From Nostocoides jenkinsii Ben 74 (GTDB lineage Bacteria; Actinomycetota; Actinomycetes; Actinomycetales; Dermatophilaceae), in assembly GCF_001046875.1 (NCBI RefSeq), contig NZ_HF571038.1:980952-1044951 (forward strand): DNA of 64,000 bases, written 5' to 3'. Shown here piece by piece: positions 1 through 64,000 of this stretch. Position numbers and translations under genes: made by a program. Position 1 is the first letter of the stretch; every line of letters begins with the position of its first letter. The notes beneath the pieces were generated by a model. The model ran no database searches. It saw only the letters and a list, made by a program, of their open reading frames with translations, and was not told the origin of the DNA.

Positions 1-1
1 T

Positions 2-1405
2 GCGGGTGCGGCGGGGGCCGGTGCCGGGGCGGCGGGGTCCGCCTTCCTCGCTCGCGAGATCAGGGCGCACGACGGTCTGCTGCCGTATCCCGGCTCCGAT
101 CAGGCAGACATCGGGCTGACGATCGATGCCGTCCTCGGCATGCTCGCCGCGGGCAGCGGGGCGGCGACCGCGCGGGATTCGACCGCGGCCATCTCGGCGC
201 ATGTGGACGACTACCTCGGCCCGACGTTCGGTGCGACCGAGTTGTATGCCGGGCCCGTCGCCAAGACCGCGATCCTGGCGTCCGCCGTGACCGGCGACCC
301 AAGCTCCTTCGGTGGGCACGACCTCGTCGCCGACCTGCAATCCCTGGAAACCGCCGATGGGCGGTATGCCGACCACACGGCATACGGGGACACCTCGAAC
401 ACGTTCACCCAGGCTCTGGGGCTCATCGCGCTGTCGCGCACGGCATCGAAGCCGTCAGTGAATGCAGTGAACTACCTACTGGCACAGCAATGTTCGGACG
501 ATGGCTTCCGGATGTTCCCGGGCGACGGCGCGTGCGTCAGCGATCCGGACGCCACGTCGTTGGCCGTCGTCGCGCTGGCCGCCGTGGGTGGCCAAGACGG
601 CGCCCAGGACGCGGCTGCCCTGCATCTGTCGGCGGCGCAGGAGCCGTCCGGTGGGGTTGTGGGCGGCTCCGGCACGAGTGGGGTCAACGCCAACACGACC
701 GGGCTCGCGGCCATGGCCTGGCGCAGCGCGGGGCGGACGGCCGAGGCAGACGCGGCCGCCGACTTCCTGAGGTCGGTGCAACTCGGATGCGACGCGCCGG
801 CGACGGTTCGTGGGGCGGTTGCCTACGACCCTCAGACGTATGCCGCGCTGGTCGCCGCCGGCTCCCACGCCGTCGCCTCCGACCAGGAGCGTCGGGCTAC
901 CGCACAGGCCCTGCTCGGCCTCGGTTCGGCCGGCCTGGCAACCGTCGCGATTGCCGGCGTGACGGAGGGGGCGGACGGCTGCGCGGGCCCGACGGAGACC
1001 TCGACGAGCACGTCGACGTCGAGTTCGACGACGGCCACAACGGGTTCGACGCCGGTGGCGACTATCACCCACACGGTCACGGCGACCGTGACGCAGACGG
1101 CGACCTCGACCGTGACCGCGGCTCCTGCCGCGGTGACGCACACGGAGACCGCCACGGCGACTCGGACCGTGACGAGCAGCCAGCCTGCCACGCCGAGCGC
1201 GTCGGAAAGCTCTTCTCCGGCAAGCACTTCCGCGCGGGCTGCTAGCAGCTCGGCGCCCTCGGCCTCGGTCTCGGCGACGGCTGCAGTCACGCCCGGCGCC
1301 GCCGAACCCGGCACCTCAACAGCGGCGCTTGTTGCCGCGGGAGCCTTCGTCCTCGCCGGCGCCGCCGGCGCCACCGTCATCCTCCGCCGTGGAAGGAGCC
1401 ACTGA
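2..1405 (+). CDS. Exported alpha/alpha-toroid (prenyltransferase/squalene-oxidase-repeat-like) surface protein, 5' end outside window
   Basis: The frame is already open at the window edge (Ala/Gly-rich, looks like the end of a signal peptide), so the start lies upstream. About 467 residues are visible. The first two thirds carry toroid-type helical repeats such as 'TFTQALGLIALSR' and 'LLAQQCSDDGFR' with paired cysteines. A Thr/Ser-rich stalk follows (about 990-1310), then one hydrophobic segment (about 1318-1380) ending in RRGRSH, which is a C-terminal membrane anchor outside the cytoplasm. Toroids of this type form the alpha domain of eukaryotic cobalamin carriers. The TGA overlaps the next ATG (TGATG at 1403-1407), so it is coupled to an ECF transporter operon. 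Inference: substrate-capture protein; an enzymatic cyclase is unlikely because no DxDD-type motif is seen. Confidence 0.75.
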   Translation, partial: AGAAGAGAGAAGSAFLAREIRAHDGLLPYPGSDQADIGLTIDAVLGMLAAGSGAATARDSTAAISAHVDDYLGPTFGATELYAGPVAKTAILASAVTGDPSSFGGHDLVADLQSLETADGRYADHTAYGDTSNTFTQALGLIALSRTASKPSVNAVNYLLAQQCSDDGFRMFPGDGACVSDPDATSLAVVALAAVGGQDGAQDAAALHLSAAQEPSGGVVGGSGTSGVNANTTGLAAMAWRSAGRTAEADAAADFLRSVQLGCDAPATVRGAVAYDPQTYAALVAAGSHAVASDQERRATAQALLGLGSAGLATVAIAGVTEGADGCAGPTETSTSTSTSSSTTATTGSTPVATITHTVTATVTQTATSTVTAAPAAVTHTETATATRTVTSSQPATPSASESSSPASTSARAASSSAPSASVSATAAVTPGAAEPGTSTAALVAAGAFVLAGAAGATVILRRGRSH

Positions 1406-1953
1406 TGACCGTACGCACCACCCGCCCCCCGACCCCCGCCCAGAACCGCTGGTTCGGGAGTCGCCCCCGGATCGCGGCCACGCTGGGAGCCGCTGCGCTC
1501 GCGACCTCGATGGCGGCGGTGGGGGCTGCGCCGGCGGCGAGCGCGCGGCATACGGTTGGGGACGGGGCCGCCGCCAGTGAGAAGGCGACCGCGTGCCCCC
1601 GCGGCAAGGGGGTGAGCGTCGTCGTCGACTTCGGCACGACCGAGAAAATCTCTTGTGCGAGTGGCGATCCGACGTCCGGGCTGGCTGCGCTACGGGGTGC
1701 CGGGTTCACCGTCGCGATGGTGGCGCGCTTCCCGGCGGCCGTCTGCCGGATCAACGGGCGGCCGACCGCGACACAGGATGCGTGCGTGGTGATGCCGCCC
1801 ACGACGAAGTATTGGTCCTACTGGCACGCCGCGCGTGGCGGGAAGTGGACCTACGCTACGACGAGCGCGGGGAGCTACAACCCGAAGCCGGGCACGGTCG
1901 AGGGCTGGGCGTATGGCGCGGGCAAACCGCCGACGGTAGCGCCGCCGAAGTGA
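1405..1953 (+). CDS. Small secreted SCO2322-like / DUF4430-like protein
   Basis: 182 residues with a long basic N-terminus and signal peptide (about residues 20-48, ending near APAASA). The mature domain runs 'GVSVVVDFG', a Cys pair, 'LAALRGAGFTV', 'CRINGRP', 'YWSYWHA' and 'WTYATTSAG'. That pattern, a beta strand, then a residue-poor middle and a YWxYW end, fits the SCO2322 family found beside actinobacterial ECF transporters, and I judge it similar to DUF4430, the fold of the transcobalamin beta domain. It has no membrane anchor and so is probably a free exported form. It overlaps the toroid gene and the next paralogue (GTG inside its stop region), so all three are co-translated. Substrate unknown. 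Confidence 0.75.
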   Translation: MTVRTTRPPTPAQNRWFGSRPRIAATLGAAALATSMAAVGAAPAASARHTVGDGAAASEKATACPRGKGVSVVVDFGTTEKISCASGDPTSGLAALRGAGFTVAMVARFPAAVCRINGRPTATQDACVVMPPTTKYWSYWHAARGGKWTYATTSAGSYNPKPGTVEGWAYGAGKPPTVAPPK

Positions 1954-2795
1954 GGCGCACCTCCGCCCGCGCTGCGCTACTCGCCACCACCCTCGGGGCC
2001 GCATCGCTGACGTTTGCCGGCCCCGCGGGCGCGGCGACGTGCTCCGGAACCAGCGGGGTGAGCGTCGTCGTCGACTTCGGCGCGCGCGTCCAAACGGGTT
2101 GCGCCGCAGGCGATCCCACGAGTGCGTGGGGTGCCCTGGAGAGTGCTGGTTTTGCGGTGGAAGGGACCCAACGCTTCCCGACCACCTTCATCTGCCGAGT
2201 CGCGGGCTTCCCCACCGCCGACGTGGAGCCGTGCGTGCAGACGCCGTCGGCAAGTGCCTATTGGTCCGTGTGGTCGGCGTCCGCCGGCGGTTCGTGGGCC
2301 TACAGCTCGACGGGCGCAGCCACCCTGAATCCCGCGCCCGGCAGCGTCGTCGGGGTTGCCTTCGGCGCCGGCGCGCAGCCCTCCGTGGCGCCACCCGCCC
2401 CGCCATCCGCGACCACCCCACCGGCGACGACGCCGCCGGCTTCGACGACCACGTCCTCGACCACTCGGCCGCCGACCTCACCGTCAGCCACGGGCACCGG
2501 CTCAGCGCCAGCCTCGACCGCGCCCTCGGCGACGAAGACCAGCTCCGGCGAGGCCTCATCCACGAGCGACCCGCCTGCGTCCTCAGCCTCCGAGGACACC
2601 TCGGCGGCCGGTGCGACCGAGAAGACGACGGATACCTCGGCGCCCGCGACGTCGGCGACCGCTCTCCCCGACTCGGGCACCTCGGGTGGCGCCTCCCCCG
2701 CCCTCATCGTCGGTGGGGGCGCCGGGGTGGGGGCGCTCCTCATACTCGGGGCATGGGTAGTCCGCCGCCAGCGGGACCGCGCCGCCGCGCAGTGA
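1950..2795 (+). CDS. Surface-anchored SCO2322-like / DUF4430-like protein
   Basis: 281 residues starting at a GTG that overlaps the upstream TGA. It has a signal peptide (about residues 1-28, ending AGA), then a paralogue of the preceding protein's domain: 'GVSVVVDFG', 'SAWGALESAGFAV', 'YWSVWSAS', 'SWAYSSTGA'. After residue about 145 comes a Pro/Thr/Ser stalk of roughly 100 residues, then 'LPDSGTSGGAS', a hydrophobic span and a basic tail. LPDSG resembles a non-canonical sortase signal, but a simple membrane anchor explains it equally well. Together with the soluble paralogue and the toroid protein it would present a binding site to the ECF S component. The stop overlaps the GTG of the T component. 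Confidence 0.75.
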   Translation: MRRTSARAALLATTLGAASLTFAGPAGAATCSGTSGVSVVVDFGARVQTGCAAGDPTSAWGALESAGFAVEGTQRFPTTFICRVAGFPTADVEPCVQTPSASAYWSVWSASAGGSWAYSSTGAATLNPAPGSVVGVAFGAGAQPSVAPPAPPSATTPPATTPPASTTTSSTTRPPTSPSATGTGSAPASTAPSATKTSSGEASSTSDPPASSASEDTSAAGATEKTTDTSAPATSATALPDSGTSGGASPALIVGGGAGVGALLILGAWVVRRQRDRAAAQ

Positions 2796-3877
2796 TCCGC
2801 CATCTTCATCCGGCGGCCTGGTGGTTGTGGGCCATCGCCATGGCCGCCAGCGCGAGCCTGGCCACCAACCCGGCGCTGCTCGCCGCGCACGGCCTGGTCC
2901 TGACCGGCGTCGTCATGGCGCGCCGCGACGGGTCGCCGTGGGGGCGCACGTTCCGGCTGTATGCCGCGCTCGGCGCCGTCATCGTCGCCACCCGCGTGGT
3001 GCTGCACATCCTGGTCGGGCTGAAGTTCGGTGAACATCGGCTGCTGCCGCTGCCGCAGGCCGACCTGCCTTCCTGGGCGGCCGGAATCCAACTCGGCGGC
3101 ACCGTCTATCTCGAGGGCGCGCTCGGCGGCGCCCTGGAAGGCGCTCGGCTCGGCATGATGATCCTGGCCATCGGCGCCGCGAACGCGCTGGCCTCGCCCA
3201 AGCGGCTCCTGAAGGTGTTCCCGGCGGCGCTGCACGAGATCGGCTCGGCCTTGGTGGTGGCCGTGACCGTGGCGCCGCAGCTTGCCGAGAGCTTGCAGCG
3301 GGTCGTCCGGGCACGCCAGCTTCGGGGCGAAATGACGCTGCGCTTCAAGGGTTTTCGTTCCGTCGCCATGCCCATCCTGCAGGACACCCTCGATCGCTCG
3401 CTGGCCCTCGCGGCAGCCATGGACGGACGCGGGTACGGCCGCAACGAGCGGGAGTCTGGGCGCCTCACCGGGGCGCTTGCCGCGCTGGGGTTGATGGGGA
3501 CGGCCGTCGGTCTCTATGGCCTTTTGGACACCACGACTCCCGCGGCGCTCGGGATGCCAGTCCTGGTCGCCGGCCTCGCGGCGTGCGTGGCGGGACTGTG
3601 GGCCGGCGGGCGTCGAGTGCGACGGACGATCTATCGGCGGGAGCCGTGGGGTGTCGCCGAGTGGGTGACGGTCGGGTGCGGCGTGGCCGCCTTGGTCGGC
3701 TCCCTCGTCACCTTGCGCCGCGAACCCCTTTCCTTGGGTATGCCGCTGCGTCCCCTCGCCTGGCCCGCCCTCCCCTTGCCCGTGCTGGCCGGGCTCCTGC
3801 TCGCTATCGTGCCGGCCGTGGCCACCCCCGTCCCGCCGTTGTCGAGCAGCCGGGCGACGCGCGAGGTGACGGCATGA
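2792..3877 (+). CDS. ECF transporter transmembrane T component
   Basis: 361 residues, integral membrane (CbiQ/EcfT family). Hydrophobic helices cover the N-terminal 90 residues and the C-terminal 120. The cytoplasmic central part carries the coupling-helix signature: 'RARQLRGEMTLR' and 'AMDGRGYGRNE', the latter matching the conserved AxxxRG motif of T components. The GTG start at 2792 overlaps the TGA of the anchored beta-domain gene. The end overlaps the ATG of the ATPase (ATGA at 3874-3877). It scaffolds the two ATPase domains and the S subunit of a vitamin/metal-type importer. Confidence 0.88.
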   Translation: MIRHLHPAAWWLWAIAMAASASLATNPALLAAHGLVLTGVVMARRDGSPWGRTFRLYAALGAVIVATRVVLHILVGLKFGEHRLLPLPQADLPSWAAGIQLGGTVYLEGALGGALEGARLGMMILAIGAANALASPKRLLKVFPAALHEIGSALVVAVTVAPQLAESLQRVVRARQLRGEMTLRFKGFRSVAMPILQDTLDRSLALAAAMDGRGYGRNERESGRLTGALAALGLMGTAVGLYGLLDTTTPAALGMPVLVAGLAACVAGLWAGGRRVRRTIYRREPWGVAEWVTVGCGVAALVGSLVTLRREPLSLGMPLRPLAWPALPLPVLAGLLLAIVPAVATPVPPLSSSRATREVTA

Positions 3878-5610
3878 GCGGGTGGAGCGACGCGGCATAC
3901 GGAATGGGGGAAGCGGTGCTCGAACTCGACCGCGTCTCGGTCCGCTATCCCGAGGCGAGCGCGCCGACGCTGCGCGAGGTGGACCTGAGCATCGAGGAAG
4001 GCGAGCTCGTGCTGGTCGTCGGACGCACGGGTTCGGGCAAATCGACGCTGCTCGGCACACTGAACGGGCACGTGCCGCACTTCACCGGAGGGCTGCTGAC
4101 CGGCCGCGTGCGGGTCCTCGGGCGGGACACGGCGACGCATCGGCCGCGGGACTTGGCCGACATCGTCGGGGTGGTCGGTCAGGACCCGGTGGCCGGCTTC
4201 GTGACGGACACCGTCGAGGAGGAGCTGGCGTATGGCATGGAGCAACTCGCCCTGCCGCCGACGACGATGCGCAAGCGCGTCGAGGAGACCCTGGATCTGC
4301 TCGGTATCGCGGACCTGCGCGCCGCCCCGCTGCGGGACCTGTCCGGCGGGCAGCAGCAACGGGTGGCGATCGGCTCGGTGCTGACGACGCAGCCACGCAT
4401 CCTGGTGCTCGACGAGCCGACGTCGGCCCTGGATCCGACTGGGGCAGAGGAGGTTTTGGCCACCCTCACCCGGCTCGTGCACGACCTCGGGGTCACCATC
4501 GTGATTGCGGAGCATCGGCTGGAGCGGGTGATTCAGTATGCCGATCGCGTCGTCGAGGTGGTCGACGGCCGGGTACGCTCCGGCTCGCCCGCCGAAATCA
4601 TGCGCGACGCCACTGTAGCGCCGCCGGTGGTCGAGCTGGGTCGGTATGCCGCGTGGTCCCCCCTCCCGGTCAGCATCCGCGACGCCCGCCGCGCCGCCGC
4701 CCCCCTCCGCGCGCGGTTGGGTGGGCTGGGGGCGCCCCTCCTAACTTCTGCTAGCAGAGGTTCGTCAACTGTGGACACCTTGCAAGGTGTCCACAGTTCA
4801 CTAACTTCTGCTAGCAGAAGTTCCTTGACGGTTCCGACCCCCGGAATCCGCGCCACGGGGCTGCGGGTGGACCACGGGCGGGTGCGGGCGGTGCGGGGGG
4901 TGGATTTGGCCGTGCCGGCGGGGCGGGTCACCGCGCTGATGGGCCGCAATGGCGCCGGGAAGTCCTCGCTCCTGTGGGCCCTGCACGGCACCGGCACGCG
5001 CAGCGCCGGCCGCGTCGCGGTCACCGATGGCAGCGACCCGGCCACCTTAAAACCCGTCGCGCGCCGGGCCCGCGTCGGCCTCGTCCCGCAGACCGCCAGC
5101 GACCTCATCTATCTGGATTCCGTTGGCGCCGAATGCGATCAGGCCGACGCCGAGTCCGCCAAACCCACCGGAACCTGCCGCGCCCTCCTGGACGACCTCG
5201 CCCCCGGCATCCCCGCCGACCGCCATCCGCGCGACCTCAGCGAGGGTCAAAAGCTCGCCCTCGTCCTGGCCATCCAACTCACCGCCGGCCCCGACGTCGT
5301 CCTCCTCGACGAGCCGACCCGCGGCCTGGACTACCCCGCCAAGACCCGGCTCGCCGGCATCGTGCGCGGGTTGGCGGGGCACGGCCATACCGTCCTGATC
5401 TCCACCCACGATGTCGAATTCGTCGCCGACGCCGCCGACGAGGTCGTCGTCATGGCCGAAGGCGAGGTCGTCGCCCACGGCCCGACCCCCGACGTCGTGG
5501 CCGCGTCCGCGGCATTCGCCCCGCAGGTCGCCAAGGTGCTCGCCCCCGCCCCACTCCTGACAGTCGCACAAGTCCGGCAGGCACTGGCCGAAGCCGGCGA
5601 TGTCGGATGA
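3874..5610 (+). CDS. ECF transporter double ATPase (two CbiO-type ABC domains fused) with an in-frame palindromic insert
   Basis: 578 residues. Domain 1 has Walker A 'GRTGSGKS', signature 'LSGGQQQR', Walker B 'ILVLDEPTSALD' and H-loop 'IAEHR'. Domain 2 has 'GRNGAGKS', a weaker signature 'LSEGQK', 'VVLLDEPTRGLD' and 'ISTHD'. So one polypeptide supplies both ATP sites. The linker (about residues 290-317) is encoded by a palindromic repeat at 4741-4822 that stays open in frame; see that entry. The gene overlaps the T gene upstream and the S gene downstream by ATGA. The second Q-loop region is unusually long and acidic. Confidence 0.9.
   Translation: MSGWSDAAYGMGEAVLELDRVSVRYPEASAPTLREVDLSIEEGELVLVVGRTGSGKSTLLGTLNGHVPHFTGGLLTGRVRVLGRDTATHRPRDLADIVGVVGQDPVAGFVTDTVEEELAYGMEQLALPPTTMRKRVEETLDLLGIADLRAAPLRDLSGGQQQRVAIGSVLTTQPRILVLDEPTSALDPTGAEEVLATLTRLVHDLGVTIVIAEHRLERVIQYADRVVEVVDGRVRSGSPAEIMRDATVAPPVVELGRYAAWSPLPVSIRDARRAAAPLRARLGGLGAPLLTSASRGSSTVDTLQGVHSSLTSASRSSLTVPTPGIRATGLRVDHGRVRAVRGVDLAVPAGRVTALMGRNGAGKSSLLWALHGTGTRSAGRVAVTDGSDPATLKPVARRARVGLVPQTASDLIYLDSVGAECDQADAESAKPTGTCRALLDDLAPGIPADRHPRDLSEGQKLALVLAIQLTAGPDVVLLDEPTRGLDYPAKTRLAGIVRGLAGHGHTVLISTHDVEFVADAADEVVVMAEGEVVAHGPTPDVVAASAAFAPQVAKVLAPAPLLTVAQVRQALAEAGDVG
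4741..4822 (+). repeat. Palindromic element copy 1, in frame inside the ECF ATPase
   Basis: Three linked palindromes: an imperfect one centred on GCTAGC (4741-4762), a perfect 32-bp palindrome (4767-4798; arms AACTGTGGACACCTTG and its complement) and a perfect 20-bp palindrome AACTTCTGCTAGCAGAAGTT (4803-4822). Related copies lie at 29726-29807 and 30243-30320 outside genes. Here the element is translated as part of the inter-domain linker with no stop. Its A+T content is well above that of the surrounding gene, which marks it as an insertion. Confidence 0.85.
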
Positions 5611-6479
5611 CCGTGCCCCCCGCCCCCGCCGTGCCCCACCCCCCCGCCGAACGCCCGCCCGCCGCCACATCCACCGCTATCCGGCTCCGCGCCCGCTCCA
5701 CCCTGGCGCTGATCCTGGTGAGCCTGGCCGGGGTCATCGCCTTCGGCTGGCCGCTGATCGTCGACCCGGGCTCGGGTCTGGCACACGGCAACGACGCCCC
5801 GTTCGTCTTCGCGCTCCTCCTCCCCCTCCTACTTGCCGTCGTGCTCGCCGAGATCGCCGACGGCGGCCTCGACGTCAAGGCCGTTGCGATGCTCGGCGTC
5901 CTGTCCGCTGTCGGCGCCGTCCTGCGCCCGCTCGGCGCCGGGAGCGCCGGCGTCGAACTCGTCTTCTTCCTCCTCGTGCTCGCCGGCCGCGTGTTCGGGC
6001 CGGGGTTCGGTTTCGTGCTCGGGGCGACCACGCTCTTCGCCTCCGCGCTGATCACGGGAGGCGTCGGTCCCTGGCTCCCCTATCAAATGCTCGGCGCCGC
6101 CTGGGTCGGGCTCGGCGCGGGGCTCCTCCCCCGCGCGCGGGGACGGACGGAGCTGTGGCTGCTCGCGGCATACGGCGGCATCAGTGGTCTGCTCTATGGG
6201 TGGCTGCTCAATTTTTCGTTCTGGCCGTTCGCAATTGGCTCCGGAACCGGCCTATCCTTCGAGCCCGGCGCCAATCCGATCGACAACCTGCACCGGTTCG
6301 CGCTGTTTAGCCTGGCCACGAGTTTCGGCTGGGATCTCGGCCGCGCCCTGACCAATGCCGTCCTCATCCTGCTGACCGGATCCGCCGTCCTGGGCGCGCT
6401 GCGTCGAGCCGTACGCAAGGCGGCCTTCGGTGCTGCCGTCACCTTCGAACCGACCGGCCCTCGACCCGTCGACCGGTGA
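5607..6479 (+). CDS. ECF transporter S (substrate-binding) component
   Basis: 290 residues, starting at the ATG overlapping the ATPase stop. After a Pro-rich cytoplasmic N-terminus of about 30 residues there are six or more hydrophobic segments, as expected of S components, with 'FGFVLGATTLFASALITGG' in the middle, a typical Gly/Ala-rich S-subunit helix. The closest type I can suggest is the CbrT-like/unassigned ECF S group, but the substrate cannot be read from sequence. It is the last gene of the six-gene overlapping operon. The two exported beta-type proteins and toroid protein suggest that it receives a ligand pre-bound outside the membrane. Confidence 0.82.
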   Translation: MTVPPAPAVPHPPAERPPAATSTAIRLRARSTLALILVSLAGVIAFGWPLIVDPGSGLAHGNDAPFVFALLLPLLLAVVLAEIADGGLDVKAVAMLGVLSAVGAVLRPLGAGSAGVELVFFLLVLAGRVFGPGFGFVLGATTLFASALITGGVGPWLPYQMLGAAWVGLGAGLLPRARGRTELWLLAAYGGISGLLYGWLLNFSFWPFAIGSGTGLSFEPGANPIDNLHRFALFSLATSFGWDLGRALTNAVLILLTGSAVLGALRRAVRKAAFGAAVTFEPTGPRPVDR

Positions 6480-6485
6480 TAGAAA
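6480..6485 (+). promoter_or_regulatory. Candidate -10 box (leaderless) for the NUDIX gene
   Basis: TAGAAA followed by 7 bases and then ATG at 6493. The last base is A rather than T, so this is weaker than the other leaderless promoters here. Confidence 0.4.
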
Positions 6486-6492
6486 CGGGCCC

Positions 6493-7029
6493 ATGAACCT
6501 GGATGTCGAACGTCGCGAAGCCTGGCTCAGCCACGAGGAGCTCGCGTCCGTCCGCGGCCGGATGCCCATCCTGTATGTCGATGCCGTTCCCGTCCGCGTC
6601 GATGGCGGGGGCGCCGTCACGTCGATCGGCCTCCTTCTGCGGGCGACCGATGGGGGCCGCATCCAGCGCGAACTCGTCTCCGGTCGCGTCCTCTTCCACG
6701 AGCGGATCCGAGACGCGCTGCTCCGCCACATCGAGAAGGACCTCGGCCCGGTGGCGCTCCCCCAGATTCCCGTGAGTCCGGTTCCGTTCACGGTCGCCGA
6801 ATACTTCCCCACCCCCGGGGTCACCGCCTTCCACGACCCGCGCCAACATGCCGTCTCATTGGCCTTCGTCGTGCCCGTGGCCGGTGATTGCGCGCCGCAA
6901 CAGGATGCCCTCGACCTCGCCTGGCTCACGCCGGACGAGGCGCTTGATCCCGCGGTGCTGGCCGAGATGGACGGCGGTCACGGGGTGCTGCTTCGCCAGG
7001 CCATCGCGCACCTCGGCCACGCCATCTGA
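6493..7029 (+). CDS. NUDIX-like DUF4916 family protein
   Basis: 178 residues. The N-terminus 'WLSHEELASVRGRMPILYVDAVPVRVD' and the NUDIX-type strand 'SIGLLLRATDGG' fit the actinobacterial DUF4916/NUDIX group. The classical NUDIX box (GxxxxxExxxxxxxREUxEExGU) is not visible; its place is taken by 'RVLFHERIRDALLRHIEKDLG', so hydrolase activity is uncertain. The gene follows the ECF operon after 13 bp with its own possible promoter and converges on exonuclease III. Function unknown, possibly nucleotide-sugar or nucleotide binding. Confidence 0.65.
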   Translation: MNLDVERREAWLSHEELASVRGRMPILYVDAVPVRVDGGGAVTSIGLLLRATDGGRIQRELVSGRVLFHERIRDALLRHIEKDLGPVALPQIPVSPVPFTVAEYFPTPGVTAFHDPRQHAVSLAFVVPVAGDCAPQQDALDLAWLTPDEALDPAVLAEMDGGHGVLLRQAIAHLGHAI

Positions 7030-7065
7030 CGCCGCAGCCAACCCGACGACCAGCCAGCCGAAGCC

Positions 7066-7935
7066 TCAGAAGTCGTAGTCCACGGAGACCGGGGAGTGAT
7101 CGCTGATGCGCACACCGTCGGTCTCCCGGTCCACCCACGCGCGCACGGCAGTCCGCGCCAACCCGGGCGACGCGAAGTGGTAGTCGATCCGCCAACCCGA
7201 GTCCACGGCATACGAATTGCCCATCCAGGACCACCAGGAGTAGGGACCGGGCTGGTCCGGATGTAGCCGTCGCACGACATCGACAAAGCGGCGCGGGGAC
7301 AGCAACTCGGCCAGCCACTCCCGCTCCTGCGGAAGGAAGCCGACCGACTGGCGCGAGCGACGCCAGGCAGCCACGTCGAGTTCGCGATGCGCCACATTGA
7401 AGTCCCCCATCACGATGAACTCGCGTCCCTGAGCCGCCGCCGCGCGCCGTGAGCGATCCAGATGTCGGCTCAGCCCCGCGGCAAACCGCATTTTCCGGTC
7501 GTATGCCGCGCCCCCGTCCGGCGCCTCGCGCATCCTTCCCGGCTTCTGCAGGTGCGCCGGCAATCCTCCCTTGGGTACGTACACACTCGCCACGGTGAGC
7601 GGAATCTCGGCGAGATCGATCTCGAGATAGCGCCCTTGGTCGGCGGCGGCGCGCAGCTCACGGGCGACCGGACGGTCATACCCGTCGGAATGGAGCGTGC
7701 GCACCGCCACCGGAGCGTGCCGGGTGAGCACCGCCACCCCATTGCGGCCCGCGCGCACCCCCGAGTCGTATGCCGCGTGGTAGCCCCCGAAGGCATCATC
7801 CGGCAGGTCCCCTTCCGGGCAGCGAACCTCTTGCAGCGCAACAACATCGGGGTTCGTTGCCTGCAGCCAGGCGCCGAACCCGCGGCGCTGGGCGGCGCGG
7901 ATCCCGTTGACGTTGACCGTTGCGATGCGCAGCAC
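7066..7935 (-). CDS. xth: Exodeoxyribonuclease III family AP endonuclease
   Basis: 289 residues. Acts on abasic sites and 3'-blocked ends in base excision repair. Catalytic motifs of the exonuclease-endonuclease-phosphatase fold are complete: 'NVNGI' with the metal-site Asn, 'ALQEVR' with the metal Glu, 'GDFNV', 'WRIDYHF' and the terminal 'SDHSPV' with the catalytic His. The GTG start is supported by TAGGCT seven bases upstream. It converges with the NUDIX gene. The GTATGCC motif occurs three times in the gene (7207, 7501 and 7768). Confidence 0.93.
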   Translation of the reverse strand: MLRIATVNVNGIRAAQRRGFGAWLQATNPDVVALQEVRCPEGDLPDDAFGGYHAAYDSGVRAGRNGVAVLTRHAPVAVRTLHSDGYDRPVARELRAAADQGRYLEIDLAEIPLTVASVYVPKGGLPAHLQKPGRMREAPDGGAAYDRKMRFAAGLSRHLDRSRRAAAAQGREFIVMGDFNVAHRELDVAAWRRSRQSVGFLPQEREWLAELLSPRRFVDVVRRLHPDQPGPYSWWSWMGNSYAVDSGWRIDYHFASPGLARTAVRAWVDRETDGVRISDHSPVSVDYDF

Positions 7936-7942
7936 GACCGGC

Positions 7943-7948
7943 AGCCTA
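7943..7948 (-). promoter_or_regulatory. -10 box, leaderless promoter of exonuclease III
   Basis: On the reverse strand TAGGCT, then 7 bases, then the GTG start codon at 7935. The spacing places the transcription start on the GTG. Confidence 0.55.
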
Positions 7949-7995
7949 TGTGTCCCGTCCGGCGCAGGGGATCTGCCTTTCGCGGGTCGTCTGCC

Positions 7996-8748
7996 CTAGG
8001 AGTTGAACTCGTCCTTCGTGCGGGTCATGTCGTGCAGGTCGGCCGCGGCGGCCTCCTCCACTGTCGGAGCCGTGCCGCCGAGGCGGGCGGGCAGATAGCG
8101 CAGGTCGGCACCGGTCAAGCGCGGATAGGCCGCCTGCTGACGGTCGAGTTGCTCCTGCATGGCCGCCTTCAACCGCGCCGTCGCCTCATCGACATTGCTC
8201 CCCCGCTCGACCACGATGGGCTCGCCGATCTCGACGAAGATCGGGATGCGACTGCGACCGCGATGCTTCGGCGCGTCCTTGGTCCAGACCCGATGGGCAC
8301 CCCACAGGGTGGTGGGCAGCAGCGGCACCCGGGCGTCGCGAGCCATTCGCGCGGCGCCCGACTTGAACTCCTTCAATTCAAAGCTGCGCGACATCGTCGC
8401 CTCGGGGAAGACCCCGACGATCTCGCCGGACTTCAGGGCGGCGAGAGCCTCTCGATAGGACCCGGCGCCATTGGCTCGGTCGACCGGAATGTGTCCCATC
8501 CCCCGCATGAGCGGGCCGGCGATCCGATGCTCGAAGATCGACTTCTTGGCCATGAACCGGACGTAGCGGTGATTCGTTTGGGCGGCCAGCCCGGCATACG
8601 TGAAATCGAAGTAGCTCGTGTGGTTGATGGCCATGACGGCCCCGCCGGTGCGGGGCACATTGTCCGCGCCCACGATCGTGAACTTCAGGCCCTGCGCCCG
8701 GAAGACTCCCTTGGTGAAGGCGATGACGGGGGCATACACGGGCTCCAT
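7996..8748 (-). CDS. 1-acyl-sn-glycerol-3-phosphate acyltransferase family protein (PlsC-like)
   Basis: 250 residues. Transfers an acyl group to lysophosphatidate in phospholipid synthesis, at the membrane face. The acyltransferase boxes are present: 'INHTSYFD' (NHxxxxD), 'MGHIPVDR', 'VFPEATMSRS' (FPEGTxS with Ala for Gly) and 'LLPTTLWG'. No strong membrane helix is seen beyond the N-terminal part, so it is peripheral. The start is set by the ATG that follows a TAACCT box by 7 bases. The promoter region is shared with divergent recC. Confidence 0.88.
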   Translation of the reverse strand: MEPVYAPVIAFTKGVFRAQGLKFTIVGADNVPRTGGAVMAINHTSYFDFTYAGLAAQTNHRYVRFMAKKSIFEHRIAGPLMRGMGHIPVDRANGAGSYREALAALKSGEIVGVFPEATMSRSFELKEFKSGAARMARDARVPLLPTTLWGAHRVWTKDAPKHRGRSRIPIFVEIGEPIVVERGSNVDEATARLKAAMQEQLDRQQAAYPRLTGADLRYLPARLGGTAPTVEEAAAADLHDMTRTKDEFNS

Positions 8749-8755
8749 GGCTCCA

Positions 8756-8808
8756 AGGTTAGGGCTACCGCGTCCGCTCGGTGGGCTGTCGGTGGCGCGA
8801 TCTAAGGT
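8756..8808. promoter_or_regulatory. Divergent leaderless promoters of plsC-like gene and recC
   Basis: Reverse strand: TAACCT at 8756-8761, 7 bases before the plsC-like ATG. Forward strand: TAAGGT at 8803-8808, 7 bases before the recC GTG at 8816. The boxes are 41 bp apart, so the two RNA polymerase sites must overlap in their -35 regions and may compete. No consensus -35 is evident. Confidence 0.55.
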
Positions 8809-8815
8809 GACGGAC

Positions 8816-11800
8816 GTGGCCTTGCACCTGCACCGCGCAACGCGGACCGATCTCCTCGCCGAGGGGCTCGCCGCGCTGCTCGCCACGCCGCCGGCCGATC
8901 CCTTCGCCACCGAATTGGTCATCGTGCCGGCGCGGGGTGTTGAGCGATGGCTAACGCAACGGTTGTCGCACCGGCTGGGTGCGGTCTCCGGGGACGACGG
9001 GGTCTGTGCCGGCGTGCGCTTCCTCTCGCCCAACTCCTTGACCACCCTCTTGCTCGAGACGGACCGGGACGATCCGTGGTTGCCGGATCAGCTCGTGTGG
9101 CCACTTCTCGAGACGATCGACGCGTCGTTGTCGTATGCCTGGGCGGCCCCCCTCGCGGCCCATCTCGGCTTTCCCGGTGGTCGCCCGGACGATGTCTTCC
9201 GACACGGTCGGCGTTATTCGGTGGCTCGTCGGCTGGCCGGGCTCTTCCACAGCTACGCCACGCAACGCCCTGGTGTCTTGCGCTCCTGGGAGGCCGCCGG
9301 TCCGGACGGACCGTGGGACGACGGCGCCGGCGGATCGGTGCCGGTGGACCTTGCGTGGCAGCCGCGCCTGTGGCGCGCGGTCGTGACTCGTCTGGGGTTG
9401 CCGACGCCGACGACCCGGCATGACGCGACAGTCGCGCGGTTGACCACCGATCCGGACTCGTTCGACCTGCCCGCCCGGGTGTCTCTGTTCGGGCATACGC
9501 GCATCCCCGTCAGCGAACTCGAGCTGCTCCGGGCCGGAGCCATCCATCGTGAGGTGCACCTGTGGCTGCCGCACCCGTCACCCGCGCTGTGGGGGCGCTT
9601 GGCCGCCACCGGCGACGCGGGGCCCACGCCGCGACGCGCGGACGCTTCGCAGTTGGTCGTCGAGCATCCCCTGCTGGTGTCATTGGGTCGTGACCTGCGG
9701 GAGTTGCAGCGCCAGCTGAGGGTCGCCGGACCCGCGCTCGATGACGAGATTCAGACGCCGACGGCACCGCCGAGGTCCTGGCTCGCCTGGTTGCAGGCCG
9801 ATCTGAGGGCGGATGCCGTGCCGGACTGTGCCGCCGCGGCGGCCCGCCGCATCGGACCCGACGATCTGTCCATCCAGGTGCACGCCTGCCATGGGCAAGC
9901 CCGCCAGGTCGAGGTGCTCCGAGAAGCCCTCGTGGGGTTGCTTGCCGATGACGAGACCCTGGAGCCCCGCGACATCCTGATCATGTGTCCGGACGTCGAG
10001 ACCTATGCACCGTTGATCCACGCCGCTTTCGGCCTCGCCGACATCCGCTTCGATGGGCCGGCCCACCCCGGCCACCTGCTCCGTGTCCAGCTGGCCGATC
10101 GATCACTTGCGGCGAGCAACCCGCTGCTTGCCGTGGCGGCGCGACTGGTGGAGTTGTCTCGCGGTCGCTTCGCGGCCGCCGAACTCCTCGATCTCGCGGC
10201 GGCAGAGCCCGTCCGGCGCCGCTTCCGCTTCGATGACGATGATCTCGAGCGGTTCGCCCGATGGGTCGAGCAGGCCGGGATTCGGTGGGGCTTGGATGCC
10301 GAACAACGCGCGGACTTCAATCTGGGCAATCTCGGCGCCAACACCTGGCGCTTCGGACTCGATCGGTTGCTCCTCGGCGTCGCCCGCGCGGAGGAGCCAG
10401 GTCGGCCCTACCAGCGGGTGTTGCCGGTCGACGACGTCGACAGCGGCACGTTGGACCTCGTGGGACGGGTCGCCGAGTTCGTCGACCGCGTCGCCGCCTT
10501 CCGGGAGGCCGCCAACGCTGCCTCGTTGGCGACGGATTGGACGCGCACCCTGATCGACGGCACCAATGCGCTGACTGAGGTGCCACTGGATGAGTTGTGG
10601 CAGCGCGCCGAGGTGGAACGCGAGTTGACGCTGTCGCCTCGGGGTGACCATCTTCCGTTGGCGCACAGTGACATCCGGGCGCTGTTGGCGCACCGACTGG
10701 AGGGCAGACCGGGCCGGACCAACTTCCGCACCGGCAGTCTGACCGTGTGCACGATGGTGCCGATGCGATCGGTGCCCCACCGGGTGATCGCCCTCCTCGG
10801 CCTCGATGACGGGGTGTTTCCACGTCGCGGCGCGCCCGACGGCGACGACTTGCTCGCGCGCGAGCCAATGACCGGCGAGCGCGATGCTCGCTCGGAGGAT
10901 CGCCAACTCCTGCTCGATGCCGTGTGTGCGGCAACCCAGACCTTGGTCCTTACCTATTCCGGCGCCGATCCACAGACCGGCGCCGCGCGACCACCCGCCG
11001 TGCCGGTCGGCGAGTTCATCGACGCTGCCCGGGCTGCCCGGGGAATCGGTCCCGACGATCCCGACGGGGCCCCGGTGATCCGCCATCCCCTCCAGTCCTT
11101 CGACGAGGCGACCCGACGCTCCCCCGGCGGCGCACCAGCAACCTTTGATCCTCAGGCCGTCCCCGCCGTGACGGCAGTGCGTGCCGCCCGAAGCTCTGCT
11201 CGAACCACCAATCGCCGACGGCCCGCGCCAGGCTTGGTCCTGCCCGGGCCACTGCCCGCAAGCGCTGCTGACGACGTCACGCTCGCGCAGCTTCACGACT
11301 TCTTCGCCGACCCCACCCGCGCCTTCTTGCGTGACCGGGTCGGGGTCGCCGTGCGTCGCGATGACGAGTCCGCGGCGGCCGGCATCCCGATCGAGTTGGA
11401 CCCGCTGGAGAAGTGGGGGCTCGGCGATCGACTCCTGCAACAACGTCTGTCGGGTGCGGGGATTGCCGAGATCGAGACGGCCGAGCGGCTACGCGGCCAG
11501 CTACCACCCGGCGGCCTTGGCTCGGCGACGCTGCGGGCGGTCGGGACGACTGCCGACACCATCGCCGACGAGGTTGCCGGCGCCCTGGGGGCGGCCCTCG
11601 CCACGCAGCCGGCACGCACGGCCGACATCGAGCTCGACCTTGGGGGGCGACGCCTAACCGGCACGGTCGGTCGCGTGCGCGGCACGTCCTACCTGCACGC
11701 GACCTATGCGAGCCTCTCCGGCAAGCAAATCCTGGAGACCTGGATCAACCACTTGGCGTTGTGTGCCAGCGCGGGACCCGGCGAAGCCTGGACGTCCGAG

Positions 11801-12217
11801 ATTGTCGGGCGGTGGGGCACCCGGCCTAAGCGCATCTCGTTGGCGCGCGTCGCCGCGCACCCTGCCCGGGTCTTTCTCGAAGATCTGATCGAGTTGCGCG
11901 ACCTCGGCCTGACCAGACCGCTCGCCTTTGCCCCGCGCACCTCCCTGGCCTACGCCAAGCACGTCTATCGGGCCAAGAAGCCGACGGACGCGGCCCTGGC
12001 GCGGGCGCGTGACGAGTGGGCGCGCAGCCACGATCGCGACGCACCATCGGTGACCTATCTCTATGGCGCCTCGTCGTCTTTGGACATCTGGCTGGACCCC
12101 GTGCCGCCCGACGAGTTCCTGGAGGCACTCCCGGCGGACAGCGCGCCCCCGTCGCGATTCGGCTACACGGCCATACGGGTCTGGCGGCCCGCGCTGTATT
12201 CGGGGGCCGACAAATGA
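8816..12217 (+). CDS. recC: Exodeoxyribonuclease V gamma subunit RecC
   Basis: 1133 residues. Helicase-like subunit of RecBCD that holds the DNA ends and scans for Chi. The diagnostic N-terminus 'VIVPARGVERWLTQRL' is clear, as are 'ILIMCPDVETYAPLI' and 'VTVCTMVPMRSVPHRVI...LLGLDDGVFPR' around 10740-10830 (CTMVPMRSVP motif). The GTG start is chosen because TAAGGT lies 7 bases upstream and the protein then begins just before the conserved first strand. The stop overlaps the recB ATG. recC and recB are unusually poor in the GTATGCC repeat (three hits in 7 kb up to 15590). Confidence 0.93.
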   Translation: MALHLHRATRTDLLAEGLAALLATPPADPFATELVIVPARGVERWLTQRLSHRLGAVSGDDGVCAGVRFLSPNSLTTLLLETDRDDPWLPDQLVWPLLETIDASLSYAWAAPLAAHLGFPGGRPDDVFRHGRRYSVARRLAGLFHSYATQRPGVLRSWEAAGPDGPWDDGAGGSVPVDLAWQPRLWRAVVTRLGLPTPTTRHDATVARLTTDPDSFDLPARVSLFGHTRIPVSELELLRAGAIHREVHLWLPHPSPALWGRLAATGDAGPTPRRADASQLVVEHPLLVSLGRDLRELQRQLRVAGPALDDEIQTPTAPPRSWLAWLQADLRADAVPDCAAAAARRIGPDDLSIQVHACHGQARQVEVLREALVGLLADDETLEPRDILIMCPDVETYAPLIHAAFGLADIRFDGPAHPGHLLRVQLADRSLAASNPLLAVAARLVELSRGRFAAAELLDLAAAEPVRRRFRFDDDDLERFARWVEQAGIRWGLDAEQRADFNLGNLGANTWRFGLDRLLLGVARAEEPGRPYQRVLPVDDVDSGTLDLVGRVAEFVDRVAAFREAANAASLATDWTRTLIDGTNALTEVPLDELWQRAEVERELTLSPRGDHLPLAHSDIRALLAHRLEGRPGRTNFRTGSLTVCTMVPMRSVPHRVIALLGLDDGVFPRRGAPDGDDLLAREPMTGERDARSEDRQLLLDAVCAATQTLVLTYSGADPQTGAARPPAVPVGEFIDAARAARGIGPDDPDGAPVIRHPLQSFDEATRRSPGGAPATFDPQAVPAVTAVRAARSSARTTNRRRPAPGLVLPGPLPASAADDVTLAQLHDFFADPTRAFLRDRVGVAVRRDDESAAAGIPIELDPLEKWGLGDRLLQQRLSGAGIAEIETAERLRGQLPPGGLGSATLRAVGTTADTIADEVAGALGAALATQPARTADIELDLGGRRLTGTVGRVRGTSYLHATYASLSGKQILETWINHLALCASAGPGEAWTSEIVGRWGTRPKRISLARVAAHPARVFLEDLIELRDLGLTRPLAFAPRTSLAYAKHVYRAKKPTDAALARARDEWARSHDRDAPSVTYLYGASSSLDIWLDPVPPDEFLEALPADSAPPSRFGYTAIRVWRPALYSGADK

Positions 12218-15200
12218 CCGATTCGATCCCCAGCGAGCGCGTGGCGGAAGTGGGACCCGCCGCCTTCGACATAAGCACACCCTTCAACATCACCGCGCCC
12301 TTGCCGCGCGGCACCACGGTGCTGGAGGCCTCCGCCGGCACCGGCAAGACCTGGGCCATTGCCGCCCTCGTGGCGCGCCACGTCGCCGACGGCCTGCCAC
12401 TGGATCAGCTGCTGGTCGTCACCTTCGGGCGCGCCGCAACCGAAGAGCTTCGCGAACGCGTGCGCGAACGCCTTATCCGCGCCGAGCGACTGCTGCGCGA
12501 TGCCCTGGCCGGTCGCGCGCGCCCCGACCGTCTCGACCGGCTGGAGCGCACGCTGCTCGGCGAGTTCGATCCCGTGGACACGGACGTCCTGCGGTGCCGT
12601 CATCTGCGCATCCGGGACGCCCTCGGGGCCTTCGACGACGCCACCATCGCCACCATTCATCAGTTCTGCCATCTGGGACTGCGCAGTCTCGGCGTGGCCG
12701 GCGACACCGATCCCGACACGACGCTGATCGAGGACCAGAGCGACCTGCTGCACGACGTCGTTGATGACCTCTACCTCGCCCGCTATCGCGCGGTCGAAGT
12801 GGTCCCGTTCACCCATGCCGAGGCGCGCGAGATCGCGGAGTTAGTGGCCGGCGATCCCGCCGCGGCGATCGGCCCCGACAACGCGCCGGACGGGTCCTAC
12901 GACGAGGAGCGAGTGAGATTCGCCGAGGCCGTGCGTGCCGAACTCACCACCCGCAAGCGGCGACTCGGACTGCTGTCGTATGACGATCTGCTCGCCGACC
13001 TGGCCCACGCCTTGGCCGATCCGACCTCCCCGGCACGAGCGCGCATGCGCGCTCGGTGGCGCGTCGTCCTGGTCGATGAGTTCCAGGACACCGATCCCGT
13101 GCAGTGGCACGTCTTCGAGCGGGCCTTCCACGGGCACTGCGACCTCGTCCTGATCGGCGATCCGAAGCAGGCCATATACGCCTTTCGCGGCGGCGATATC
13201 GACACCTACCTCCGGGCGCGCCACGTGGCCGACCAGCTGTTCACGCTCGATGTCAATCGGCGGACGGACGCACCGCTGGTGGACGCAGTCGGCGTTGGTC
13301 TCGGCGGAATGAGCCTCGGCCATCCCGAGGTCGTCGTGCATCCGGTCACCGCGAGCCATCGGACGTCACGGTTGGTCGGGTTGCCCGCGCCACATCCGTG
13401 GCGGATGCGGGTGCTGGACCGAGGAGCCCTGGGCGTCGGCCCCGGAGACCTGGGGCGGGTGGATACGGCCAGGCCGACGATCGCGGCCGACTGCGCCGCC
13501 GACATCGCCATCACGCTCGGTTCCGGCGCGAACTTCGACGGGCGTCCGATCGCGCCCGGCGACGTGGCGGTGTTGTGCGCGACCAATGCGCAACTGCGCG
13601 CGGTCCGCAAGGCTCTTGCCCGCATCGGCATTCCGGCGGTGCTCGCCGGTGACGAGAGTGTCTTCCACTCCCGGGCCGCGCAATGGTGGCTCCGGGTCCT
13701 GGAGGCGATGGAGTTCACCAACCGCGCCGATCGAGTCCGCTCGGCCGCGCTGACCCCCTTCTTCGGTGAGTCCATCGCCACCTTGGACGCGCGTGGCGAC
13801 GAGTTGACGGATTCCGTGGCTGCGACGCTTCGCCGCTGGGCCGAGTTGTTCGCGCTGCGCGGCATACCCGCGGTGCTGGCGGCGGCGCACGCAGGAGGGT
13901 TGGGCACCCGGCTCCTTGCCCAACCCGGCGGCGAGCGCGACTACACCGACGTGCACCACCTGGCCGAGATCCTGCACGACACGGCAACGCGTGATCAGGG
14001 TGGCTTTTCAGCACTCACCGCTTGGCTGACCTCCCAAGTGGCCGGGTCTGGCGGACGCACGTCCGGGGAGCGCAGCCGCCGGTTGGAGAGTGACGGTGCC
14101 GCCGTGCAACTCGCCACCGTCCACGGCAGCAAAGGACTCCAGTTCCCGATCGTCTATGCGCCGTTCTTGTGCGATCGGTTCGTACGCGGCTTCGAGGATG
14201 ATCGACGGGCGATCGGGTTGCGCTACCACGACGACTCCGGGACGCGGGTGGTCGACGTGAGCACTGGCCCCGATCTCGCGACCTTTACTCGCGCACGCGC
14301 CGAGGACGACGGCGAGAACCTTCGCCTCCTGTATGTCGCGCTGACCCGGGCTCAAAGCCAACTCGTGACCTGGTGGGCTCCGCTGACCACCACCCGCGCG
14401 TCGTCTCTGCATCGGGCCATGTTCGGGCGCGGCCCCGGCGGCGTCGGCGCCCCCGAGGGGGAATGTGCCGTCCCCAGTGACCGGATGGTCCACGACACCT
14501 TCACCCAATGGAGTCAGCTCGGGGGCCCGCACCTCGAGCGGCTCGACCCAACCCAGGAACCGCCACGGGTGGCCATGGTCCCGGATGTCACGCCGGCCCT
14601 CGCCTCGACCTTCAGCCGCTCGGTCGACCCGCACTGGCGCCGGACGTCCTACACCGCGCTGACCAAGGCAGCCGATGCGGCCCTCGCCACCGGCACCAAA
14701 CCGGCGATCGAGCCGGAGTTGCCCGGCAAGGACGACGAGTCACCCGCCGCTGAGCTCCTGCCGCAAACGCACCATCGCCCGACCGACGACCGTCCTGGCC
14801 TGGGGACGGAGGCCGCGACGCAAGTCGGGCCCGGGGTGGGCACGGAAGTCGGCACTGAGGTCGGCACCGAGTCTGGCGCTGAAGTCGGCACCGAGTCTGG
14901 CGCTGTGGTCGGCCCCGAACTCATCGCGGCGGCGACTCCGTCCCCGATGGCGGGCCTGCCGGTCGGGGCGGCGTTCGGCTCCCTCGTCCATGCGGTGCTC
15001 GAGACCGCCGACCCGGAGGTGGCCGATCTGCGCGCGGAGTTCGCCCGGTGCATCGCCGAGCAACTGCCGAGATGGCCGGTCGACCTGCCGACGGCCCAAC
15101 TCGCCGACGCGCTCGTCGCGGTAGTGACCACCCCGCTGGGGCCGCTTGTCCCCGGGGCGACCCTCGCGGCCATACCGACCCGAGATCGATTGTGCGAGTT

Positions 15201-15804
15201 GGAGTTCGAGGTCCCGTTGGACGGCGGCGACGCCCGAGGCCGCACGACTGGCGGCGGCCTTCCCGACGAGACGAGGTCGCACGGCGGTGACGACGCGCAC
15301 GTCCTATTGGGCGATCTGGCCCCATTGCTCCGCGCACACCTCCCGGCTGGAGACCCGCTCCTCGACTATGCCGACGCCCTGGAAGATGAAGAGTTGGGCG
15401 GGCAATTGCTGCGCGGCTACCTCACGGGTTCCGTCGATGTCGTCCTCCGGCTCGGCGAAAGCTTTCTGGTGGTGGACTACAAGACCAACTGGCTCGGTGC
15501 CCCCGACATCGAGCTCACGGCGGCCGACTACGGCCCGGCGTCCCTGGTGGCGGCGATGCAGCACTCGTCCTATCCCCTGCAGGCCCTCCTGTATGCCGTT
15601 GTCCTGCACCGCTTCCTGCGGTGGCGACTGGCGGCATACGACCCGGAAATCAACCTGGGTGGGGTGCTCTATCTCTATCTCCGCGGGATGTGCGGGCCGG
15701 AGACGCCCATCATCGACGGGAATCCGACCGGGGTCTTTTCCTGGCGTCCGCCCGCGGCGCTGGTCGAGGCGATCAGCAACCTGCTCGACGGGCGACGCCC
15801 ATGA
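12214..15804 (+). CDS. recB: Exodeoxyribonuclease V beta subunit RecB
   Basis: 1196 residues. UvrD-type 3'-5' helicase plus C-terminal nuclease. Helicase motifs: 'EASAGTGKTWA' (Walker A), 'VDEFQDTDPVQW' (Walker B), 'LIGDPKQAIYAFRGGD' and 'TVHGSKGLQFP', 'LLYVALTRAQ'. Nuclease motifs: 'GSLVHAVLE', 'GSVDVVLR', 'LVVDYKTNW' and 'QALLYAVVLHRFLR'. The linker between helicase and nuclease (about 14790-14930) holds Gly/Val/Thr/Glu repeats of the type VGTE and ESGAxVG. It is coupled to recC by ATGA. Unlike the usual operon, recD does not follow directly: a reverse-strand GNAT gene intervenes. Confidence 0.94.
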   Translation: MTDSIPSERVAEVGPAAFDISTPFNITAPLPRGTTVLEASAGTGKTWAIAALVARHVADGLPLDQLLVVTFGRAATEELRERVRERLIRAERLLRDALAGRARPDRLDRLERTLLGEFDPVDTDVLRCRHLRIRDALGAFDDATIATIHQFCHLGLRSLGVAGDTDPDTTLIEDQSDLLHDVVDDLYLARYRAVEVVPFTHAEAREIAELVAGDPAAAIGPDNAPDGSYDEERVRFAEAVRAELTTRKRRLGLLSYDDLLADLAHALADPTSPARARMRARWRVVLVDEFQDTDPVQWHVFERAFHGHCDLVLIGDPKQAIYAFRGGDIDTYLRARHVADQLFTLDVNRRTDAPLVDAVGVGLGGMSLGHPEVVVHPVTASHRTSRLVGLPAPHPWRMRVLDRGALGVGPGDLGRVDTARPTIAADCAADIAITLGSGANFDGRPIAPGDVAVLCATNAQLRAVRKALARIGIPAVLAGDESVFHSRAAQWWLRVLEAMEFTNRADRVRSAALTPFFGESIATLDARGDELTDSVAATLRRWAELFALRGIPAVLAAAHAGGLGTRLLAQPGGERDYTDVHHLAEILHDTATRDQGGFSALTAWLTSQVAGSGGRTSGERSRRLESDGAAVQLATVHGSKGLQFPIVYAPFLCDRFVRGFEDDRRAIGLRYHDDSGTRVVDVSTGPDLATFTRARAEDDGENLRLLYVALTRAQSQLVTWWAPLTTTRASSLHRAMFGRGPGGVGAPEGECAVPSDRMVHDTFTQWSQLGGPHLERLDPTQEPPRVAMVPDVTPALASTFSRSVDPHWRRTSYTALTKAADAALATGTKPAIEPELPGKDDESPAAELLPQTHHRPTDDRPGLGTEAATQVGPGVGTEVGTEVGTESGAEVGTESGAVVGPELIAAATPSPMAGLPVGAAFGSLVHAVLETADPEVADLRAEFARCIAEQLPRWPVDLPTAQLADALVAVVTTPLGPLVPGATLAAIPTRDRLCELEFEVPLDGGDARGRTTGGGLPDETRSHGGDDAHVLLGDLAPLLRAHLPAGDPLLDYADALEDEELGGQLLRGYLTGSVDVVLRLGESFLVVDYKTNWLGAPDIELTAADYGPASLVAAMQHSSYPLQALLYAVVLHRFLRWRLAAYDPEINLGGVLYLYLRGMCGPETPIIDGNPTGVFSWRPPAALVEAISNLLDGRRP
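14812..14925 (+). repeat. recB: Short in-frame tandem repeats in the RecB linker
   Basis: Units of 12 and 24 bases built on GTCGGCACCGAG and GAGTCTGGCGCTG encode VGTE and ESGAEVGT blocks. The repeats keep frame and lie between the helicase and nuclease domains, where length change would be tolerated. Confidence 0.7.
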
Positions 15805-15833
15805 CTCCCGACGCCCGCACCGCCCCTAAGCCA

Positions 15834-16937
15834 TCACCGGCGGCCGTCCGCCACGAGGGGTCCCCCATCGACGCGGCGGCTCATCCATACCTCGTCCCGG
15901 TCGTCCCCAGCGGCCACCCGGATGACGCCCGGAAGCCGACCGACTTCGACGTAGCCCCCTTTGGCGTAAAACTCCCCCAATCCCGACCCACTGCGATAGG
16001 AGAGATGCAATTGCTCCGCGCCGTCGGTCCGGGCGAGGCCGGTGGTGGCGGCGAGGAGAATCGCTCCGACATTGCGGCCTTGGCGGGCCGGATCGACCAT
16101 GAAGCGATAAAGCCATCGGCCGTGCCCCAACAGGGAATTGACGGATCGAACCCACCAGGCCCACCCGGCGAGCGCCGAGCCATCGCGCAATGCCACCGCG
16201 AACGCGCGACCGGCAGCCATCTCGTCCTCGTGCGCTGCGAGCGCTGCGGCGATCTCACGCACGGGCGTGCCCGGCAGGAAGCCCACCGATCCACCCGCAT
16301 CGGTGACGCGCGAAAACAGTGCCAGGACGTCGTGTCGAAGCTCGTCGTCGAGAGCGTCGATGCGTTCGATCGATGGGCCTTCCAGCACCAGCGACTCACC
16401 CACTTCAGCGGGATCGCCGGGGTGCCGGCGCGTCCCCGCGAGGATCAGCCCGGCCGATTCGGCGGTGCGAATCGAGGCCGTGTGCCCCGGCATCACGACG
16501 GCCTCCACCACGTGGCCTGGCAGCCATTCGGCGGCGTGGGTCACGGCCGCGCGGGCCGCTTCACGAGCGAAGCCGTGACCATGCGCCGCGCCCGCGAATC
16601 GGTAATACAGATTCAGGCGCCCCGGCGCGGCCGGGCGAAGTCCGGCAAACCCGATGGCCTCCCCCGCACAATCCAGGACCACCCAGTAGCCGAATCCCAG
16701 CTCCGTCCACATCCCACGCCAGCCCGCGAAATCAACAGCAAAGGCCGCGGGATCCGTCTGCCGGGCCCACGGCGCATGCCGGTACAACTCCGGATCCCCG
16801 TGCAGTGCGCCCAGGAAATCGTGATCCGCGCGCGTCGGAGGACGCAATGTCAGTCGGCTGGTCCGCAGGACGCGCGGCGCGAGGTGGTCGCGCACCCTCG
16901 GACCGTAGCCGAGAGCCAGGGATACACCCGCGCCCAT
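15834..16937 (-). CDS. Tandem-domain GNAT acetyltransferase
   Basis: 367 residues with two acetyltransferase regions. Domain 1 (about residues 20-190) is RimJ/RimL-like: 'LRTSRLTLRPPTRADHDFL', 'FGYWVVLDCAGEAIGFAGLR', 'YYRFAGAAHGHGFAREAA'. Domain 2 (about 205-355) ends 'LYRFMVDPARQGRNVGAILLAA', a clear acetyl-CoA-binding Q/RxxGxG/A loop, followed by 'FYAKGGYVEVGR'. Acceptor substrate unknown. The gene lies on the opposite strand between recB and recD, with 29 bp to recB and about 90 bp to recD, and so interrupts what is normally a recBD junction. Start codon chosen as the ATG nearest domain 1; not certain. Confidence 0.8.
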   Translation of the reverse strand: MGAGVSLALGYGPRVRDHLAPRVLRTSRLTLRPPTRADHDFLGALHGDPELYRHAPWARQTDPAAFAVDFAGWRGMWTELGFGYWVVLDCAGEAIGFAGLRPAAPGRLNLYYRFAGAAHGHGFAREAARAAVTHAAEWLPGHVVEAVVMPGHTASIRTAESAGLILAGTRRHPGDPAEVGESLVLEGPSIERIDALDDELRHDVLALFSRVTDAGGSVGFLPGTPVREIAAALAAHEDEMAAGRAFAVALRDGSALAGWAWWVRSVNSLLGHGRWLYRFMVDPARQGRNVGAILLAATTGLARTDGAEQLHLSYRSGSGLGEFYAKGGYVEVGRLPGVIRVAAGDDRDEVWMSRRVDGGPLVADGRR

Positions 16938-17029
16938 CAGCTGATGCGCTTGCTTCCGTCGACCACAGCGCTCCCGTCGAGCATGCAGGTGACTCTTGAC
17001 CGGCCGACGGCAGCAGCGAGGTGCGGGCG

Positions 17030-18790
17030 ATGACGACGCGTCCGGGGCGGCGCACGGCCATACCCATTGACGACTATCGCCGCGTGCAGCGAGCCAGCGG
17101 TCTGCTCGCCGAGGCCAACGAGGCCGACATCCTGGGCCCGACCGATGTCCATGTCGCGGCGCGCCTGAGCGCATTGGCCGGGGAGACCGATCCCGAGGTT
17201 GCCCTCGGACTCGCCCTCGCCACCCGGGCGGTGCGGACCGGGTCTGTCGCCCTCGACCTGCACCAGGTCGCCGAGATCGACACGACCTTCCCCTGGCCCA
17301 CGGACACCGACGACTGGCTGGCCCGGATCAGCCGCAGCCCACTCGTCGCCCAGCGCATTCTGGTGATCGACAACGGGCTGCTCTATCTGGAGCGCTATCA
17401 CGACCAAGAAGTCCTCGTCGCCGATGAACTGTCCCGGCGGCGCCACCGTCCCCGTCCGACGATTGCGCCGGACCGACTCGACGCCGGCCTGGGTCGGCTG
17501 TTCCCCGCCGAGGCCGATGCCGACCAGCGCGAGGCCGCGCGATTGGCGGTTGCGGAAAGCACGATCATCATCACCGGCGGTCCGGGCACCGGCAAGACGA
17601 CGACCATCGCCAAAGTCCTGGCGTTGCTGGCCGAGCAGTATGCCGCGGCCGACCCCAACCACGTCCCGCGGTTTGCGCTGGCCGCCCCAACAGCGAAGGC
17701 CGCAGCACGTCTGGCGGAAGCGTTCGACGAGGCGTCACGGCGACTCCCCGAGGCCGACCGGGACCGGTTGCCGGCGACTGGCGCCTCGACCTTGCACCGC
17801 CTCCTGGGGTGGAAGCCGGAGTCGCGCAGCCGGTTCCGCCACGATCGCCATTCGCGGTTGCCGCACGACGTCGTCGTGGTGGACGAGGCGTCGATGGTGT
17901 CGTTGACGATGATGGCCCGCCTGCTGGAGGCGCTACGCCCGGAGGCCCGGCTGATCATCGTGGGCGACCCCGATCAGTTGTCGTCGGTGGAGGCCGGCGC
18001 GGTCCTGGCCGATCTCGTGGCCGGTTTGGGGGCCGACGCTCGTCGCCCACTCGTGGCGCGGCTGCGTCGTACCTACCGCTTCGGCGGCCAGATCGGCCTG
18101 CTCGCCCAGGCGCTTCGTGACGGGGCCGCGGAGGAGGCGCTCGGCATACTCCAGGCCGGTGGACCGGAGGTCAGCCTGTTCGCGGATCTGGCCGAGCGCC
18201 GCGGGCTCATGGTGGACGCCGCGCTGGAGTTGCGCGGCCATGCCCGAGAAGGCGATGCGGCTGCGGCCGTGGCCGCGCTGGGTAGCCACCGGCTGTTGTG
18301 TGCCCACCGCCACGGCCCGTATGGCGTTTCCTACTGGAACCGTCAGATCGAGCAGTGGCTCTCCGAAGAGACCGGCGATGCCCATTGGGCGCCGATGTAT
18401 GTCGGCCGTCCCCTCCTGGTCACCAGCAATGACCCCGCAATGGACCTCAACAATGGCGACACCGGTGTGGTCGTGCGCCGGGACGGCCGTCTCGTCGCTG
18501 CCTTCGATGCCGGCACGAGCATCCGCGAGGTCAGCGCTGCCCGGCTCACCGATGTCGAGACGATGCACGCGGCCACCGTCCACAAGAGCCAGGGCAGTCA
18601 GGCGCGCCGCGTCACCGTCCTGCTCCCCGATGCGGACTCACAGCTGTTGACCCGCGAGCTTCTCTACACCGCGGTGACTCGCGCGCAGGAGGAGGTGGCG
18701 ATTATCGGCACGCCCGAGACGGTGCGTGCCGCCTTGGGGCGCCGGATTCAGCGAGCAAGCGGACTACGCCAGCGCCTGGCCACAGACTGA
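17030..18790 (+). CDS. recD: Exodeoxyribonuclease V alpha subunit RecD
   Basis: 586 residues. 5'-3' superfamily 1 helicase of RecBCD. Motifs: 'ITGGPGTGKTTTIAK' (Walker A), 'VVVDEASMVSLTMM' (Walker B), 'VGDPDQLSSVEAGAVL', 'YRFGGQIGLLA', 'TVHKSQGSQ' and 'LLYTAVTRAQEEV'. The ATG at 17030 has GAGG eight bases upstream; a GTG nine bases earlier is possible. It is separated from recB by the reverse-strand GNAT gene, so it needs its own promoter in the 92-bp gap, where I see no convincing box. Confidence 0.93.
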   Translation: MTTRPGRRTAIPIDDYRRVQRASGLLAEANEADILGPTDVHVAARLSALAGETDPEVALGLALATRAVRTGSVALDLHQVAEIDTTFPWPTDTDDWLARISRSPLVAQRILVIDNGLLYLERYHDQEVLVADELSRRRHRPRPTIAPDRLDAGLGRLFPAEADADQREAARLAVAESTIIITGGPGTGKTTTIAKVLALLAEQYAAADPNHVPRFALAAPTAKAAARLAEAFDEASRRLPEADRDRLPATGASTLHRLLGWKPESRSRFRHDRHSRLPHDVVVVDEASMVSLTMMARLLEALRPEARLIIVGDPDQLSSVEAGAVLADLVAGLGADARRPLVARLRRTYRFGGQIGLLAQALRDGAAEEALGILQAGGPEVSLFADLAERRGLMVDAALELRGHAREGDAAAAVAALGSHRLLCAHRHGPYGVSYWNRQIEQWLSEETGDAHWAPMYVGRPLLVTSNDPAMDLNNGDTGVVVRRDGRLVAAFDAGTSIREVSAARLTDVETMHAATVHKSQGSQARRVTVLLPDADSQLLTRELLYTAVTRAQEEVAIIGTPETVRAALGRRIQRASGLRQRLATD

Positions 18791-18832
18791 CATGGCAGCG
18801 CCGGACATTTCCGGGCTGTCGGTGCCCTCGGT

Positions 18833-18838
18833 TACGTT
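18833..18838 (+). promoter_or_regulatory. -10 box, leaderless promoter of the SNF2 helicase
   Basis: TACGTT, then 6 bases, then ATG at 18845. Confidence 0.55.
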
Positions 18839-18844
18839 GAGCGG

Positions 18845-21800
18845 ATGAACAGTCCGCTCACCTCGGCCCGTTGGCTGGCCGACCTGACCGACGAGCGCAT
18901 TCAGCGCCACGTCGGTGGGGCGACGTGGGCGCGCGGCCACTCCTATGCCCAGGCCGACATGGTCCGCTCGATCACCGCCGCCGATCAGGGCCGGGTGCTG
19001 TTGGCGGAGGTCGAGGGCACCAGCCGGCTGCCCTATCAAACCCTGATCACCGTGACCAGCGAGCGCACCGACTCTCAGGTCCGGTGGGTCTCCCGCTGCA
19101 GTTGCCCCATGCGGGCCGACTGCAAGCACACGGTCGCGGTCCTGCTGGCCGCCCGCGCGATCTTCCAGGACAGCGGCGGCGACGCGCCCTCCTCCGATTG
19201 GGAGCGTCTGCTCGCCCCTCTCATCGACGATGAGCCGACCAAAACCGATGAGGGTATGCCGCTGGGGCTCGTGGTCGATCTGGCGCAACCGATCGCGCAG
19301 ATCCACGGTGGCCGGTCTCAGCCGCGGGTGTTGGTGCGCCCGACTCGCCGCACCCGCGCCGGGTGGGCACGCAATTTCACGTGGGGGGACATCACTGCCC
19401 ATACCCCACGCGTGCTTTTGAACAAGGCGCACCAATCGGCACTGAAGGCGATCCACGATCTCTATCGGGTGGCGGAGTCCCGGGACTTTTCCTACTACGG
19501 CTACGGCGATGTCTTCCTCGGTGATTTGGGCCCGCGCATCTGGCCGCTCTTGCGGGCGGCCGTCGACTGCGGCGTGGAGCTCCTTCCCGGCCCCAATCTG
19601 CCCAGCGGTGGCGTCCGGCTGTCGGCCGATCCAGTGCAAGTGGTCTTGGACGTGACGCAGGACGGCAACGGCCTTACCCTCGAGGCCACCTTGGACAGCC
19701 ACGTCATCGGGTCAAAGGTTCATGGCACCACTCCCCTCGGCTCGCCGCCCCACGGGTTCGCGATCGCCACCGCCGACGGGCTGACCCTGGCACCACTGGA
19801 TGCACCGCTCGATCCCCGATTGGCAGCACTGCTCGCCGGCAAGCGGCCCGTGCGCGTGCCCCCAGCCGACGTCGACCGCTTCCTCAGCCTCTACCTGCCC
19901 CGCCTGCGCAATGTCACCCGCGTCGAGTCACCGGACGATTCCGTGGTCATCCCGGAGCAAGCGCGGCCGGTGCTGCGCATTCGGCTGTCCCAGCCCGGCC
20001 CGACGCGCCTGTCGATCCTCTTCGATTTCGCGTATGCCGCGCCCTCCGGGGCGCTGCTCACTCGCGATCTTGGGCCATTGCCGAGGCATCGCTTCGCCGA
20101 GCAGTCGCTCCTGGCGAGTCTCGATGTCCTCGATGGCATCCCGGGCGCCCGGAGCCGGGCCAACCCCGCCAGCCCCTACGAGCTCGCCGACAAGGTGGAG
20201 CTGCGGGGCATGCCGGTGATTCGGTTCATCGACGATGTGTTGCCCGAGTTAGAGTTCCAGCCCGACATCCACATCACCTTCGACGACGAGTTGATCGCCT
20301 ACGAGGAGGCCAGCGAGGCCCCCCTGATCGACGTCGGCCTGTCCGAGTCGAGCCTTGGCGGCACCGACTGGTTCGACCTGGGCATCAGCGTGAGCGTCAA
20401 CGGCGAGGTCGTGCCGTTCGAGCCGCTATTTCGCGCCTTGGTCGCTGGCGACGAAGCCATGATCCTCGACTCGGGAGTCTGGTTCCGGCTCGACGACCCC
20501 GCGCTGGACAGCTTGCGGCAACTCATCTCCGAAGCCCGCGAACTCATCGAGCCCGGCGCTGGGATGCGCATTTCGCGCTACCACGTGAGTCTTTGGGACG
20601 AGTTGGCGAGCCTGGGCGAGACGACCGTCGACAGCGCCGCGTGGACACACAGCGTCGATCGGCTGCGACACCTCGCCGAGACGCCGCCCCCGCCGGATCC
20701 CCCCGGCCTGCTGGCGACGCTGCGTCCTTATCAGCGTGACGGCTTCCAGTGGCTCCACGCCTTGTGGAGTGCCGACCTCGGCGGCGTCCTCGCCGACGAC
20801 ATGGGTCTGGGCAAGACGCTGCAAACCCTGGCCTTGCTCGAAAATGCCCGGGCCGCAGGCGATTTGACGAGCCCGGTCCTCGTGGTCGCCCCGACCAGCG
20901 TCTTGGGCGTGTGGTCAAGCGAGGCCGAGCGCTTCGCCCCCGGCCTGCGGGTCGTGGTTCTCGCCGAGACCGCGAGGCGCCGCAAAACCCCGCTCGCGGA
21001 AGCGATCGCCGAGGCTGACCTGGTCGTCACCTCCTATGCCGTAGCCCGGATCGACGGCGATGAGTTCACCGCGATCCCGTGGCGCGGACTCATCCTCGAC
21101 GAGGCGCAGTACGTCAAGAACCACGTCGGCAAGACCCACCAGGTGCTGCGCAAGCTGACGGCGCCGTTCCGGTTGGCGATGACCGGGACTCCGTTGGAGA
21201 ACTCGCTAATGGACCTGTGGTCCCTGCTGGCGATCGTGGCGCCCGGCCTCTACCCGCGCGCCGACAAGTTCACCGAGTTCTATCGGCGCCCCATCGAGTC
21301 CGGCGAGTCACCGGAAGTGCTTGACCGGCTGAGGCGCCGCATCAAGCCACTGATGCTCCGTCGGACCAAAGACATGGTGGCCACCGATCTGCCGGAGAAG
21401 CAGGAGCAGCAGCTCCGGGTCCAACTCACGCCGACCCATCGCCGTCTTTACGACCAGCACCTCCAGCGCGAGCGCCAACGCGTCCTGGGCCTCCTGGACG
21501 ATCCCGTGGGCAACCGGGTGGCGATCCTGGCCGCCCTGACCCGCCTTCGCCAACTCAGCCTCGATCCGAGGCTGGTCGACCCCGAGCAGGTGGGAAGCGG
21601 CATACCGGCCAAGATTGAGATCCTCACCCAGCATCTCGCCGAGTTGCATGCCGAGGGTCACCGGGCCTTGGTGTTCAGCCAGTTCACCGGCTTCCTCAAA
21701 CTGGTCCAGGACCACCTAGATGCCTCCGGGATCAGCACTGCCTACTTGGACGGCGCCACGCGCAACCGGGCGAGCGTGGTCAAGGAGTTCAAGGAGGGCA

Positions 21801-22114
21801 GCGCCACCGCGTTCCTGATAAGCCTCAAGGCGGGCGGGGTCGGCCTGACACTGACCGAGGCGGACTACGTCTTCGTGCTCGATCCGTGGTGGAACCCCGC
21901 CGCCGAGGCCCAGGCCATCGACCGGGCCCACCGAATCGGTCAGGACAAGATGGTTATGGTCTATCGGCTCATCTCCGCCGACACCATCGAGGAGAAGGTC
22001 GTGTCCTTGCAGGACCGCAAGCGCGACCTCTTCAACCGGGTGGTCGACGATGGTGGCTCGATGTCCGGCCGCATCACTGCCGACGACATCCGGGCGCTCC
22101 TGGAAGCCGACTGA
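18845..22114 (+). CDS. SWIM zinc-finger SNF2-family helicase
   Basis: 1089 residues. N-terminal SWIM finger 'CSCPMRADCKH' (CxCx6CxH, near residue 90), a long middle region, then a complete SNF2 ATPase from about residue 625: 'LADDMGLGKTLQ' (motif I), 'LILDEAQYVKN' (II, DEAQ), 'AMTGTPLENSLMDLW' (III), 'VFSQFTGFL' (IV), 'SLKAGGVGLTLT' (V) and 'DRAHRIGQDK' (VI). DNA-translocating remodeller, presumably chromosomal. The position beside recBCD and a glycosylase suggests a repair role, but this is inference from context. Confidence 0.92.
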   Translation: MNSPLTSARWLADLTDERIQRHVGGATWARGHSYAQADMVRSITAADQGRVLLAEVEGTSRLPYQTLITVTSERTDSQVRWVSRCSCPMRADCKHTVAVLLAARAIFQDSGGDAPSSDWERLLAPLIDDEPTKTDEGMPLGLVVDLAQPIAQIHGGRSQPRVLVRPTRRTRAGWARNFTWGDITAHTPRVLLNKAHQSALKAIHDLYRVAESRDFSYYGYGDVFLGDLGPRIWPLLRAAVDCGVELLPGPNLPSGGVRLSADPVQVVLDVTQDGNGLTLEATLDSHVIGSKVHGTTPLGSPPHGFAIATADGLTLAPLDAPLDPRLAALLAGKRPVRVPPADVDRFLSLYLPRLRNVTRVESPDDSVVIPEQARPVLRIRLSQPGPTRLSILFDFAYAAPSGALLTRDLGPLPRHRFAEQSLLASLDVLDGIPGARSRANPASPYELADKVELRGMPVIRFIDDVLPELEFQPDIHITFDDELIAYEEASEAPLIDVGLSESSLGGTDWFDLGISVSVNGEVVPFEPLFRALVAGDEAMILDSGVWFRLDDPALDSLRQLISEARELIEPGAGMRISRYHVSLWDELASLGETTVDSAAWTHSVDRLRHLAETPPPPDPPGLLATLRPYQRDGFQWLHALWSADLGGVLADDMGLGKTLQTLALLENARAAGDLTSPVLVVAPTSVLGVWSSEAERFAPGLRVVVLAETARRRKTPLAEAIAEADLVVTSYAVARIDGDEFTAIPWRGLILDEAQYVKNHVGKTHQVLRKLTAPFRLAMTGTPLENSLMDLWSLLAIVAPGLYPRADKFTEFYRRPIESGESPEVLDRLRRRIKPLMLRRTKDMVATDLPEKQEQQLRVQLTPTHRRLYDQHLQRERQRVLGLLDDPVGNRVAILAALTRLRQLSLDPRLVDPEQVGSGIPAKIEILTQHLAELHAEGHRALVFSQFTGFLKLVQDHLDASGISTAYLDGATRNRASVVKEFKEGSATAFLISLKAGGVGLTLTEADYVFVLDPWWNPAAEAQAIDRAHRIGQDKMVMVYRLISADTIEEKVVSLQDRKRDLFNRVVDDGGSMSGRITADDIRALLEAD

Positions 22115-22165
22115 CGGCCGGGGCCCGCGGCACGGCGTCAGCAAGCAGAGGTCAGCCGGCAGAGG

Positions 22166-22990
22166 TCAGATGGCCAGCGCCCGACCCAAGACGTCATCGA
22201 GCATCGGCTCGGTGAGCCGGCCGGTGAAGGTGTTCTGCTGGCTGACGTGGTAGCAGCCGAAGACCGCCAGTACGCGGCCGCCGGGATTCGCCACGTCGAC
22301 GCGTGCTCCGTGGCCGAACTTTGGCTTGGGCCGAGGGATGGCGAATCCATTCCTCGCCAGCGCCGACAGGGTTGCGTCCCACCCGATTCCGCCGAGCGCG
22401 ACGATGGCTCGCACGTCGGGCAGGAGGGCGAGTTCCCGATCCAACCACGGCGCACACGTATGCCGCTCCGCCCCCGTCGGGGAGTTCGCCGGCGGAGCGC
22501 AGTGGACCGGGGCCGTGATGCGCACGCCCGACAGGCGCAACCCATCCCCCGCGTCGACGCTGGCGGGCTGGTTGGCGGCACCGAGACGGTGGAGCGCGGC
22601 ATACAACCAATCCCCGCTGCGGTCGCCGGTGAACATCCGACCCGTCCGGTTCGCACCGTTGGCGGCAGGGGCCAGACCGACGATGAGCAGGTGGGCTCGC
22701 GGGTCTCCGAAGCCGGGAACCGGCCGACCCCAGTAGGCCTGATCCGCGAAGGCGGCCCGCTTGGTGATGGCCACCTCCTCGCGCCAGGCGACGAGGCGGG
22801 GGCAGGCGCGGCATACGGAGATGGCCGCGGCTAGGTCGGTGATGGTGACGGCGTCAGCAGCGATCGCCATCACGTCCTCGCCGTCGGCCGCGATCGGCGT
22901 GCCCGCCGTGGCAGCATCCCCCGGCCATCCCGAGCCGGGGAGCACCGGTGACGAGAACGCACTGCTGCTGACGGGAGGATCTGCACCCAC
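22166..22990 (-). CDS. Family 5 (UdgB-type) uracil-DNA glycosylase
   Basis: 274 residues. Removes uracil, and in this family also hypoxanthine, from DNA. Four cysteines suited to a 4Fe-4S cluster are present: 'CRACPR', 'HCAPPANS' and 'HTCAPW'. Motif A is '[19 protein letters not shown]' and motif B '[15 protein letters not shown]', both diagnostic of family 5. The first 40 residues look disordered, and an ATG at codon 41 would give a more typical N-terminus, but TAGATT six bases before the GTG supports the longer form. It converges with the SNF2 gene. Confidence 0.88.
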
Positions 22991-22996
22991 GCCGTG

Positions 22997-23002
22997 AATC
23001 TA
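22997..23002 (-). promoter_or_regulatory. -10 box, leaderless promoter of the uracil-DNA glycosylase
   Basis: Reverse-strand TAGATT followed by 6 bases and the GTG start at 22990. Confidence 0.55.
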
Positions 23003-23034
23003 GCCGGACGGTGCCCGCTGCAATGCCCTCCTCC

Positions 23035-23811
23035 TCAGAGCAGCGACAGGTGATAGCTCGGAGCGCGCCGCGGCAGGAGGTCGGCGAGGCCGGCGGGATC
23101 GACATACGCCGCCGTTGCCCAGATATCGGCCCAGACGAGATCCGGTCCGACGACGGTGGCCGACCCCGGCCGGCTGATCGGGGACCCGGTGCGCGGGTCG
23201 ATCACATGGGCTCCCCGAGCGGCCGAGCCCGACGTGGCGACCGCGCCCCGGGCGACCTCGACCGTTGCGGCGTAGCCGTCCGCGGCATACGGATCCTGGA
23301 TGCCGATCAACCAGGCCGGGGCTCCGCCTGGCAGGTGCGGACCAGCACCGACAACGAGGTCTCCGCCCGCCGAGAGGCAGAAGGAAATCCCGGGGACGAC
23401 GCGCAGGAAGTCGGCGGCCTTGTCGACCGCCCAGCCCTTCACCAGCCCGGTCGGGTCGTATGCCGCACGCTCACCGAACCAGGCACTGAACCGTCCCTCG
23501 GTGGCTTCCTCGGCCTCAAGCGCCAACTCCATGACCTCCCCCTGCCAGGGGTGGCACTCCCCCGCGAGGACGTCACCGGCCTGAAGGCGGGCAAGTTCGC
23601 TGTCGTCGCGCCACAGGCTGAAGATGTCATTGACGCGATCGAGCATCGCGAAGGCGTTGCGCGCCGCCGCCTCAATGTCGTCGCGATGGACGTCGATTGC
23701 CTTGACGTGCAAGGAGATCGGCATACCCATGAGGTGCTCGACAAAGGCACGGCGACGCAGGAGTGGTTGGCCGCGGTGGATCGGCAACGGGGCGGTGTCG
23801 GCGCGGCTCAT
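23035..23811 (-). CDS. FAD:protein FMN transferase (ApbE family)
   Basis: 258 residues. Covalently attaches FMN to Thr/Ser in extracytoplasmic flavoproteins. Family motifs: 'HLMGMPISLHV', 'LDRVNDIFSLWRDDSELARL', 'DPTGLVKGWAVDKA', 'LSAGGDLVV', 'GSAARGAHVIDPRTGSP' and 'ADIWATAAYV'. No lipobox or signal peptide is visible, which is unusual but known for some actinobacterial forms. The start overlaps the stop of the FMN-binding protein (ATGA at 23808-23811), its obvious substrate. Last gene of a three-gene reductase operon. Confidence 0.9.
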   Translation of the reverse strand: MSRADTAPLPIHRGQPLLRRRAFVEHLMGMPISLHVKAIDVHRDDIEAAARNAFAMLDRVNDIFSLWRDDSELARLQAGDVLAGECHPWQGEVMELALEAEEATEGRFSAWFGERAAYDPTGLVKGWAVDKAADFLRVVPGISFCLSAGGDLVVGAGPHLPGGAPAWLIGIQDPYAADGYAATVEVARGAVATSGSAARGAHVIDPRTGSPISRPGSATVVGPDLVWADIWATAAYVDPAGLADLLPRRAPSYHLSLL

Positions 23812-24401
23812 GCGAGGTGGGCCTGGTCGATGGCGGACTGGAGGGACTGGATGTAGCCGACCGAGGTGACGGTGGCACCGGAGACCATGTCTATGGAGGC
23901 GGTCTGCGCGGTGACGACCTCCTTGTTGAGGATCGGCACGGCATACGAGTTGATCTGTTGGTCGCGGGGGTTGTCCCACGGAATCTGGATGACCTCGGAC
24001 TTGGTGATCTGGCCGTCCTTGACGGTGAGTTGCACCTGCACGGCACCCCACCGGGTCATCACGGAGTCCCCCGCAAAAGTCCCGGTCGCCGAGTCGCTGG
24101 TCGAGCCCGCGTCGGACGGGGTCGATTGATCCGTCGCCGACGTCGAGCCGTCACTCGGGGTGGCATCACTCGCGGTGGCATCGCTCGGGGTGGCATCGCT
24201 GGTGGCCGACCCATCGGTGGTCGCCGCACCGTCCGGTGTGGCCGTCGCCTCGGGGGTGGTGGTCGCGTTGGGGGTCACTGCCGCCTCGACGGAGTCGTCG
24301 GCGCCACTCGCCGCAGTGGTCGAGTTCGTGGAGGTGGGGTAGCTGAACAGCAGGACCAAGGCGGAGATCGTGCTCATCAGCCAGAGGGTGATGCGTCGCA
24401 T
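23808..24401 (-). CDS. Membrane-anchored FMN-binding domain protein, flavinylation target
   Basis: 197 residues. N-terminal membrane segment (about residues 4-20), then about 90 residues of Ala/Thr/Ser/Asp repeats (TPSDATASD type), then an FMN-binding domain. The acceptor motif 'DMVSGATVTS' near the C-terminus matches the (S/T)GA(S/T) site modified by ApbE. It presumably carries electrons outside the membrane from the adjacent ferric-reductase-like protein to an extracellular acceptor. The ApbE gene overlaps its end and the reductase gene lies 14 bp upstream. Confidence 0.9.
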   Translation of the reverse strand: MRRITLWLMSTISALVLLFSYPTSTNSTTAASGADDSVEAAVTPNATTTPEATATPDGAATTDGSATSDATPSDATASDATPSDGSTSATDQSTPSDAGSTSDSATGTFAGDSVMTRWGAVQVQLTVKDGQITKSEVIQIPWDNPRDQQINSYAVPILNKEVVTAQTASIDMVSGATVTSVGYIQSLQSAIDQAHLA

Positions 24402-24415
24402 TGGAGGGTGACCTT

Positions 24416-25888
24416 TCAGAGCGCGAAGTGCTCGACGTGAATGGCGTCGGCGGGGACTCCCGCGCCGCGCAGGGCGGATTCGGCGGCGACCATCCAGGCC
24501 TCGGCGCCGCAAAGGTAGACCTCGCGCTCGGCGACGTCCGGGACGATCTGGCGCAGGCCGGCGACGTCGTCCAGGTGCGCGGCCCGCTGCGGCAGCCAGC
24601 TTTGCCGGCCCGTCATCCGGTGGCCGTCGACGACGACGTAGCGCGCCCCGCGCTCGGCTGCCAACGCCCGAATCTCATCTCCGAGAACCAGATCCGACTG
24701 CGCGCTGACTCGGTGGAGGATGGTCACCTGGCCGGCCTCTTGCGGGAGCGCCTCCAGCAGTGCCCGCATGGGCGTGACGCCGATGCCGGCGGCGAAGAGC
24801 AGCACCTTCGGACGCGTGCGCACGCCGGGGTGGAGGCGGCCATACGGGCCTTCGATGAGCACGCGCGAGCCGACCTTCAGCCGGGCCAATGCGGCGCTCC
24901 CGTCACCGAGATGCTTGGCGGTGAACCGCAATGTGGTGCTCGTCGGGGCCGCGGACAGCGAGTACGGGTTGACACGCGTCCACCCCGAGCGCCCGAGGAA
25001 GCGCCAGTTGAAGAACTGGCCGGCCTGCGCGCCGAGATCGTCCAGGTTGCGTCCGGCCACCGTGACCGTGGTGACGTCTTCTGCGTCGCGGCGCACCTCG
25101 ACCACCCGCAGTTGCGAGGTCAGGCTCATCACCAGGGGCACCGCGATTCGGTAGACGAGGACGGCGATGGCGCACGCGGCATACGCACTCCACCAGAAAA
25201 TGGTCGCCGTGCGGGACTGGAGGAAGTCCGCGCCCGTCCACAGCTGGTGAGGCAGGGCGAGGCCGGCACCGAGGTAGCCGTAAAGGTGGATGAGATGCCA
25301 CGACTCGTAACGCATTCGGCGCCGCGCCCGACGCACGGAGGTGACGACCACCATGCACAAGGCAAGGGTGCCGGCGATCGCGAGTAGCATCCCCGCGTAG
25401 TTCAGCGTGAAGTCGACGATCGTGCCCCACAGCCCGAGGGGGGACGTCGCGGCATACCCGAGCGTGATGAGCACGATGTGGGCGAGCATGAGGTTGAAGG
25501 AGGCGAAGCCGACAACCCGGTGGATGCGGGTGAGATGGTCCTGACCCCAAGCCTGCTCGACGAAGGGCACTCGGGCCATCAGGAAGACCTGAACCAGCAG
25601 CAGTGCCGAGGCGACGAGGCCGGTCAGCCGGCCGAATGTGCTCATGAACCCGCCGATGGAACCCACGTCGTTGAGCCCGCCGGAACTCATCCACAAGGCG
25701 GTGACCCACAGCACGAGGCCCCACAACAGCGCTCCGGAAAAGTCCCGCCACCACCGCGGAACGCGGCGGACCGGGAACCCGTTGACGCTCGACACGGCAG
25801 GGTCGGCCAGCGGAGAGACCGGCGCTAACGAGATGCTCACGCACTCAATGTCGGGCCCGATCCTGTGGCGCACCTGTGTGCCGGCCAT
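24416..25888 (-). CDS. Ferric-reductase-like transmembrane flavocytochrome with NAD(P)H/FAD domains
   Basis: 490 residues. Six hydrophobic helices; heme-ligand histidines in 'LTRIHRVVGFASF', 'LMLAHIVLI' and 'SWHLIHLYGYLG', 'ALPHQLW'. Cytoplasmic half: FAD site 'RVNPYSLSAAP', NAD(P)-site 'LLFAAGIGVTPMRALLE' and 'VYLCGAEAWMV'. It should move electrons from NAD(P)H through FAD and heme to the outer face, where the FMN-binding protein receives them. Start uncertain: ATG at 25888, or a GTG at 25840 which removes 16 residues. First gene of the operon. Confidence 0.88.
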   Translation of the reverse strand: MAGTQVRHRIGPDIECVSISLAPVSPLADPAVSSVNGFPVRRVPRWWRDFSGALLWGLVLWVTALWMSSGGLNDVGSIGGFMSTFGRLTGLVASALLLVQVFLMARVPFVEQAWGQDHLTRIHRVVGFASFNLMLAHIVLITLGYAATSPLGLWGTIVDFTLNYAGMLLAIAGTLALCMVVVTSVRRARRRMRYESWHLIHLYGYLGAGLALPHQLWTGADFLQSRTATIFWWSAYAACAIAVLVYRIAVPLVMSLTSQLRVVEVRRDAEDVTTVTVAGRNLDDLGAQAGQFFNWRFLGRSGWTRVNPYSLSAAPTSTTLRFTAKHLGDGSAALARLKVGSRVLIEGPYGRLHPGVRTRPKVLLFAAGIGVTPMRALLEALPQEAGQVTILHRVSAQSDLVLGDEIRALAAERGARYVVVDGHRMTGRQSWLPQRAAHLDDVAGLRQIVPDVAEREVYLCGAEAWMVAAESALRGAGVPADAIHVEHFAL

Positions 25889-25933
25889 GGCTTGGCTTCG
25901 TGCTTGCCGGGGACGCGTCGGAGGGCCGTGGTG

Positions 25934-26707
25934 TCAGGCCAGCATGCTCCAGCCCAGCTTCGTCACAAACGCCCCGACCACAACGATGAAGACGACGCGC
26001 ACAAAACCCGAACCTCGGGCAACCGCCGTGCGCGCGCCGACGTAGCCACCCACCAGGTTCGCCGCCGCCATGATCAGGCCGAGCCGCCACATGACATGTC
26101 CCCCGGGAATGAAGACGGCCAAGGCCCCGAAGTTGGTGGCGAGGTTGACGATCTTGGCCTTGGCGGTGGCTTCGAGGAAGGCATAACCGAGGAGACCGAC
26201 GAGCGCGAAGACGAGGAAGGAACCGGTGCCGGGGCCGAGTGCCCCGTCATAGATCCCGATCAGGAAACCCACTGCCATCGCCCGGCCCGTATGCCGAATC
26301 CCGTTGTGTCGCAGTGCCGTCACCGACCCGAGATCCGGCTTGAGCAGGGTGTAGGCCCCAACAAGGAGCAACATCACCAAGACGATCGGATTGAACGCCG
26401 ACTTGGGGATGTGCACCCCGATGAAGGCGCCGCCGATGGCGCCGAGGAAGGCCACCGCAGCCATCGGGAGGGCGGTGCGCAGGTCCGGTCGCACCCGTCG
26501 GTAATACGTGATCGAACTGCTGATGGTGCCGGTGACCGAGGACAGTTTGTTGGTGGCCAGCACTTGCGCCGGCGTAGCGCCCGGCACGCCCAGCAGCAGC
26601 GCGGGAATCTGGACGAGACCGCCGCCGCCGACGACGGCGTCGAGCCACCCGGCGAAGCCCGCCGCAAGTCCAAGCCAGACCTCGGTCGGGACGCCGCTTA
26701 TGCCCAC
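25934..26707 (-). CDS. TauE/SafE family membrane transporter
   Basis: 257 residues, mostly membrane helices. The two internal repeats characteristic of the family are visible: 'LAAGFAGWLDAVVGGGG', 'LATNKLSSVTGT' in the first half and 'GFLIGIYDGALGPGTGSF', 'AKIVNLATNFGAL' in the second. Members export sulfite, sulfoacetate or related anions, but the substrate here is unknown. A GTG start at 26707 overlaps the upstream HAD gene end by 10 bases, so the two are probably co-translated. Confidence 0.88.
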   Translation of the reverse strand: MGISGVPTEVWLGLAAGFAGWLDAVVGGGGLVQIPALLLGVPGATPAQVLATNKLSSVTGTISSSITYYRRVRPDLRTALPMAAVAFLGAIGGAFIGVHIPKSAFNPIVLVMLLLVGAYTLLKPDLGSVTALRHNGIRHTGRAMAVGFLIGIYDGALGPGTGSFLVFALVGLLGYAFLEATAKAKIVNLATNFGALAVFIPGGHVMWRLGLIMAAANLVGGYVGARTAVARGSGFVRVVFIVVVGAFVTKLGWSMLA

Positions 26708-27462
26708 CGGTCCACGACGTCGAGAATCTCCCGCAGTTCGTGGACGACGGCGTCCGGGGTGGCTTCGACGGCGACGCGCTGATTGTCCGGCAGGTCCGAA
26801 TGCGGGATCCAGATGGCGCGCATCCCGATCTGTTGCGGGCCCCAGACATCTTCGAAGATCCGGTCGCCGACATAGACCGCGTTCTCGGCCGGAACATCCA
26901 GGGCCGCGAGCGCCGCCTCGAAGGCCTCGGCGTGCGGCTTGACGACGTGGATCTCCGAGGAATAGACGTCCGCGTCGATCAGGTCGAGCACCCCGTCCCG
27001 GGCGAAAATCTCGCGGTGATAGTCGCGTGTCCAAATGGTGTTGGACAGCACGCCGACGCGGATTCCCCTCTCCCGCAGCCCTTCCCACAACGGGCGGACC
27101 TGCGGGTCGGTCAGGGTATGGGGCTCCCAGAAGCGCCGGTATGCCGCGAGGGCGAGCAGGTGCCGGTCGTGCTCCGGGTCCGCACCGGCCGCGGCGAGGA
27201 TGGCATCAAGCGCAGCACTGGAGTGCTCGGCCCGCCCGCGTGCCCACGCCGCCGCCTCGGCGGCAAAGACCCGCTCGGCCAAGTCCTGCGCGGCGGCAAC
27301 GTCCTCCGGGCTCACCGCCTCCGAATCCACGGGTATGCCGTGCACCTCCCGCGCGTACACCCGCCACTGCTCGCCGAGGTCCACCGTGTGCCACGGGGTG
27401 AGCGTGCCGCCCCAGTCGAAGACGACCGCCTCGACCGCCGCTCGGGACTCTCTCGCCGCCAC
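26698..27462 (-). CDS. HAD-superfamily hydrolase
   Basis: 254 residues. Motif I 'VFDWGGTLT' has Trp-Gly-Gly where most members have DxDGT. The first Asp is kept, but the second, general-acid, Asp position is Gly, so phosphatase efficiency may be altered. Motif II 'GVLSNT', motif III 'VVKPHAEAF' and motif IV 'YVGDRIFEDVWG' are normal. A four-helix cap sits between motifs I and II. Substrate unknown. The gene lies 7 bp downstream of proS and overlaps tauE. Confidence 0.85.
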   Translation of the reverse strand: MAARESRAAVEAVVFDWGGTLTPWHTVDLGEQWRVYAREVHGIPVDSEAVSPEDVAAAQDLAERVFAAEAAAWARGRAEHSSAALDAILAAAGADPEHDRHLLALAAYRRFWEPHTLTDPQVRPLWEGLRERGIRVGVLSNTIWTRDYHREIFARDGVLDLIDADVYSSEIHVVKPHAEAFEAALAALDVPAENAVYVGDRIFEDVWGPQQIGMRAIWIPHSDLPDNQRVAVEATPDAVVHELREILDVVDRWA

Positions 27463-27469
27463 GCCGGGG

Positions 27470-29242
27470 TCAGCCGCCGATCTCGGCGAGGATGCTCTCC
27501 ACGGCGTCCGCGATCGCGATGGTGCGACGCTCGCCCGAGCGTCGGTCCTTGATCTCGATCGTTCCGTCGGCCAGGCCCTTGCCGACGACGACGATGGTCG
27601 GGACGCCGATCAGCTCCGCGTCCTTGAACTTCACGCCCGGGCTCGCCTGCTTGCGATCGTCGAAGATGACCTCGACGCCGGCCGCTTCGAGCGCCCCGGT
27701 GAGCTCCTCGCCATACGTCAAAATCGCGTCGTCCTTGCCGGCGGCGACGATGTGGACGTCGGCGGGGCTGATGTTGCGGGGCCACACCAGGCCGTACTGG
27801 TCGTTGTTGCCCTCGGCGATGCAGGCGACGGCGCGCGAGACGCCGAAGCCGTAGGAGCCCATCGTGACCGTCTGGAGCTTGCCGTTTTCGTCGAGGACCT
27901 TCAGGTCGAGGGCCTCGGCGTACTTGCGACCGAGTTGGAAGATGTGGCCCATCTCGATGCCGCGCGCGGACTCCAGGGGGTTGCCGCAGTTGGGGCAGGC
28001 ATCGCCGGGGCGCACCTCGGCCGCCTCGATGGTGGCGTCGGGAACGAAGTCGCGTCCGGCGACCAGTTCCACCGTGTGCACGCCGGGCTTGTTGCCACCG
28101 GCGACCCAGCGGGTGCCCGTCACGACGCGCGGGTCGACAAGGAAGCGGATCGCGGACTCACTCTCGGAGCCGAGCGCGAGCGGCCCCATATACCCCTTCA
28201 CCAGCGTGGGGTATGCCGCGAAATCCTTCTCCTCGAAGGCCTCCACACGGGCGGGCTCCACCTGGGCGGCAAGGCGCTTCTCGTCGACCTCGCGGTCGCC
28301 GGGAATGCCTATGGCCAGGGGCTCCCGGGTGCCGTCGGGGTGGACGAGCATGACGATGACGGTCTTGAGGGTGTCGGGGGCACTCCACGCACCGCCATTC
28401 GGGGCACCGCCGGGGATCCGCTCGTTGAGCCGCTCGACCAGCGAGGCGATCGTTGGCGCGTCGGGAGTGTCCTCATCCCGCATCGGGGGGAGGCCGTCGA
28501 GGGAAAGCTCCTGCGGGGCAGTGACTTTCACGGCTTCGACGTTCGCGGCATACGCACAATTGGCGCAGCGGACGTAGGTGTCCTCGCCGTTGTCGGCGGT
28601 CGCGAGGAACTCCTCGCTCTTGGACCCGCCCATGGCTCCCGCCATGGCTTGGACGATGACGTAGTGGAAGCCGAGGCGGTCGAAGAGGCGGACATACGCA
28701 TCGCGGTGGAGCTGGTAGCTCTTGTCGAGGCCCGAGTCGTCGATATCGAAGGAGTAGGAGTCCTTCATCACGAATTCACGACCGCGCAGGATGCCGGCGC
28801 GAGGCCGCGCCTCGTCGCGGTACTTGGTCTGGATCTGGTAGAGCGTGACCGGCAGGTCCTTGTAGGAGGAGAACAGGTCCTTGACCGCGAGGGTGAACAT
28901 CTCCTCGTGGGTGGGGCCGAGGAGGTAGTCGCCGTCCTTGCGGTCCTTCAGCCGGAAGACCCCGTCGCCATACTCGGTCCAGCGACCGGTGGCCTCGTAG
29001 GGCTCGCGCGGCAGCAGGGCAGGGAAGAGCAACTCCTGCGCGCCGATCGCGTCCATTTCTTCGCGAACGATCTGCTCGACCCGCTTGAGGACCTTGAGCC
29101 CGAGGGGCAGCCAGGTGTAGATCCCGGGGCTGACGCGCCGGATGTAGCCCGCGCGCACGAGCAGTTGATGGCTCGGCACCTCCGCGTCCACCGGGTTCTC
29201 GCGAAGGGTCCGCAGGAACAGGGACGACATACGCATAGCCAC
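27470..29242 (-). CDS. proS: Prolyl-tRNA synthetase, bacterial type with editing insert
   Basis: 590 residues. Charges tRNA-Pro. Class II motifs: '[18 protein letters not shown]', 'LGPTHEEMF', '[13 protein letters not shown]' and motif 3 'GSYGFGVSR'. The residues between motifs 2 and 3 (about 220-400) form the INS deacylase domain found in bacterial-type enzymes. The start is the GTG at 29242, which has AAGGAG spaced 7 bases upstream; two in-frame ATGs follow within 12 bases. It heads an operon with HAD and tauE. Its start is only 17 bp from that of the divergent DinB-like gene. Confidence 0.96.
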
Positions 29243-29249
29243 GAGGGTT

Positions 29250-29255
29250 CTCCTT
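29250..29255 (-). promoter_or_regulatory. proS: Shine-Dalgarno AAGGAG of proS
   Basis: Reverse-strand AAGGAG ends 7 bases before GTG 29242 and decides the start among three clustered candidates. Confidence 0.7.
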
Positions 29256-29258
29256 GGG

Positions 29259-29717
29259 TTGGGGCTCAGCAAGGATATCCGCGCGCGCTTGGACGATGCG
29301 GCGCTCGATCGGCAGATCGAACTGTCGGTCGACGAGGACGAGCAAACGATTCGCAGCCTGCTGTCGCGCCTGGTCGGTCAGATGGGCATGTGGAATGCCG
29401 CGCTGGCCAATCGCGAGTACGACTGGTCGATCGAGGAGCACGAATCGGTGACTTCGTTGCGGCGCCGGCTCGCCGCGGAGGACCCGGCGTTCATGTCGGC
29501 GGTGCGGGCAGCGATCGAGGAGGAACGCCTCGATGACACCTTCGTCGACGCCCTGTGCGAGCCGGCCGAGGTGTTCACGTATGGCGGCATGATCGCCCAC
29601 GTCCTGACCTTCGCGGCCCACCGTCGCACGCTGGTCGCGCTGGCGCTGAAGTCGGCGGGCGAGGGCGGCCTGGGCTGGGGCGATCCGATGCGCTGGGTGG
29701 CGCAGGCTCCCGCCTGA
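29259..29717 (+). CDS. DinB-like family protein, probably shortened at the 5' end
   Basis: 152 residues from a TTG. It resembles DinB-superfamily proteins ('[19 protein letters not shown]', '[30 protein letters not shown]'), four-helix metal-binding proteins of unknown reaction. The C-terminal metal His ('MIAHVLTF', 'AAHRR') are present. The first helix, which normally supplies another ligand and starts with an HN/YN-W-A pattern, is missing. The candidate TTG lies only 17 bp from the proS start, leaving no room for a promoter of its own. It could be a truncated remnant. Confidence 0.55.
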
Positions 29718-29725
29718 GGCCCCCC

Positions 29726-29807
29726 TTCCTAACTGCTGCTAGCAGCAGTTAGGAAACTGTGGACACCTTGCAAGCTGTCCACAGTTGACTAACGTGTGCT
29801 GAGTTGA
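29726..29807 (+). repeat. Palindromic element copy 2
   Basis: A 30-bp perfect palindrome centred on GCTAGC (29726-29755), then a near-perfect 32-bp palindrome with one mismatched pair (29755-29786, arm AACTGTGGACACCTTG), then a decayed third palindrome (CTAACGTGTGCTGAG). Same order and orientation as copies 1 and 3. Intergenic between the DinB-like gene and doxX; may act as a transcript-end hairpin. Confidence 0.85.
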
Positions 29808-29819
29808 GCCGCTCAGCCA

Positions 29820-30215
29820 CTAGATCCGGCCGGCCGCCCGCAACGCCGTCTTGATCATCGGAAGCTGCATGGGCAGCCGGGCCAGCGTGGCAGCGAAGGC
29901 GGCGTTCGAGGCATTGCCCGCCACCCGTTGGGCGCGCTTGCCCTGGTCGACGCTCATCTGCACATTGGCCGGGAAGACCGCAACGAGCAGGGCTGCGCTG
30001 GCCAACCCGGCGGCCTTGCGCGTGCGCGGATGCAGCAACCCGGCGGCGCAGGCGAGCTCGGCGACGCCGGAGATGTAGACAAGTTCCCGCTTGCGCGGCA
30101 ACAGTTTCGGCACAATGCCCTCGAAATGCTGGGGCTTGATGAAGTGCGTGACACCGGAGGTCGCGAAGAGCGCAGCCAGTGCCGTGATGTCCTTGGTCAA
30201 GGGAGCGGGAGGCAT
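29820..30215 (-). CDS. DoxX-like membrane protein
   Basis: 131 residues, four hydrophobic segments ('ALAALFATSGVTHFI', 'YISGVAELACAAGLL', 'AAGLASAALLVAVFPAN' and the C-terminal part). 'SGVTHFIKP' and 'ELACAAGLLHPRTRK' fit the DoxX/SURF4-like family. Role unknown; family members occur in redox stress and thiosulfate metabolism. The ATG at 30215 is fixed by TAGCGT 7 bases upstream. It is bracketed by two copies of the palindromic element in the same orientation. Confidence 0.78.
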   Translation of the reverse strand: MPPAPLTKDITALAALFATSGVTHFIKPQHFEGIVPKLLPRKRELVYISGVAELACAAGLLHPRTRKAAGLASAALLVAVFPANVQMSVDQGKRAQRVAGNASNAAFAATLARLPMQLPMIKTALRAAGRI

Positions 30216-30222
30216 GACGCCC

Positions 30223-30228
30223 ACGCTA
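30223..30228 (-). promoter_or_regulatory. -10 box, leaderless promoter of doxX-like gene
   Basis: Reverse-strand TAGCGT, 7 bases, then ATG at 30215. Confidence 0.5.
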
Positions 30229-30242
30229 CGCGCCCCGGCCTC

Positions 30243-30320
30243 TTGACTAGCTGCTGCTAGCAGCAGTTAGTCAACTATGGACACCGTGCAAGCTGTCCAC
30301 AGTTGACTAACTTGTGCTGA
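30243..30320 (+). repeat. Palindromic element copy 3
   Basis: A 32-bp palindrome centred on GCTAGC with one mismatched pair (30243-30274), then the GTGGACA-type stem (30273-30304, imperfect: ATGGACACCGTGCA) and the remnant CTAACTTGTGCTGAG. Together with copy 2 it frames doxX as a direct repeat. It lies just beyond the end of the DEAD helicase gene. Confidence 0.85.
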
Positions 30321-30359
30321 GTCGGCCGGAAACGTACGCGTCCGGCCGACCACGATGGC

Positions 30360-33047
30360 TCAGTAGCGCGGGCGCCGCGGGCCGTCCCCGCGCACACCAT
30401 CGCGTCGGGGGCGACGGGCGCCATCCGGCCGCGGTCGACCGGGACCACGACGGCCGCGCTGGGGGCGCGGCGCGATGATCTCCTGCCACCACGCTTCCGG
30501 CACGGGAGCGCCTGTCGGACGAATGCCCTCAGCGGCAGCCGAGGCGTTGTCCAGCCGCTCGGGACTGATCGACAGCGCAACTTCGTCGACAATCCGCTCC
30601 ATCGCCTTGCGCTGATGCGGCAGCGCCAGCGTCACGACCGACCCGGCAGACCCGGCCCGAGCCGTGCGCCCGGCGCGGTGCACATACGTCTTGTGGTCTG
30701 CCGGCGGGTCCACCTGAACGACCTGGCTCACGTCATCCACATGTATGCCGCGCGCCGCCACATCCGTCGCCACCAGCACCGACAGTCGCCCGTCCTTGAA
30801 TGCCTCCAGCACCTTGTTGCGTACCGACTGATTCAGACCCCCGTGGATCGGGCCCGCCATGATCCCGCTCTCGCGCAGCTGACCCGCAACCCGATCAGCG
30901 CCGAGCTGCGTCCGAACGAAGATCAGCGTCTTGCCAGGGCGACCGCTGATCTGGGCGGTGAGCGTCTTCTTCATCGACGGTTCGATGAGCAGGATGCGAT
31001 GCTCCATCGTCGACACGGCCGCCGTCGGGTCGTCCGTGGAATGGGTCACCGGATCGACGAGGTACTTGCTGGCCAGCTCATCGATCCCCTTGTCCAGCGT
31101 CGCCGAGAACAGCAACCGCTGCCCGCCCTCCGGGACGAGATCGAGGATCTCGGTGACCTCCGGCAAGAAGCCCAGGTCGGCCATGTGGTCGGCCTCGTCG
31201 AGGATGACGATGTCGACATTGTCGAGCACCGCGGCCCCGCGCTCGATGAGGTCTTGAAGGCGTCCTGGGGTCGCCACCACGAGGTCGACGCCGCGGTCGA
31301 GCGCCATCAGCTGCGGCGGGTACGGCATACCGCCCGCGACGACCTTCTGACTCACGCCGACAGCGCGCGAGATCGGTTCGAGGGCATCGGCCACCTGCAG
31401 GGCCAGCTCGCGCGTCGGCACCAGGACGATGGCCCGGGGGCGATTCGGGGTTGAGCGACCGCTGCGCAGGCGTGTCAGCGTGGGCAGTCCGAACGCGAGC
31501 GTCTTGCCGGACCCCGTCTGCCCGCGGCCGAGCAAGTCCCGCCCCGCCAGGGAGTCGGGGATCGTCGCAGCCTGGATGGGGAACGCGTGCCGTATGCCGC
31601 GTGCCCCCAAAGCGGCAACCATCGCCTCGGGGAGGCCCAGATCGGCGAACAGGACACCGGAATGGGTCGTTGAGGCTGGCGCCGTCGACTCGTTCCCCTC
31701 ACTCGCGGCGACCACAGCGTCGCCTTCCACGGGCGCTTCGCTCGCCGATGGGGCGAACGTCGGCTCGGTAGTCCGCCACGCGCGGCTGCGCTCCTCACGC
31801 ATTGGGCGCGCCTGCAGCCGCGGCCCGTCCGAATGCCACCCGACAGGGCGCTTCGCCGGGCGATCCCCGTATGCCGCGTCCCGTCGCTCCCCTTCGCGCC
31901 GCTCACCGTCGCGCCGCCCAAAATCGCGTCGCTCCGAATCGCGCTGCCCGGAGTCACGGGGCCCGGAGTCGCGGGCGTCCCGGTTCCACTCGCGGCGCTC
32001 GCCGCGCCGGTCATCAGGTCGCCGATCGTCGGTTCGCCAATCATCACGTCGCCGGTCATCCCGGTGCCGGTCGCTACGGGGCCGGTCATCGCGGGAGCGG
32101 TCGTCACCGCGGTCGCGACGGTCGCTACTCCACTCGCGACGCTGCGCGCCGCCGTCGTCACGACGGCCGTCGCGCCGGTAGTCGCCACGGTCGTTAGTCC
32201 ACTCACGCCGGGGCCCACCGCGGTCGTCACGACGATCGCGCTGGTCGTCGCGACGGTTGCTGCGGTCGTCGCGACGGTCGCTGCGGCCGTCCTCGCGGCC
32301 CTCGTCACGGCGCGCACCGGTCCACTCGCGACGTTCGCCGCCGCGCTTGTCGTCGCGATCCCGGCTCCAGTCACGTCGCTCGGCGCCGCGGTCCCCCCGG
32401 CGATCGCCTCCGCGGTCTTCTCGACGGTCGTTACTCCACTCACGCCGCGGCCCACTGCGGTCGTCGCGTCGATCCTCGCGGCGGTCGTTGCTCCACTCGC
32501 GACGCTCGCCCGCACGCTTGTCCTCGCGGCGATCATCGCGTCGGTCGTCTCGGTTCCAGCCCCCGCGGCCACTCGTCGAGCCATCGGGACGTCCCCCGCG
32601 GTCATCCCGCCGACGCTCGTCCCAGCGGCGCTCATCTCCCCGACGTTCGTCGGAGCGGCGGTCATCGCGGGGACGGTCGTCACGGCCATACCGGCTCGTC
32701 CCGTGCTCCTGCTCCCACCGGGGGCGGCGCTTGTCCTCGCGCGGACGGAAGCCTTCGTCCCGCCGGGCCGGGCGGCGCTCGTCGTATGCCGCGCGCTCGC
32801 CTTCCCGGCGCGGGCGGCGGTCCTGATCACGCTCGGCGTGGCCGCGACGCTTCCCCTTGTCCGCCGATTCCGGGCGGGCGGGCTTGCCGTCGACCCAGCG
32901 CGCCTTCTTGCGCGGCTCCACCGGCTCGCGCCGGTCGGCCTTCTCCGCCTTCAATTTGTCGTTCTTGGTCTTCCGGGCGGCGGCCTTCTTGGCCGTGCTC
33001 CACCGGGCCTTGTCCTTGCCGGTCCCGTGTGGGCTCGCATGTTTCAC
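30360..33047 (-). CDS. DEAD-box RNA helicase with a very long Arg/Asp/Glu-rich N-terminal extension
   Basis: 895 residues. The helicase core occupies about residues 470-840: Q motif region 'FADLGLPEAM', 'GRGQTGSGKT', 'VPTRELALQV', 'ILDEADHMAD', 'LLFSATL', 'ATDVAARGIHVD' and 'HRAGRTAR'. The basic C-tail is Arg/Pro/Gly-rich. The first 400 or so residues are almost only R, D, E, G, S and W, with repeats of the type 'GERREWSNDRRED'. Such mixed-charge disordered arms can drive RNA condensation (inference). The GTG start is supported by TAGAAT six bases upstream. Confidence 0.93.
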   Translation of the reverse strand: MKHASPHGTGKDKARWSTAKKAAARKTKNDKLKAEKADRREPVEPRKKARWVDGKPARPESADKGKRRGHAERDQDRRPRREGERAAYDERRPARRDEGFRPREDKRRPRWEQEHGTSRYGRDDRPRDDRRSDERRGDERRWDERRRDDRGGRPDGSTSGRGGWNRDDRRDDRREDKRAGERREWSNDRREDRRDDRSGPRREWSNDRREDRGGDRRGDRGAERRDWSRDRDDKRGGERREWTGARRDEGREDGRSDRRDDRSNRRDDQRDRRDDRGGPRREWTNDRGDYRRDGRRDDGGAQRREWSSDRRDRGDDRSRDDRPRSDRHRDDRRRDDWRTDDRRPDDRRGERREWNRDARDSGPRDSGQRDSERRDFGRRDGERREGERRDAAYGDRPAKRPVGWHSDGPRLQARPMREERSRAWRTTEPTFAPSASEAPVEGDAVVAASEGNESTAPASTTHSGVLFADLGLPEAMVAALGARGIRHAFPIQAATIPDSLAGRDLLGRGQTGSGKTLAFGLPTLTRLRSGRSTPNRPRAIVLVPTRELALQVADALEPISRAVGVSQKVVAGGMPYPPQLMALDRGVDLVVATPGRLQDLIERGAAVLDNVDIVILDEADHMADLGFLPEVTEILDLVPEGGQRLLFSATLDKGIDELASKYLVDPVTHSTDDPTAAVSTMEHRILLIEPSMKKTLTAQISGRPGKTLIFVRTQLGADRVAGQLRESGIMAGPIHGGLNQSVRNKVLEAFKDGRLSVLVATDVAARGIHVDDVSQVVQVDPPADHKTYVHRAGRTARAGSAGSVVTLALPHQRKAMERIVDEVALSISPERLDNASAAAEGIRPTGAPVPEAWWQEIIAPRPQRGRRGPGRPRPDGARRPRRDGVRGDGPRRPRY
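31760..32800 (-). repeat. Imperfect in-frame repeats encoding RREW-x-DRR(D/E)DR blocks
   Basis: At least eight degenerate copies of a unit encoding (R)REW(S/T)NDR followed by DDR/EDR strings, all in frame in the DEAD helicase N-terminus. Base usage is restricted (CGC, GAC and GAG codons), which also keeps the antisense frame open. Probably maintained by slippage and recombination. Confidence 0.75.
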
Positions 33048-33053
33048 CGGCCA

Positions 33054-33059
33054 ATTCTA
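33054..33059 (-). promoter_or_regulatory. -10 box, leaderless promoter of the DEAD helicase
   Basis: Reverse-strand TAGAAT, 6 bases, then GTG at 33047. A strong hairpin (33093-33166) begins 34 bp further upstream. Confidence 0.55.
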
Positions 33060-33092
33060 CCGGCCCGTCAACTTGCGCCCGCCGCCTCTTTG

Positions 33093-33166
33093 GAACTTGA
33101 GCACGCCTTACGTTCTTAAGCACGCCCCGCAAGGCGTGCTCAAGTTCGTAAGGCGTGCTCAAGTTC
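33093..33166. repeat. Nested inverted repeat between GNAT and the DEAD helicase
   Basis: Outer arms are a perfect 20-bp match (GAACTTGAGCACGCCTTACG at 33093-33112 and its complement at 33147-33166). The 34-base spacer holds a second stem (CTTAAGCACGCC / GGCGTGCTCAAG, one mismatch). The sequence GGCGTGCTCAAG is used three times. It is unrelated to the GCTAGC element. It follows the GNAT gene and precedes the DEAD gene in the direction of transcription, so it could terminate the ispG-GNAT transcript. Confidence 0.75.
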
Positions 33167-33197
33167 GAGAGTCAGGGGGCTGCCATCCCACCGGTCG

Positions 33198-34034
33198 TCA
33201 GAGCAAGACCGTGGCGAACGTAGAGGTTTGGTGCATCCCGATCCGGGCGTACATCGCGCGGGCGGCAGTGTTGTAGTCATTCACATAGAGCGTCACGGTT
33301 GGCGCGATATCGACCAAGACCCGCTCCACGACAGCGGCCATTGCCGGCGTGCCGAGCCCCTGCCCGCGCAGCCACGGCGCCAACCAGACCCCTTGAATCT
33401 GGGCGCACCCCAGCCCGACCGACCCGACGTCGGCCTTGAAGATCACCTCGTTGTTCTCCACGACCACATACGTATGGCCGCGCTCCACCATTGCCGCGAT
33501 CAGCGCCCGGTAGCTGCGCGACGACCCTCGATAGGGCGGATACCCGATCTCGGCAGTAAACATGTGCGCCGCGGCCGGCAGGATGAGGTCGACCTCGTCC
33601 GCGCGCCCTCGGCGCACCCGCTCGTCCAACGTCACGCCCAGTCGACTCGGCGGCGTCGTCGTCACCAGATGCGGCTGAACGCCGCGCAGCGCGCGAGGCC
33701 GCCCCCAGCCTGGTTGCACGCGGTCCCACAGGTCCAGCACCTGGTCCGCAGGACCGAGCAAGGAGGCCGCCCGACCGCCGCGCGACCGCCGCAGCCGGTC
33801 CCCAATAGCCTGCCGGGACACCGAATCCGTCTCCACCGGAACGACATTGGCGTTGCTCCAGCACAGGCCTTCGAGGCGACCATCCTCCTCATACCCAATG
33901 AGGGTCCCGCCCCCGAAGGGAGCAGCTTCGAGGATGCGCGCGGCGACAAAAACATTCTCGGCCGGATGCCGGGCACACAACTCCAAGGCCGCATCACGGT
34001 CGGCCGACCCGAGGAATCGGGTGGGAGTTCGCAT
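33198..34034 (-). CDS. GNAT acetyltransferase with DUF4081-type N-terminal domain
   Basis: 278 residues. The N-terminal half ('LELCARHPAENVFVAARI', 'CWSNANVVPV') matches the DUF4081 region of actinobacterial proteins that sit beside ispG (Rv2867c position in Mycobacterium). The C-terminal half is a GNAT fold: 'IFKADVGSVG', 'QIQGVWLAPWLRGQGLG', 'TLYVNDYNTAARAMYARIGM'. Substrate unknown. The ATG is chosen because the conserved region begins 8 residues later. Downstream of ispG by 79 bp in the conserved dxr-rip1-ispG-GNAT order. Confidence 0.85.
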   Translation of the reverse strand: MRTPTRFLGSADRDAALELCARHPAENVFVAARILEAAPFGGGTLIGYEEDGRLEGLCWSNANVVPVETDSVSRQAIGDRLRRSRGGRAASLLGPADQVLDLWDRVQPGWGRPRALRGVQPHLVTTTPPSRLGVTLDERVRRGRADEVDLILPAAAHMFTAEIGYPPYRGSSRSYRALIAAMVERGHTYVVVENNEVIFKADVGSVGLGCAQIQGVWLAPWLRGQGLGTPAMAAVVERVLVDIAPTVTLYVNDYNTAARAMYARIGMHQTSTFATVLL

Positions 34035-34113
34035 GCGCAGCACGGGGCCAAGCCTGCCCTCAAACGGGGGCGGTGTCACGCGACGGGGCCGCGCGGCATA
34101 CGCCGATCTGGCT

Positions 34114-35268
34114 TTAGGAAACCGTGACGGACGGCGCACCCTCGCCGTCGATGGGCTCGCCCATCTCCTCGGCAAGACGCATGGCTTCCTCGATCAGCGT
34201 CTCGACGATCTGCGACTCCGGGACGGTCTTGATGACCTCACCCTTGACGAAGATCTGGCCCTTGCCATTGCCCGAGGCCACGCCCAGATCGGCCTCGCGC
34301 GCCTCACCGGGGCCGTTAACGACGCACCCCATCACGGCAACCCGCAGCGGAACCGTCATGCCCTCCAGGCCGGCGGTCACTTCCTCGGCCAACTTGTAGA
34401 CGTCGACCTGAGCCCGACCGCACGACGGACACGAGACGATCTCCAGCTTCCGCGGCCGAAGGTTGAGCGACTGCAAGATCTGCAGGCCCACCTTGACCTC
34501 CTCGACGGGAGGCGCCGACAGCGACACGCGGATGGTGTCGCCAATGCCCTGCGACAGCAGCGCACCGAAGGCCGTCGCCGACTTGATCGTCCCCTGGAAG
34601 GCCGGCCCCGCCTCGGTCACCCCGAGGTGCAGGGGCCAGTCCCCCCGCTCGCTCAGCATCTCGTAGGCCCGCACCATCACGACCGGGTCGTTGTGCTTCA
34701 CCGAGATCTTGAAGTCGTGGAAGTCGTGCTCCTCGAAGAGGCTGGCCTCCCACACTGCGGATTCGACCAGCGCCTCCGGCGTCGCCTTGCCGTACTTCGC
34801 CAGCAACCGCTTGTCCAGCGACCCCGCGTTGACCCCGATGCGGATCGACACGCCCGCATCCTTGGCGGCGCGGGCGATCTCCTTGACCTGGTCATCAAAC
34901 TGGCGAATGTTGCCCGGGTTCACCCGCACGGCCGCGCAGCCGGCGTCAATCGCGGCAAATACATACTTCGGCTGGAAGTGGATGTCGGCGATCACCGGAA
35001 TCTGACTCTTGCGGGCGATCGCCGGCAGCGCCTCGGCGTCGTCCTGGCTCGGGCAGGCCACGCGCACGATGTCGCACCCGGCGGCGGTCAGCTGGGCGAT
35101 CTGCTGCAACGTCGAGTTGATATCCGAGGTCAGCGTCGTGGTCATCGACTGCACCGAGATCGGCGCGTCGCCGCCGACCTCAACCTTGCCGACCTTGATC
35201 TTGCGCGTCTTCTTGCGCGGCGCCAGGACGGGCGGGGGCAAGGCAGGCAGACCGAGAGAGACACTCAC
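34114..35268 (-). CDS. ispG: 4-hydroxy-3-methylbut-2-en-1-yl diphosphate synthase IspG/GcpE
   Basis: 384 residues. 4Fe-4S enzyme of the MEP isoprenoid pathway converting MEcPP to HMBPP. Barrel start '[15 protein letters not shown]', '[13 protein letters not shown]', 'RVNPGNIR'. Cluster cysteines in '[13 protein letters not shown]' and '[15 protein letters not shown]'. Length is typical. A GTG start is used. It lies downstream of the Rip1-type protease and upstream of the GNAT, with dxr further upstream, so two MEP-pathway enzymes share the neighbourhood. Confidence 0.96.
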
Positions 35269-35386
35269 ATCGTCAATTATCCCTCACCCAACGACATTTA
35301 CCCCTCACCCACGGAACGGGCGCACCTATCCACCGAGGTCGTATGCCGTGCAGGGATTTCATCCTCGTCCCTTAAGGACGTCCACG

Positions 35387-36724
35387 TCAGCCGGGCAGCT
35401 TGATCGGGTTGACGATGTCGGCATACATCAGCAGAGCCGACATGACGATCAGTAGGGAGGCCACGGCATACGCCAGGGGAAGAGCCTTGGTGACGTCAAC
35501 GGGGCCGGGGTCGCTCTTGCCGGCCACGGCATACAGCCGCCGCTTGAGGCCCTCCCACAGCGCGCCCGCGACGTGACCGCCGTCCAGCGGCAACAGCGGG
35601 ATCAGGTTGAAGACGAAGAGCGCGATATTGAGCGAGCCAAGCATCGACAGCAGGACGATGCCCTTGTCCGCCGCGCTGGGGATGCGGTCCGTCGCCGCGA
35701 CCTCGCCCGCCACCCGGCCGACGCCCACGACCGAGATGGGCCCGTTGATGTCGCGCTTCTCATCGCTGAAGGCCGCCTTGGCCACGCCAACCATCTTCTG
35801 CGGCAGGTTGACGATGATGCCGGCGGTCTGCCACAGCTGCTCCCCGATCAGGCCGGGCACGGCGCTAAGGGGTTGGCGCACCACCATTGGCGTACCCGCG
35901 GCCCCGAGGAAGCCCGCCTGCTCCGTAAGCACGGTGCCGTCGCCGTCGGTCTTTTCCGCGCCGTACTTGTCATAGATCGGCAACTGCACCGCCATCGGCG
36001 TCGCCGTCAGGGACAACTGCTGGCCTCCACGCTCGACCACCAGATTGATCGGCTTGCCGGCATTGGCGCGGATGAGACCGCGGGCGTCGTCCCACGTGGA
36101 GAGGGCGACTCCGTTGATCGAGACGACCCGATCCCCCGGTTGCAGGCCGGCCGCGTTGGCGGGGGCGAGCGGCATGTCGGCGGTGCAGGAGGTGCGAGTC
36201 GAGGTCGCCGCGGCGGAGATGTCCACGCACTTTGACACCGACTGCAGCACCGGGCTCGTCTGCGAGATGCCGTGCAGCGTGAACAGGCCCGTGAAGACGA
36301 CCACCGCGATCAGGAGGTTCATCGTCGGACCGCCCAGCATGATCGTGACCTTCTTGGGCACGGACAGCTCGTAGAAGACGCGATCCTCATCCCCCGGTAG
36401 GACCTCCGACAGGCTCTGGTCGCGGGCTTCGTCCATGAGCTGAGTCAGTCGCCCGGTGCTCGACACCCGGATGCGGTTGGGGTCCTCGCCGCGGCGCGGC
36501 GGGAACATCCCGATCATCCGGATGTAGCCGCCGAGCGGGATGGCCTTCACCCCATACTCGGTCTCGCCGCGCTTCGTCGACCACAGCGTCGGCCCGAACC
36601 CGACCATGTACTGCGGGACGCGGACCCCGAACTTCTTCGCGGGGACGAGGTGACCGATCTCGTGGAGACCGATCGAGAGGCCGACGCCGAGAACGACGAG
36701 CAGCACCCCCAACAAATACAACAT
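35387..36724 (-). CDS. Site-2 intramembrane zinc metalloprotease (RseP/Rip1 family)
   Basis: 445 residues. N-terminal helix with zinc motif 'GLHEIGHLVPAKKFGV' (HExxH), 'GFGPTLWSTKRGETEYGVKAIPLGGY', a PDZ domain around residues 190-270 ('GLQPGDRVVSINGVAL'), and the third zinc ligand region 'NLIPLLPLDGGHV' (LDG). It cleaves anti-sigma factors and other membrane proteins in regulated intramembrane proteolysis. GTGAGG six bases before the ATG at 36724 serves as ribosome site. Three GGCATAC motifs cluster in its last 140 bases (35420, 35465, 35529). Confidence 0.94.
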   Translation of the reverse strand: MLYLLGVLLVVLGVGLSIGLHEIGHLVPAKKFGVRVPQYMVGFGPTLWSTKRGETEYGVKAIPLGGYIRMIGMFPPRRGEDPNRIRVSSTGRLTQLMDEARDQSLSEVLPGDEDRVFYELSVPKKVTIMLGGPTMNLLIAVVVFTGLFTLHGISQTSPVLQSVSKCVDISAAATSTRTSCTADMPLAPANAAGLQPGDRVVSINGVALSTWDDARGLIRANAGKPINLVVERGGQQLSLTATPMAVQLPIYDKYGAEKTDGDGTVLTEQAGFLGAAGTPMVVRQPLSAVPGLIGEQLWQTAGIIVNLPQKMVGVAKAAFSDEKRDINGPISVVGVGRVAGEVAATDRIPSAADKGIVLLSMLGSLNIALFVFNLIPLLPLDGGHVAGALWEGLKRRLYAVAGKSDPGPVDVTKALPLAYAVASLLIVMSALLMYADIVNPIKLPG

Positions 36725-36846
36725 GCTCGACCTCACCGGCTCGTCGACGACCGGCACCTGGCAGGTGCCCGACAGAGATGCAACGTATGGCGCGCGGGTT
36801 TCACTCCCGCAGCGGCCAGGCTAATCGACGTGGTTTGGCGCCGCAC

Positions 36847-36852
36847 TAGACT
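36847..36852 (+). promoter_or_regulatory. -10 box, leaderless promoter of the beta-propeller gene
   Basis: TAGACT, 8 bases, then ATG at 36861. Confidence 0.45.
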
Positions 36853-36860
36853 CCCGGCCC

Positions 36861-37778
36861 ATGCGTGTCCGGACCGCTCTGTCTGCCACCGAACTCCTCG
36901 ACCGCCTCCGCGACACGGAGGCCACCGTCGTCATCCCCGCGCCGGCTCCCGGCCCTGGCAACTGGGTCGGTGGGCCGTCGGCCGTCGTGGATGGCGACAC
37001 CATCTGGCTCGCCTATCGCCTGCGCCGGCCCGAGGGCTCGGGTCGCGGGCTGGCCAACATCCTCGCCCGATCCGACGACGGCGGCCTGAGCTTCGAGACC
37101 GTGACCACCATCCCGAGTAGCGACTTCGGCGCGGCCTCCCTCGAACGGCCGGCCCTGGTACGTCGCCCGGACGGCGGCTGGCGGATCTATGTCAGCTGCT
37201 CGACACCGAACTCCAAGCACTGGTGGGTGGAGGCGCTCGACGCCGACACGATCGCCGACCTCCCCTCCGGGGATCGCACCGTCGCGCTGCCCGGCGATGA
37301 CGTCGAGGCGTGGAAGGACGTCATCGTGCAGCCCGGCGAGACCTGGGAAATGTGGGCCTGCCGCCACCCCCTCGACGGCGGCGACGACCAGGCCGACCGG
37401 ATGAGCACGTGGTACGCGACCAGCCCCGACGGACTCGACTGGACCATGCACGGACCGGCCATCGACGCCCGCCCGGGTGAGTGGGATGCTCGCGGCGCCC
37501 GCGTCTGCGCCGTGGTCGACGGGCCCGAGGGCACCCTCGCCCTCTACGACGGGCGGGCGAGCGCGGACGAGAACTTCTTCGAGCGCACCGCCGTCGCGGT
37601 CGGCACCCCCACTTCCTTGACGTATGCCGCGGGGCCGGCCCCCGCGGCATACGGTCGAGCACTGCGGTATGCCTGCCTCGCGCAGACCTCCGCGGGAATC
37701 CGCGCCTACTACGAGACGGGAACCGACGACGGCTCGCACCACCTCGTCACGGCCCTTATCGAACCGCGCGCCGGCTGA
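36861..37778 (+). CDS. Cytoplasmic beta-propeller protein resembling glycosidase family 43/32 folds
   Basis: 305 residues, no signal peptide. Repeated blade-like stretches: 'GPSAVVDGDTIWLAYRLR', 'LERPALVRRPDGGWRIYVS', 'MSTWYATSPDGLDWT', 'GARVCAVVDGPEGTLALYDG'. These fit a five-bladed propeller as in GH43/GH32-type proteins or phosphorylase relatives. I cannot identify a full catalytic triad with confidence. The gene is a reverse-oriented insertion in the otherwise conserved dxr-rip1 pair. It contains the best inverted pair of the GTATGCCGCG repeat (37621-37653), translated as YAAGPAPAAY. Confidence 0.6.
   Translation: MRVRTALSATELLDRLRDTEATVVIPAPAPGPGNWVGGPSAVVDGDTIWLAYRLRRPEGSGRGLANILARSDDGGLSFETVTTIPSSDFGAASLERPALVRRPDGGWRIYVSCSTPNSKHWWVEALDADTIADLPSGDRTVALPGDDVEAWKDVIVQPGETWEMWACRHPLDGGDDQADRMSTWYATSPDGLDWTMHGPAIDARPGEWDARGARVCAVVDGPEGTLALYDGRASADENFFERTAVAVGTPTSLTYAAGPAPAAYGRALRYACLAQTSAGIRAYYETGTDDGSHHLVTALIEPRAG
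37621..37653. repeat. Inverted pair of the GTATGCCGCG motif
   Basis: Perfect 14-bp arms CGTATGCCGCGGGG (37621-37634) and CCCCGCGGCATACG (37640-37653) with a 5-base centre, inside a coding region and in frame. Confidence 0.85.
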
Positions 37779-37802
37779 GGCGAGCGCGACGGCTGAGGCG
37801 AG

Positions 37803-37816
37803 CTCCGTCGACGGAG
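37803..37816. terminator. Hairpin between convergent beta-propeller gene and dxr
   Basis: Perfect 14-bp palindrome CTCCGTCGACGGAG in the 62-bp gap between two converging genes. No T-tract, so a bidirectional terminator is only a suggestion. Preceded by two copies of GACGGCTGAGGCGAG-like sequence. Confidence 0.35.
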
Positions 37817-37840
37817 ACGAACCCGGGCCGAGTGGCTGAC

Positions 37841-39013
37841 TCAGCCGATTCCGAGCACCCGGGCGGCTTCGGCGCGAGCCCACGCGTCGGCGGCCAGGAC
37901 GGCGTCGACGGTGCTCGCCGAGCCGCCGTCGTGGACCCCCACGACGCGCGCGATCGTGTCGACGATGTCGAGGAAGCCGATCCGTCCGTCATGGAAGGCG
38001 TCGACGCCGACCTCGTTGGCGGCGTTATAGACCGCCGGATAAGTGCCGCCGGCCTCCCCGACCTGACGGGCCAGGCGCACCGCCGGGAACGCCTCATCAT
38101 CCAGCGGATGGAAGTCCCAGGATTGCGCGCGTGACCAGTCGCAGGGCTCGTCGATGTCCACCAGCCGCTCGGGCCAGGACAGGCCCAAGGCGATGGGGAC
38201 GAGCATCCGCGGCGGCCCCATCTGGGCGATCGTGGAGCCATCGTGGAACTCGACCATCGAGTGAATCCACTGCTGCGGGTGGACAACAACGTCGATGCGC
38301 TCGAACGGGATCTCGAAGAGCAGGTGCGCCTCGATGACCTCGAGCCCCTTGTTGACCAAGGTCGCCGAGTTGGTCGTGATGACCCGGCCCATCGCGTAGT
38401 TCGGGTGCGCCAACGCGGCCTTCGGCGTCACGTCGCGCAACTCCGCGCGCGACCGGCCCCGGAACGGCCCGCCGCTGGCCGTGACGACGAGGCGTCGGAC
38501 CTCGGTGGACCGGCCGCCGCGCAGAGATTGCGCGATTGCCGAGTGCTCGGAGTCGACCGGAACGATCTGGTCGGGGGCGGCCGCCGCCTTGACCAGCGGG
38601 CCGCCGATGATCAGAGATTCCTTGTTGGCCAACGCGAGCCGCGCGCCGGTCGCGAGCGCGGCGAGCGTCGGCCGCAGGCCGATGGCCCCGGTGATGCCGT
38701 TGAGGACCACATCCGCGCCGCACCCGGCCGCCCGCTCGGCCGCGTCCTCCCCGACCACAATCTCGGGTTCGTATGCCGCGTGGCCGCCCCCCGCGGCATA
38801 CTCCCGAATGGCGGTGCGCACCTGCTCGACCGTCCCCGACGCGGCGGCCACCAGGGCGGGGCGGAAGCGTGCAGCCTGCTGGGCCAGCAGATCGAGGTTG
38901 GCGCCAGCGGCGAGTGCGGCCACCGAGAACCGATCGGGATTGCGCGCGATCACGTCGAGCCCTTGGGTGCCGATGGACCCCGTGGACCCGAGTAGGGCGA
39001 CGGAGCGGGTCAT
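37841..39013 (-). CDS. dxr: 1-deoxy-D-xylulose 5-phosphate reductoisomerase
   Basis: 390 residues. First committed step of the MEP pathway. NADPH motif '[11 protein letters not shown]', '[11 protein letters not shown]', metal/substrate motif 'VDSEHSAI', 'TASGGPF', '[14 protein letters not shown]' and '[10 protein letters not shown]' are intact. An extra loop near residue 95, [10 protein letters not shown], is encoded by an inverted GTATGCCGCG pair (38771-38801) and looks like an in-frame insertion. The ATG overlaps the stop of the barstar gene (39010-39013), so dxr translation is coupled to an RNase-inhibitor pair. Confidence 0.95.
38771..38801. repeat. dxr: Inverted pair of the GTATGCCGCG motif inside dxr
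   Basis: Arms GTATGCCGCG (38771-38780) and CGCGGCATAC (38792-38801), 10 bp each, with an 11-base centre. In frame, giving YAA...AAY in the protein. Confidence 0.85.
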
Positions 39014-39354
39014 CGGTCGATCACGGTCACGTGGACCCCGCTGTCGTTGGCGAGGTCGCCGAGGATGTCGTCGATCGCGGCATACGTGGCCTCGTCGCTG
39101 GCGCGCAGCCCGCGGGCGCCGTCCCAGATCAGCGACCACTCTCCGGCCCGGGTGCCAACGTGATCGGTCAGGCTGTCGGCAAGCGCGTCGAGGTTGTGCC
39201 CGAAATAGCTCGGGAAGCCCAGCACCTCGGCGAACAGCCGCAGCGACTCAGTCTTGTCCGCGCCGGCCGGAACGACCTCGACCTGCCGACCGGCGGCGCG
39301 CTCACCACGGACCACCTCGGCGATGCGGGTATCCCGCCCCAGGTGACGCATCAT
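39010..39354 (-). CDS. Barstar-family ribonuclease inhibitor
   Basis: 114 residues. The barstar fold is recognisable from '[25 protein letters not shown]' (helix that plugs the RNase active site, with the Tyr/Gly/Asn-Asp segment) and the final acidic region. It would bind and inactivate the RNase encoded immediately upstream, with which it overlaps by ATGA (39351-39354). Cytoplasmic, no signal peptide. Its stop overlaps the dxr start. This makes an RNase / inhibitor / dxr transcription unit. Confidence 0.85.
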
Positions 39355-39830
39355 CGCCCCTCCTCGATCTGCCGGAAGCTGTCGTAATGATCGTCGGTGT
39401 AATAGCGATCGCCGTCGGCGCCACCGATGATGCGTCGGGCGCCGCGATCCTCGGATCCCGGTGTCTCGACGGTGTATTCGCGATAGTAGCCAGCGCGCTG
39501 CCGCGGCAGGATGCGCTCGCGATTGCCGAACGTCTGGTCGTCCTGGTGATAGGGATACGGCCCGCCCGCGCGGATGAGATCGAGCGTATGCCGCGCCTCA
39601 CGCGGGAGCTGTGACTCGGCGATCGTGTCCATGCCGGAGGCTGGTGTGGCCAGGCTTGCCGTCGAGCTAGCGGACGGCGAGGAGGCGGACGGCGAGGAGG
39701 CGGCCGACGATGACGTCGAGGACGGCAGTGCGGTGGGCTCAGCCGCGCCCCGACTAATCGCCCACCACACGACGAGCACGCACAGGGCGACGCCGAGCAG
39801 CATGAGCAGTTGCCGATCGGCCTTTTTCAC
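39351..39830 (-). CDS. Exported guanyl-specific ribonuclease (barnase / RNase Sa type)
   Basis: 159 residues. An N-terminal hydrophobic helix (about residues 8-26) serves as signal or anchor, then a Ser/Ala linker, then an RNase N1/T1 domain: 'LPREARHTLDLIRAGG', 'FGNRERILP', 'GYYREYTVETPGSEDRG' with the catalytic Glu and Arg, and 'YYTDDHYDSF' with the catalytic His. GTG start with AGGAGG four bases upstream, one of the best ribosome sites here. It degrades single-stranded RNA outside the cell or in competitors; the barstar partner is the immunity protein. Confidence 0.88.
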   Translation of the reverse strand: MKKADRQLLMLLGVALCVLVVWWAISRGAAEPTALPSSTSSSAASSPSASSPSASSTASLATPASGMDTIAESQLPREARHTLDLIRAGGPYPYHQDDQTFGNRERILPRQRAGYYREYTVETPGSEDRGARRIIGGADGDRYYTDDHYDSFRQIEEGR

Positions 39831-39942
39831 CGGTCCTCCTCCAGGTGGCGGTGCTTCCGCCGACCGCCCAGCTTTCCACCTCGCGGGAACCTCGCCGCGT
39901 TTCACCTGCCGTGCAACCCTCGTGTGGCACGTCGCCGACCAC

Positions 39943-39948
39943 TAGGTT
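39943..39948 (+). promoter_or_regulatory. -10 box, leaderless promoter of gluconokinase
   Basis: TAGGTT, 7 bases, then GTG at 39956. It sits in the 125-bp divergent gap to the RNase gene and decides the start. Confidence 0.55.
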
Positions 39949-39955
39949 TCAAGGC

Positions 39956-40480
39956 GTGGATCCCGACATCCTGATCGTGATGGGCGTCGCCGGAACCGGC
40001 AAGACGACAGTGGCCAAAGGAATCTCAACCCTGATGGGATGGACCTTCGCTGAGGGCGATGCCTTCCACCCGCAGGCGAACGTCGACAAGATGCACGCCG
40101 GCACGCCGCTGACCGATGAAGACCGATGGCCGTGGCTGCGGCTGATCGGCGACTGGATCAGCGAGCAGGTCGACGCCGGCGAAAGCGCGGTCGTCACCTG
40201 CTCGGCGCTGCGCCGGGTCTATCGCGATGTCCTTCGCGAGGGGCGCCCCAATGTGCGCTTCCTCCACCTCCACGACGATCAAGAGCTCATCGCTCAGCGG
40301 ATGGCCAATCGCAAGGACCACTTCATGCCGCCAAGCCTCCTCCCGAGCCAGTTCGCCACCTTGGAGATGTTGGAGCCCGACGAGCCAGGTGTCCTCGTGA
40401 CGGTTCACGACGACGTCCCTGAAGTCATTCACCACGCCATCGACGCCCTCGGGCTCGTGCCCCCCCGACCCACAGCATGA
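39956..40480 (+). CDS. gntK: Gluconokinase
   Basis: 174 residues. Phosphorylates gluconate to 6-phosphogluconate, feeding the pentose phosphate or Entner-Doudoroff route. P-loop 'VMGVAGTGKTT', substrate loop 'EGDAFHPQANVDKMHAGTPLTDEDRWPWL', 'CSALRRVYRDVLR' and 'FMPPSLLPSQFATLE' match the thermoresistant GntK family. Length typical. The GTG start follows a leaderless promoter. Twelve bases downstream begins the cognate permease, so this is a gntKP operon. Confidence 0.94.
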   Translation: MDPDILIVMGVAGTGKTTVAKGISTLMGWTFAEGDAFHPQANVDKMHAGTPLTDEDRWPWLRLIGDWISEQVDAGESAVVTCSALRRVYRDVLREGRPNVRFLHLHDDQELIAQRMANRKDHFMPPSLLPSQFATLEMLEPDEPGVLVTVHDDVPEVIHHAIDALGLVPPRPTA

Positions 40481-40492
40481 AGGCGTTCTCAT

Positions 40493-41916
40493 ATGAGTAT
40501 GGCGCTCGCCCCCTTCGCTATCCCCCTCGCCGACGCCGAGACCCTGACCGATGCCGGGCGGGGGCAGCTGCTGACCGCCGCGCTCATCGGTATCGCTGTT
40601 GTCGTCCTGCTGATCAGCTGGGCCAAGTTCCACCCCTTCCTCGCCCTCATCCTCGGCGCCGCCGCGATGGGGCTTTCCGCCGGCGTCTCCCCCAATGACG
40701 TCGTGACCTCCTTCACCGCGGGTTTCGGCAAGACCACCGGATCCGTCGGCCTTTTGGTGGCGTTGGGCGCGATGATCGGCACGTTGCTGATCGACTCCGG
40801 CGGCTCTGACTCCATTGTCAGCCGGATCATCGAGCGCGTCAGCGATAACAAGTTGCCGTGGGCAATGGCCCTGATCGCCGCGATTCTCGGTATCCCCCTG
40901 TTCTTCGAAGTCGGCGTGGTGCTGCTCGTGCCGGTCGTCATCATGGTCGCGCGCAAGCTCGACATTTCCGTGATGAAGGTCGGCATTCCGGCGCTGGCCG
41001 GTCTGTCCGTTCTGCACGGCTTCGTGCCTCCGCACCCGGGACCGCTACTGGCGATTGACACCGTCGGCGCGGATCTGGGGACGACCTTGCTGCTGGGGCT
41101 CTTGGTCGCCATCCCGACTTTGGTCGTGTCCGGACCGCTACTTGCTCGGTTCGTGGACCAGTGGGTTCCGGTGCATGCGCACGCCATTCCGGGCGGGGGG
41201 ATCGAGGCTGCTGACAGCGGGTCGGCAGTCACGAAGGATGAGCCCTTGCGCCGCCCCGGGTTCGGTACGGCAATGCTGTGCATCACCTTGCCGGTCATCT
41301 TGATGCTGGCACGTGCCATCGCCGAACTCACCATCGATGAGGGCAATGGTGTTCGCTCGTTCCTGGAATTCCTCGGCAACCCACCCGTCGCGCTGCTTAT
41401 CACCGTTCTGGTCGGTATGGCGCTCCTCGGCTACGGAACCGGTATGACCAAGTCGAAGGTCGAGAAAACCGTTGGCGCGGCCCTGCCGGGCATCGCCGGA
41501 ATCCTGCTCATCGTGGCCGCCGGCGGCGGCTTCAAGCAGATGCTGGTCGACGCCGGCGTGGGGAATGTCGTCGGCGACATGGCCAAGGGATCGGGGCTGA
41601 GCCCGCTCATCCTCGGCTGGCTTGTCGCCGTGGGCATCCGGTTGGCCACGGGCTCAGCGACCGTCGCGACGATCACTGCGGCCGGCATCGTGTCACCGCT
41701 GGCCGCCGGATGGATAAGCCTGGCCTGGCGCTCCTGGTGTTGGCGATCGGCGCCGGCTCGCTCTTCTTCAGCCACGTCAACGATGCTGGGTTCTGGCTGG
41801 TCAAGGAGTACTTCGGACTGACGGTCGGTCAGACGATCAAGTCTTGGTCCGTGATGGAAACCGTCATCTCGGTGACGGGCCTGATCGTGGTGCTGCTCGT
41901 CAACCTGGTCATCTAG
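40493..41916 (+). pseudogene. gntP: Gluconate permease (GntP family), broken by a one-base frameshift near 41709
   Basis: The first 404 residues read as a full GntP-type symporter: 'LGIPLFFEVGVVLLVPVV', 'HGFVPPHPGPLLAIDTVGADLG', 'AAGGGFKQMLVDAGVGN', 'GSATVATITAAGIVSPLAAG'. At about 41709 the frame is lost. The last 66 residues ('GAGSLFFSHVNDAGFWLVKEYFG' region) continue in the +2 frame to a TAG at 41914-41916. Restoring one base after GCCGCCGG rejoins them. Apart from this lesion, the gene looks healthy, so a sequencing or assembly error, or a very recent mutation, is as likely as true decay. Confidence 0.8.
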
Positions 41917-42044
41917 CGCTCGTTCGCTGTTGCCGGCGGTACGTAGGTCGTCACCCCCGCGATCGCCGTGTCCACCACCTGCCCCGCGATGTGCCGCAAC
42001 TCATCGTGGGGCAGGTCTTTCAGGGGTCCGTGCAGTCGCGGCAT
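41913..42044 (-). CDS. Small hypothetical protein (43 aa)
   Basis: Open frame from ATG (inside a GGCATAC motif) to TAG, encoding 43 residues beginning MPRLHGPLKDLPHDELRH. It overlaps the end of gntP by four bases and lies 30 bp downstream of the aldehyde dehydrogenase stop on the same strand. No family recognised and no clear ribosome site. It could be the degraded 3' part of a lost gene. Confidence 0.3.
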   Translation of the reverse strand: MPRLHGPLKDLPHDELRHIAGQVVDTAIAGVTTYVPPATANER

Positions 42045-42074
42045 ACGCCTCAGCAGGCTAGGAATTCGCCTCTC

Positions 42075-43538
42075 TCAGAGGGCAATTCCGATGTACTTGG
42101 TTTCGAGGTACTCGTCGATGCCCTCGAAGCCGCCCTCGCGGCCATACCCGGAGTGCTTGACGCCGCCGAATGGCGCGGCCGGGTTGGAGACGATGCCCTG
42201 GTTGATGCCGACCATGCCGAACTCCAGCGCCTCGGCGACGCGGATGGCGCGCGCGAGGTCCTTGGTGAAGAGGTAGCCGACCAGGCCGTACTCGGTGGCA
42301 TTGGCGCGGGCGATGGCATCGGACTCGTCGCGGAAGGTCGTGATGGGGGCGACGGGGCCGAAGATCTCCTCGCCGAACACGCGCGCGGTGGCGGGGACAT
42401 CGGCGAGGACGGTCGGGGCGTAGAAGAAGCCCTTGCCTGGGACGGGCGCGCCGCCGGTGAGTGCGCGGGCGCCCTTCGCGACGGCGTCTTGGACGAGTTC
42501 GTCAACGCCGGCGCGGGCCTTTTCGGTGATGAGCGGACCGACCTCGACACCCTTGACAGTGCCCTTGCCGACGGTCAGTGCGCCCATCCGGGCGGCGAAT
42601 TTCTCCGAGAACTCGGCCGCGACCGACTCGTGGACGAAGAAGCGGTTGGCCGAGGTGCACGCCTCACCGATATTGCGCATCTTGGCGAGCATCGCCCCGG
42701 CGACGGCGGCATCGATGTCGGCGTCCTCGAAGACGAGGAAGGGTGCATTGCCGCCGAGCTCCATCGAGAGGCGCAGCAGTTGCTCGGACGATTGCTCGAC
42801 GAGCTTCTTGCCGACGCCGGTGGAGCCGGTGAAGGTGAGCTTGCGGGCGCGGCTGTCGCGAATCAGCGGCTCCATGACGGCGCCGGAGTGGCTGGTGGTC
42901 ACGACATTGAGGACGCCCTTGGGCAGCCCGACCTCCTCCAGCAACTGCGCCAGGGCAAGCATCGACAGCGGGGTCTCGTGCGCGGGCTTGACGACCATGG
43001 TGCAGCCCGCGGCGATGGCGGGGCCGATCTTGCGCGTGCCCATCGCGAGCGGGAAGTTCCAGGGCGTGATCATCAGCGTCGGCCCGACCGGCTGCTTGGT
43101 CGTGATGAGGCGGGTCGCGCCATTGGGGGCCACGGCATACCGCCCATGAATGCGGACGGCCTCCTCGGCGAACCAGCGGAAGAACTCCGCGCCATATGCG
43201 ACCTCGCCGCGGGCCTCGGCGAGCGGCTTGCCCATCTCCAGGGTCATCAAGAGCGCGAACTCCTCGGTGCGCTCGACGAGTTTCTCGTATGCCGCGCGCA
43301 GCAACTCGCTGCGATCGCGCGGCGCGACCTTGGCCCAATCCGCTTGTGCCGCAACGGCGGCGTCGAGGGCTGCCATACCGTCCGCGGGCGATCCGTCGGC
43401 GACGGACGTGAGAACGCGCCCGGTCGCGGGGTCGTACACATCGAGCGTCGCGCCCGCCTCCGCGCCCCGCCACTCACCCCCGATGAACAACTGCGTGGGG
43501 ACAGATTCCAGGAGCGCCTTTTGCGACAGTGCGGGCAT
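42075..43538 (-). CDS. gabD: NAD(P)-dependent succinate-semialdehyde dehydrogenase
   Basis: 487 residues. Oxidises succinic semialdehyde to succinate, last step of GABA/putrescine use. ALDH motifs: 'PWNFPLAMGTRKIGPAIAAGCTMVVKPA', 'FTGSTGVGKKL', catalytic Glu in 'SMELGGNAP', catalytic Cys in 'NIGEACTSANRF', and the typical C-terminus 'PFGGVKHSGYGREGG'. The ATG is preceded by TACGAT at 7 bases. Downstream of agmatinase (71 bp) and may be co-transcribed with it as well as from its own promoter. Gene symbol by family similarity. Confidence 0.9.
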   Translation of the reverse strand: MPALSQKALLESVPTQLFIGGEWRGAEAGATLDVYDPATGRVLTSVADGSPADGMAALDAAVAAQADWAKVAPRDRSELLRAAYEKLVERTEEFALLMTLEMGKPLAEARGEVAYGAEFFRWFAEEAVRIHGRYAVAPNGATRLITTKQPVGPTLMITPWNFPLAMGTRKIGPAIAAGCTMVVKPAHETPLSMLALAQLLEEVGLPKGVLNVVTTSHSGAVMEPLIRDSRARKLTFTGSTGVGKKLVEQSSEQLLRLSMELGGNAPFLVFEDADIDAAVAGAMLAKMRNIGEACTSANRFFVHESVAAEFSEKFAARMGALTVGKGTVKGVEVGPLITEKARAGVDELVQDAVAKGARALTGGAPVPGKGFFYAPTVLADVPATARVFGEEIFGPVAPITTFRDESDAIARANATEYGLVGYLFTKDLARAIRVAEALEFGMVGINQGIVSNPAAPFGGVKHSGYGREGGFEGIDEYLETKYIGIAL

Positions 43539-43545
43539 ACGCCCG

Positions 43546-43551
43546 ATCGTA
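43546..43551 (-). promoter_or_regulatory. -10 box, leaderless promoter of the succinate-semialdehyde dehydrogenase
   Basis: Reverse-strand TACGAT, 7 bases, then ATG at 43538. Confidence 0.5.
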
Positions 43552-43609
43552 TCCGGGGTGCAAGCCCGTGGTTACCCACGGGATGCCCGCCAGGCCCCAA
43601 CTCAGCACC

Positions 43610-44668
43610 TCAGTGGTCGTGCGAGTGGCCGAGGTGGCCTTCGGGGATGGCGGCGGCGCGGCCGGAGAGCAGGGGCAGGGCGGGGTCCCACTTGGTGCCA
43701 TCGCGGGCGTCCTGGCGGCGGCGGGCGATCGCCGAAAGCGCTTCGAGGACAACGCGGTTCGCCAGAGCCGCGGTGATATCAGCATGGTCATAGGGCGGGC
43801 TGACTTCAACGACGTCCACACCGCATACGGGCAACTCCAGGCAGATCCGCCGCACCGCGTCGAGGAGTTGCCGGGCGGACAGCCCGCCCGGCTCCGGCGT
43901 GCCGGTACCCGGCGCGTGCCCGGGATCGCAGACGTCGATGTCGACCGAGAGGAAGACACCCTCGCACTCGTCGGTGGCGATAGCGAACGCCTCCGTCAAG
44001 CACTCGGTTAGCCCGCGGTGGACGATCTCGGTCATCTCGTATGACCGCATGTGCTGCTGCGCCATCCAGTCCAGCGTCTCCGGTGGCGGCCAATATCCGC
44101 GCAGGCCGATCTGGAGGAAGCGGTCGCCGCGTAACGCCCCGGACTCGATGAGGCGGCGCATCGGCTGGCCGTGTCCCCACAGTGAGCCGAACTCGATATT
44201 GCCGGTGTCGGCGTGCGCATCGAAGTGGATCATCGACACCCTTCCCTGGCCGAGGACATTCGCGCAGCCCTTGGCGTCCGGGAAGGCGATCGAGTGATCG
44301 CCGCCGAGCACAATCGGAATCGCCCCTGCCGCAACGACTTTCGTCACGGCAGCCTCAAGAGCAGGCAGCGACCTCTCGATGTCGCCGGAATACATTTCGA
44401 CATCGCCCGCGTCGACGACCCGCAGATCCTGCAGGCCGTCGACGCGCAGCGCGAGCGAGGGGCGTGACCCGTCGTGCGGCAGGTAATCCGTCATCCGGAT
44501 CGCCTGCGGTCCGAAGCGCGTCCCGGGCCGGTGCGAGGTGCCCCCATCGAAAGGGGCGCCGAGGATCACGACGTCGGCATCGGCATACGACTGCGGCTCA
44601 TCGAGGTCGCACCGGTCGACGCCAAGGAAGGTGATGTCCGGACCGAACTGCGCGCCATAGCGAGACAT
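43610..44668 (-). CDS. speB: Agmatinase / ureohydrolase family enzyme
   Basis: 352 residues. Binuclear manganese (or nickel) ureohydrolase. Ligand motifs 'GGDHSIAFP', 'HFDAHADTG' and 'SVDIDVCDPGHAPGTGTPEPGG' are complete. The most likely reaction is agmatine to putrescine plus urea, given the polyamine context; guanidinobutyrase or another guanidino substrate is possible because the specificity loop cannot be read by eye. The tail ends HLGHSHDH, a His-rich sequence that could bind metal. It lies 17 bp after the saccharopine-dehydrogenase-like gene and has TAAGGT six bases before its ATG. Confidence 0.85.
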   Translation of the reverse strand: MSRYGAQFGPDITFLGVDRCDLDEPQSYADADVVILGAPFDGGTSHRPGTRFGPQAIRMTDYLPHDGSRPSLALRVDGLQDLRVVDAGDVEMYSGDIERSLPALEAAVTKVVAAGAIPIVLGGDHSIAFPDAKGCANVLGQGRVSMIHFDAHADTGNIEFGSLWGHGQPMRRLIESGALRGDRFLQIGLRGYWPPPETLDWMAQQHMRSYEMTEIVHRGLTECLTEAFAIATDECEGVFLSVDIDVCDPGHAPGTGTPEPGGLSARQLLDAVRRICLELPVCGVDVVEVSPPYDHADITAALANRVVLEALSAIARRRQDARDGTKWDPALPLLSGRAAAIPEGHLGHSHDH

Positions 44669-44674
44669 GCCGTC

Positions 44675-44680
44675 ACCTTA
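44675..44680 (-). promoter_or_regulatory. Candidate -10 box upstream of agmatinase
   Basis: Reverse-strand TAAGGT, 6 bases, then ATG at 44668. The same string TCTAAGGTGACGG precedes recC. AAGGTGA could equally act as a weak ribosome site. Confidence 0.4.
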
Positions 44681-44685
44681 GAACC

Positions 44686-45984
44686 TCATGCGACCACTGC
44701 AGGTGCCGCCTCGACCTCCTGCAGACCCCACGGCGAGCCATACCCGTCGGGTTTGGGCGCAGCAAGCAACTCCAGGAAGGGCTCGGCCGGGAATGCCTCC
44801 GGGCCCAGGACGCCGACACCGGACCACACCCCCTGGGCCAGCAACTCCAGTGCCACGATGGGATTAATCGCCGTCTGCCAGACGATGCACTGGGCGCCAT
44901 AGTCGCGCATCGTGACCTCGTTGTCGGCCACGTGATAGAGGTAGGTCGATCGCGGCTTTCCGTCCTTGCCCACACCCGTGACGTGCACGCCGGCGCAGGT
45001 TTTGCCGGTCAACTGTGGCCCGATCGTCGCGGGGTCGGGCAGGACGGCGGCGACGATATCGCGCGGTGCCACCTGCACGCCCTTGATCGTGATCGGTTCA
45101 GTCGAGTCCAGTCCGAGAGCCTTGAGCGCCTTGAGGATCGAGATCATCTCGGCGCCGAGGCCGTACTTGAAGGTGACCCGCTTCGCGTCCAGCCAGCGCG
45201 GCATGAGCAGGACTTCCTCATGCTCGACCTGGACGCACTCGACCGGCCCGATGCCTTCGGGGAAGTCGAAGATCTCCGGCTCGCTGAAGGGCGGCAACGT
45301 GAAGAAGCCGGCCTCCAACGAGCCACCCTTCTCCGAGCGTGCCTTCTCCCAGACCACCGGCGGGTTGAGGCACTCCTCGATGATCGTCCACATCGAGAAG
45401 CCCGGCGCGAAGGCCTCCGATCCGTCCGGACCGTAGTAGGCGAGGTTCGCGCCATCGCGGGTGCCGAGTTCGTCGATCTCGCCGAAGAGGTTGTCTTGGG
45501 CATAGCGCGCGAAGACGTCGGACAGTCCGGGCTCGACCCCGATGCCGACCAGGGCCAGCCGCTCACGGCCCTCCCAGTCGCTCGCCTGCGCGAACTGCTC
45601 ATCGCCCAACTTCACGTGCGGTAGGGCGAACGGCTGCGCGGGGTGCCGCTGGGAGAGCGACATCGCCATGTCCAGGTAGTTCGCGCCCGCCGCTAGACAG
45701 CCGGCAAAGATCGTCATGACGAAGCGGGGGTCCACCGCATTGAGCACATGCGTGGCACCGGTCAGCCGGATCATCGCCGCCACATTGTCGGAGTCCGAGG
45801 CGTCGACGGCGACCGCGTGGAAGCGGTTCTCCCCCGGCCGACGCTCCTTGACCACGTCCACAGTGCGCCGGGCGCGCTCGATGTCGTAGTCCGCGACAAC
45901 GAAGACGTCGAAGAAGTCCCGTTCCACCGCGATCTTGGCTGCTGCGTCGCCGACGCCGCCGGCGCCGATCATGAGAATCCGCAT
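44686..45984 (-). CDS. Saccharopine dehydrogenase-family oxidoreductase
   Basis: 432 residues. Rossmann start 'ILMIGAGGVGDAAAKIA', then 'HVLNAVDPRFVMTIFAGCLAAGANYLDMA' and 'GVEPGLSDVFARYA', as in saccharopine dehydrogenase and carboxynorspermidine/homospermidine synthase relatives. Its position between the polyamine ABC transporter and agmatinase suggests a polyamine-linked reaction such as reductive coupling or cleavage of aminoalkyl chains; that is inference. The ATG at 45984 has AAGGAAG eight bases upstream. In the main polyamine operon direction. Confidence 0.75.
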   Translation of the reverse strand: MRILMIGAGGVGDAAAKIAVERDFFDVFVVADYDIERARRTVDVVKERRPGENRFHAVAVDASDSDNVAAMIRLTGATHVLNAVDPRFVMTIFAGCLAAGANYLDMAMSLSQRHPAQPFALPHVKLGDEQFAQASDWEGRERLALVGIGVEPGLSDVFARYAQDNLFGEIDELGTRDGANLAYYGPDGSEAFAPGFSMWTIIEECLNPPVVWEKARSEKGGSLEAGFFTLPPFSEPEIFDFPEGIGPVECVQVEHEEVLLMPRWLDAKRVTFKYGLGAEMISILKALKALGLDSTEPITIKGVQVAPRDIVAAVLPDPATIGPQLTGKTCAGVHVTGVGKDGKPRSTYLYHVADNEVTMRDYGAQCIVWQTAINPIVALELLAQGVWSGVGVLGPEAFPAEPFLELLAAPKPDGYGSPWGLQEVEAAPAVVA

Positions 45985-46044
45985 GGGATTCACTTCCTTA
46001 ATGCCGGGCTCCGGTTCGCCCTTTCTCGTGAGTCGGTATGGCGC

Positions 46045-46062
46045 GCGGGGGCCGGCCCCCGC
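46045..46062. terminator. Perfect GC hairpin just after potC
   Basis: 18-bp palindrome GCGGGGGCCGGCCCCCGC three bases beyond the potC stop and about 60 bp before the next operon gene. With its flanks (46037-46069, GTATGGC...CGCCTAC) it looks like a degenerate copy of the GTATGCCGCG inverted pair. No U-tract; could attenuate or stabilise the pot transcript. Confidence 0.5.
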
Positions 46063-46065
46063 CGC

Positions 46066-46929
46066 CTACTTGGGTTTTCGGGCGTTGCCGATGACCTGAG
46101 CGAGGATAACCAGCGAGACGGCGATGACGAACATCGAGAAGCCGACCACATTGGCCTGGGCCGGGATCCCGCGAAGGTAGGACACGTAGACGAACTTGGG
46201 GAAGGTCGTCTCGGAGCCGGACACGAAGTTGGTGATGATGAAGTCGTCGAAGGAGAGCGAGAACGACAGCATCGCCGCGCCGACGATGCCCGGGAGCACG
46301 AGCGGGAAGGTGACCTTCCAGAACGTCGCGGTGGGTCCGGCATACAGATCCTGGGCAGCCTCCTCCAGTCGCGGGTCCATTGACTGGACCCGCGCCTTCA
46401 CCGTGACGACGACGAAGCTGAGGCAGAAGACGATGTGCGCGATAACGATCGTCCAGAAGCCCAGTTGCAGGCCGACCCGGGAGAAGCCCTGGACGAAGAT
46501 GGTCAGCAGCGACGCACCCATGACGATTTCCGGCGTGGCCATCGGCACGAAGGTCAGCACATTGCCTGCCCCGCGTCCGACGAACTTGTAGCGCACGAGC
46601 GCGAAGGCGACCAGCGTCCCGAGGATCGTCGCGACAAGCGTGGCAATGGCCCCGATCTCCAGGGACTTCACCAGCGAGTCACACACGCCTGGCGCGCCGC
46701 AGGGGTTCTTCCAGTGCTTCAGCGTCGGGCTGCCCTCGGGGTTCCAGGTGATATTCGACTTCTTGTAGTTGTTGAACGAGAAGGCGAAGGTGTAGGCCAC
46801 GGGCACGAACAGATAAAGCAACACGAGCACCGCGGCGATCATCGCGAAGCGGTCGGCCAGCCAGGCCTGGATTCGTTTGCCGGTGGACGGTTTGTATGCC
46901 GATCCCCGGCTCTGCGTCACCGCGCTCAT
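46066..46929 (-). CDS. potC: Spermidine/putrescine ABC transporter permease PotC
   Basis: 287 residues, six membrane helices. The permease coupling loop 'EEAAQDLYAGPTATFWKVTFPLVLPGI' (EAAxxxGxxxxxxFxxIxLP) is clear, and 'LSFDDFIITNF' is typical of PotC. N-terminal tail cytoplasmic. It overlaps potB by ATGA (46926-46929). A hairpin follows the stop. Confidence 0.92.
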   Translation of the reverse strand: MSAVTQSRGSAYKPSTGKRIQAWLADRFAMIAAVLVLLYLFVPVAYTFAFSFNNYKKSNITWNPEGSPTLKHWKNPCGAPGVCDSLVKSLEIGAIATLVATILGTLVAFALVRYKFVGRGAGNVLTFVPMATPEIVMGASLLTIFVQGFSRVGLQLGFWTIVIAHIVFCLSFVVVTVKARVQSMDPRLEEAAQDLYAGPTATFWKVTFPLVLPGIVGAAMLSFSLSFDDFIITNFVSGSETTFPKFVYVSYLRGIPAQANVVGFSMFVIAVSLVILAQVIGNARKPK

Positions 46930-47834
46930 ACCAACTCATCCGTTCCGAAGCGGCGGACATAGACGAAGACCATCGCCAGGATCAGCGCCATCAACGTGAA
47001 GGACAACGCGGCGGCCGTCGGATAGCCGCCAGGCACTTTGAAGAACTGACTCTCGATGACATTGCCGACCATCTTGGTGCTGCGGTCGGACCCCAGGAGT
47101 TCGGCGTTGACATAGTCGCCGGCCGCGGGGATGAAGGTGAGCAGCGTCCCGGCGAGCACGCCCGGCATACTCATCGGCAGGGTCACCGTCCGGAAGGTCG
47201 TGAAGCCGTTGGCGTACAGGTCCCCGCCGGCCTCGATCACCCTCGGGTCGACGCGTTCGAGGGACGCATAGATCGGCAGCACCATGAACGGCAGGAAGTT
47301 GTAGGTCAGACCGGCCACGACCGCCATCCACGTCTCGGTGATGTGCCCGCCCGGAAGCACGTGCAAGGTGTTCAGAACCTTGGCCACCGGGCCTTCGTCC
47401 GCCAGGATCTGGCGCCATGCGATCGTGCGGAGAATGAAGCTGGTGAAGAAGGGCGCGATGATGCAAATCATCATGAGCCCTCGCCACCGTCCGGCCTTGA
47501 AGGCCATCGCATAGGCCAGCGGATAGGACAACGCGAACGCGAAGAACGTCGCGATGCCGGCGAACAACAACGACCGCCCGAAGTGCGGCGCGAACTCCGT
47601 CAACGCCGCCCAATAGTTCTTGAAGTTCACATCCCGGTAGTAGTAGCCCGGATAGCCCGGGAACTGCGACTGCAGGGAAACGGTGAACAACTGCACCAAC
47701 GGGATGACGAAGAAGATCAACAGCCAGAGCGCGCCCGGAAGCAGCAACAGATACGGGAGAAATTTCGCCCGGGTTGCCGTGTCCGGGCCGGCGGGCGCGG
47801 CGGGCGCCCCGGGCCCATGGACAACTGCGCTCAT
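46926..47834 (-). CDS. potB: Spermidine/putrescine ABC transporter permease PotB
   Basis: 302 residues. After a Gly/Pro/Ala-rich N-terminus, helix 1 'LPYLLLLPGALWLLIFFVIPL', then 'FFTSFILRTIAWRQIL' and the coupling loop 'EAGGDLYANGFTTFRTVTLPMSMPGVLAG', standard for PotB. Overlaps potA upstream and potC downstream by four bases each. Confidence 0.92.
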   Translation of the reverse strand: MSAVVHGPGAPAAPAGPDTATRAKFLPYLLLLPGALWLLIFFVIPLVQLFTVSLQSQFPGYPGYYYRDVNFKNYWAALTEFAPHFGRSLLFAGIATFFAFALSYPLAYAMAFKAGRWRGLMMICIIAPFFTSFILRTIAWRQILADEGPVAKVLNTLHVLPGGHITETWMAVVAGLTYNFLPFMVLPIYASLERVDPRVIEAGGDLYANGFTTFRTVTLPMSMPGVLAGTLLTFIPAAGDYVNAELLGSDRSTKMVGNVIESQFFKVPGGYPTAAALSFTLMALILAMVFVYVRRFGTDELV

Positions 47835-49012
47835 GGAGCGTCCTGAATCGGGGCCGCACCCACGTGCGGTTCGGTGATCGTCACGTCCGCGAGCACCGGG
47901 CCATCGGGCACCTCGGCTCCCTCGGCGGGGACGCCGAACGCGTGGCCGGGATCCCACGACAGCCACACCTGGTCACCCGGGTGCAGGTCGATCGGCTCGA
48001 CGTCGAGGTTCTGCTCGTAGACGCTCCAGGTCGCGCCGCTCGCCACCGTGACCAGGTATTGCGTGGCGACCCCCGTGAAGGAGACGTCCCGCACGGTGGC
48101 CTGCATGTCGCTGCCGACACCGGTGGGACGGTCCCGGTGAATCCGGACCTTCTCCGGGCGCACGCCGAACATCACGGGGCCTTGCTGGACACGGCTGCGG
48201 CTCCGGGGAATCTTCACGCGCGACCCCCCGACATCGGCGACCAGGAAGTCGCCGTCGGTGCCCGAGATCGTGCCGACCCCGAGGTTTGACTGACCGACGA
48301 AATTGGCGACGAAGGCCGTCGACGGCAGGTCGTATAGCCGGGCGGGCGCCCCCATCTGCTCGATCCGCCCGTGGTTCATCACCGCGACGGTGTCAGCCAT
48401 CGTCATGGCCTCCTCCTGATCGTGGGTGACGTGGATGAAGGTCAGGCCGACCTCGGTCTGGATGCGCTTGAGCTCCACCTGCATCTGGCGACGCAGCTTC
48501 AGGTCGAGTGCGCCGAGGGGTTCGTCGAGCAGGAGCACCTCGGGCCGGTTGACCAGCGCCCGAGCAACGGCCACCCGCTGCTGCTGGCCACCGGAGAGCT
48601 GCGTCGGTTTGCGCCCGGCGAGATGCGGCAGCTGCACCAACACCAGCGCCTCGTCGGCCAACGTCGCGGCATCCTTGTGGCCGCGGCGCTTGGGCCCGAA
48701 GGCGACGTTGTCGCGGATGGTCAGGTGCGGGAAGAGCGCATAGGACTGGAAAACCGTGTTGACCGGACGCTCGTAGGGACGCGACCCGGTGAGGTCGGTG
48801 TCGCCGATGAGAATCCGGCCGCTGGTGGGTTGTTCGAGACCGGCGACCATACGCAGTGTCGTGGTTTTGCCACAACCCGACGGACCGAGGAGCGCAAAGA
48901 ACGAGCCGCGCGGAACGGTCAAGGACAGGTCGTCGACCGCCTTGAAGTCACCGAACGCCTTGGTGACCGACTCGAGCCGCAAGTCACCTTGAGCCTGACG
49001 AAAGCCGGACAT
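47831..49012 (-). CDS. potA: Spermidine/putrescine ABC transporter ATPase PotA
   Basis: 393 residues. 'LLGPSGCGKTTTLRM' (Walker A), 'QLSGGQQQRVAVARAL' (signature), 'LLLDEPLGALD' (Walker B), 'HVTHDQEEAM' (H-loop), and a C-terminal TOBE domain ('VMFGVRPEKVRIH'). Energises polyamine import. ATG 49012 overlaps the potD stop by one base. Confidence 0.94.
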   Translation of the reverse strand: MSGFRQAQGDLRLESVTKAFGDFKAVDDLSLTVPRGSFFALLGPSGCGKTTTLRMVAGLEQPTSGRILIGDTDLTGSRPYERPVNTVFQSYALFPHLTIRDNVAFGPKRRGHKDAATLADEALVLVQLPHLAGRKPTQLSGGQQQRVAVARALVNRPEVLLLDEPLGALDLKLRRQMQVELKRIQTEVGLTFIHVTHDQEEAMTMADTVAVMNHGRIEQMGAPARLYDLPSTAFVANFVGQSNLGVGTISGTDGDFLVADVGGSRVKIPRSRSRVQQGPVMFGVRPEKVRIHRDRPTGVGSDMQATVRDVSFTGVATQYLVTVASGATWSVYEQNLDVEPIDLHPGDQVWLSWDPGHAFGVPAEGAEVPDGPVLADVTITEPHVGAAPIQDAP

Positions 49013-50247
49013 CAGTTGCCCACCACCTTTGCCCACTCGGCGCTGTACTCGGCATCTTCGGCCGGCGTCAGCGCACGGAAACCCTTGATATTGCTGTTGG
49101 TGAGGTAGTCCTGGCTGGGGAAGATCAGCGGACTCTCGGCCAGATCGGGGTCGATCTTTTCCATCTCCTGCTGGGCACCGATCACCGGACAGACATAGTT
49201 GACGTATGCCGCGACCTCGGCCGCGACGGCCGGGTCGTAGTAGTAGTTCATCAACGCCTCCGCATTGCGTCGGTGCGTCGAGGTGATCGGAACCATGAGG
49301 TTGTCCGACCACAGCGTTCCGCCGGACTCCGGGATCGTGAACTCCCAGTTGTCGTTCTCGGTCTCCGCCCGCAGGATGAAGAGGTCGCCGCTCCAGACGA
49401 TGCCGGCGATGGCGTTGCCGCTCTTGAGGTCGTTCATATAAGCGTTGCCCTTCACGCGACGGATGAAACCGCCCGTGAGGAGTTCATCCACCTTCGCAAT
49501 GGCCTTGTCGAACTCCGGCTTACCCCAGTTGCCGGCAATGTCGACGCCTTGCCACGCCATAATCAAGCCAAGGGTGTCGCGCATCTCCGACAGGACCGTG
49601 ATCCGGCCCTTGAGATCGGGCGAGAACAAGTCGTCGAGGGACTTCAACTCCCGGCCGACCTTGGCCTTGTCATAACCGATCCCGGCAAAACCCGACTGCC
49701 ACGTCAGGCTGTAATTGCGGCCCGGGTCAAACGAGACGTCGCGCAGCGCCGGGAGCAGATTGCCCGCATTGGGCATCTGGATCAGTTCCAACGGCTGGAT
49801 CAGTTGATCGCGAATCAGGCGATTGGCCATCCAGTCGGTCAGCGTGATGATGTCCTTCTCGATGTCCTGCCCAGCCTCAAGTTGCGGTCGGACCTTGCTG
49901 ACGTACGAGTCGTTGTCGTCGATGTCCTCGGAGTAGGTCGCCTGGATGCCGGTCTTCTTGATGAAGGACTCAAGCGACGGGTACTTCTGGGTGGTGTCGT
50001 CGTAATCGAGGTAGGCGGTCCAGTTGGCCCAGCGAACGATCTTCTCCTGGGCAGAGACGTCGGTGGGCAACTTGAGTTTTGCCAGGCCACCGGACGGAGG
50101 CTTCGGGGGGGCACAGGCGGCCAGCGCCGCCGCGGAGGCACCCATAGCGCCGACAGACAGCAGGTTGCGACGGCTGAACTGCGCGGCTCGGGCACTTCGG
50201 ATCAGCGCCCGAGCGGCAGGGTCCGTCGGGGGGATACGACGATTCAC
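49012..50247 (-). CDS. potD: Polyamine-binding lipoprotein PotD
   Basis: 411 residues. N-terminus has a twin-arginine 'SRRNLLSVGAMGAS' and a lipobox 'ALAAC', so it is a Tat-exported lipoprotein held on the outer face of the membrane. Mature domain: 'VRWANWTAYLDYDD', 'ATYSEDIDDNDSYVSKVRPQL', 'WQSGFAGIGYDK', 'GIVWSGD' and 'TLWSDNLMVPITSTHRRNAEALMNYYYDP', all PotD/PotF-like with aromatic and acidic polyamine ligands. It lies 12 bp after the aldehyde dehydrogenase gene in the same operon. Confidence 0.92.
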   Translation of the reverse strand: MNRRIPPTDPAARALIRSARAAQFSRRNLLSVGAMGASAAALAACAPPKPPSGGLAKLKLPTDVSAQEKIVRWANWTAYLDYDDTTQKYPSLESFIKKTGIQATYSEDIDDNDSYVSKVRPQLEAGQDIEKDIITLTDWMANRLIRDQLIQPLELIQMPNAGNLLPALRDVSFDPGRNYSLTWQSGFAGIGYDKAKVGRELKSLDDLFSPDLKGRITVLSEMRDTLGLIMAWQGVDIAGNWGKPEFDKAIAKVDELLTGGFIRRVKGNAYMNDLKSGNAIAGIVWSGDLFILRAETENDNWEFTIPESGGTLWSDNLMVPITSTHRRNAEALMNYYYDPAVAAEVAAYVNYVCPVIGAQQEMEKIDPDLAESPLIFPSQDYLTNSNIKGFRALTPAEDAEYSAEWAKVVGN

Positions 50248-50259
50248 CGGGAGTGCGTC

Positions 50260-51705
50260 CTAGCTCTCGATGTTGGCCATGACGTGCTTGATGCGGGTGT
50301 AGTCCTCGAAGCCATACATCGACAAGTCCTTGCCGTAGCCCGAGCGCTTAAACCCGCCGTGAGGCATCTCGGCGACCAGCGGGATGTGGGTGTTGATCCA
50401 CACGCAGCCGAAGTCGAGGGCCTTGCTCATCCGCATCGCCCGGCCGAAGTCCTTCGTCCACACCGAGGACGCCAGGCCGTAGTCGACCCCATTGGCCCAC
50501 CCGAGCGCCTCTGCCTCGTCGCTGAAGCGCTGCACCGTGATGACCGGGCCGAAGATCTCGTTCTGGATCGCCTCGTCGTCCTGCCGCAGACCCGATAGGA
50601 CGGTCGGCTCAAGGAAGAAGCCGTCACCGAGGGAGGTGAGGCGGTTGCCGCCGGCCGCGACGCTCGCGTGCGCCGGGAGACGGTCGATGAACCCACTCAC
50701 GTGCGCCAATTGGCGGGAGTTGTTGACGGGACCGAGCAGCGCGTCGGGATCGTCCGGCATACCGACTTTGGCATTGTCCTTGGCGTATGCCGCGAGGGCG
50801 GCGACGAAGTCGTCGTGGATTCCGTCGGCGACCAAAACCCGCGTGGCTGCCGTGCAGTCTTGGCCCGCATTGAAGTAGCCGGCGACGGCGATGCCCTCGA
50901 CGGCCGCTTCGATGTCGGCGTCTTCGAAGACGACGACCGGAGCCTTGCCGCCGAGTTCGAGGTGAACCCGCTTGACCTGGGCACTCGCGCTTTCGGCGAC
51001 CTGGATGCCGGCCCGAACAGAGCCAGTAATCGCGACCAACGCCGGCGTGGGGTGCTCGACGAGCGCGCGCCCGGTCTCACGGTCGCCGGTGATGACGTTG
51101 AAGGTGCCCGCGGGGAGGAACTCGGCCGCGATCTCGGCCAGCAACAGGGTGGTCTCCGGGGTGGTGTCACTCGGCTTGAGGACGACGGTGTTGCCCGCGG
51201 CGAGCGCCGGCGCGATCTTCCAGACCGCCATCATCATCGGGTAGTTCCACGGGGTGACCTGCCCGACGACGCCGATCGGCTCGCGCCGAATCCAACTCGT
51301 CATGCCCTTCATGTATTCACCGGAGGCGCGACCTTCGAGGACCCGAGCGGCGCCGGCGAAGAAGCGGATCTGATCGAGCATCGGCGGGATCTCTTCGCTC
51401 TCGGTGAGCGCATAGGGCTTGCCGGTGTTCTCGGACTCGAGCTTGACGAACTCGTCGGCCCGCGCCTCGATCGCGTCCGCGATCTTCAGCAACGCCTGCT
51501 GGCGCTCGCTCGGAGTCGTCTGCCCCCACTCCGCGAAGGCGCTCGCGGCGCTGGCGTAGGCCGCGTCGACGTCGGCCTCCGACGACACCGGCGCGGTAGC
51601 CACCACCTGGCCGGTGGACGGATTCACCAGCTCAGTGCGGGAATCGCTTGTGGCATCGGCATAGCTGTTGCCGATGAAATTCTTCAGTTCACGGGGGTTG
51701 GTCAC
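50260..51705 (-). CDS. Gamma-aminobutyraldehyde dehydrogenase
   Basis: 481 residues. Converts 4-aminobutanal from putrescine to GABA. '[32 protein letters not shown]', '[17 protein letters not shown]' (catalytic Glu), '[14 protein letters not shown]' (catalytic Cys; GQDC is typical of the PatD/Prr group) and '[16 protein letters not shown]'. GTG start with GGAG five bases upstream. First gene of the pot operon, divergent from the Lrp/AsnC regulator. The second aldehyde dehydrogenase (42075) would complete GABA catabolism. Confidence 0.9.
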
Positions 51706-51899
51706 CAGGACTCCAAGGTGGCGAGAAGGTCGTCGACTCTGACGGTTGACGGAACTCTAACCAGCCGAGCCGCAAGGGACTAGTGCCGACGGGCGCGCGC
51801 GTCGCAGAATTTACGTAGTCGACACATGTAGCCGAAAGATCCACGGATTCCGTCGCCGTTGTCCTTGCGGTCCACCGAATCCTGCACAACGATGGGGGC
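51706..51899. promoter_or_regulatory. 194-bp divergent control region of polyamine operon and Lrp/AsnC gene
   Basis: The longest control-type gap in the locus. It contains TTGACG (51746) and A/T-richer stretches around 51760 and 51820 (GAATTTACGTAG). Lrp/AsnC proteins usually bind such divergent gaps and autoregulate. I cannot define an operator palindrome with confidence. Confidence 0.5.
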
Positions 51900-52379
51900 A
51901 TGCCCAGGAACGACCGTGGTCCGGTCGGCACCCCCCGCTTGGACGCGACATCCCGACTGATCATCGAGGCGCTGCAAGCCGACGGCCGCGCCTCGTATGC
52001 CGCGATCGCCAAGATCGTGGGCCTGTCCGAGGCCGCTGTGCGGCAGCGCGTTCAGCGGTTGCTGGACACGGGGGTGATGCAGATCGTCGCCGTCACTGAC
52101 CCCCTGCAGGTCGGCTTCTCCCGACAGGCCATGATCGGGGTGCGCGTCGAGGGTGAGTTGGACGGGCCGGCCGAGGCGATCTCCGCCTTGCCCCAGGTCG
52201 CGTATGTCGTGACCACTGCGGGCAGTTTCGACATCCTCTGCGAAGTGGTGTGCGAGGACGACGACGAACTTCTGGACGTGGTTGGTCGGCGGATCCGAGC
52301 CCTTCCCGGCGTCGCCTCCACGGAGACCTTCGTCTATTTGAAGCTCAACAAGCAGCACTACAACTGGGGCACGCGGTGA
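51900..52379 (+). CDS. Lrp/AsnC family transcriptional regulator
   Basis: 159 residues. HTH 'RASYAAIAKIVGLSEAAVRQRVQRLLDTGVM' at about residues 30-60, followed by a RAM effector domain ('VGFSRQAMIGVRVEGELD', 'VAYVVTTAGSFDILCEVVCEDDDELL'). It is transcribed divergently from the polyamine operon and 33 bp before the FAD oxidase, so it most likely controls both in response to a polyamine or amino acid. A GTATGCCGCG motif lies within the recognition-domain coding sequence. Confidence 0.92.
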   Translation: MPRNDRGPVGTPRLDATSRLIIEALQADGRASYAAIAKIVGLSEAAVRQRVQRLLDTGVMQIVAVTDPLQVGFSRQAMIGVRVEGELDGPAEAISALPQVAYVVTTAGSFDILCEVVCEDDDELLDVVGRRIRALPGVASTETFVYLKLNKQHYNWGTR

Positions 52380-52412
52380 CACTCGCCCCGGGGTCGCGAC
52401 ATCGCCGCTGAC

Positions 52413-53819
52413 GTGCCCACCAACTGCCTGTGGACGCAGTCGTATGCCGCGCGCTCCCCCCGCGCCGATGCCTCCACTACCGACGTGCCCACCAAGGCGC
52501 CCGTCGGGGCGACCGCCGATGTTCCCGCCGAGGTGGACGTCGCCATCGTGGGTGGCGGGTTCACGGGGCTGTGGACGGCGTACTACCTATTGCGGTCGAA
52601 CCCGCGGCTGGGGGTCCTCGTGGTGGAGGCCGAACATGTGGGCTTCGGTGCGAGCGGCCGGAACGGCGGGTGGGTGTCCGCGCTCTTCCCGGTCGGCGCG
52701 TCGCGGCTAGCGGGCCAGCACGGGATCGAGGCGACGCGCGATTTCCTGGCGGCGCTGCGGCATACGGTCGACGAGGTGGGCGCGGTGGTATCGGCGGAGG
52801 CACTGCCGGGAGTCGGCTTTGTGAAGGGGGGCGCGCTATTTCTGGCGCGGAATCCGGCGCAGGTCGAGCGCGCCCGCGGCGACGTGGCGGCCGGAGAGCA
52901 GTGGGGCGACGGGACGGTGTGGTTGCCGCCGGGCGCTGCGCGGGAGCGGCTGGCGGCGACGAATGTCCTTGGCGCGGCGTGGAATCCGCATTGCGCGCGG
53001 GTGCAGCCGAGGGCACTGGTGGACGGGCTGGCGACGGCCGTTCAACGGTTGGGTGGTCGCATTGTCGAAGGCGTGCGCGTCGCGGGCGCCTCGCCGGGGC
53101 AGGTGCGGCTGGTTGACGGGCGGACGGTGCGTGCCGGGCACATCGTGCGGGCAACCGAGGCCTACACCGCGCAGTTGACCGGCCTGCGGCGGCGGCTGGC
53201 GCCCGTCTATTCGCTGATCGTCGCGACCGAGCCACTGCCCGCCGCGACGTGGGATGCCATCGGGCTGGCTCGGCGGGAGGTCTTCAGCGACTACCGGAAT
53301 GTCATCGTCTACGGCCAGCGCACCGAGGATGACCGGCTGGTTTTCGGCGGTCGGGGGGCGCCCTACCACTTCGGATCGGGCGTGCGCCCGGAGTTCGATG
53401 GTGACGAGGGAGTATTTGCGTCGCTGCGAAAAGCCTTGCGGGAGATGCTTCCTCAGCTCGGTGATACTCAGTTCACGCACGCATGGGGCGGGCCACTCGG
53501 CATACCGCGGGATTGGCATCCGTCGGTGGGCTATGACCCGGCCACGCGCGTCGGGTGGGCCGGTGGGTATGTCGGTGACGGCGTCGCGGCGACCAATCTG
53601 GCCGGGCGCACGCTGGCCGACTTGGTGAGCGGGCGGCATACGGCCCTGACGCGGTTGCCGTGGGTGGGGCACCGTTCACCGCAGTGGGAGCCGGAGCCCT
53701 TCCGCTGGCTCGGAGTCAATGGCGGGCTCCGGTTGGCCGCCCTCGCGGACCGCGAGGAGGCGCTGACCGGCCGCCCGGCGCGGCTGGGTGGGGCGCTGGA
53801 GGCGCTGACCGGGCACTGA
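52413..53819 (+). CDS. FAD-dependent amine oxidase-like enzyme (PuuB/DadA type)
   Basis: 468 residues. FAD motif 'VAIVGGGFTGLWTAYYL', 'VEAEHVGFGASGRNGGWVSALFP' (the GASGRNGG flavin loop typical of PuuB) and C-terminal 'WAGGYVGDGVAATNLAGRTLADL'. Likely oxidises putrescine or gamma-glutamylputrescine to the aldehyde used by the adjacent dehydrogenase. No PuuA ligase is in the window, so the exact substrate is open. GTG start. The first 40 residues are low-complexity and contain a repeat of GACGTGCCCACCAA (52410, 52482). Confidence 0.85.
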   Translation: MPTNCLWTQSYAARSPRADASTTDVPTKAPVGATADVPAEVDVAIVGGGFTGLWTAYYLLRSNPRLGVLVVEAEHVGFGASGRNGGWVSALFPVGASRLAGQHGIEATRDFLAALRHTVDEVGAVVSAEALPGVGFVKGGALFLARNPAQVERARGDVAAGEQWGDGTVWLPPGAARERLAATNVLGAAWNPHCARVQPRALVDGLATAVQRLGGRIVEGVRVAGASPGQVRLVDGRTVRAGHIVRATEAYTAQLTGLRRRLAPVYSLIVATEPLPAATWDAIGLARREVFSDYRNVIVYGQRTEDDRLVFGGRGAPYHFGSGVRPEFDGDEGVFASLRKALREMLPQLGDTQFTHAWGGPLGIPRDWHPSVGYDPATRVGWAGGYVGDGVAATNLAGRTLADLVSGRHTALTRLPWVGHRSPQWEPEPFRWLGVNGGLRLAALADREEALTGRPARLGGALEALTGH

Positions 53820-53830
53820 GGCAGACAGGC

Positions 53831-53891
53831 GGAATACCAATGCCGCCGGTGGATCGTTCAGATCCGGCCACCAGAGTTCGATTGGTATTCC
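53831..53891. terminator. Inverted repeat between convergent FAD oxidase and TetR genes
   Basis: Perfect 11-bp arms GGAATACCAAT (53831-53841) and ATTGGTATTCC (53881-53891) enclosing a smaller GGATC/GATCC stem (53851-53865). Lies in the 84-bp gap of a convergent pair, so a bidirectional terminator is likely. A regulatory site is less likely here. Confidence 0.55.
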
Positions 53892-53903
53892 AAATGTCCG
53901 CGG

Positions 53904-54584
53904 TCAGCCCGCGGACTCGTGCTGCAACCGAACCCCGGCGAGCAGCAGGTCGAGGCCCGCGAGGAATTGCTCGGTGTCCTGGTGGTGCTCGAACTCGTCG
54001 GCGACCTCGTGGATGAACGGATACTCGGCCGGGTCGAACGCGCGCCACGCGGCGACATACTCCGCCATCATCGCGGCACGCTCATCGTCGGGGACACCCG
54101 TGGGGCCCTGGCTCATCTCGGAGCCGACGCCGACGACATAGCTGACGATCGCGGAGACAGCGTGGAATCGCTGGCGGCTGGTCAGGTCGAGCCGCTGCAC
54201 CTGCTGGCCGAAGTGCTCATAAACGCGCATTGAATTCGGTTGCATGTCAACGCTTCTCATGAGGTATGCCGCGAGCCACCGCCGCGCGGTCATCGCCTCG
54301 AAGAGGGCCAGGCCGAGGGCGCGGAGGTTGGCGATCGGGTTCGGGCCGGTGGCGATGCGGTCGGCCTGGACGACCAACTCGCCCATGACGAGATCCGTTG
54401 CGCGGTCGAGCAGTTCGTCCTTGCCGGAGACGTACCAGTAGACGCTGCCCACTCCCCCACCCAAGCGCGCAGCCAGGGATCGGAAGGTCAGCGCCTCCTC
54501 CCCGGACTCATCGAGGATCGCCACCGCGGCCTCCAGGATGGCCGGGAGGGAGTGAGTCGAGCGGGCGCGGCGAGCGGGCGGCAT
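53904..54584 (-). CDS. TetR-family repressor
   Basis: 226 residues. HTH 'ALTFRSLAARLGGGVGSVYWYVSGKDELLDRA' at about residues 30-60, then a TetR_C ligand domain ('ALGLALFEAMTARRWLAAYLMRS', 'AIVSYVVGVGSEMSQGP'). The ATG at 54584 places the DNA-binding domain at the normal distance. An upstream ATG (54680) would read through the operators and is unlikely. The gene is divergent from an MFS efflux gene that is now broken; its target may therefore be only itself. Confidence 0.88.
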   Translation of the reverse strand: MPPARRARSTHSLPAILEAAVAILDESGEEALTFRSLAARLGGGVGSVYWYVSGKDELLDRATDLVMGELVVQADRIATGPNPIANLRALGLALFEAMTARRWLAAYLMRSVDMQPNSMRVYEHFGQQVQRLDLTSRQRFHAVSAIVSYVVGVGSEMSQGPTGVPDDERAAMMAEYVAAWRAFDPAEYPFIHEVADEFEHHQDTEQFLAGLDLLLAGVRLQHESAG

Positions 54585-54613
54585 ACGTCCATCGAACCAC
54601 GGAAGTTGCCGTT

Positions 54614-54668
54614 TCTCGAACGTCGTTCTATCCTCGAACAACATTCGAGAGTAGAACGTCGTTCGAGA
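54614..54668. promoter_or_regulatory. Triple TetR operator, 18-bp spaced
   Basis: Three dyads: GAACGTCGTTC at 54618-54628, the variant GAACAACATTC at 54636-54646 and GAACGTCGTTC at 54654-54664. Starts are exactly 18 bp apart. The outer flanks (TCTC.. / ..GAGA) extend them into a larger inverted repeat. All lie in the 95-bp TetR/MFS divergent gap. Confidence 0.75.
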
Positions 54669-54679
54669 AGGAGCTAGCA

Positions 54680-55983
54680 ATGACCACCATCACCACGCCG
54701 CCGACCGAGACTGCGGAGGTCTCCCTCCCCTCGGCCCGGATCTACCCGTCGCTGAGGGCGGCTTGGGTGCCACTGCTGGCGCTGGCACTCGCCTTCTTCG
54801 TCGAGATGGTCGACAACACCATCCTGACCATTGCCCTGCCGACGATCGGCCGCTCCTTCGATGCGAGCACGACCGCCTTGCAATGGGTGACCGGCGCTAT
54901 GCCCTGACCTTCGGCGGGCTCTTGCTGACCGCGGGCGCGCTCGCGGACCGCTTCGGCCGGCGCCGGATCCTGTCGTACGGGCTGGCGGCCTTCGGGGCGA
55001 TCAGCGCCCTGGTGCCGCTTGTGTCGAGCATCGGGGACCTCGTTGCGCTCCGGGCGGCCCTGGGGGTCGCGGCGGCCGCTGTGGCGCCGGTGACGATGTC
55101 CTTGGTCTTCCGGCTCTTCGATGACGAGGCGCTGCGCATGCGGGCGATCACGCTGATGGTTGTCGTCGGGATGAGCGGTTTTGCGCTTGGCCCTCGGCCT
55201 GTTCAGCTATGCCTTGACCAGCGGCGTGGAGCAGGGCTGGACGGCGCCGTCGACGCTCGTGTGCGTCGTGGGGGCGGTGGTCGCGGTGATCGCCTTCATC
55301 GGGCGCGAGGCGTCCGCCGAGCATCCGATGTTGGACCTGACCCTGTTGCGGGGCAGGACGATTCGCGGTGCGGCCCTCGCGCAGCTCAGCGGCAGCGTGG
55401 CCATGGTCGGCGCGATGTTCGGGCTGGTGCTGCACTTCCAGTACGCCTTCGGCTGGTCGCCCGTGCGCGCGGGCCTCGCCAACCTCCCCTTCATCGTGAC
55501 GATGCTTGTCGCGACGCCGAGTGGGCCGCCGCGCGCTTCGGTCACCGGGTCGCGACGATGGCGGGTGCGGTCGCGCTGACCGCGTCGCTAGTCGGGCTGG
55601 CCGTCGCGGCGACGGACGGCTACCTCGCGATCGCCGCCGCCATGGTCGGTATGACGCTCGGCCTGCGCGTGATCATGACGATCTGCGCGATCGCACTCGT
55701 CAACGCCATGCCCGCCAACCGAACCTCCATTGGGGCCGCGCTGAACGACACCGCCCAGGAGATCGGCACCTGCCTCGGCATCGCGGTCATTGGCACCGTG
55801 CTCGCCGCCGCCATGGGCGCGGCCCTGCCGGCCGGCGTCTGGAGCACCGCGCTGGCGAGCCAGTTCTTCCAGGGTGAGCGCGCGGCATACCTCGTCCTCG
55901 CGGTGTTGGCCGGGGTGATTTCCCTGTATGGCGCATCCACCCTCACCGACTCCCGCGATACCAAGGAGTCCGCCAGAGCCTGA
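54680..55983 (+). pseudogene. MFS drug-efflux transporter (EmrB/QacA type), multiply disrupted
   Basis: Starts well: AAGGAG before ATG 54680 and 'VDNTILTIALPTIGRSFDASTTALQWV', a DHA2-family helix 1. A one-base loss near 54893 shifts the frame before 'YALTFGGLLLTAGALADRFGRRR'. Near 55193 about 50 residues are missing between 'MSGFALGP' and 'LALGLFSYALTSGVEQGW', with another shift. Near 55513 a third shift precedes 'RFGHRVATMAGAVAL'. The remainder runs to TGA 55983. Three independent lesions indicate real decay, not one sequencing error. Confidence 0.88.
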
Positions 55984-56025
55984 CGTGGAGCGCGGTCGAC
56001 TGCATGCAGGGTTCATGCAGTGGCG

Positions 56026-56031
56026 TAGGGT
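56026..56031 (+). promoter_or_regulatory. -10 box, leaderless promoter of the antitoxin gene
   Basis: TAGGGT, 7 bases, then ATG at 56039. Confidence 0.5.
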
Positions 56032-56038
56032 GGCACTC

Positions 56039-56269
56039 ATGCGAACCGAGATCGTGCAGGTCCGAGACGTGCCCAGCGCAGAACTCGATGTCCTGCGCGA
56101 TCGCGCGGCGGCGCGGAGCATCTCGCTATCGAGTTACCTGCGCGAACTCATCCACCACGATGCTTCCCGACCCGAGATAGGGGCCATCCTCGACCGCATC
56201 GCCACACGGGCAAGCGTCGGCGCCGACGGGACCGACATACGGGAACTCATTGCGGAGGGCCGGACCTAG
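56039..56269 (+). CDS. VapB/FitA-like antitoxin
   Basis: 76 residues. 'VQVRDVPSAELDVLRDRAAARSISLSSYLRELIHH' has the ribbon-helix-helix pattern of FitA-type antitoxins: a short strand followed by two helices with SSYLRE. The C-terminal acidic tail would occupy the toxin site. Ends two bases before the PIN-domain toxin gene. Its leaderless promoter overlaps the expected autoregulatory site. Confidence 0.82.
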   Translation: MRTEIVQVRDVPSAELDVLRDRAAARSISLSSYLRELIHHDASRPEIGAILDRIATRASVGADGTDIRELIAEGRT

Positions 56270-56271
56270 TT

Positions 56272-56679
56272 GTGGTGGTCGTCGACGCCTCGATCGTCGT
56301 TCGACTCCTGCAGAACCGGCGCGGTGACGGGCCGCTGCGTGATCGACTCCGGCGTGAGCGCTTCGTGCACGCGCCGACGCTGATCGACGCGGAGGTCGCG
56401 TCCGCAATTCGGGGCCTGCTCATCACCTCGAAGCTGACCATCCGGATCACGCTTGAGCGGGCCGAGCAGATGCTCGCCGACTATGCAGACCTGCCGATCG
56501 TCCGGCATCCCATGCAACCTCTGCAAGCCCACGTCGTGGCCCTGCGCAACAATCTCACCGGGTATGACGCGTTCTACGTCGCGCTGGCCGCGACACTCAG
56601 CCTCCCGCTCCTGACAGACGATGCGAAGTTCGCGCGCGCGCCGGGCCTCCCTGCCGCCATCGAGACCTGGCCCGCATGA
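56272..56679 (+). CDS. VapC-like PIN-domain toxin
   Basis: 135 residues. Metal-binding acids: 'VVVDASIVVRLL' (first Asp), 'LIDAEVASAIRGL' (Glu), 'GYDAFYVALAATLSLPLLTDDAKFAR' (Asp pair). A PIN RNase that cleaves tRNA or rRNA in known members. GTG start immediately after the antitoxin stop, which ensures coupled synthesis. Confidence 0.87.
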   Translation: MVVVDASIVVRLLQNRRGDGPLRDRLRRERFVHAPTLIDAEVASAIRGLLITSKLTIRITLERAEQMLADYADLPIVRHPMQPLQAHVVALRNNLTGYDAFYVALAATLSLPLLTDDAKFARAPGLPAAIETWPA

Positions 56680-56713
56680 GTCGCTTTGTCGTGGCCCAAG
56701 GTGAGGGACACTG

Positions 56714-57259
56714 ATGACCGTGACGACGCTGCCCTGGGGGCGGTCGCTGACCGCCGAGGATCTCGCGGCGATGCCCGATGACGGGCACCGCTACGAGCTC
56801 ATCGACGGGGCGCTGATTGTGACCCCGTCACCGGGTCGTGAGCACCAACTGTGCGCAGGCAAGTTCTACATCGATCTCACTGCCGCGTGTCCAGGCCACC
56901 TGTGCGTTGCCTTCGCTCCCTTGGATGTGGCCTATACGCGGGACACGGTGCTGCAGCCGGACATTCTCGTCGTCGAGCGCGCGGGGTTCTTCGACAAGGA
57001 CCGTCCTCTCCGACCATTGCTGGCGGTTGAGGTGTTGTCTCCCAGCACCCGGCTGATCGATCTCAACACCAAGAAGGCACGCTTCGAGGAGGCCGGCTGC
57101 GCGAGCTACTGGGTCATCGACCCGATTGCGCTGCGGCTCATCGCGTGGGACCTCGTAGATGGCGCCTATCAGCTGGTGGCAGATGTCGCGGCCGGGGACG
57201 AATGGACCGCCACCCTGCCGTTCCCGGTGACTCTGGCGCCCGGCTCACTGCTCGACTGA
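56714..57259 (+). CDS. Uma2-family (DUF820) restriction-endonuclease-fold protein
   Basis: 181 residues. 'LTAEDLAAMPDDGHRYELIDGALIVTPSPGREHQ', 'QPDILVVERAG', 'LLAVEVLSPSTRLIDLNTKKARFEEAGCASYWVID' is the full Uma2 pattern with the PD-(D/E)xK-type Asp, the Glu of AVEVLSPST and the Lys of TKKARFEEAG. Nuclease activity is presumed from fold; biological role unknown. AAGGTGAGGG is the ribosome site. Follows the toxin-antitoxin pair by 34 bp, perhaps as a defence-type accessory cluster. Confidence 0.88.
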   Translation: MTVTTLPWGRSLTAEDLAAMPDDGHRYELIDGALIVTPSPGREHQLCAGKFYIDLTAACPGHLCVAFAPLDVAYTRDTVLQPDILVVERAGFFDKDRPLRPLLAVEVLSPSTRLIDLNTKKARFEEAGCASYWVIDPIALRLIAWDLVDGAYQLVADVAAGDEWTATLPFPVTLAPGSLLD

Positions 57260-57310
57260 TCCGACCTGCTCGACTGACCGCCCCTCGCAGGCCCGGGCCG
57301 TCGGAGGCGG

Positions 57311-57580
57311 CTATCTTGCCAGGTCGGCGCGGACCGCGTCCGCGAAATCGGGATAGGCCGCGACGACTCCCTCGAAGGCCAGGTTGGCCGGGAGTTCGTC
57401 CGCGCGCTGGCGGGAAGTGAGGAAGGCGATGGTCGCCCGGACCAACTCAAGATCGTCGGCTCCGTCGAAGCCGGCGTCGGCGATCGCCTCGGGCGTCAAT
57501 TCGACGACGACCTCGATCGGGTCGCCGTCTTGGCGCAGGCTCACAAGGTAGCGGTGAAACTCCATCGCCTCGATGGTCAT
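57311..57580 (-). CDS. Hypothetical protein (89 aa)
   Basis: 89 residues with the start at the ATG giving 'MTIEAMEFHRYLVSL'. Acidic, helical, no signal peptide, no membrane segment, no family recognised with confidence. It converges with the Uma2 gene and is divergent from the HTH_42 gene. Regular codon usage and conserved-looking 'DLELVRATIAFLTSRQRADELP' argue for a real gene. Confidence 0.6.
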   Translation of the reverse strand: MTIEAMEFHRYLVSLRQDGDPIEVVVELTPEAIADAGFDGADDLELVRATIAFLTSRQRADELPANLAFEGVVAAYPDFADAVRADLAR

Positions 57581-57656
57581 CGATTCGTTTTCCACATCAG
57601 GGCAACGACGGGCCAAGCGCCACCTATTCCGAGCGGTCGGCTACACAGCGCCTCAC

Positions 57657-57662
57657 TACGAT
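57657..57662 (+). promoter_or_regulatory. -10 box, leaderless promoter of the HTH_42 gene
   Basis: TACGAT, 7 bases, then ATG at 57670. It overlaps an ATG at 57661, which is therefore not the start. Confidence 0.55.
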
Positions 57663-57669
57663 GCCTGGC

Positions 57670-58875
57670 ATGCCGGATGTTGCTGCGCTGCGGGCGTACT
57701 GGAGCCATCGTCAGGGGTTGGACGGCTCCCTCGCCAGCGCCACCAGCGCAGACGTCCTGGACCGGGTCGGGTGGGCGCGCTCGGTCGGCGGGACCACGCC
57801 ATACCTCACCCTCTTCAGCCGGGCGGGCATCCGCCGTGAACAGGCGGATGCGGATGTCGCGGCGCTGCGCATTCACGAACTTCCGTCGGCGCGCGATTGC
57901 ACCTATGTGCTGCCCGCCACCGACTTCGCGCTGGCCCCGGTCGTCGGCGGCGGGGTGAGCAGCACCAGCGAACTCCGGGTCGCGGAGAAGCAGGGCGTCA
58001 CCCGAGCCGAGATCGACGCCCTCGCCGACGAGGTCGTCGGCGTACTAAGCGATGGTGATGCGGACCCGGCCGGACTGCGAAAGTCGTTGGGAGACAAAGT
58101 TCGCAGCCTTGGCGACGAGGGCAAGAAGAAGGGCGTGACGACGACCCTGCCGCTCGCTCTCGGCGTCCTGCAGGCGCAGTCGCGCATCCGGCGGGTTCCC
58201 ATCGACGGGCGGCTCGATCAGCAGCGCTTCCGATACACCGTATGGCGTTCTTCTCCAACCTTTTACGGCACACCGCAGGAGGCACGCGCCGAGTTGGCGC
58301 GGAAGTACTGGGGATGGATCGGGCTCGCCTCCCTGGCCCATTTCCAGTGGTTCTCTGGATTCACCAAGACCAATGCCACCAAGGCGGTCGCGGACCTCGG
58401 CCTCGAACCCCTCACGGACACAACGCTTCTCGCCACTCCGGCCACCCTGGCCGAGTTCGCCGACTTCGCGGCCCCACCAGAGCCGCAGGTCTCCCTGATC
58501 GGCTGGCTGGACTCGCTTGTGCTCCTGCGCCGGGACCTGGACTCGCTCACAGTCGAGCGCGATCGCGCGCACCCACTCCTCGAACCGGCCCGCGGCAGCT
58601 CTGCCGGCGGCTCCCTCACCGACCTGCCGAACCAGGGCATCGTCGACCGTGGACGCCTCATCGGACTCTGGGACTACGACCCTGCGACCGAGGAGGTCGT
58701 CTGGGCACCCATCACGAAACTCACTGCGGCACAACGCAAGGCGACGCTGGTCGCGGTCGGCGAGACCGCGGCATACATCCGTGACGACCTCGGGGACAAC
58801 CGAGGGATGTCGCTCGACTCCCCCGCCGGTCGCGCCCCGCGCCTGGCCGCACTGCGCCAGCACGCGATGCCATGA
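57670..58875 (+). CDS. Winged-helix HTH_42 / AlkZ-like protein
   Basis: 401 residues. The spacing of three winged-helix regions and segments such as 'LRAYWSHRQGLDGS', 'QQRFRYTVWRSSP', 'LARKYWGWIGLASLAHFQWFSG' and 'NQGIVDRGRLIGLWDYDPATEEVVW' fit the HTH_42 (DUF1006) family that includes the interstrand-crosslink glycosylase AlkZ/YcaQ. The catalytic QxD/QxQ signature of true AlkZ is not obvious, so activity on DNA lesions is unproven. The ATG overlaps the end of its -10 region spacing as above. ATGA overlap with the next gene. Confidence 0.75.
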   Translation: MPDVAALRAYWSHRQGLDGSLASATSADVLDRVGWARSVGGTTPYLTLFSRAGIRREQADADVAALRIHELPSARDCTYVLPATDFALAPVVGGGVSSTSELRVAEKQGVTRAEIDALADEVVGVLSDGDADPAGLRKSLGDKVRSLGDEGKKKGVTTTLPLALGVLQAQSRIRRVPIDGRLDQQRFRYTVWRSSPTFYGTPQEARAELARKYWGWIGLASLAHFQWFSGFTKTNATKAVADLGLEPLTDTTLLATPATLAEFADFAAPPEPQVSLIGWLDSLVLLRRDLDSLTVERDRAHPLLEPARGSSAGGSLTDLPNQGIVDRGRLIGLWDYDPATEEVVWAPITKLTAAQRKATLVAVGETAAYIRDDLGDNRGMSLDSPAGRAPRLAALRQHAMP

Positions 58876-59990
58876 CCCGCGGTCATTACCCGCCGCCCGG
58901 CGTGGAAATCGAGTCAATCGAGGAACTCGACGCGGCACTCGCTGACGGTCTTGCCCCCGCACGTCTGCGCCTGCAGGACCTCGACCTCACCGACTACCAC
59001 GGCTTAGACCGCCGCACCGATCTCGACGAACTAGTCGTGCTCGGCGGCACCCTCTCCCCCGCGCTCGACGCGCACCTGCGCGCCCACGGCGCCATCATCT
59101 TCCCCAACGACCCCGACGCGGCGCCTATCCGTCCCTATCGAGCGCGGCTCTACACCGCGGACGAGTTGTATGCCGATCTCGCCGCCGGTTATCCCGCCAC
59201 CCCCGACGCCCTTGCCTACGGCTGGTACCGCAACGGACTGCGTCATCCCGACGTCTTTTCCGCTCTGCTGCAAGCGATTCACGACGACTCCATCTCTGAT
59301 GCCCTCGCCGAGTTCGTGCGCGACCGGCAGGTCATCGGCGTCATGGGCGGCCACGCCGTCGGGCGGGGAACCGAGGCGTATGCCGATGCCGCCCGCCTCG
59401 GTTTCGACCTCGCCGAGCGCGGCTTCCTCGTGACCACCGGCGGCGGACCGGGCGCGATGGAGGCCGCCAACCTCGGCGCCCTCGCCCGAAGCGCCGACGA
59501 TCTCACCCGGGCCCTCACCGTCGTCGCCGACGTCCCGTCCTTCGCCGACGACATCGGCGCTTGGGCCGCCTGCGGCCTACGCGCCCGCGACCTCCTGGCG
59601 ACCCCCGACGCCACCCCGACCGACCCCCGCAGCCTCGGGATCCCGACCTGGTTCTATGGCCACGAACCGCCGAACGTCTTCGCCCAAGGCATCGCGAAAT
59701 ACTTCTCCAACGCCATCCGCGAAGACTGGCTGCTCGCCCATTCCCAGGCCGGCATCGTCGTCCTCCCCGGCGCCGCGGGGACCGTCCAAGAAGTTTTCCA
59801 GTTCGCCACCCGCGCCTACTACGCCGACACCACCCCGCCCCCACTCGTCCTCGTCGGCGAGCAGCACTGGCGCGAGAAACTCCCTGTCTGGCAACTCATC
59901 TCGGCCCTCGCCGGCGACCGCCTCATGGCCTCCCGCATCGCCCTCGTCGACTCCGTCGACGACGCCGCCGAACTCCTCCGTACCCGTTAG
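58872..59990 (+). CDS. LOG-family-like Rossmann nucleotide-binding protein
   Basis: 372 residues, much longer than classic LOG proteins (about 190). The C-terminal two thirds has 'VIGVMGGHAVGRG', 'LVTTGGGPGAMEAANLGA' and 'VVLPGAAGTVQEVFQ', matching the GGGxxGxM and PGGxGTxxE motifs of cytokinin-activating LOG/TIGR00730 proteins, except that PGGxGT is PGAAGT. The first 130 residues form an extra domain of unknown role. Coupled by ATGA to the HTH_42 gene. Possible nucleotide 5'-monophosphate hydrolase. Confidence 0.75.
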   Translation: MTRGHYPPPGVEIESIEELDAALADGLAPARLRLQDLDLTDYHGLDRRTDLDELVVLGGTLSPALDAHLRAHGAIIFPNDPDAAPIRPYRARLYTADELYADLAAGYPATPDALAYGWYRNGLRHPDVFSALLQAIHDDSISDALAEFVRDRQVIGVMGGHAVGRGTEAYADAARLGFDLAERGFLVTTGGGPGAMEAANLGALARSADDLTRALTVVADVPSFADDIGAWAACGLRARDLLATPDATPTDPRSLGIPTWFYGHEPPNVFAQGIAKYFSNAIREDWLLAHSQAGIVVLPGAAGTVQEVFQFATRAYYADTTPPPLVLVGEQHWREKLPVWQLISALAGDRLMASRIALVDSVDDAAELLRTR

Positions 59991-60063
59991 GCGGTCCTCT
60001 CACCCCGTCCCCGGACTCGTCCTTCGACGAGCGCAGACGAGCCGGCTAGGTCGCCTGAGCCGC

Positions 60064-60173
60064 GCGAACCCGGAGTAGGCGCCGGGAGGGGCGGTCGAGG
60101 AGCAGAGTCGAGCGACGAAGGAGCGAGCGGCGCGACGAATCTCCCGCCCCGAGGGGGCCTGCTTCGGGTTCGC
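60064..60173. other. Long structured inverted repeat between convergent genes
   Basis: Outer arms of 20 bases at 60064-60083 (GCGAACCCGGAGTAGGCGCC) and 60154-60173 pair with 17 Watson-Crick pairs, two G-U wobbles and one mismatch. A second GC stem lies inside (GGGAGGGGCGG against CTCCCGCCCC). The apex (60095-60140) is a CGA/GAGC-rich run. Position between converging LOG-like and PPK2 genes allows a bidirectional terminator or structured RNA. Confidence 0.55.
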
Positions 60174-60194
60174 CCGTTTCCCCCCACCTACCGC

Positions 60195-61097
60195 TCAGAA
60201 GCGCGCGTCGACGAACGTCTGCTCCCCCATGGGCGGGCGGACATACGGCATCTGCTTCATCTCGGGCAGCGTGACGACCTCGGGGGCGACATCCTCATAC
60301 GCGAACTGGCTCAGCAGGTGGCTGATGCAATTGAGGCGGGCAGCCTTCTTGTCGTCGGAGGGCACGACATACCAGGGAGCCTGCTTGATGTCGGTGTACT
60401 GGAAGGTGTTGTCCTTGGCCATGGAGTACTTCACGTAGAACTCGTGCTCGGCGAGGTCCATGTCGGAGAGCTTCCAGCGCTTGAGCGGCTCGGCGTTGCG
60501 GGCCTCGAAGCGGCGGCGCTGCTCGTCATACGACACCGAGAACCAGTATTTGATGACGATGATCCCGGACCGGACCAGCATGCGCTCGAACTCGGGGCAG
60601 CTGCGCAGGAACTCGGCGTGCTCGTCCTCGGTGCAGAAGCCCATGACCCACTCGACGTTGGAGCGGTTGTACCAGCTGCGGTCGAAGAGCACCATCTCGC
60701 CGGCGGCCGGGAGGTGTTCGACATAGCGCTGGAAGTACCACTGGGACTTCTGGCGTTCGGTCGGCGTGGGGAGGGCGGCGACGCGGACGGTGCGGGGCGA
60801 GGTGCGCTCGGTGATGCGCTTGATGACGCCGCCCTTGCCGGCGGAGCCGCGGCCTTCGAAGATGACGACGACCTTCAGACCCTGCTTTTGAATCCAGTAC
60901 TGCAAGAGCACTAATTGCTCCTGCAGGCGCTCCATCTCGACGTCATAGACGGTGCTCTTGAGGCGGCCGTCCTTCTTGTAGTCGTCGGGGTTGCCGGTGC
61001 CGCCGACCTTGCCGGTCGCGACGGCGAACTCACCGGCGTCGTCGGCGCCTTCGGGGGGGGCGATGTGCTTGTCGGGACGGGACATGTCAGCCTGCAT
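60195..61097 (-). CDS. ppk2: Polyphosphate kinase 2
   Basis: 300 residues. Transfers phosphate between polyphosphate and nucleotides. 'VVIFEGRGSAGKGGVIKRI' (Walker A), 'RVAALPTPTERQKSQWYFQRY', 'LFDRSWYNRSNVEWVMGF' (Walker B, lid) and 'VIKYWFSVSYDEQRRRF' are class I PPK2 signatures. ATG at 61097 has GGGGGA directly upstream; the ATG four codons later (61085) is a plausible alternative. It follows the copper-monooxygenase-like lipoprotein gene by 21 bp on the same strand. Confidence 0.95.
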   Translation of the reverse strand: MQADMSRPDKHIAPPEGADDAGEFAVATGKVGGTGNPDDYKKDGRLKSTVYDVEMERLQEQLVLLQYWIQKQGLKVVVIFEGRGSAGKGGVIKRITERTSPRTVRVAALPTPTERQKSQWYFQRYVEHLPAAGEMVLFDRSWYNRSNVEWVMGFCTEDEHAEFLRSCPEFERMLVRSGIIVIKYWFSVSYDEQRRRFEARNAEPLKRWKLSDMDLAEHEFYVKYSMAKDNTFQYTDIKQAPWYVVPSDDKKAARLNCISHLLSQFAYEDVAPEVVTLPEMKQMPYVRPPMGEQTFVDARF

Positions 61098-61118
61098 TTC
61101 CCCCGACCGGGAACCGGG

Positions 61119-62309
61119 TCAGGACTCGGTGAACATCACGATGCCGAGACACATTTCGTCCGAGGTGCCCTCGCCCCATACGACATAACGCTCGGGAATG
61201 TCGGCTAGCGCCGGCAAAACGTCGCGGAACGATTGGTCGTGCGTGCACTGGACGGTGAGTGTGTCCGTCGGCTTCAGCGTAACGGGCTTCGGCAGGACGG
61301 TCGCAGCCTGGTTGTCGAAGTCCCAGTTGGTGATGTCGAGGAGCGTCTGAGCGTTGGGGGTGCCGGCGTTCGCGACGACGGAAATCTTGCGACCGAGCAG
61401 GTGCATGTGGCCGGAGAGGGCGCGCACGACGATCTTCTGGTTGACCGGACGGGTGCACTTTTGGGTCGGTCCAACTGGTTCGGCGCCGCAAAGAATGTGC
61501 AGGAGGTCGGCGGTCGCGGCCTCGAGGCCGAATCGCTCGCCGAGGTCGGCCATCGCGGCATTGCGGTCGCAGAGTCGGTTGGCGACGCCCGGGCGGCAGG
61601 GCAACTCGACCGGGGCGGGCAGCAGCATGGTGCGCAGGTAGTTGTAGTTGCCTGTGTCGGGCGCGATCCGCAGTCGGGCCGCGCTCTGGTCGGAACCCTT
61701 GCCGCCCAACAGGTTGTAGTGGATCTGCATGATGATCTGGCTGCCCTTGGGCAACTCGGTGCCGATGCCCTTCTCGGTCACCCGCTCGCTGGCGCCGGGG
61801 GCCCAGGCGCCGAGCCACGGCGCCTCGTCGAGGTTCTGGCCGGCATTGCGGGTCAAGCCGGTGCCGCCGAAACAGGTCCAGCCCTCGCCCTTGTCGGCGG
61901 TGTCCTTGGCCTGCGCCTTAGCGACGTCCTTGGGCTCGACCTTGTAAAGGATGACGTGGTGGACCAACTTGGCGTTAGCGGGCAGGAAGTTGGTGCCGGT
62001 GATCACCGAGTCCTGGGCCAGCTTCGGGTCGAGCAGGAAGCAGCGATATTCATCGGTCCCCTTCCCACTCGGCGCGCTCGGGGTGTACGCCGTGGGCATC
62101 CGCAGCTCGAGGAAACGTTCGCTGGTGCGCAGCGCGACGGGCTTCGCCGCCGCCGTCGTCGTGGCACTGCCGCTGCTGGTCGCCGAGGATGCCGCCGCGG
62201 CCGGCGTGTGGTGGCTGCCTTCTCGCTGAGGAAGACCGGCCGGATCGCCGCCACAGGCAGCCAACAACAGCACACCCGCAAGGGCGGCGAGCGACGCACG
62301 AAAACGCAT
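61119..62309 (-). CDS. Lipoprotein with type II copper monooxygenase (PHM/DBM-like) fold
   Basis: 396 residues. Signal peptide with lipobox 'LLAAC', then a short Ser/Ala/Thr linker. Copper-ligand motifs of peptidylglycine and dopamine monooxygenases are present in order: 'AKLVHHVILYKV' (His-His), 'IIMQIHYNLLG' (His, CuH site), 'LSGHMHLLGRK' (His-x-His, CuM site) and 'SDEMCLGIVMF' (Met ligand). Eight or more cysteines could form disulfides. Extracytoplasmic. Substrate unknown; reductant would be ascorbate-like in animals. TACCCT six bases before the ATG. Confidence 0.82.
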   Translation of the reverse strand: MRFRASLAALAGVLLLAACGGDPAGLPQREGSHHTPAAAASSATSSGSATTTAAAKPVALRTSERFLELRMPTAYTPSAPSGKGTDEYRCFLLDPKLAQDSVITGTNFLPANAKLVHHVILYKVEPKDVAKAQAKDTADKGEGWTCFGGTGLTRNAGQNLDEAPWLGAWAPGASERVTEKGIGTELPKGSQIIMQIHYNLLGGKGSDQSAARLRIAPDTGNYNYLRTMLLPAPVELPCRPGVANRLCDRNAAMADLGERFGLEAATADLLHILCGAEPVGPTQKCTRPVNQKIVVRALSGHMHLLGRKISVVANAGTPNAQTLLDITNWDFDNQAATVLPKPVTLKPTDTLTVQCTHDQSFRDVLPALADIPERYVVWGEGTSDEMCLGIVMFTES

Positions 62310-62315
62310 CTACCA

Positions 62316-62321
62316 AGGGTA
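62316..62321 (-). promoter_or_regulatory. -10 box, leaderless promoter of the copper-monooxygenase-like gene
   Basis: Reverse-strand TACCCT, 6 bases, then ATG at 62309. Confidence 0.5.
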
Positions 62322-62380
62322 AGCGCTTGCACCCGCTGCCGGGGCCGCCCGAGCCATGAACGCGTCCGGCGCAGCAGCGC

Positions 62381-63367
62381 TTAGGAGCGCATCGCGACTC
62401 CGCGCCGCCAGTAGCCCATGAACGCCACTTGCCTTCTGTCCCAGCCGAGTTCGTCGACGAGAGCTCGCCGGACCGCCTTGACCAGGGCGGACTCGCCGGC
62501 CACCCAGGCATACCGCTCATCCGTGGCCACGACATCGGCCGGATCGGGCAGTGCCTCGCCATACGCCGAGTAGGTCCGGGTTTCCCAGATCGCCACGTCC
62601 AGCGCGCTCGCGCTCGAGTCCGGTTCGCGGGGCGGCGGGCTGCTCGGGTGCGCGGTCAGTCCGAGGTGGCGCCGGACCGCGCCGATCACGCGTTCGCCGT
62701 ATGCCGCGCCGTCGCGCGCCAGCCAGGTCACCCAGACGTGCTCGGGCCCCGAGAGCGGCTGGACGTCGTCCCCGGACGGGATTTCGACATATGCCGTGCC
62801 CCGCGTCTGCGGGGGGAGGTCGGCGAGGATCCGGGCGATCGCCGGGAGGGCGGTCTCGTCGCCTACGAGCAGGATGTCGGTAGCGGTGCCCGGTTGAAAC
62901 TCGGTGCCGCGGTATGGATTTCCGGCCGCGATCCCCGGCGCGAACGGCGCGATGACCTGCAGCCGGTCGCCCGGCCGGGCGGCGAGCGCCCACCGACACG
63001 CCGGGCCGGAATCGCCGTCCTCATGGACGACGAAATCGATAACGACGCGCGTCGCCTGGCCCGCGCCAACGATCTCGCGGATCGTGTAGGTGCGCATCGG
63101 ACTACGCGCGGCCTCGGGCATCGCCAGCCACCCGGCATACCACTGCTCGGGGTCCTCGGGGATCTCCGGCAACGCGCCATCGGGACCCGGGAAGATCAGC
63201 TTGATCCGGGTATCGAACCCTTCGTCGCGCGCGATGTCCGCGAAGCGTGGCGAGCCGATGTCGACGCGGACGAAGGCGGGCGAGAGCCGCTGCACGGCAT
63301 ACACCTGCGCGTCGGTGATGAGGATGGTCGGCAGGATCGTGTCAGCGTCGAGAGTCGAGGCGCTCAT
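62381..63367 (-). CDS. Siderophore-interacting (ferric-siderophore reductase) protein
   Basis: 328 residues. FAD-binding half: 'SPMRTYTIREIV' (RxYT), 'VIDFVVHEDGDSGPACRWA', 'ARPGDRLQVIAPF'. NAD(P)H half: 'DILLVGDETALPAIARIL' and the C-terminal 'YAWVAGESALVKAVRRAL...MGYWRRG'. ViuB/SIP type: releases iron from imported ferric siderophores by reduction. It overlaps the ABC ATPase gene upstream by 26 bases. The C-terminal domain holds a GTATGCCGCG motif giving DGAAYGER. Confidence 0.92.
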   Translation of the reverse strand: MSASTLDADTILPTILITDAQVYAVQRLSPAFVRVDIGSPRFADIARDEGFDTRIKLIFPGPDGALPEIPEDPEQWYAGWLAMPEAARSPMRTYTIREIVGAGQATRVVIDFVVHEDGDSGPACRWALAARPGDRLQVIAPFAPGIAAGNPYRGTEFQPGTATDILLVGDETALPAIARILADLPPQTRGTAYVEIPSGDDVQPLSGPEHVWVTWLARDGAAYGERVIGAVRRHLGLTAHPSSPPPREPDSSASALDVAIWETRTYSAYGEALPDPADVVATDERYAWVAGESALVKAVRRALVDELGWDRRQVAFMGYWRRGVAMRS

Positions 63368-64000
63368 GGGGCTCCTTGCGTCGGGTGGAGAGGGGCAGGA
63401 CCATCGGGGTGGCGGTGACGGGGTCGAGGACGACGCGCGAGGCGAGGCTGAAGACGTCGCGGATGATGTCCTCGGTGATCACCTCATCGGGCGTGCCCTC
63501 GGCGCGAATCTGCCCGCCCCGCATGGCAATGAGGTGGTCGGCGTAGCGGGCGGCGAGGTTGAGTTCGTGCAGGACCATGACGATGGTGGTGCCGCGGGAG
63601 GCGTTGAGTTCGGCGAGCAAGTCGAGGACGTCGATCTGGTGGGCGAGATCGAGATAGGTCGTGGGTTCGTCGAGCAGGAGCAGGTCCGTATGCTGCGCCA
63701 GCGCCATCGCGATCCACACCCGCTGGCGCTGGCCCCCGGAGAGTTCGTCGACGAGGCGATCGGCGAGGTCGATCGTCCCGGTGAGGTCTAGGGCCTCGGC
63801 GACGATGGCGTCATCCTCGGGAGACCACCGCCGGAAGCCGGACTGGTGCGGATAGCGGCCGCGGCCGACGAGGTCGGTGACGGTCACCCCGGTGGGAACG
63901 ACGGGTTGCTGCGGCAGCAATCCGAGCGTGCGCGCCACCTCGCCCGTCGGCCGGCGGTGTATGTCGGTGCCGTCGAGGATGACGGTGCCGGCGGTTGGCT
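63342..64000 (-). CDS. Ferric-siderophore ABC transporter ATPase, N-terminus outside window
   Basis: About 219 residues visible; the frame stays open to the window edge, so Walker A lies outside. Seen: Q-loop region 'LGLLPQQPVVPTGVTVTDLVGRGRYPHQ' (FecE/FhuC-type), signature 'ELSGGQRQRVWIAMAL', Walker B 'LLLLDEPTTYLD' and 'VLHELNLAARYADHLI'. Couples ATP hydrolysis to siderophore uptake with permeases presumably upstream. It overlaps the siderophore reductase gene, so uptake and iron release are co-translated. Confidence 0.93.
   Translation of the reverse strand, partial: PTAGTVILDGTDIHRRPTGEVARTLGLLPQQPVVPTGVTVTDLVGRGRYPHQSGFRRWSPEDDAIVAEALDLTGTIDLADRLVDELSGGQRQRVWIAMALAQHTDLLLLDEPTTYLDLAHQIDVLDLLAELNASRGTTIVMVLHELNLAARYADHLIAMRGGQIRAEGTPDEVITEDIIRDVFSLASRVVLDPVTATPMVLPLSTRRKEPHERLDSRR

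Follow-up and report, generated by a model that had tools for sequence, protein, structure and literature searches.

Described and proposed systems for cobalamin capture and import

Secreted proteins with transcobalamin-like beta domains and alpha/alpha toroids, whose operons also encode CbiO-like ATPases and CbiQ-like proteins, were described by Burroughs et al. 2007 (PMC1796856), who proposed that such operons serve B12 scavenging at the cell surface. As characterized in the relevant sections of that paper, this transcobalamin-like clade of SLBB beta-grasp domains shares with the locus studied here the secreted beta and toroid domains, their fusion in either order, the presence of paralogous beta proteins within one operon and the adjoining genes for an ECF-type ATPase and T subunit. 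The examples named there are from Bacillus, Desulfotomaculum, Clostridium, Moorella and archaea and commonly have the two domains fused, whereas the present systems are from Actinomycetota, consist mostly of separate, membrane-anchored proteins and carry no Pfam DUF4430 match; an S gene and a cobalamin riboswitch are added here to what those sections describe. A sequence-only reading of the locus had held that a two-part surface carrier handing its ligand to an ECF S subunit would be new, which is not wholly so because beta/toroid operons with CbiO/CbiQ genes had been proposed for B12 in that earlier work (PMC1796856). No other direct precedent was present among the matches listed, subscription journals being mostly outside the scope of the search.

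ECF-CbrT of Lactobacillus (PMC5997447) likewise represents ECF-type import, in that case of cobalamin and cobinamide, and in the parts of its description relevant here it is presented without surface toroid or beta proteins. Compared with CbrT as presented there, the S subunit of the present system is without a sequence match to solved proteins, and its ATPases are fused. Animal transcobalamin, haptocorrin and intrinsic factor contain the same two folds as the proteins discussed below, and the beta1 model is closest to their beta domains; these carriers are each a single soluble chain, whereas the system reported here comprises two or three proteins, partly membrane-anchored and known from sequence and models. 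Rodionov and colleagues are said to have predicted in 2009 that CbrTUV is a cobalamin ECF transporter, and SEED names reportedly assign a duplicated ATPase, CbrU, to the predicted cobalamin ECF system. Likened by description only, such a duplicated ATPase would fit the fused A-A protein found here. To our knowledge, surface proteins are not part of the CbrTUV prediction.

Organization of the operon and its ECF transporter genes

The analysed window, a 64,000-nucleotide stretch of the Nostocoides jenkinsii Ben 74 genome, opens with six genes: one for a toroid protein, two for beta proteins (beta1 and beta2) and three for an ECF importer, namely its T, fused A-A and S subunits (Table 1). Gene calls and sequence confirmed the array of overlapping genes that had been claimed, neighbouring genes sharing, in the 5' to 3' direction, 1, 4, 4, 4 and 4 bases. 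The identical gene set was found again, in identical order, in other genera, so the gene order is not due to chance. The toroid gene is cut by the window edge, and a run of 100 N (L003 12853-12952) just upstream hides its beginning and any operon leader.

Table 1. Positions of the operon genes and of an internal repeat within the analysed window.
Feature	Position	Strand	Remarks
Toroid protein (SCO2321-like)	2 (5' cut)..1405	+	SCO2321_fam match; putative alpha/alpha toroid, Ser/Thr stalk, C-terminal membrane anchor
Beta1, small exported beta protein without C-terminal anchor	ATG 1405..1953	+	Predicted transcobalamin beta-domain fold
Beta2, second beta protein	GTG 1950..2795	+	Stalk and C-terminal membrane anchor; SCO2322_fam match
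T subunit of ECF transporter, CbiQ-like	GTG 2792..3877	+	Pfam CbiQ match
Fused A-A ATPase of ECF transporter	ATG 3874..5610	+	Two ABC_tran stretches
Palindromic dispersed repeat in the linker between the ATPase domains of A-A	4744..4821	.	Outside the mechanism
S subunit, substrate-binding membrane protein of ECF transporter	ATG 5607..6479	+	Pfam ECF_trnsprt match

The T subunit matched Pfam CbiQ with an E value of 7.7e-4 and 19.6 bits, below the cut-off of 25, while the A-A protein, in addition to its Pfam ABC_tran matches, showed a match to ECF_ATPase. The S subunit scored 31.8 bits against Pfam ECF_trnsprt (PF12822), above the cut-off of 30.7, and its Pfam match was to PF12822 and not to CbiM. 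A sample of 118 genomes from the class to which the window belongs contained members of the S family in 69; a search of this family against PDB sequences returned no solved protein at E<=1, CbrT included. As judged from sequence, the predicted T, fused A-A and S proteins fit the make-up of an ECF transporter, encoded by one operon and in an order that is kept in relatives.

Folds and surface architecture of the toroid and beta proteins

The window toroid matched NCBIfam SCO2321_fam (E 1.5e-20; 73.5 bits, below the curated cut-off of 300), and beta1 and beta2 matched SCO2322_fam (E 8.2e-7 and 29.5 bits, and E 6.3e-6 and 26.6 bits, respectively; cut-off 85). SCO2321_fam was matched by 48 of 49 toroid sequences and SCO2322_fam by 82 of 83 beta sequences. 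By sequence, the three window proteins therefore clearly resemble these families, though under the curated cut-offs. Both are NCBIfam names without an assigned function. Pfam Prenyltrans was matched by 42 of the 49 toroids and PF01122 by five (best E 0.0062). Toroid matches were obtained in 21 genomes, some of which were weak and not upheld by annotation as operon toroids (e.g. G050 and G018). The genome of the window carries a second toroid gene elsewhere, behind a riboswitch-like leader of its own.

Signal peptides were assessed by eye and by hydropathy, the N terminus of the toroid being hidden behind the 100-N run. Beta1 possesses a signal-like N terminus and its sequence stops at the end of the domain; beta2, with which it shares 50% identity across the domain, continues into a Ser/Thr-rich stalk, a C-terminal hydrophobic segment and a basic tail, and the toroid likewise ends in a Ser/Thr-rich stalk followed by a C-terminal hydrophobic segment and basic tail. 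Most of the proteins counted have such a C-terminal hydrophobic segment (toroids, 46 of 52; beta proteins, 55 of 76).

The structure model of beta1 (m005035de1a68; pLDDT 93.8) yielded transcobalamin and haptocorrin at ranks 1-10 of a Foldseek comparison with the PDB (best E 4.2e-3), no match reaching E 0.001. In the VIA comparison, ranks 1-15 (Z 9.2-10.1, rmsd 2.9-3.1, 93-95 residues) were occupied by B12 carriers and one gut-bacterial protein, the next row having a Z of 6.6. The assignment of beta1 to the transcobalamin beta-domain fold holds at the level of the predicted model, and the match is specific. When PDB sequences were searched with a profile of the beta family, the only matches were weak ones, to antibodies among other proteins (best E 0.067), and these were discarded. 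Pfam DUF4430 was matched by none of the 83 beta sequences at E<=0.1; of the initial description of these proteins as SCO2322/DUF4430-like, the SCO2322_fam resemblance stands and the DUF4430 likeness applies to the type of fold but not to the sequence.

For the toroid, a homologue was modelled, i.e. the natural beta-linker-toroid protein of L135 (pLDDT 80.4, pTM 0.66, linker <50), in which both folds are present and the toroid portion is predicted to form an alpha/alpha toroid. The underlying alignment (A9) includes many slightly trimmed L135 copies as guide rows, with both domains aligned; a larger alignment (A10) was left aside, the toroid start being aligned less well than in A9. The nearest folds to the L135 toroid model were class II terpene cyclases (VIA Z 24.4), while transcobalamin was found at Foldseek ranks 21, 33 and 49 and was absent from the VIA top 50 among the matches listed. 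The suggested transcobalamin-type toroid is thus supported, in the modelled homologue, as regards the alpha/alpha toroid fold, with transcobalamin ranking lower than the terpene cyclases. The predicted folds support the view that the two transcobalamin-type folds are present on separate exported proteins whose genes share an operon with those of an ECF importer.

Association with cobalamin riboswitches

Of 18 loci in the window's family, 16 contained a match to the Rfam cobalamin riboswitch model (RF00174) upstream of the toroid match and on its strand; nine of these riboswitch matches were above and seven below the Rfam cut-off. In the same-genus genome the match (L011 2612-2680) scored 26.1 bits, and that in the leader of the second toroid of the window's genome 27.8 bits, both under the Rfam cut-off of 31.5. 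Among the genomes searched with the Rfam model, at least 26 of 29 contained a match before the operon or its toroid, with 14 of the 26 above and 12 below the cut-off among the matches listed. A 32.9-bit Rfam match in L004 (G000:C1:3012085), located next to a stretch of 100 N and a transposase, with no recognised toroid nearby, was set aside.

A separate covariance model was constructed from 14 leaders, namely that of the second toroid and 13 that Rfam had detected ahead of toroids belonging to the window's family, and was applied to 80 loci (L056-L135, 1.4 Mb) representing the best 80 of the 564 relatives that were confirmed, a sample biased to close ones, at least four of which (L056, L065, L084 and L098) contain leaders used in building the model. 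This resulted in 87 matches at E <1e-3 in 64 of these 80 loci; 78 of the 87 were followed within 1 kb by a toroid, beta or T gene on their strand, compared with ~7.2 if placement were even. In 62 of these 80 related actinobacterial operons a riboswitch preceded or lay inside the gene run, according to per-operon gene lists that omit the fused beta domains of L073 and L102; 14 operons start <700 bases from an end of the locus, too close for a leader to be assessed, and four lack a riboswitch by the rule applied; among these four, L097 and L123 carry one farther upstream. In the window, where the operon leader lies behind the 100-N run, the Rfam scan returned no family, and a match of the separate model (10.7 bits, E 0.96) was regarded as chance. 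The search for a cobalamin riboswitch, proposed as a check of the B12 assignment, was thus positive across the family, in the same-genus genome and before the second toroid. Through this association in relatives, predicted from sequence models, the substrate assignment is now beyond fold analogy.

The same riboswitch evidence is also compatible with the importer carrying a cobalamin precursor or cobalt (cobinamide, lower-ligand base or Co2+), the surface proteins then binding that ligand. This explanation retains some weight because cobalamin riboswitches elsewhere in bacteria also regulate cobalt and precursor genes, and it would agree with the CbiQ-like nature of T. It is nevertheless unlikely: the S subunit belongs with PF12822 rather than CbiM, the beta fold is that of binders of intact cobalamin, and neither CobN nor CbiC was found in the window's own genome, so that cobalt by itself would hardly be useful to the cell. 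B12 enzymes are encoded in this genome, with MetH and four mutase-family matches identified, which together with the missing CobN and CbiC speaks for import of cobalamin.

Toroid-beta fusions and variant operons

Toroid and beta domains were found within one frame in eight relatives (L036, L068, L073, L074, L079, L102, L105 and L135), L036 belonging to the window's own family; in the 80 loci L056-L135 (best 80 of 564 relatives), fused frames accounted for seven of 149 toroid or beta frames. The toroid precedes the beta domain in L036, L073, L102 and L105, with abutting or overlapping profile matches and no membrane segment in between, and these single-chain proteins share their domain order with the animal carriers. 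The fused relatives, as deduced from sequence, favour joint action of toroid and beta, and they add weight to the two-part B12 clamp.

Variation in operon content was also observed. Among the best 80 of 564 relatives, some operons are beta-only and some toroid genes are located downstream of S; no toroid was present in the loci of nine operons that have a beta gene as well as a riboswitch (L078, L086, L094, L101, L104, L111, L120, L133 and L134), indicating that the toroid may be dispensable or encoded elsewhere. These variants, together with the stalk-plus-anchor architecture, would suit toroid and beta proteins that act in the cell wall or in adhesion and are co-transcribed with a B12 importer while lying outside its function. 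Such a role is improbable, as the beta fold match is specific, toroid-beta fusions exist, and stand-alone toroid or beta genes (e.g. in L100, L103, L106, L119, L132 and L135) retain their own cobalamin riboswitch, which links those genes to B12 in their own right. A further reading, in which the toroid would be secreted to modify a ligand as an enzyme of the class II terpene cyclase type, with beta as a mere scaffold, appears most improbable, since the toroid's resemblance to terpene cyclases in fold and in a D-x-D-[AGST]-T stretch (35 of 49 toroids, the window's included) similar to DxDD, the class II terpene cyclase site, is set against a true D-x-D-D motif in only three of 49 toroids (counted anywhere in the sequence) and against toroids that are exported, mostly anchored and riboswitch-linked.

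Proposed mechanism

The reading of the operon as a system that captures cobalamin, or a closely related corrinoid, at the surface and imports it through the ECF transporter is assigned a probability of roughly three in four. In such a system, flexible stalks would tether the toroid and beta2 to the external side of the membrane, with beta1 exported and unanchored. A corrinoid would be bound by toroid and beta, most likely between both, much as transcobalamin holds its ligand between its alpha and beta domains, and this capture may raise the local corrinoid concentration for S, which the T/A-A motor would reset using ATP. In relatives, plentiful B12 would switch the operon off through the cobalamin riboswitch. 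For the window's operon, we infer that a corrinoid is bound, that the toroid and beta proteins pair as separate chains, that the ligand is handed over to S and that a riboswitch is present in the leader. The stricter proposal, in which the anchored toroid and a separate beta protein clamp cobalamin extracellularly and pass it directly to the S subunit, is slightly favoured on balance.

Implications for B12 acquisition in actinobacteria

These findings provide a likely function for two named but unexplained families, SCO2321 and SCO2322, and also for the S family. They suggest a corrinoid capture route in actinobacteria, including B12 users without CobN and CbiC. The occurrence of separate halves alongside natural single-chain versions of a putative transcobalamin-like clamp offers material for binding and structural work, as well as a bacterial point of comparison for how the animal B12 carriers arose. 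If true, the two-part clamp would constitute a widespread surface carrier stage for the ECF importers of Actinomycetota, one that shares both of its folds with animal transcobalamin and has natural single-chain relatives in the same domain order.

Organization and conservation of the operon

As the sequence-only reading had described, six genes overlapping by 1-4 bases open the window (G000:C1:980952-1044951), the successive overlaps being 1, 4, 4, 4 and 4 bases. They encode an SCO2321-like exported toroid protein, two SCO2322-like beta proteins and the T, fused double ATPase (A-A) and S (substrate-binding membrane protein) subunits of an ECF importer (Table). Window base 1 lies inside the toroid gene and is immediately preceded by exactly 100 N; since three more runs of exactly this length occur within the 55 kb of this genome (G000) examined, the run appears to be an assembly gap whose size is not known. 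Because it adjoins base 1, the toroid start and the operon leader are out of view.

Table. Locations of features in the window and in related loci (L, DNA stretches examined)
Feature	Location	Strand	Remarks
Six-gene run	window 2-6479	+
Gene 1, toroid	starts before window base 1	+	stalk and C-terminal anchor
Gene 2, beta1		+	small exported beta protein
Gene 3, beta2		+	stalk and anchor
Gene 4, T		+	CbiQ-like
Gene 5, A-A		+	fused double ATPase
Gene 6, S	ends at window 6479	+
100-N run	L003 12853-12952		immediately 5' of window base 1
Palindromic repeat pair	window 4744-4821, 29732-29783, 30250-30301; L003 about 12196-12255 (by eye)		one copy in the A-A gene, in the linker joining both ATPase domains
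Second toroid gene of G000	L005 7487-8691 (G000:C1 about 73.5-74.7 kb)		no C-terminal anchor
Toroid-beta fusion	L036 6891-8474 (genome G025)		single-chain secreted protein; heads operon
Tandem-toroid frames	L079, L089, L096, L100, L103, L108, L110, L114, L122, L124, L131
Operon without leader by rule	L060		S alone recognised
Operons without leader by rule	L097, L123		leader present farther upstream
Operon without leader by rule	L121		locus begins 712 bases before T
Cobalamin riboswitch match, 32.9 bits	L004 10086-10242		terminates close to a run of 100 N and to an IS3-like transposase; target gene out of view
Extra riboswitch matches adjoining operon	L089 11045-11233; L096 12730-12862; L103 11996-12202; L110 12318-12448; L132 2160-2258		not before a toroid, beta or T gene

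The SCO2321 model matched, in some cases weakly, in 21 of 59 genomes of the window's family, and 20 stretches around such matches were examined. In 14 of the 20, genes for T, A-A and S were recognised together with one or more beta genes; 13 of these also have a toroid, and the other (L053) has betas only. The order in a genome of the same genus (G011, L041), toroid-beta-beta-T-A-A-S, is identical to that of the window. A profile of 15 S proteins, searched in a collection of named genomes, returned 564 relatives, and the best 80 of the 564 loci (L056-L135) represent Knoellia, Janibacter, Nocardioides, Kribbella, Streptomyces, Amycolatopsis, Lentzea, Saccharothrix, Micropruina, Acidimicrobiia and others. 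Within the window's class, 69 of 118 sampled genomes carry the S protein (E<=1e-20).

Cobalamin riboswitches precede the operon in relatives

A search for a cobalamin riboswitch, suggested by the sequence-only reading, proved positive in the loci of relatives: in 16 of 18 family loci, the Rfam model detected a leader preceding the toroid match on the same strand. Scores ran from 51.8 down to 23.1 bits (nine of the 16 above the Rfam cut-off of 31.5), and no other Rfam clan had a match as good as E 0.5 in these 63 kb. The alignment of 14 leaders displays the typical core together with the B12 box. Among the Rfam matches listed, reaching to about E 1e-3, one lies ahead of the operon, or of its toroid, in 26 of the 29 genomes behind the named loci (14 above cut-off), and a covariance model built from the 14 leaders detected leaders in the remaining three (L096, L122 and L131).

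This second model yielded 87 matches (E below 1e-3) spread over 64 of the 80 S-protein loci. For 78 matches, versus about 7.2 expected by chance assuming even placement, a toroid (58), beta (17) or T (3) gene follows within 1 kb; the median distance from the leader to where the domain match begins was about 100 bases. Counted by operon, 62 of 80 have a leader ahead of or within the gene run, 14 begin less than 700 bases from a locus end and four have none by this rule. Stand-alone toroid or beta genes apart from the operon carry leaders of their own (e.g. L100, L103, L106, L119, L132 and L135). The second toroid gene of G000 is preceded by a riboswitch-like leader (27.8 bits), and G011:C2 likewise has a second toroid (leader 39.4 bits), with neither a T nor an S gene recognised beside it in the 18 kb examined (L052).

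Predicted folds of the beta and toroid proteins

The beta fold is not evident from sequence by itself: of the 83 beta sequences, 82 are matched by SCO2322_fam and none by DUF4430. An AlphaFold2 model of beta1, based on the 83-sequence alignment, reached a pLDDT of 93.8 and a pTM of 0.88. Foldseek comparison with 350,542 PDB chains placed transcobalamin and haptocorrin at ranks 1-10 (E 4.2e-3 to 0.16, probability 0.98-1.00), with nothing under E 0.001. VIA gave Z 9.2-10.1 across 93-95 residues to transcobalamin, haptocorrin, intrinsic factor and Ruminococcus gnavus RUMGNA_00854, after which Z fell to 6.6. The earlier 'DUF4430-like' assignment is borne out by the fold of the model and not by sequence. 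Four cysteines, kept in 82, 82, 83 and 83 of the 83 sequences, fit an exported domain.

Counting matches with E up to 0.1, 42 of 49 toroids matched Pfam Prenyltrans, 36 SQHop_cyclase_C and five the eukaryotic cobalamin-binding family (best E 0.0062). The model of a homologous beta-linker-toroid fusion (L135) contains a well-predicted alpha/alpha toroid, as the sequence-only reading had proposed. Among solved structures, however, it is closest in fold to class II terpene cyclases (VIA Z 24.4), transcobalamin occupying Foldseek ranks 21, 33 and 49, and the modelled fold alone therefore does not point to B12. The sequence-only reading had taken the substrate from fold analogy only. The cyclase D-x-D-D motif, counted anywhere in the sequence, occurs in 3 of 49 toroids.

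Natural fusions of toroid and beta domains

Toroid and beta matches share one frame in 7 of 149 frames with either match (L056-L135), and in one frame of the window's own family (L036). The order in L036, L073, L102 and L105, in which the profile matches abut or overlap, is toroid before beta, the domain order of animal transcobalamin. The L036 fusion has a signal-like N-terminal start and no anchor, and the operon behind it also carries another toroid gene together with beta, T, A-A and S; the fusions of L073 and L102 have an anchor at their end. Beta precedes the toroid in L135, L074 and L079. The L068 frame, comprising toroid, anchor, signal-like segment and then beta, looks like two genes joined. 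Among the 63 frames whose toroid match is long, 11 contain two toroids in tandem, a beta domain lying upstream of both toroids within the frame in L079. The occurrence of natural fusions in either order supports a toroid and a beta protein that act on one ligand.

Relationship to known systems and proposed role

The surface carrier had been thought to be new; it has a precedent. Burroughs et al. 2007 (PMC1796856) described transcobalamin-like beta domains and toroids at the surface of Gram-positive bacteria, together with fusions of the two in both orders, operons holding paralogous beta genes, and adjoining CbiO/CbiQ genes; they proposed that B12 is scavenged in this way and that the animal carriers are of bacterial origin. 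ECF-CbrT is a proven ECF importer of cobalamin (PMC5997447). No paper giving SCO2321-SCO2325 such a role was found in a literature search. New here are the actinobacterial form, mostly split and anchored, the model-based fold evidence where sequence models fail, the S gene, and the association with the riboswitch throughout the phylum.

In the genome of N. jenkinsii (98.9% complete), methionine synthase of the B12-dependent type and four mutase-family matches were found, but neither CobN nor CbiC. The organism probably imports its corrinoid. Most likely, toroid and beta proteins capture it on the outer side of the membrane and perhaps close around it in the manner of transcobalamin. S and the T/A-A motor would then carry the corrinoid into the cell following a presumed handover to S, and the riboswitch would shut the operon off once B12 suffices.
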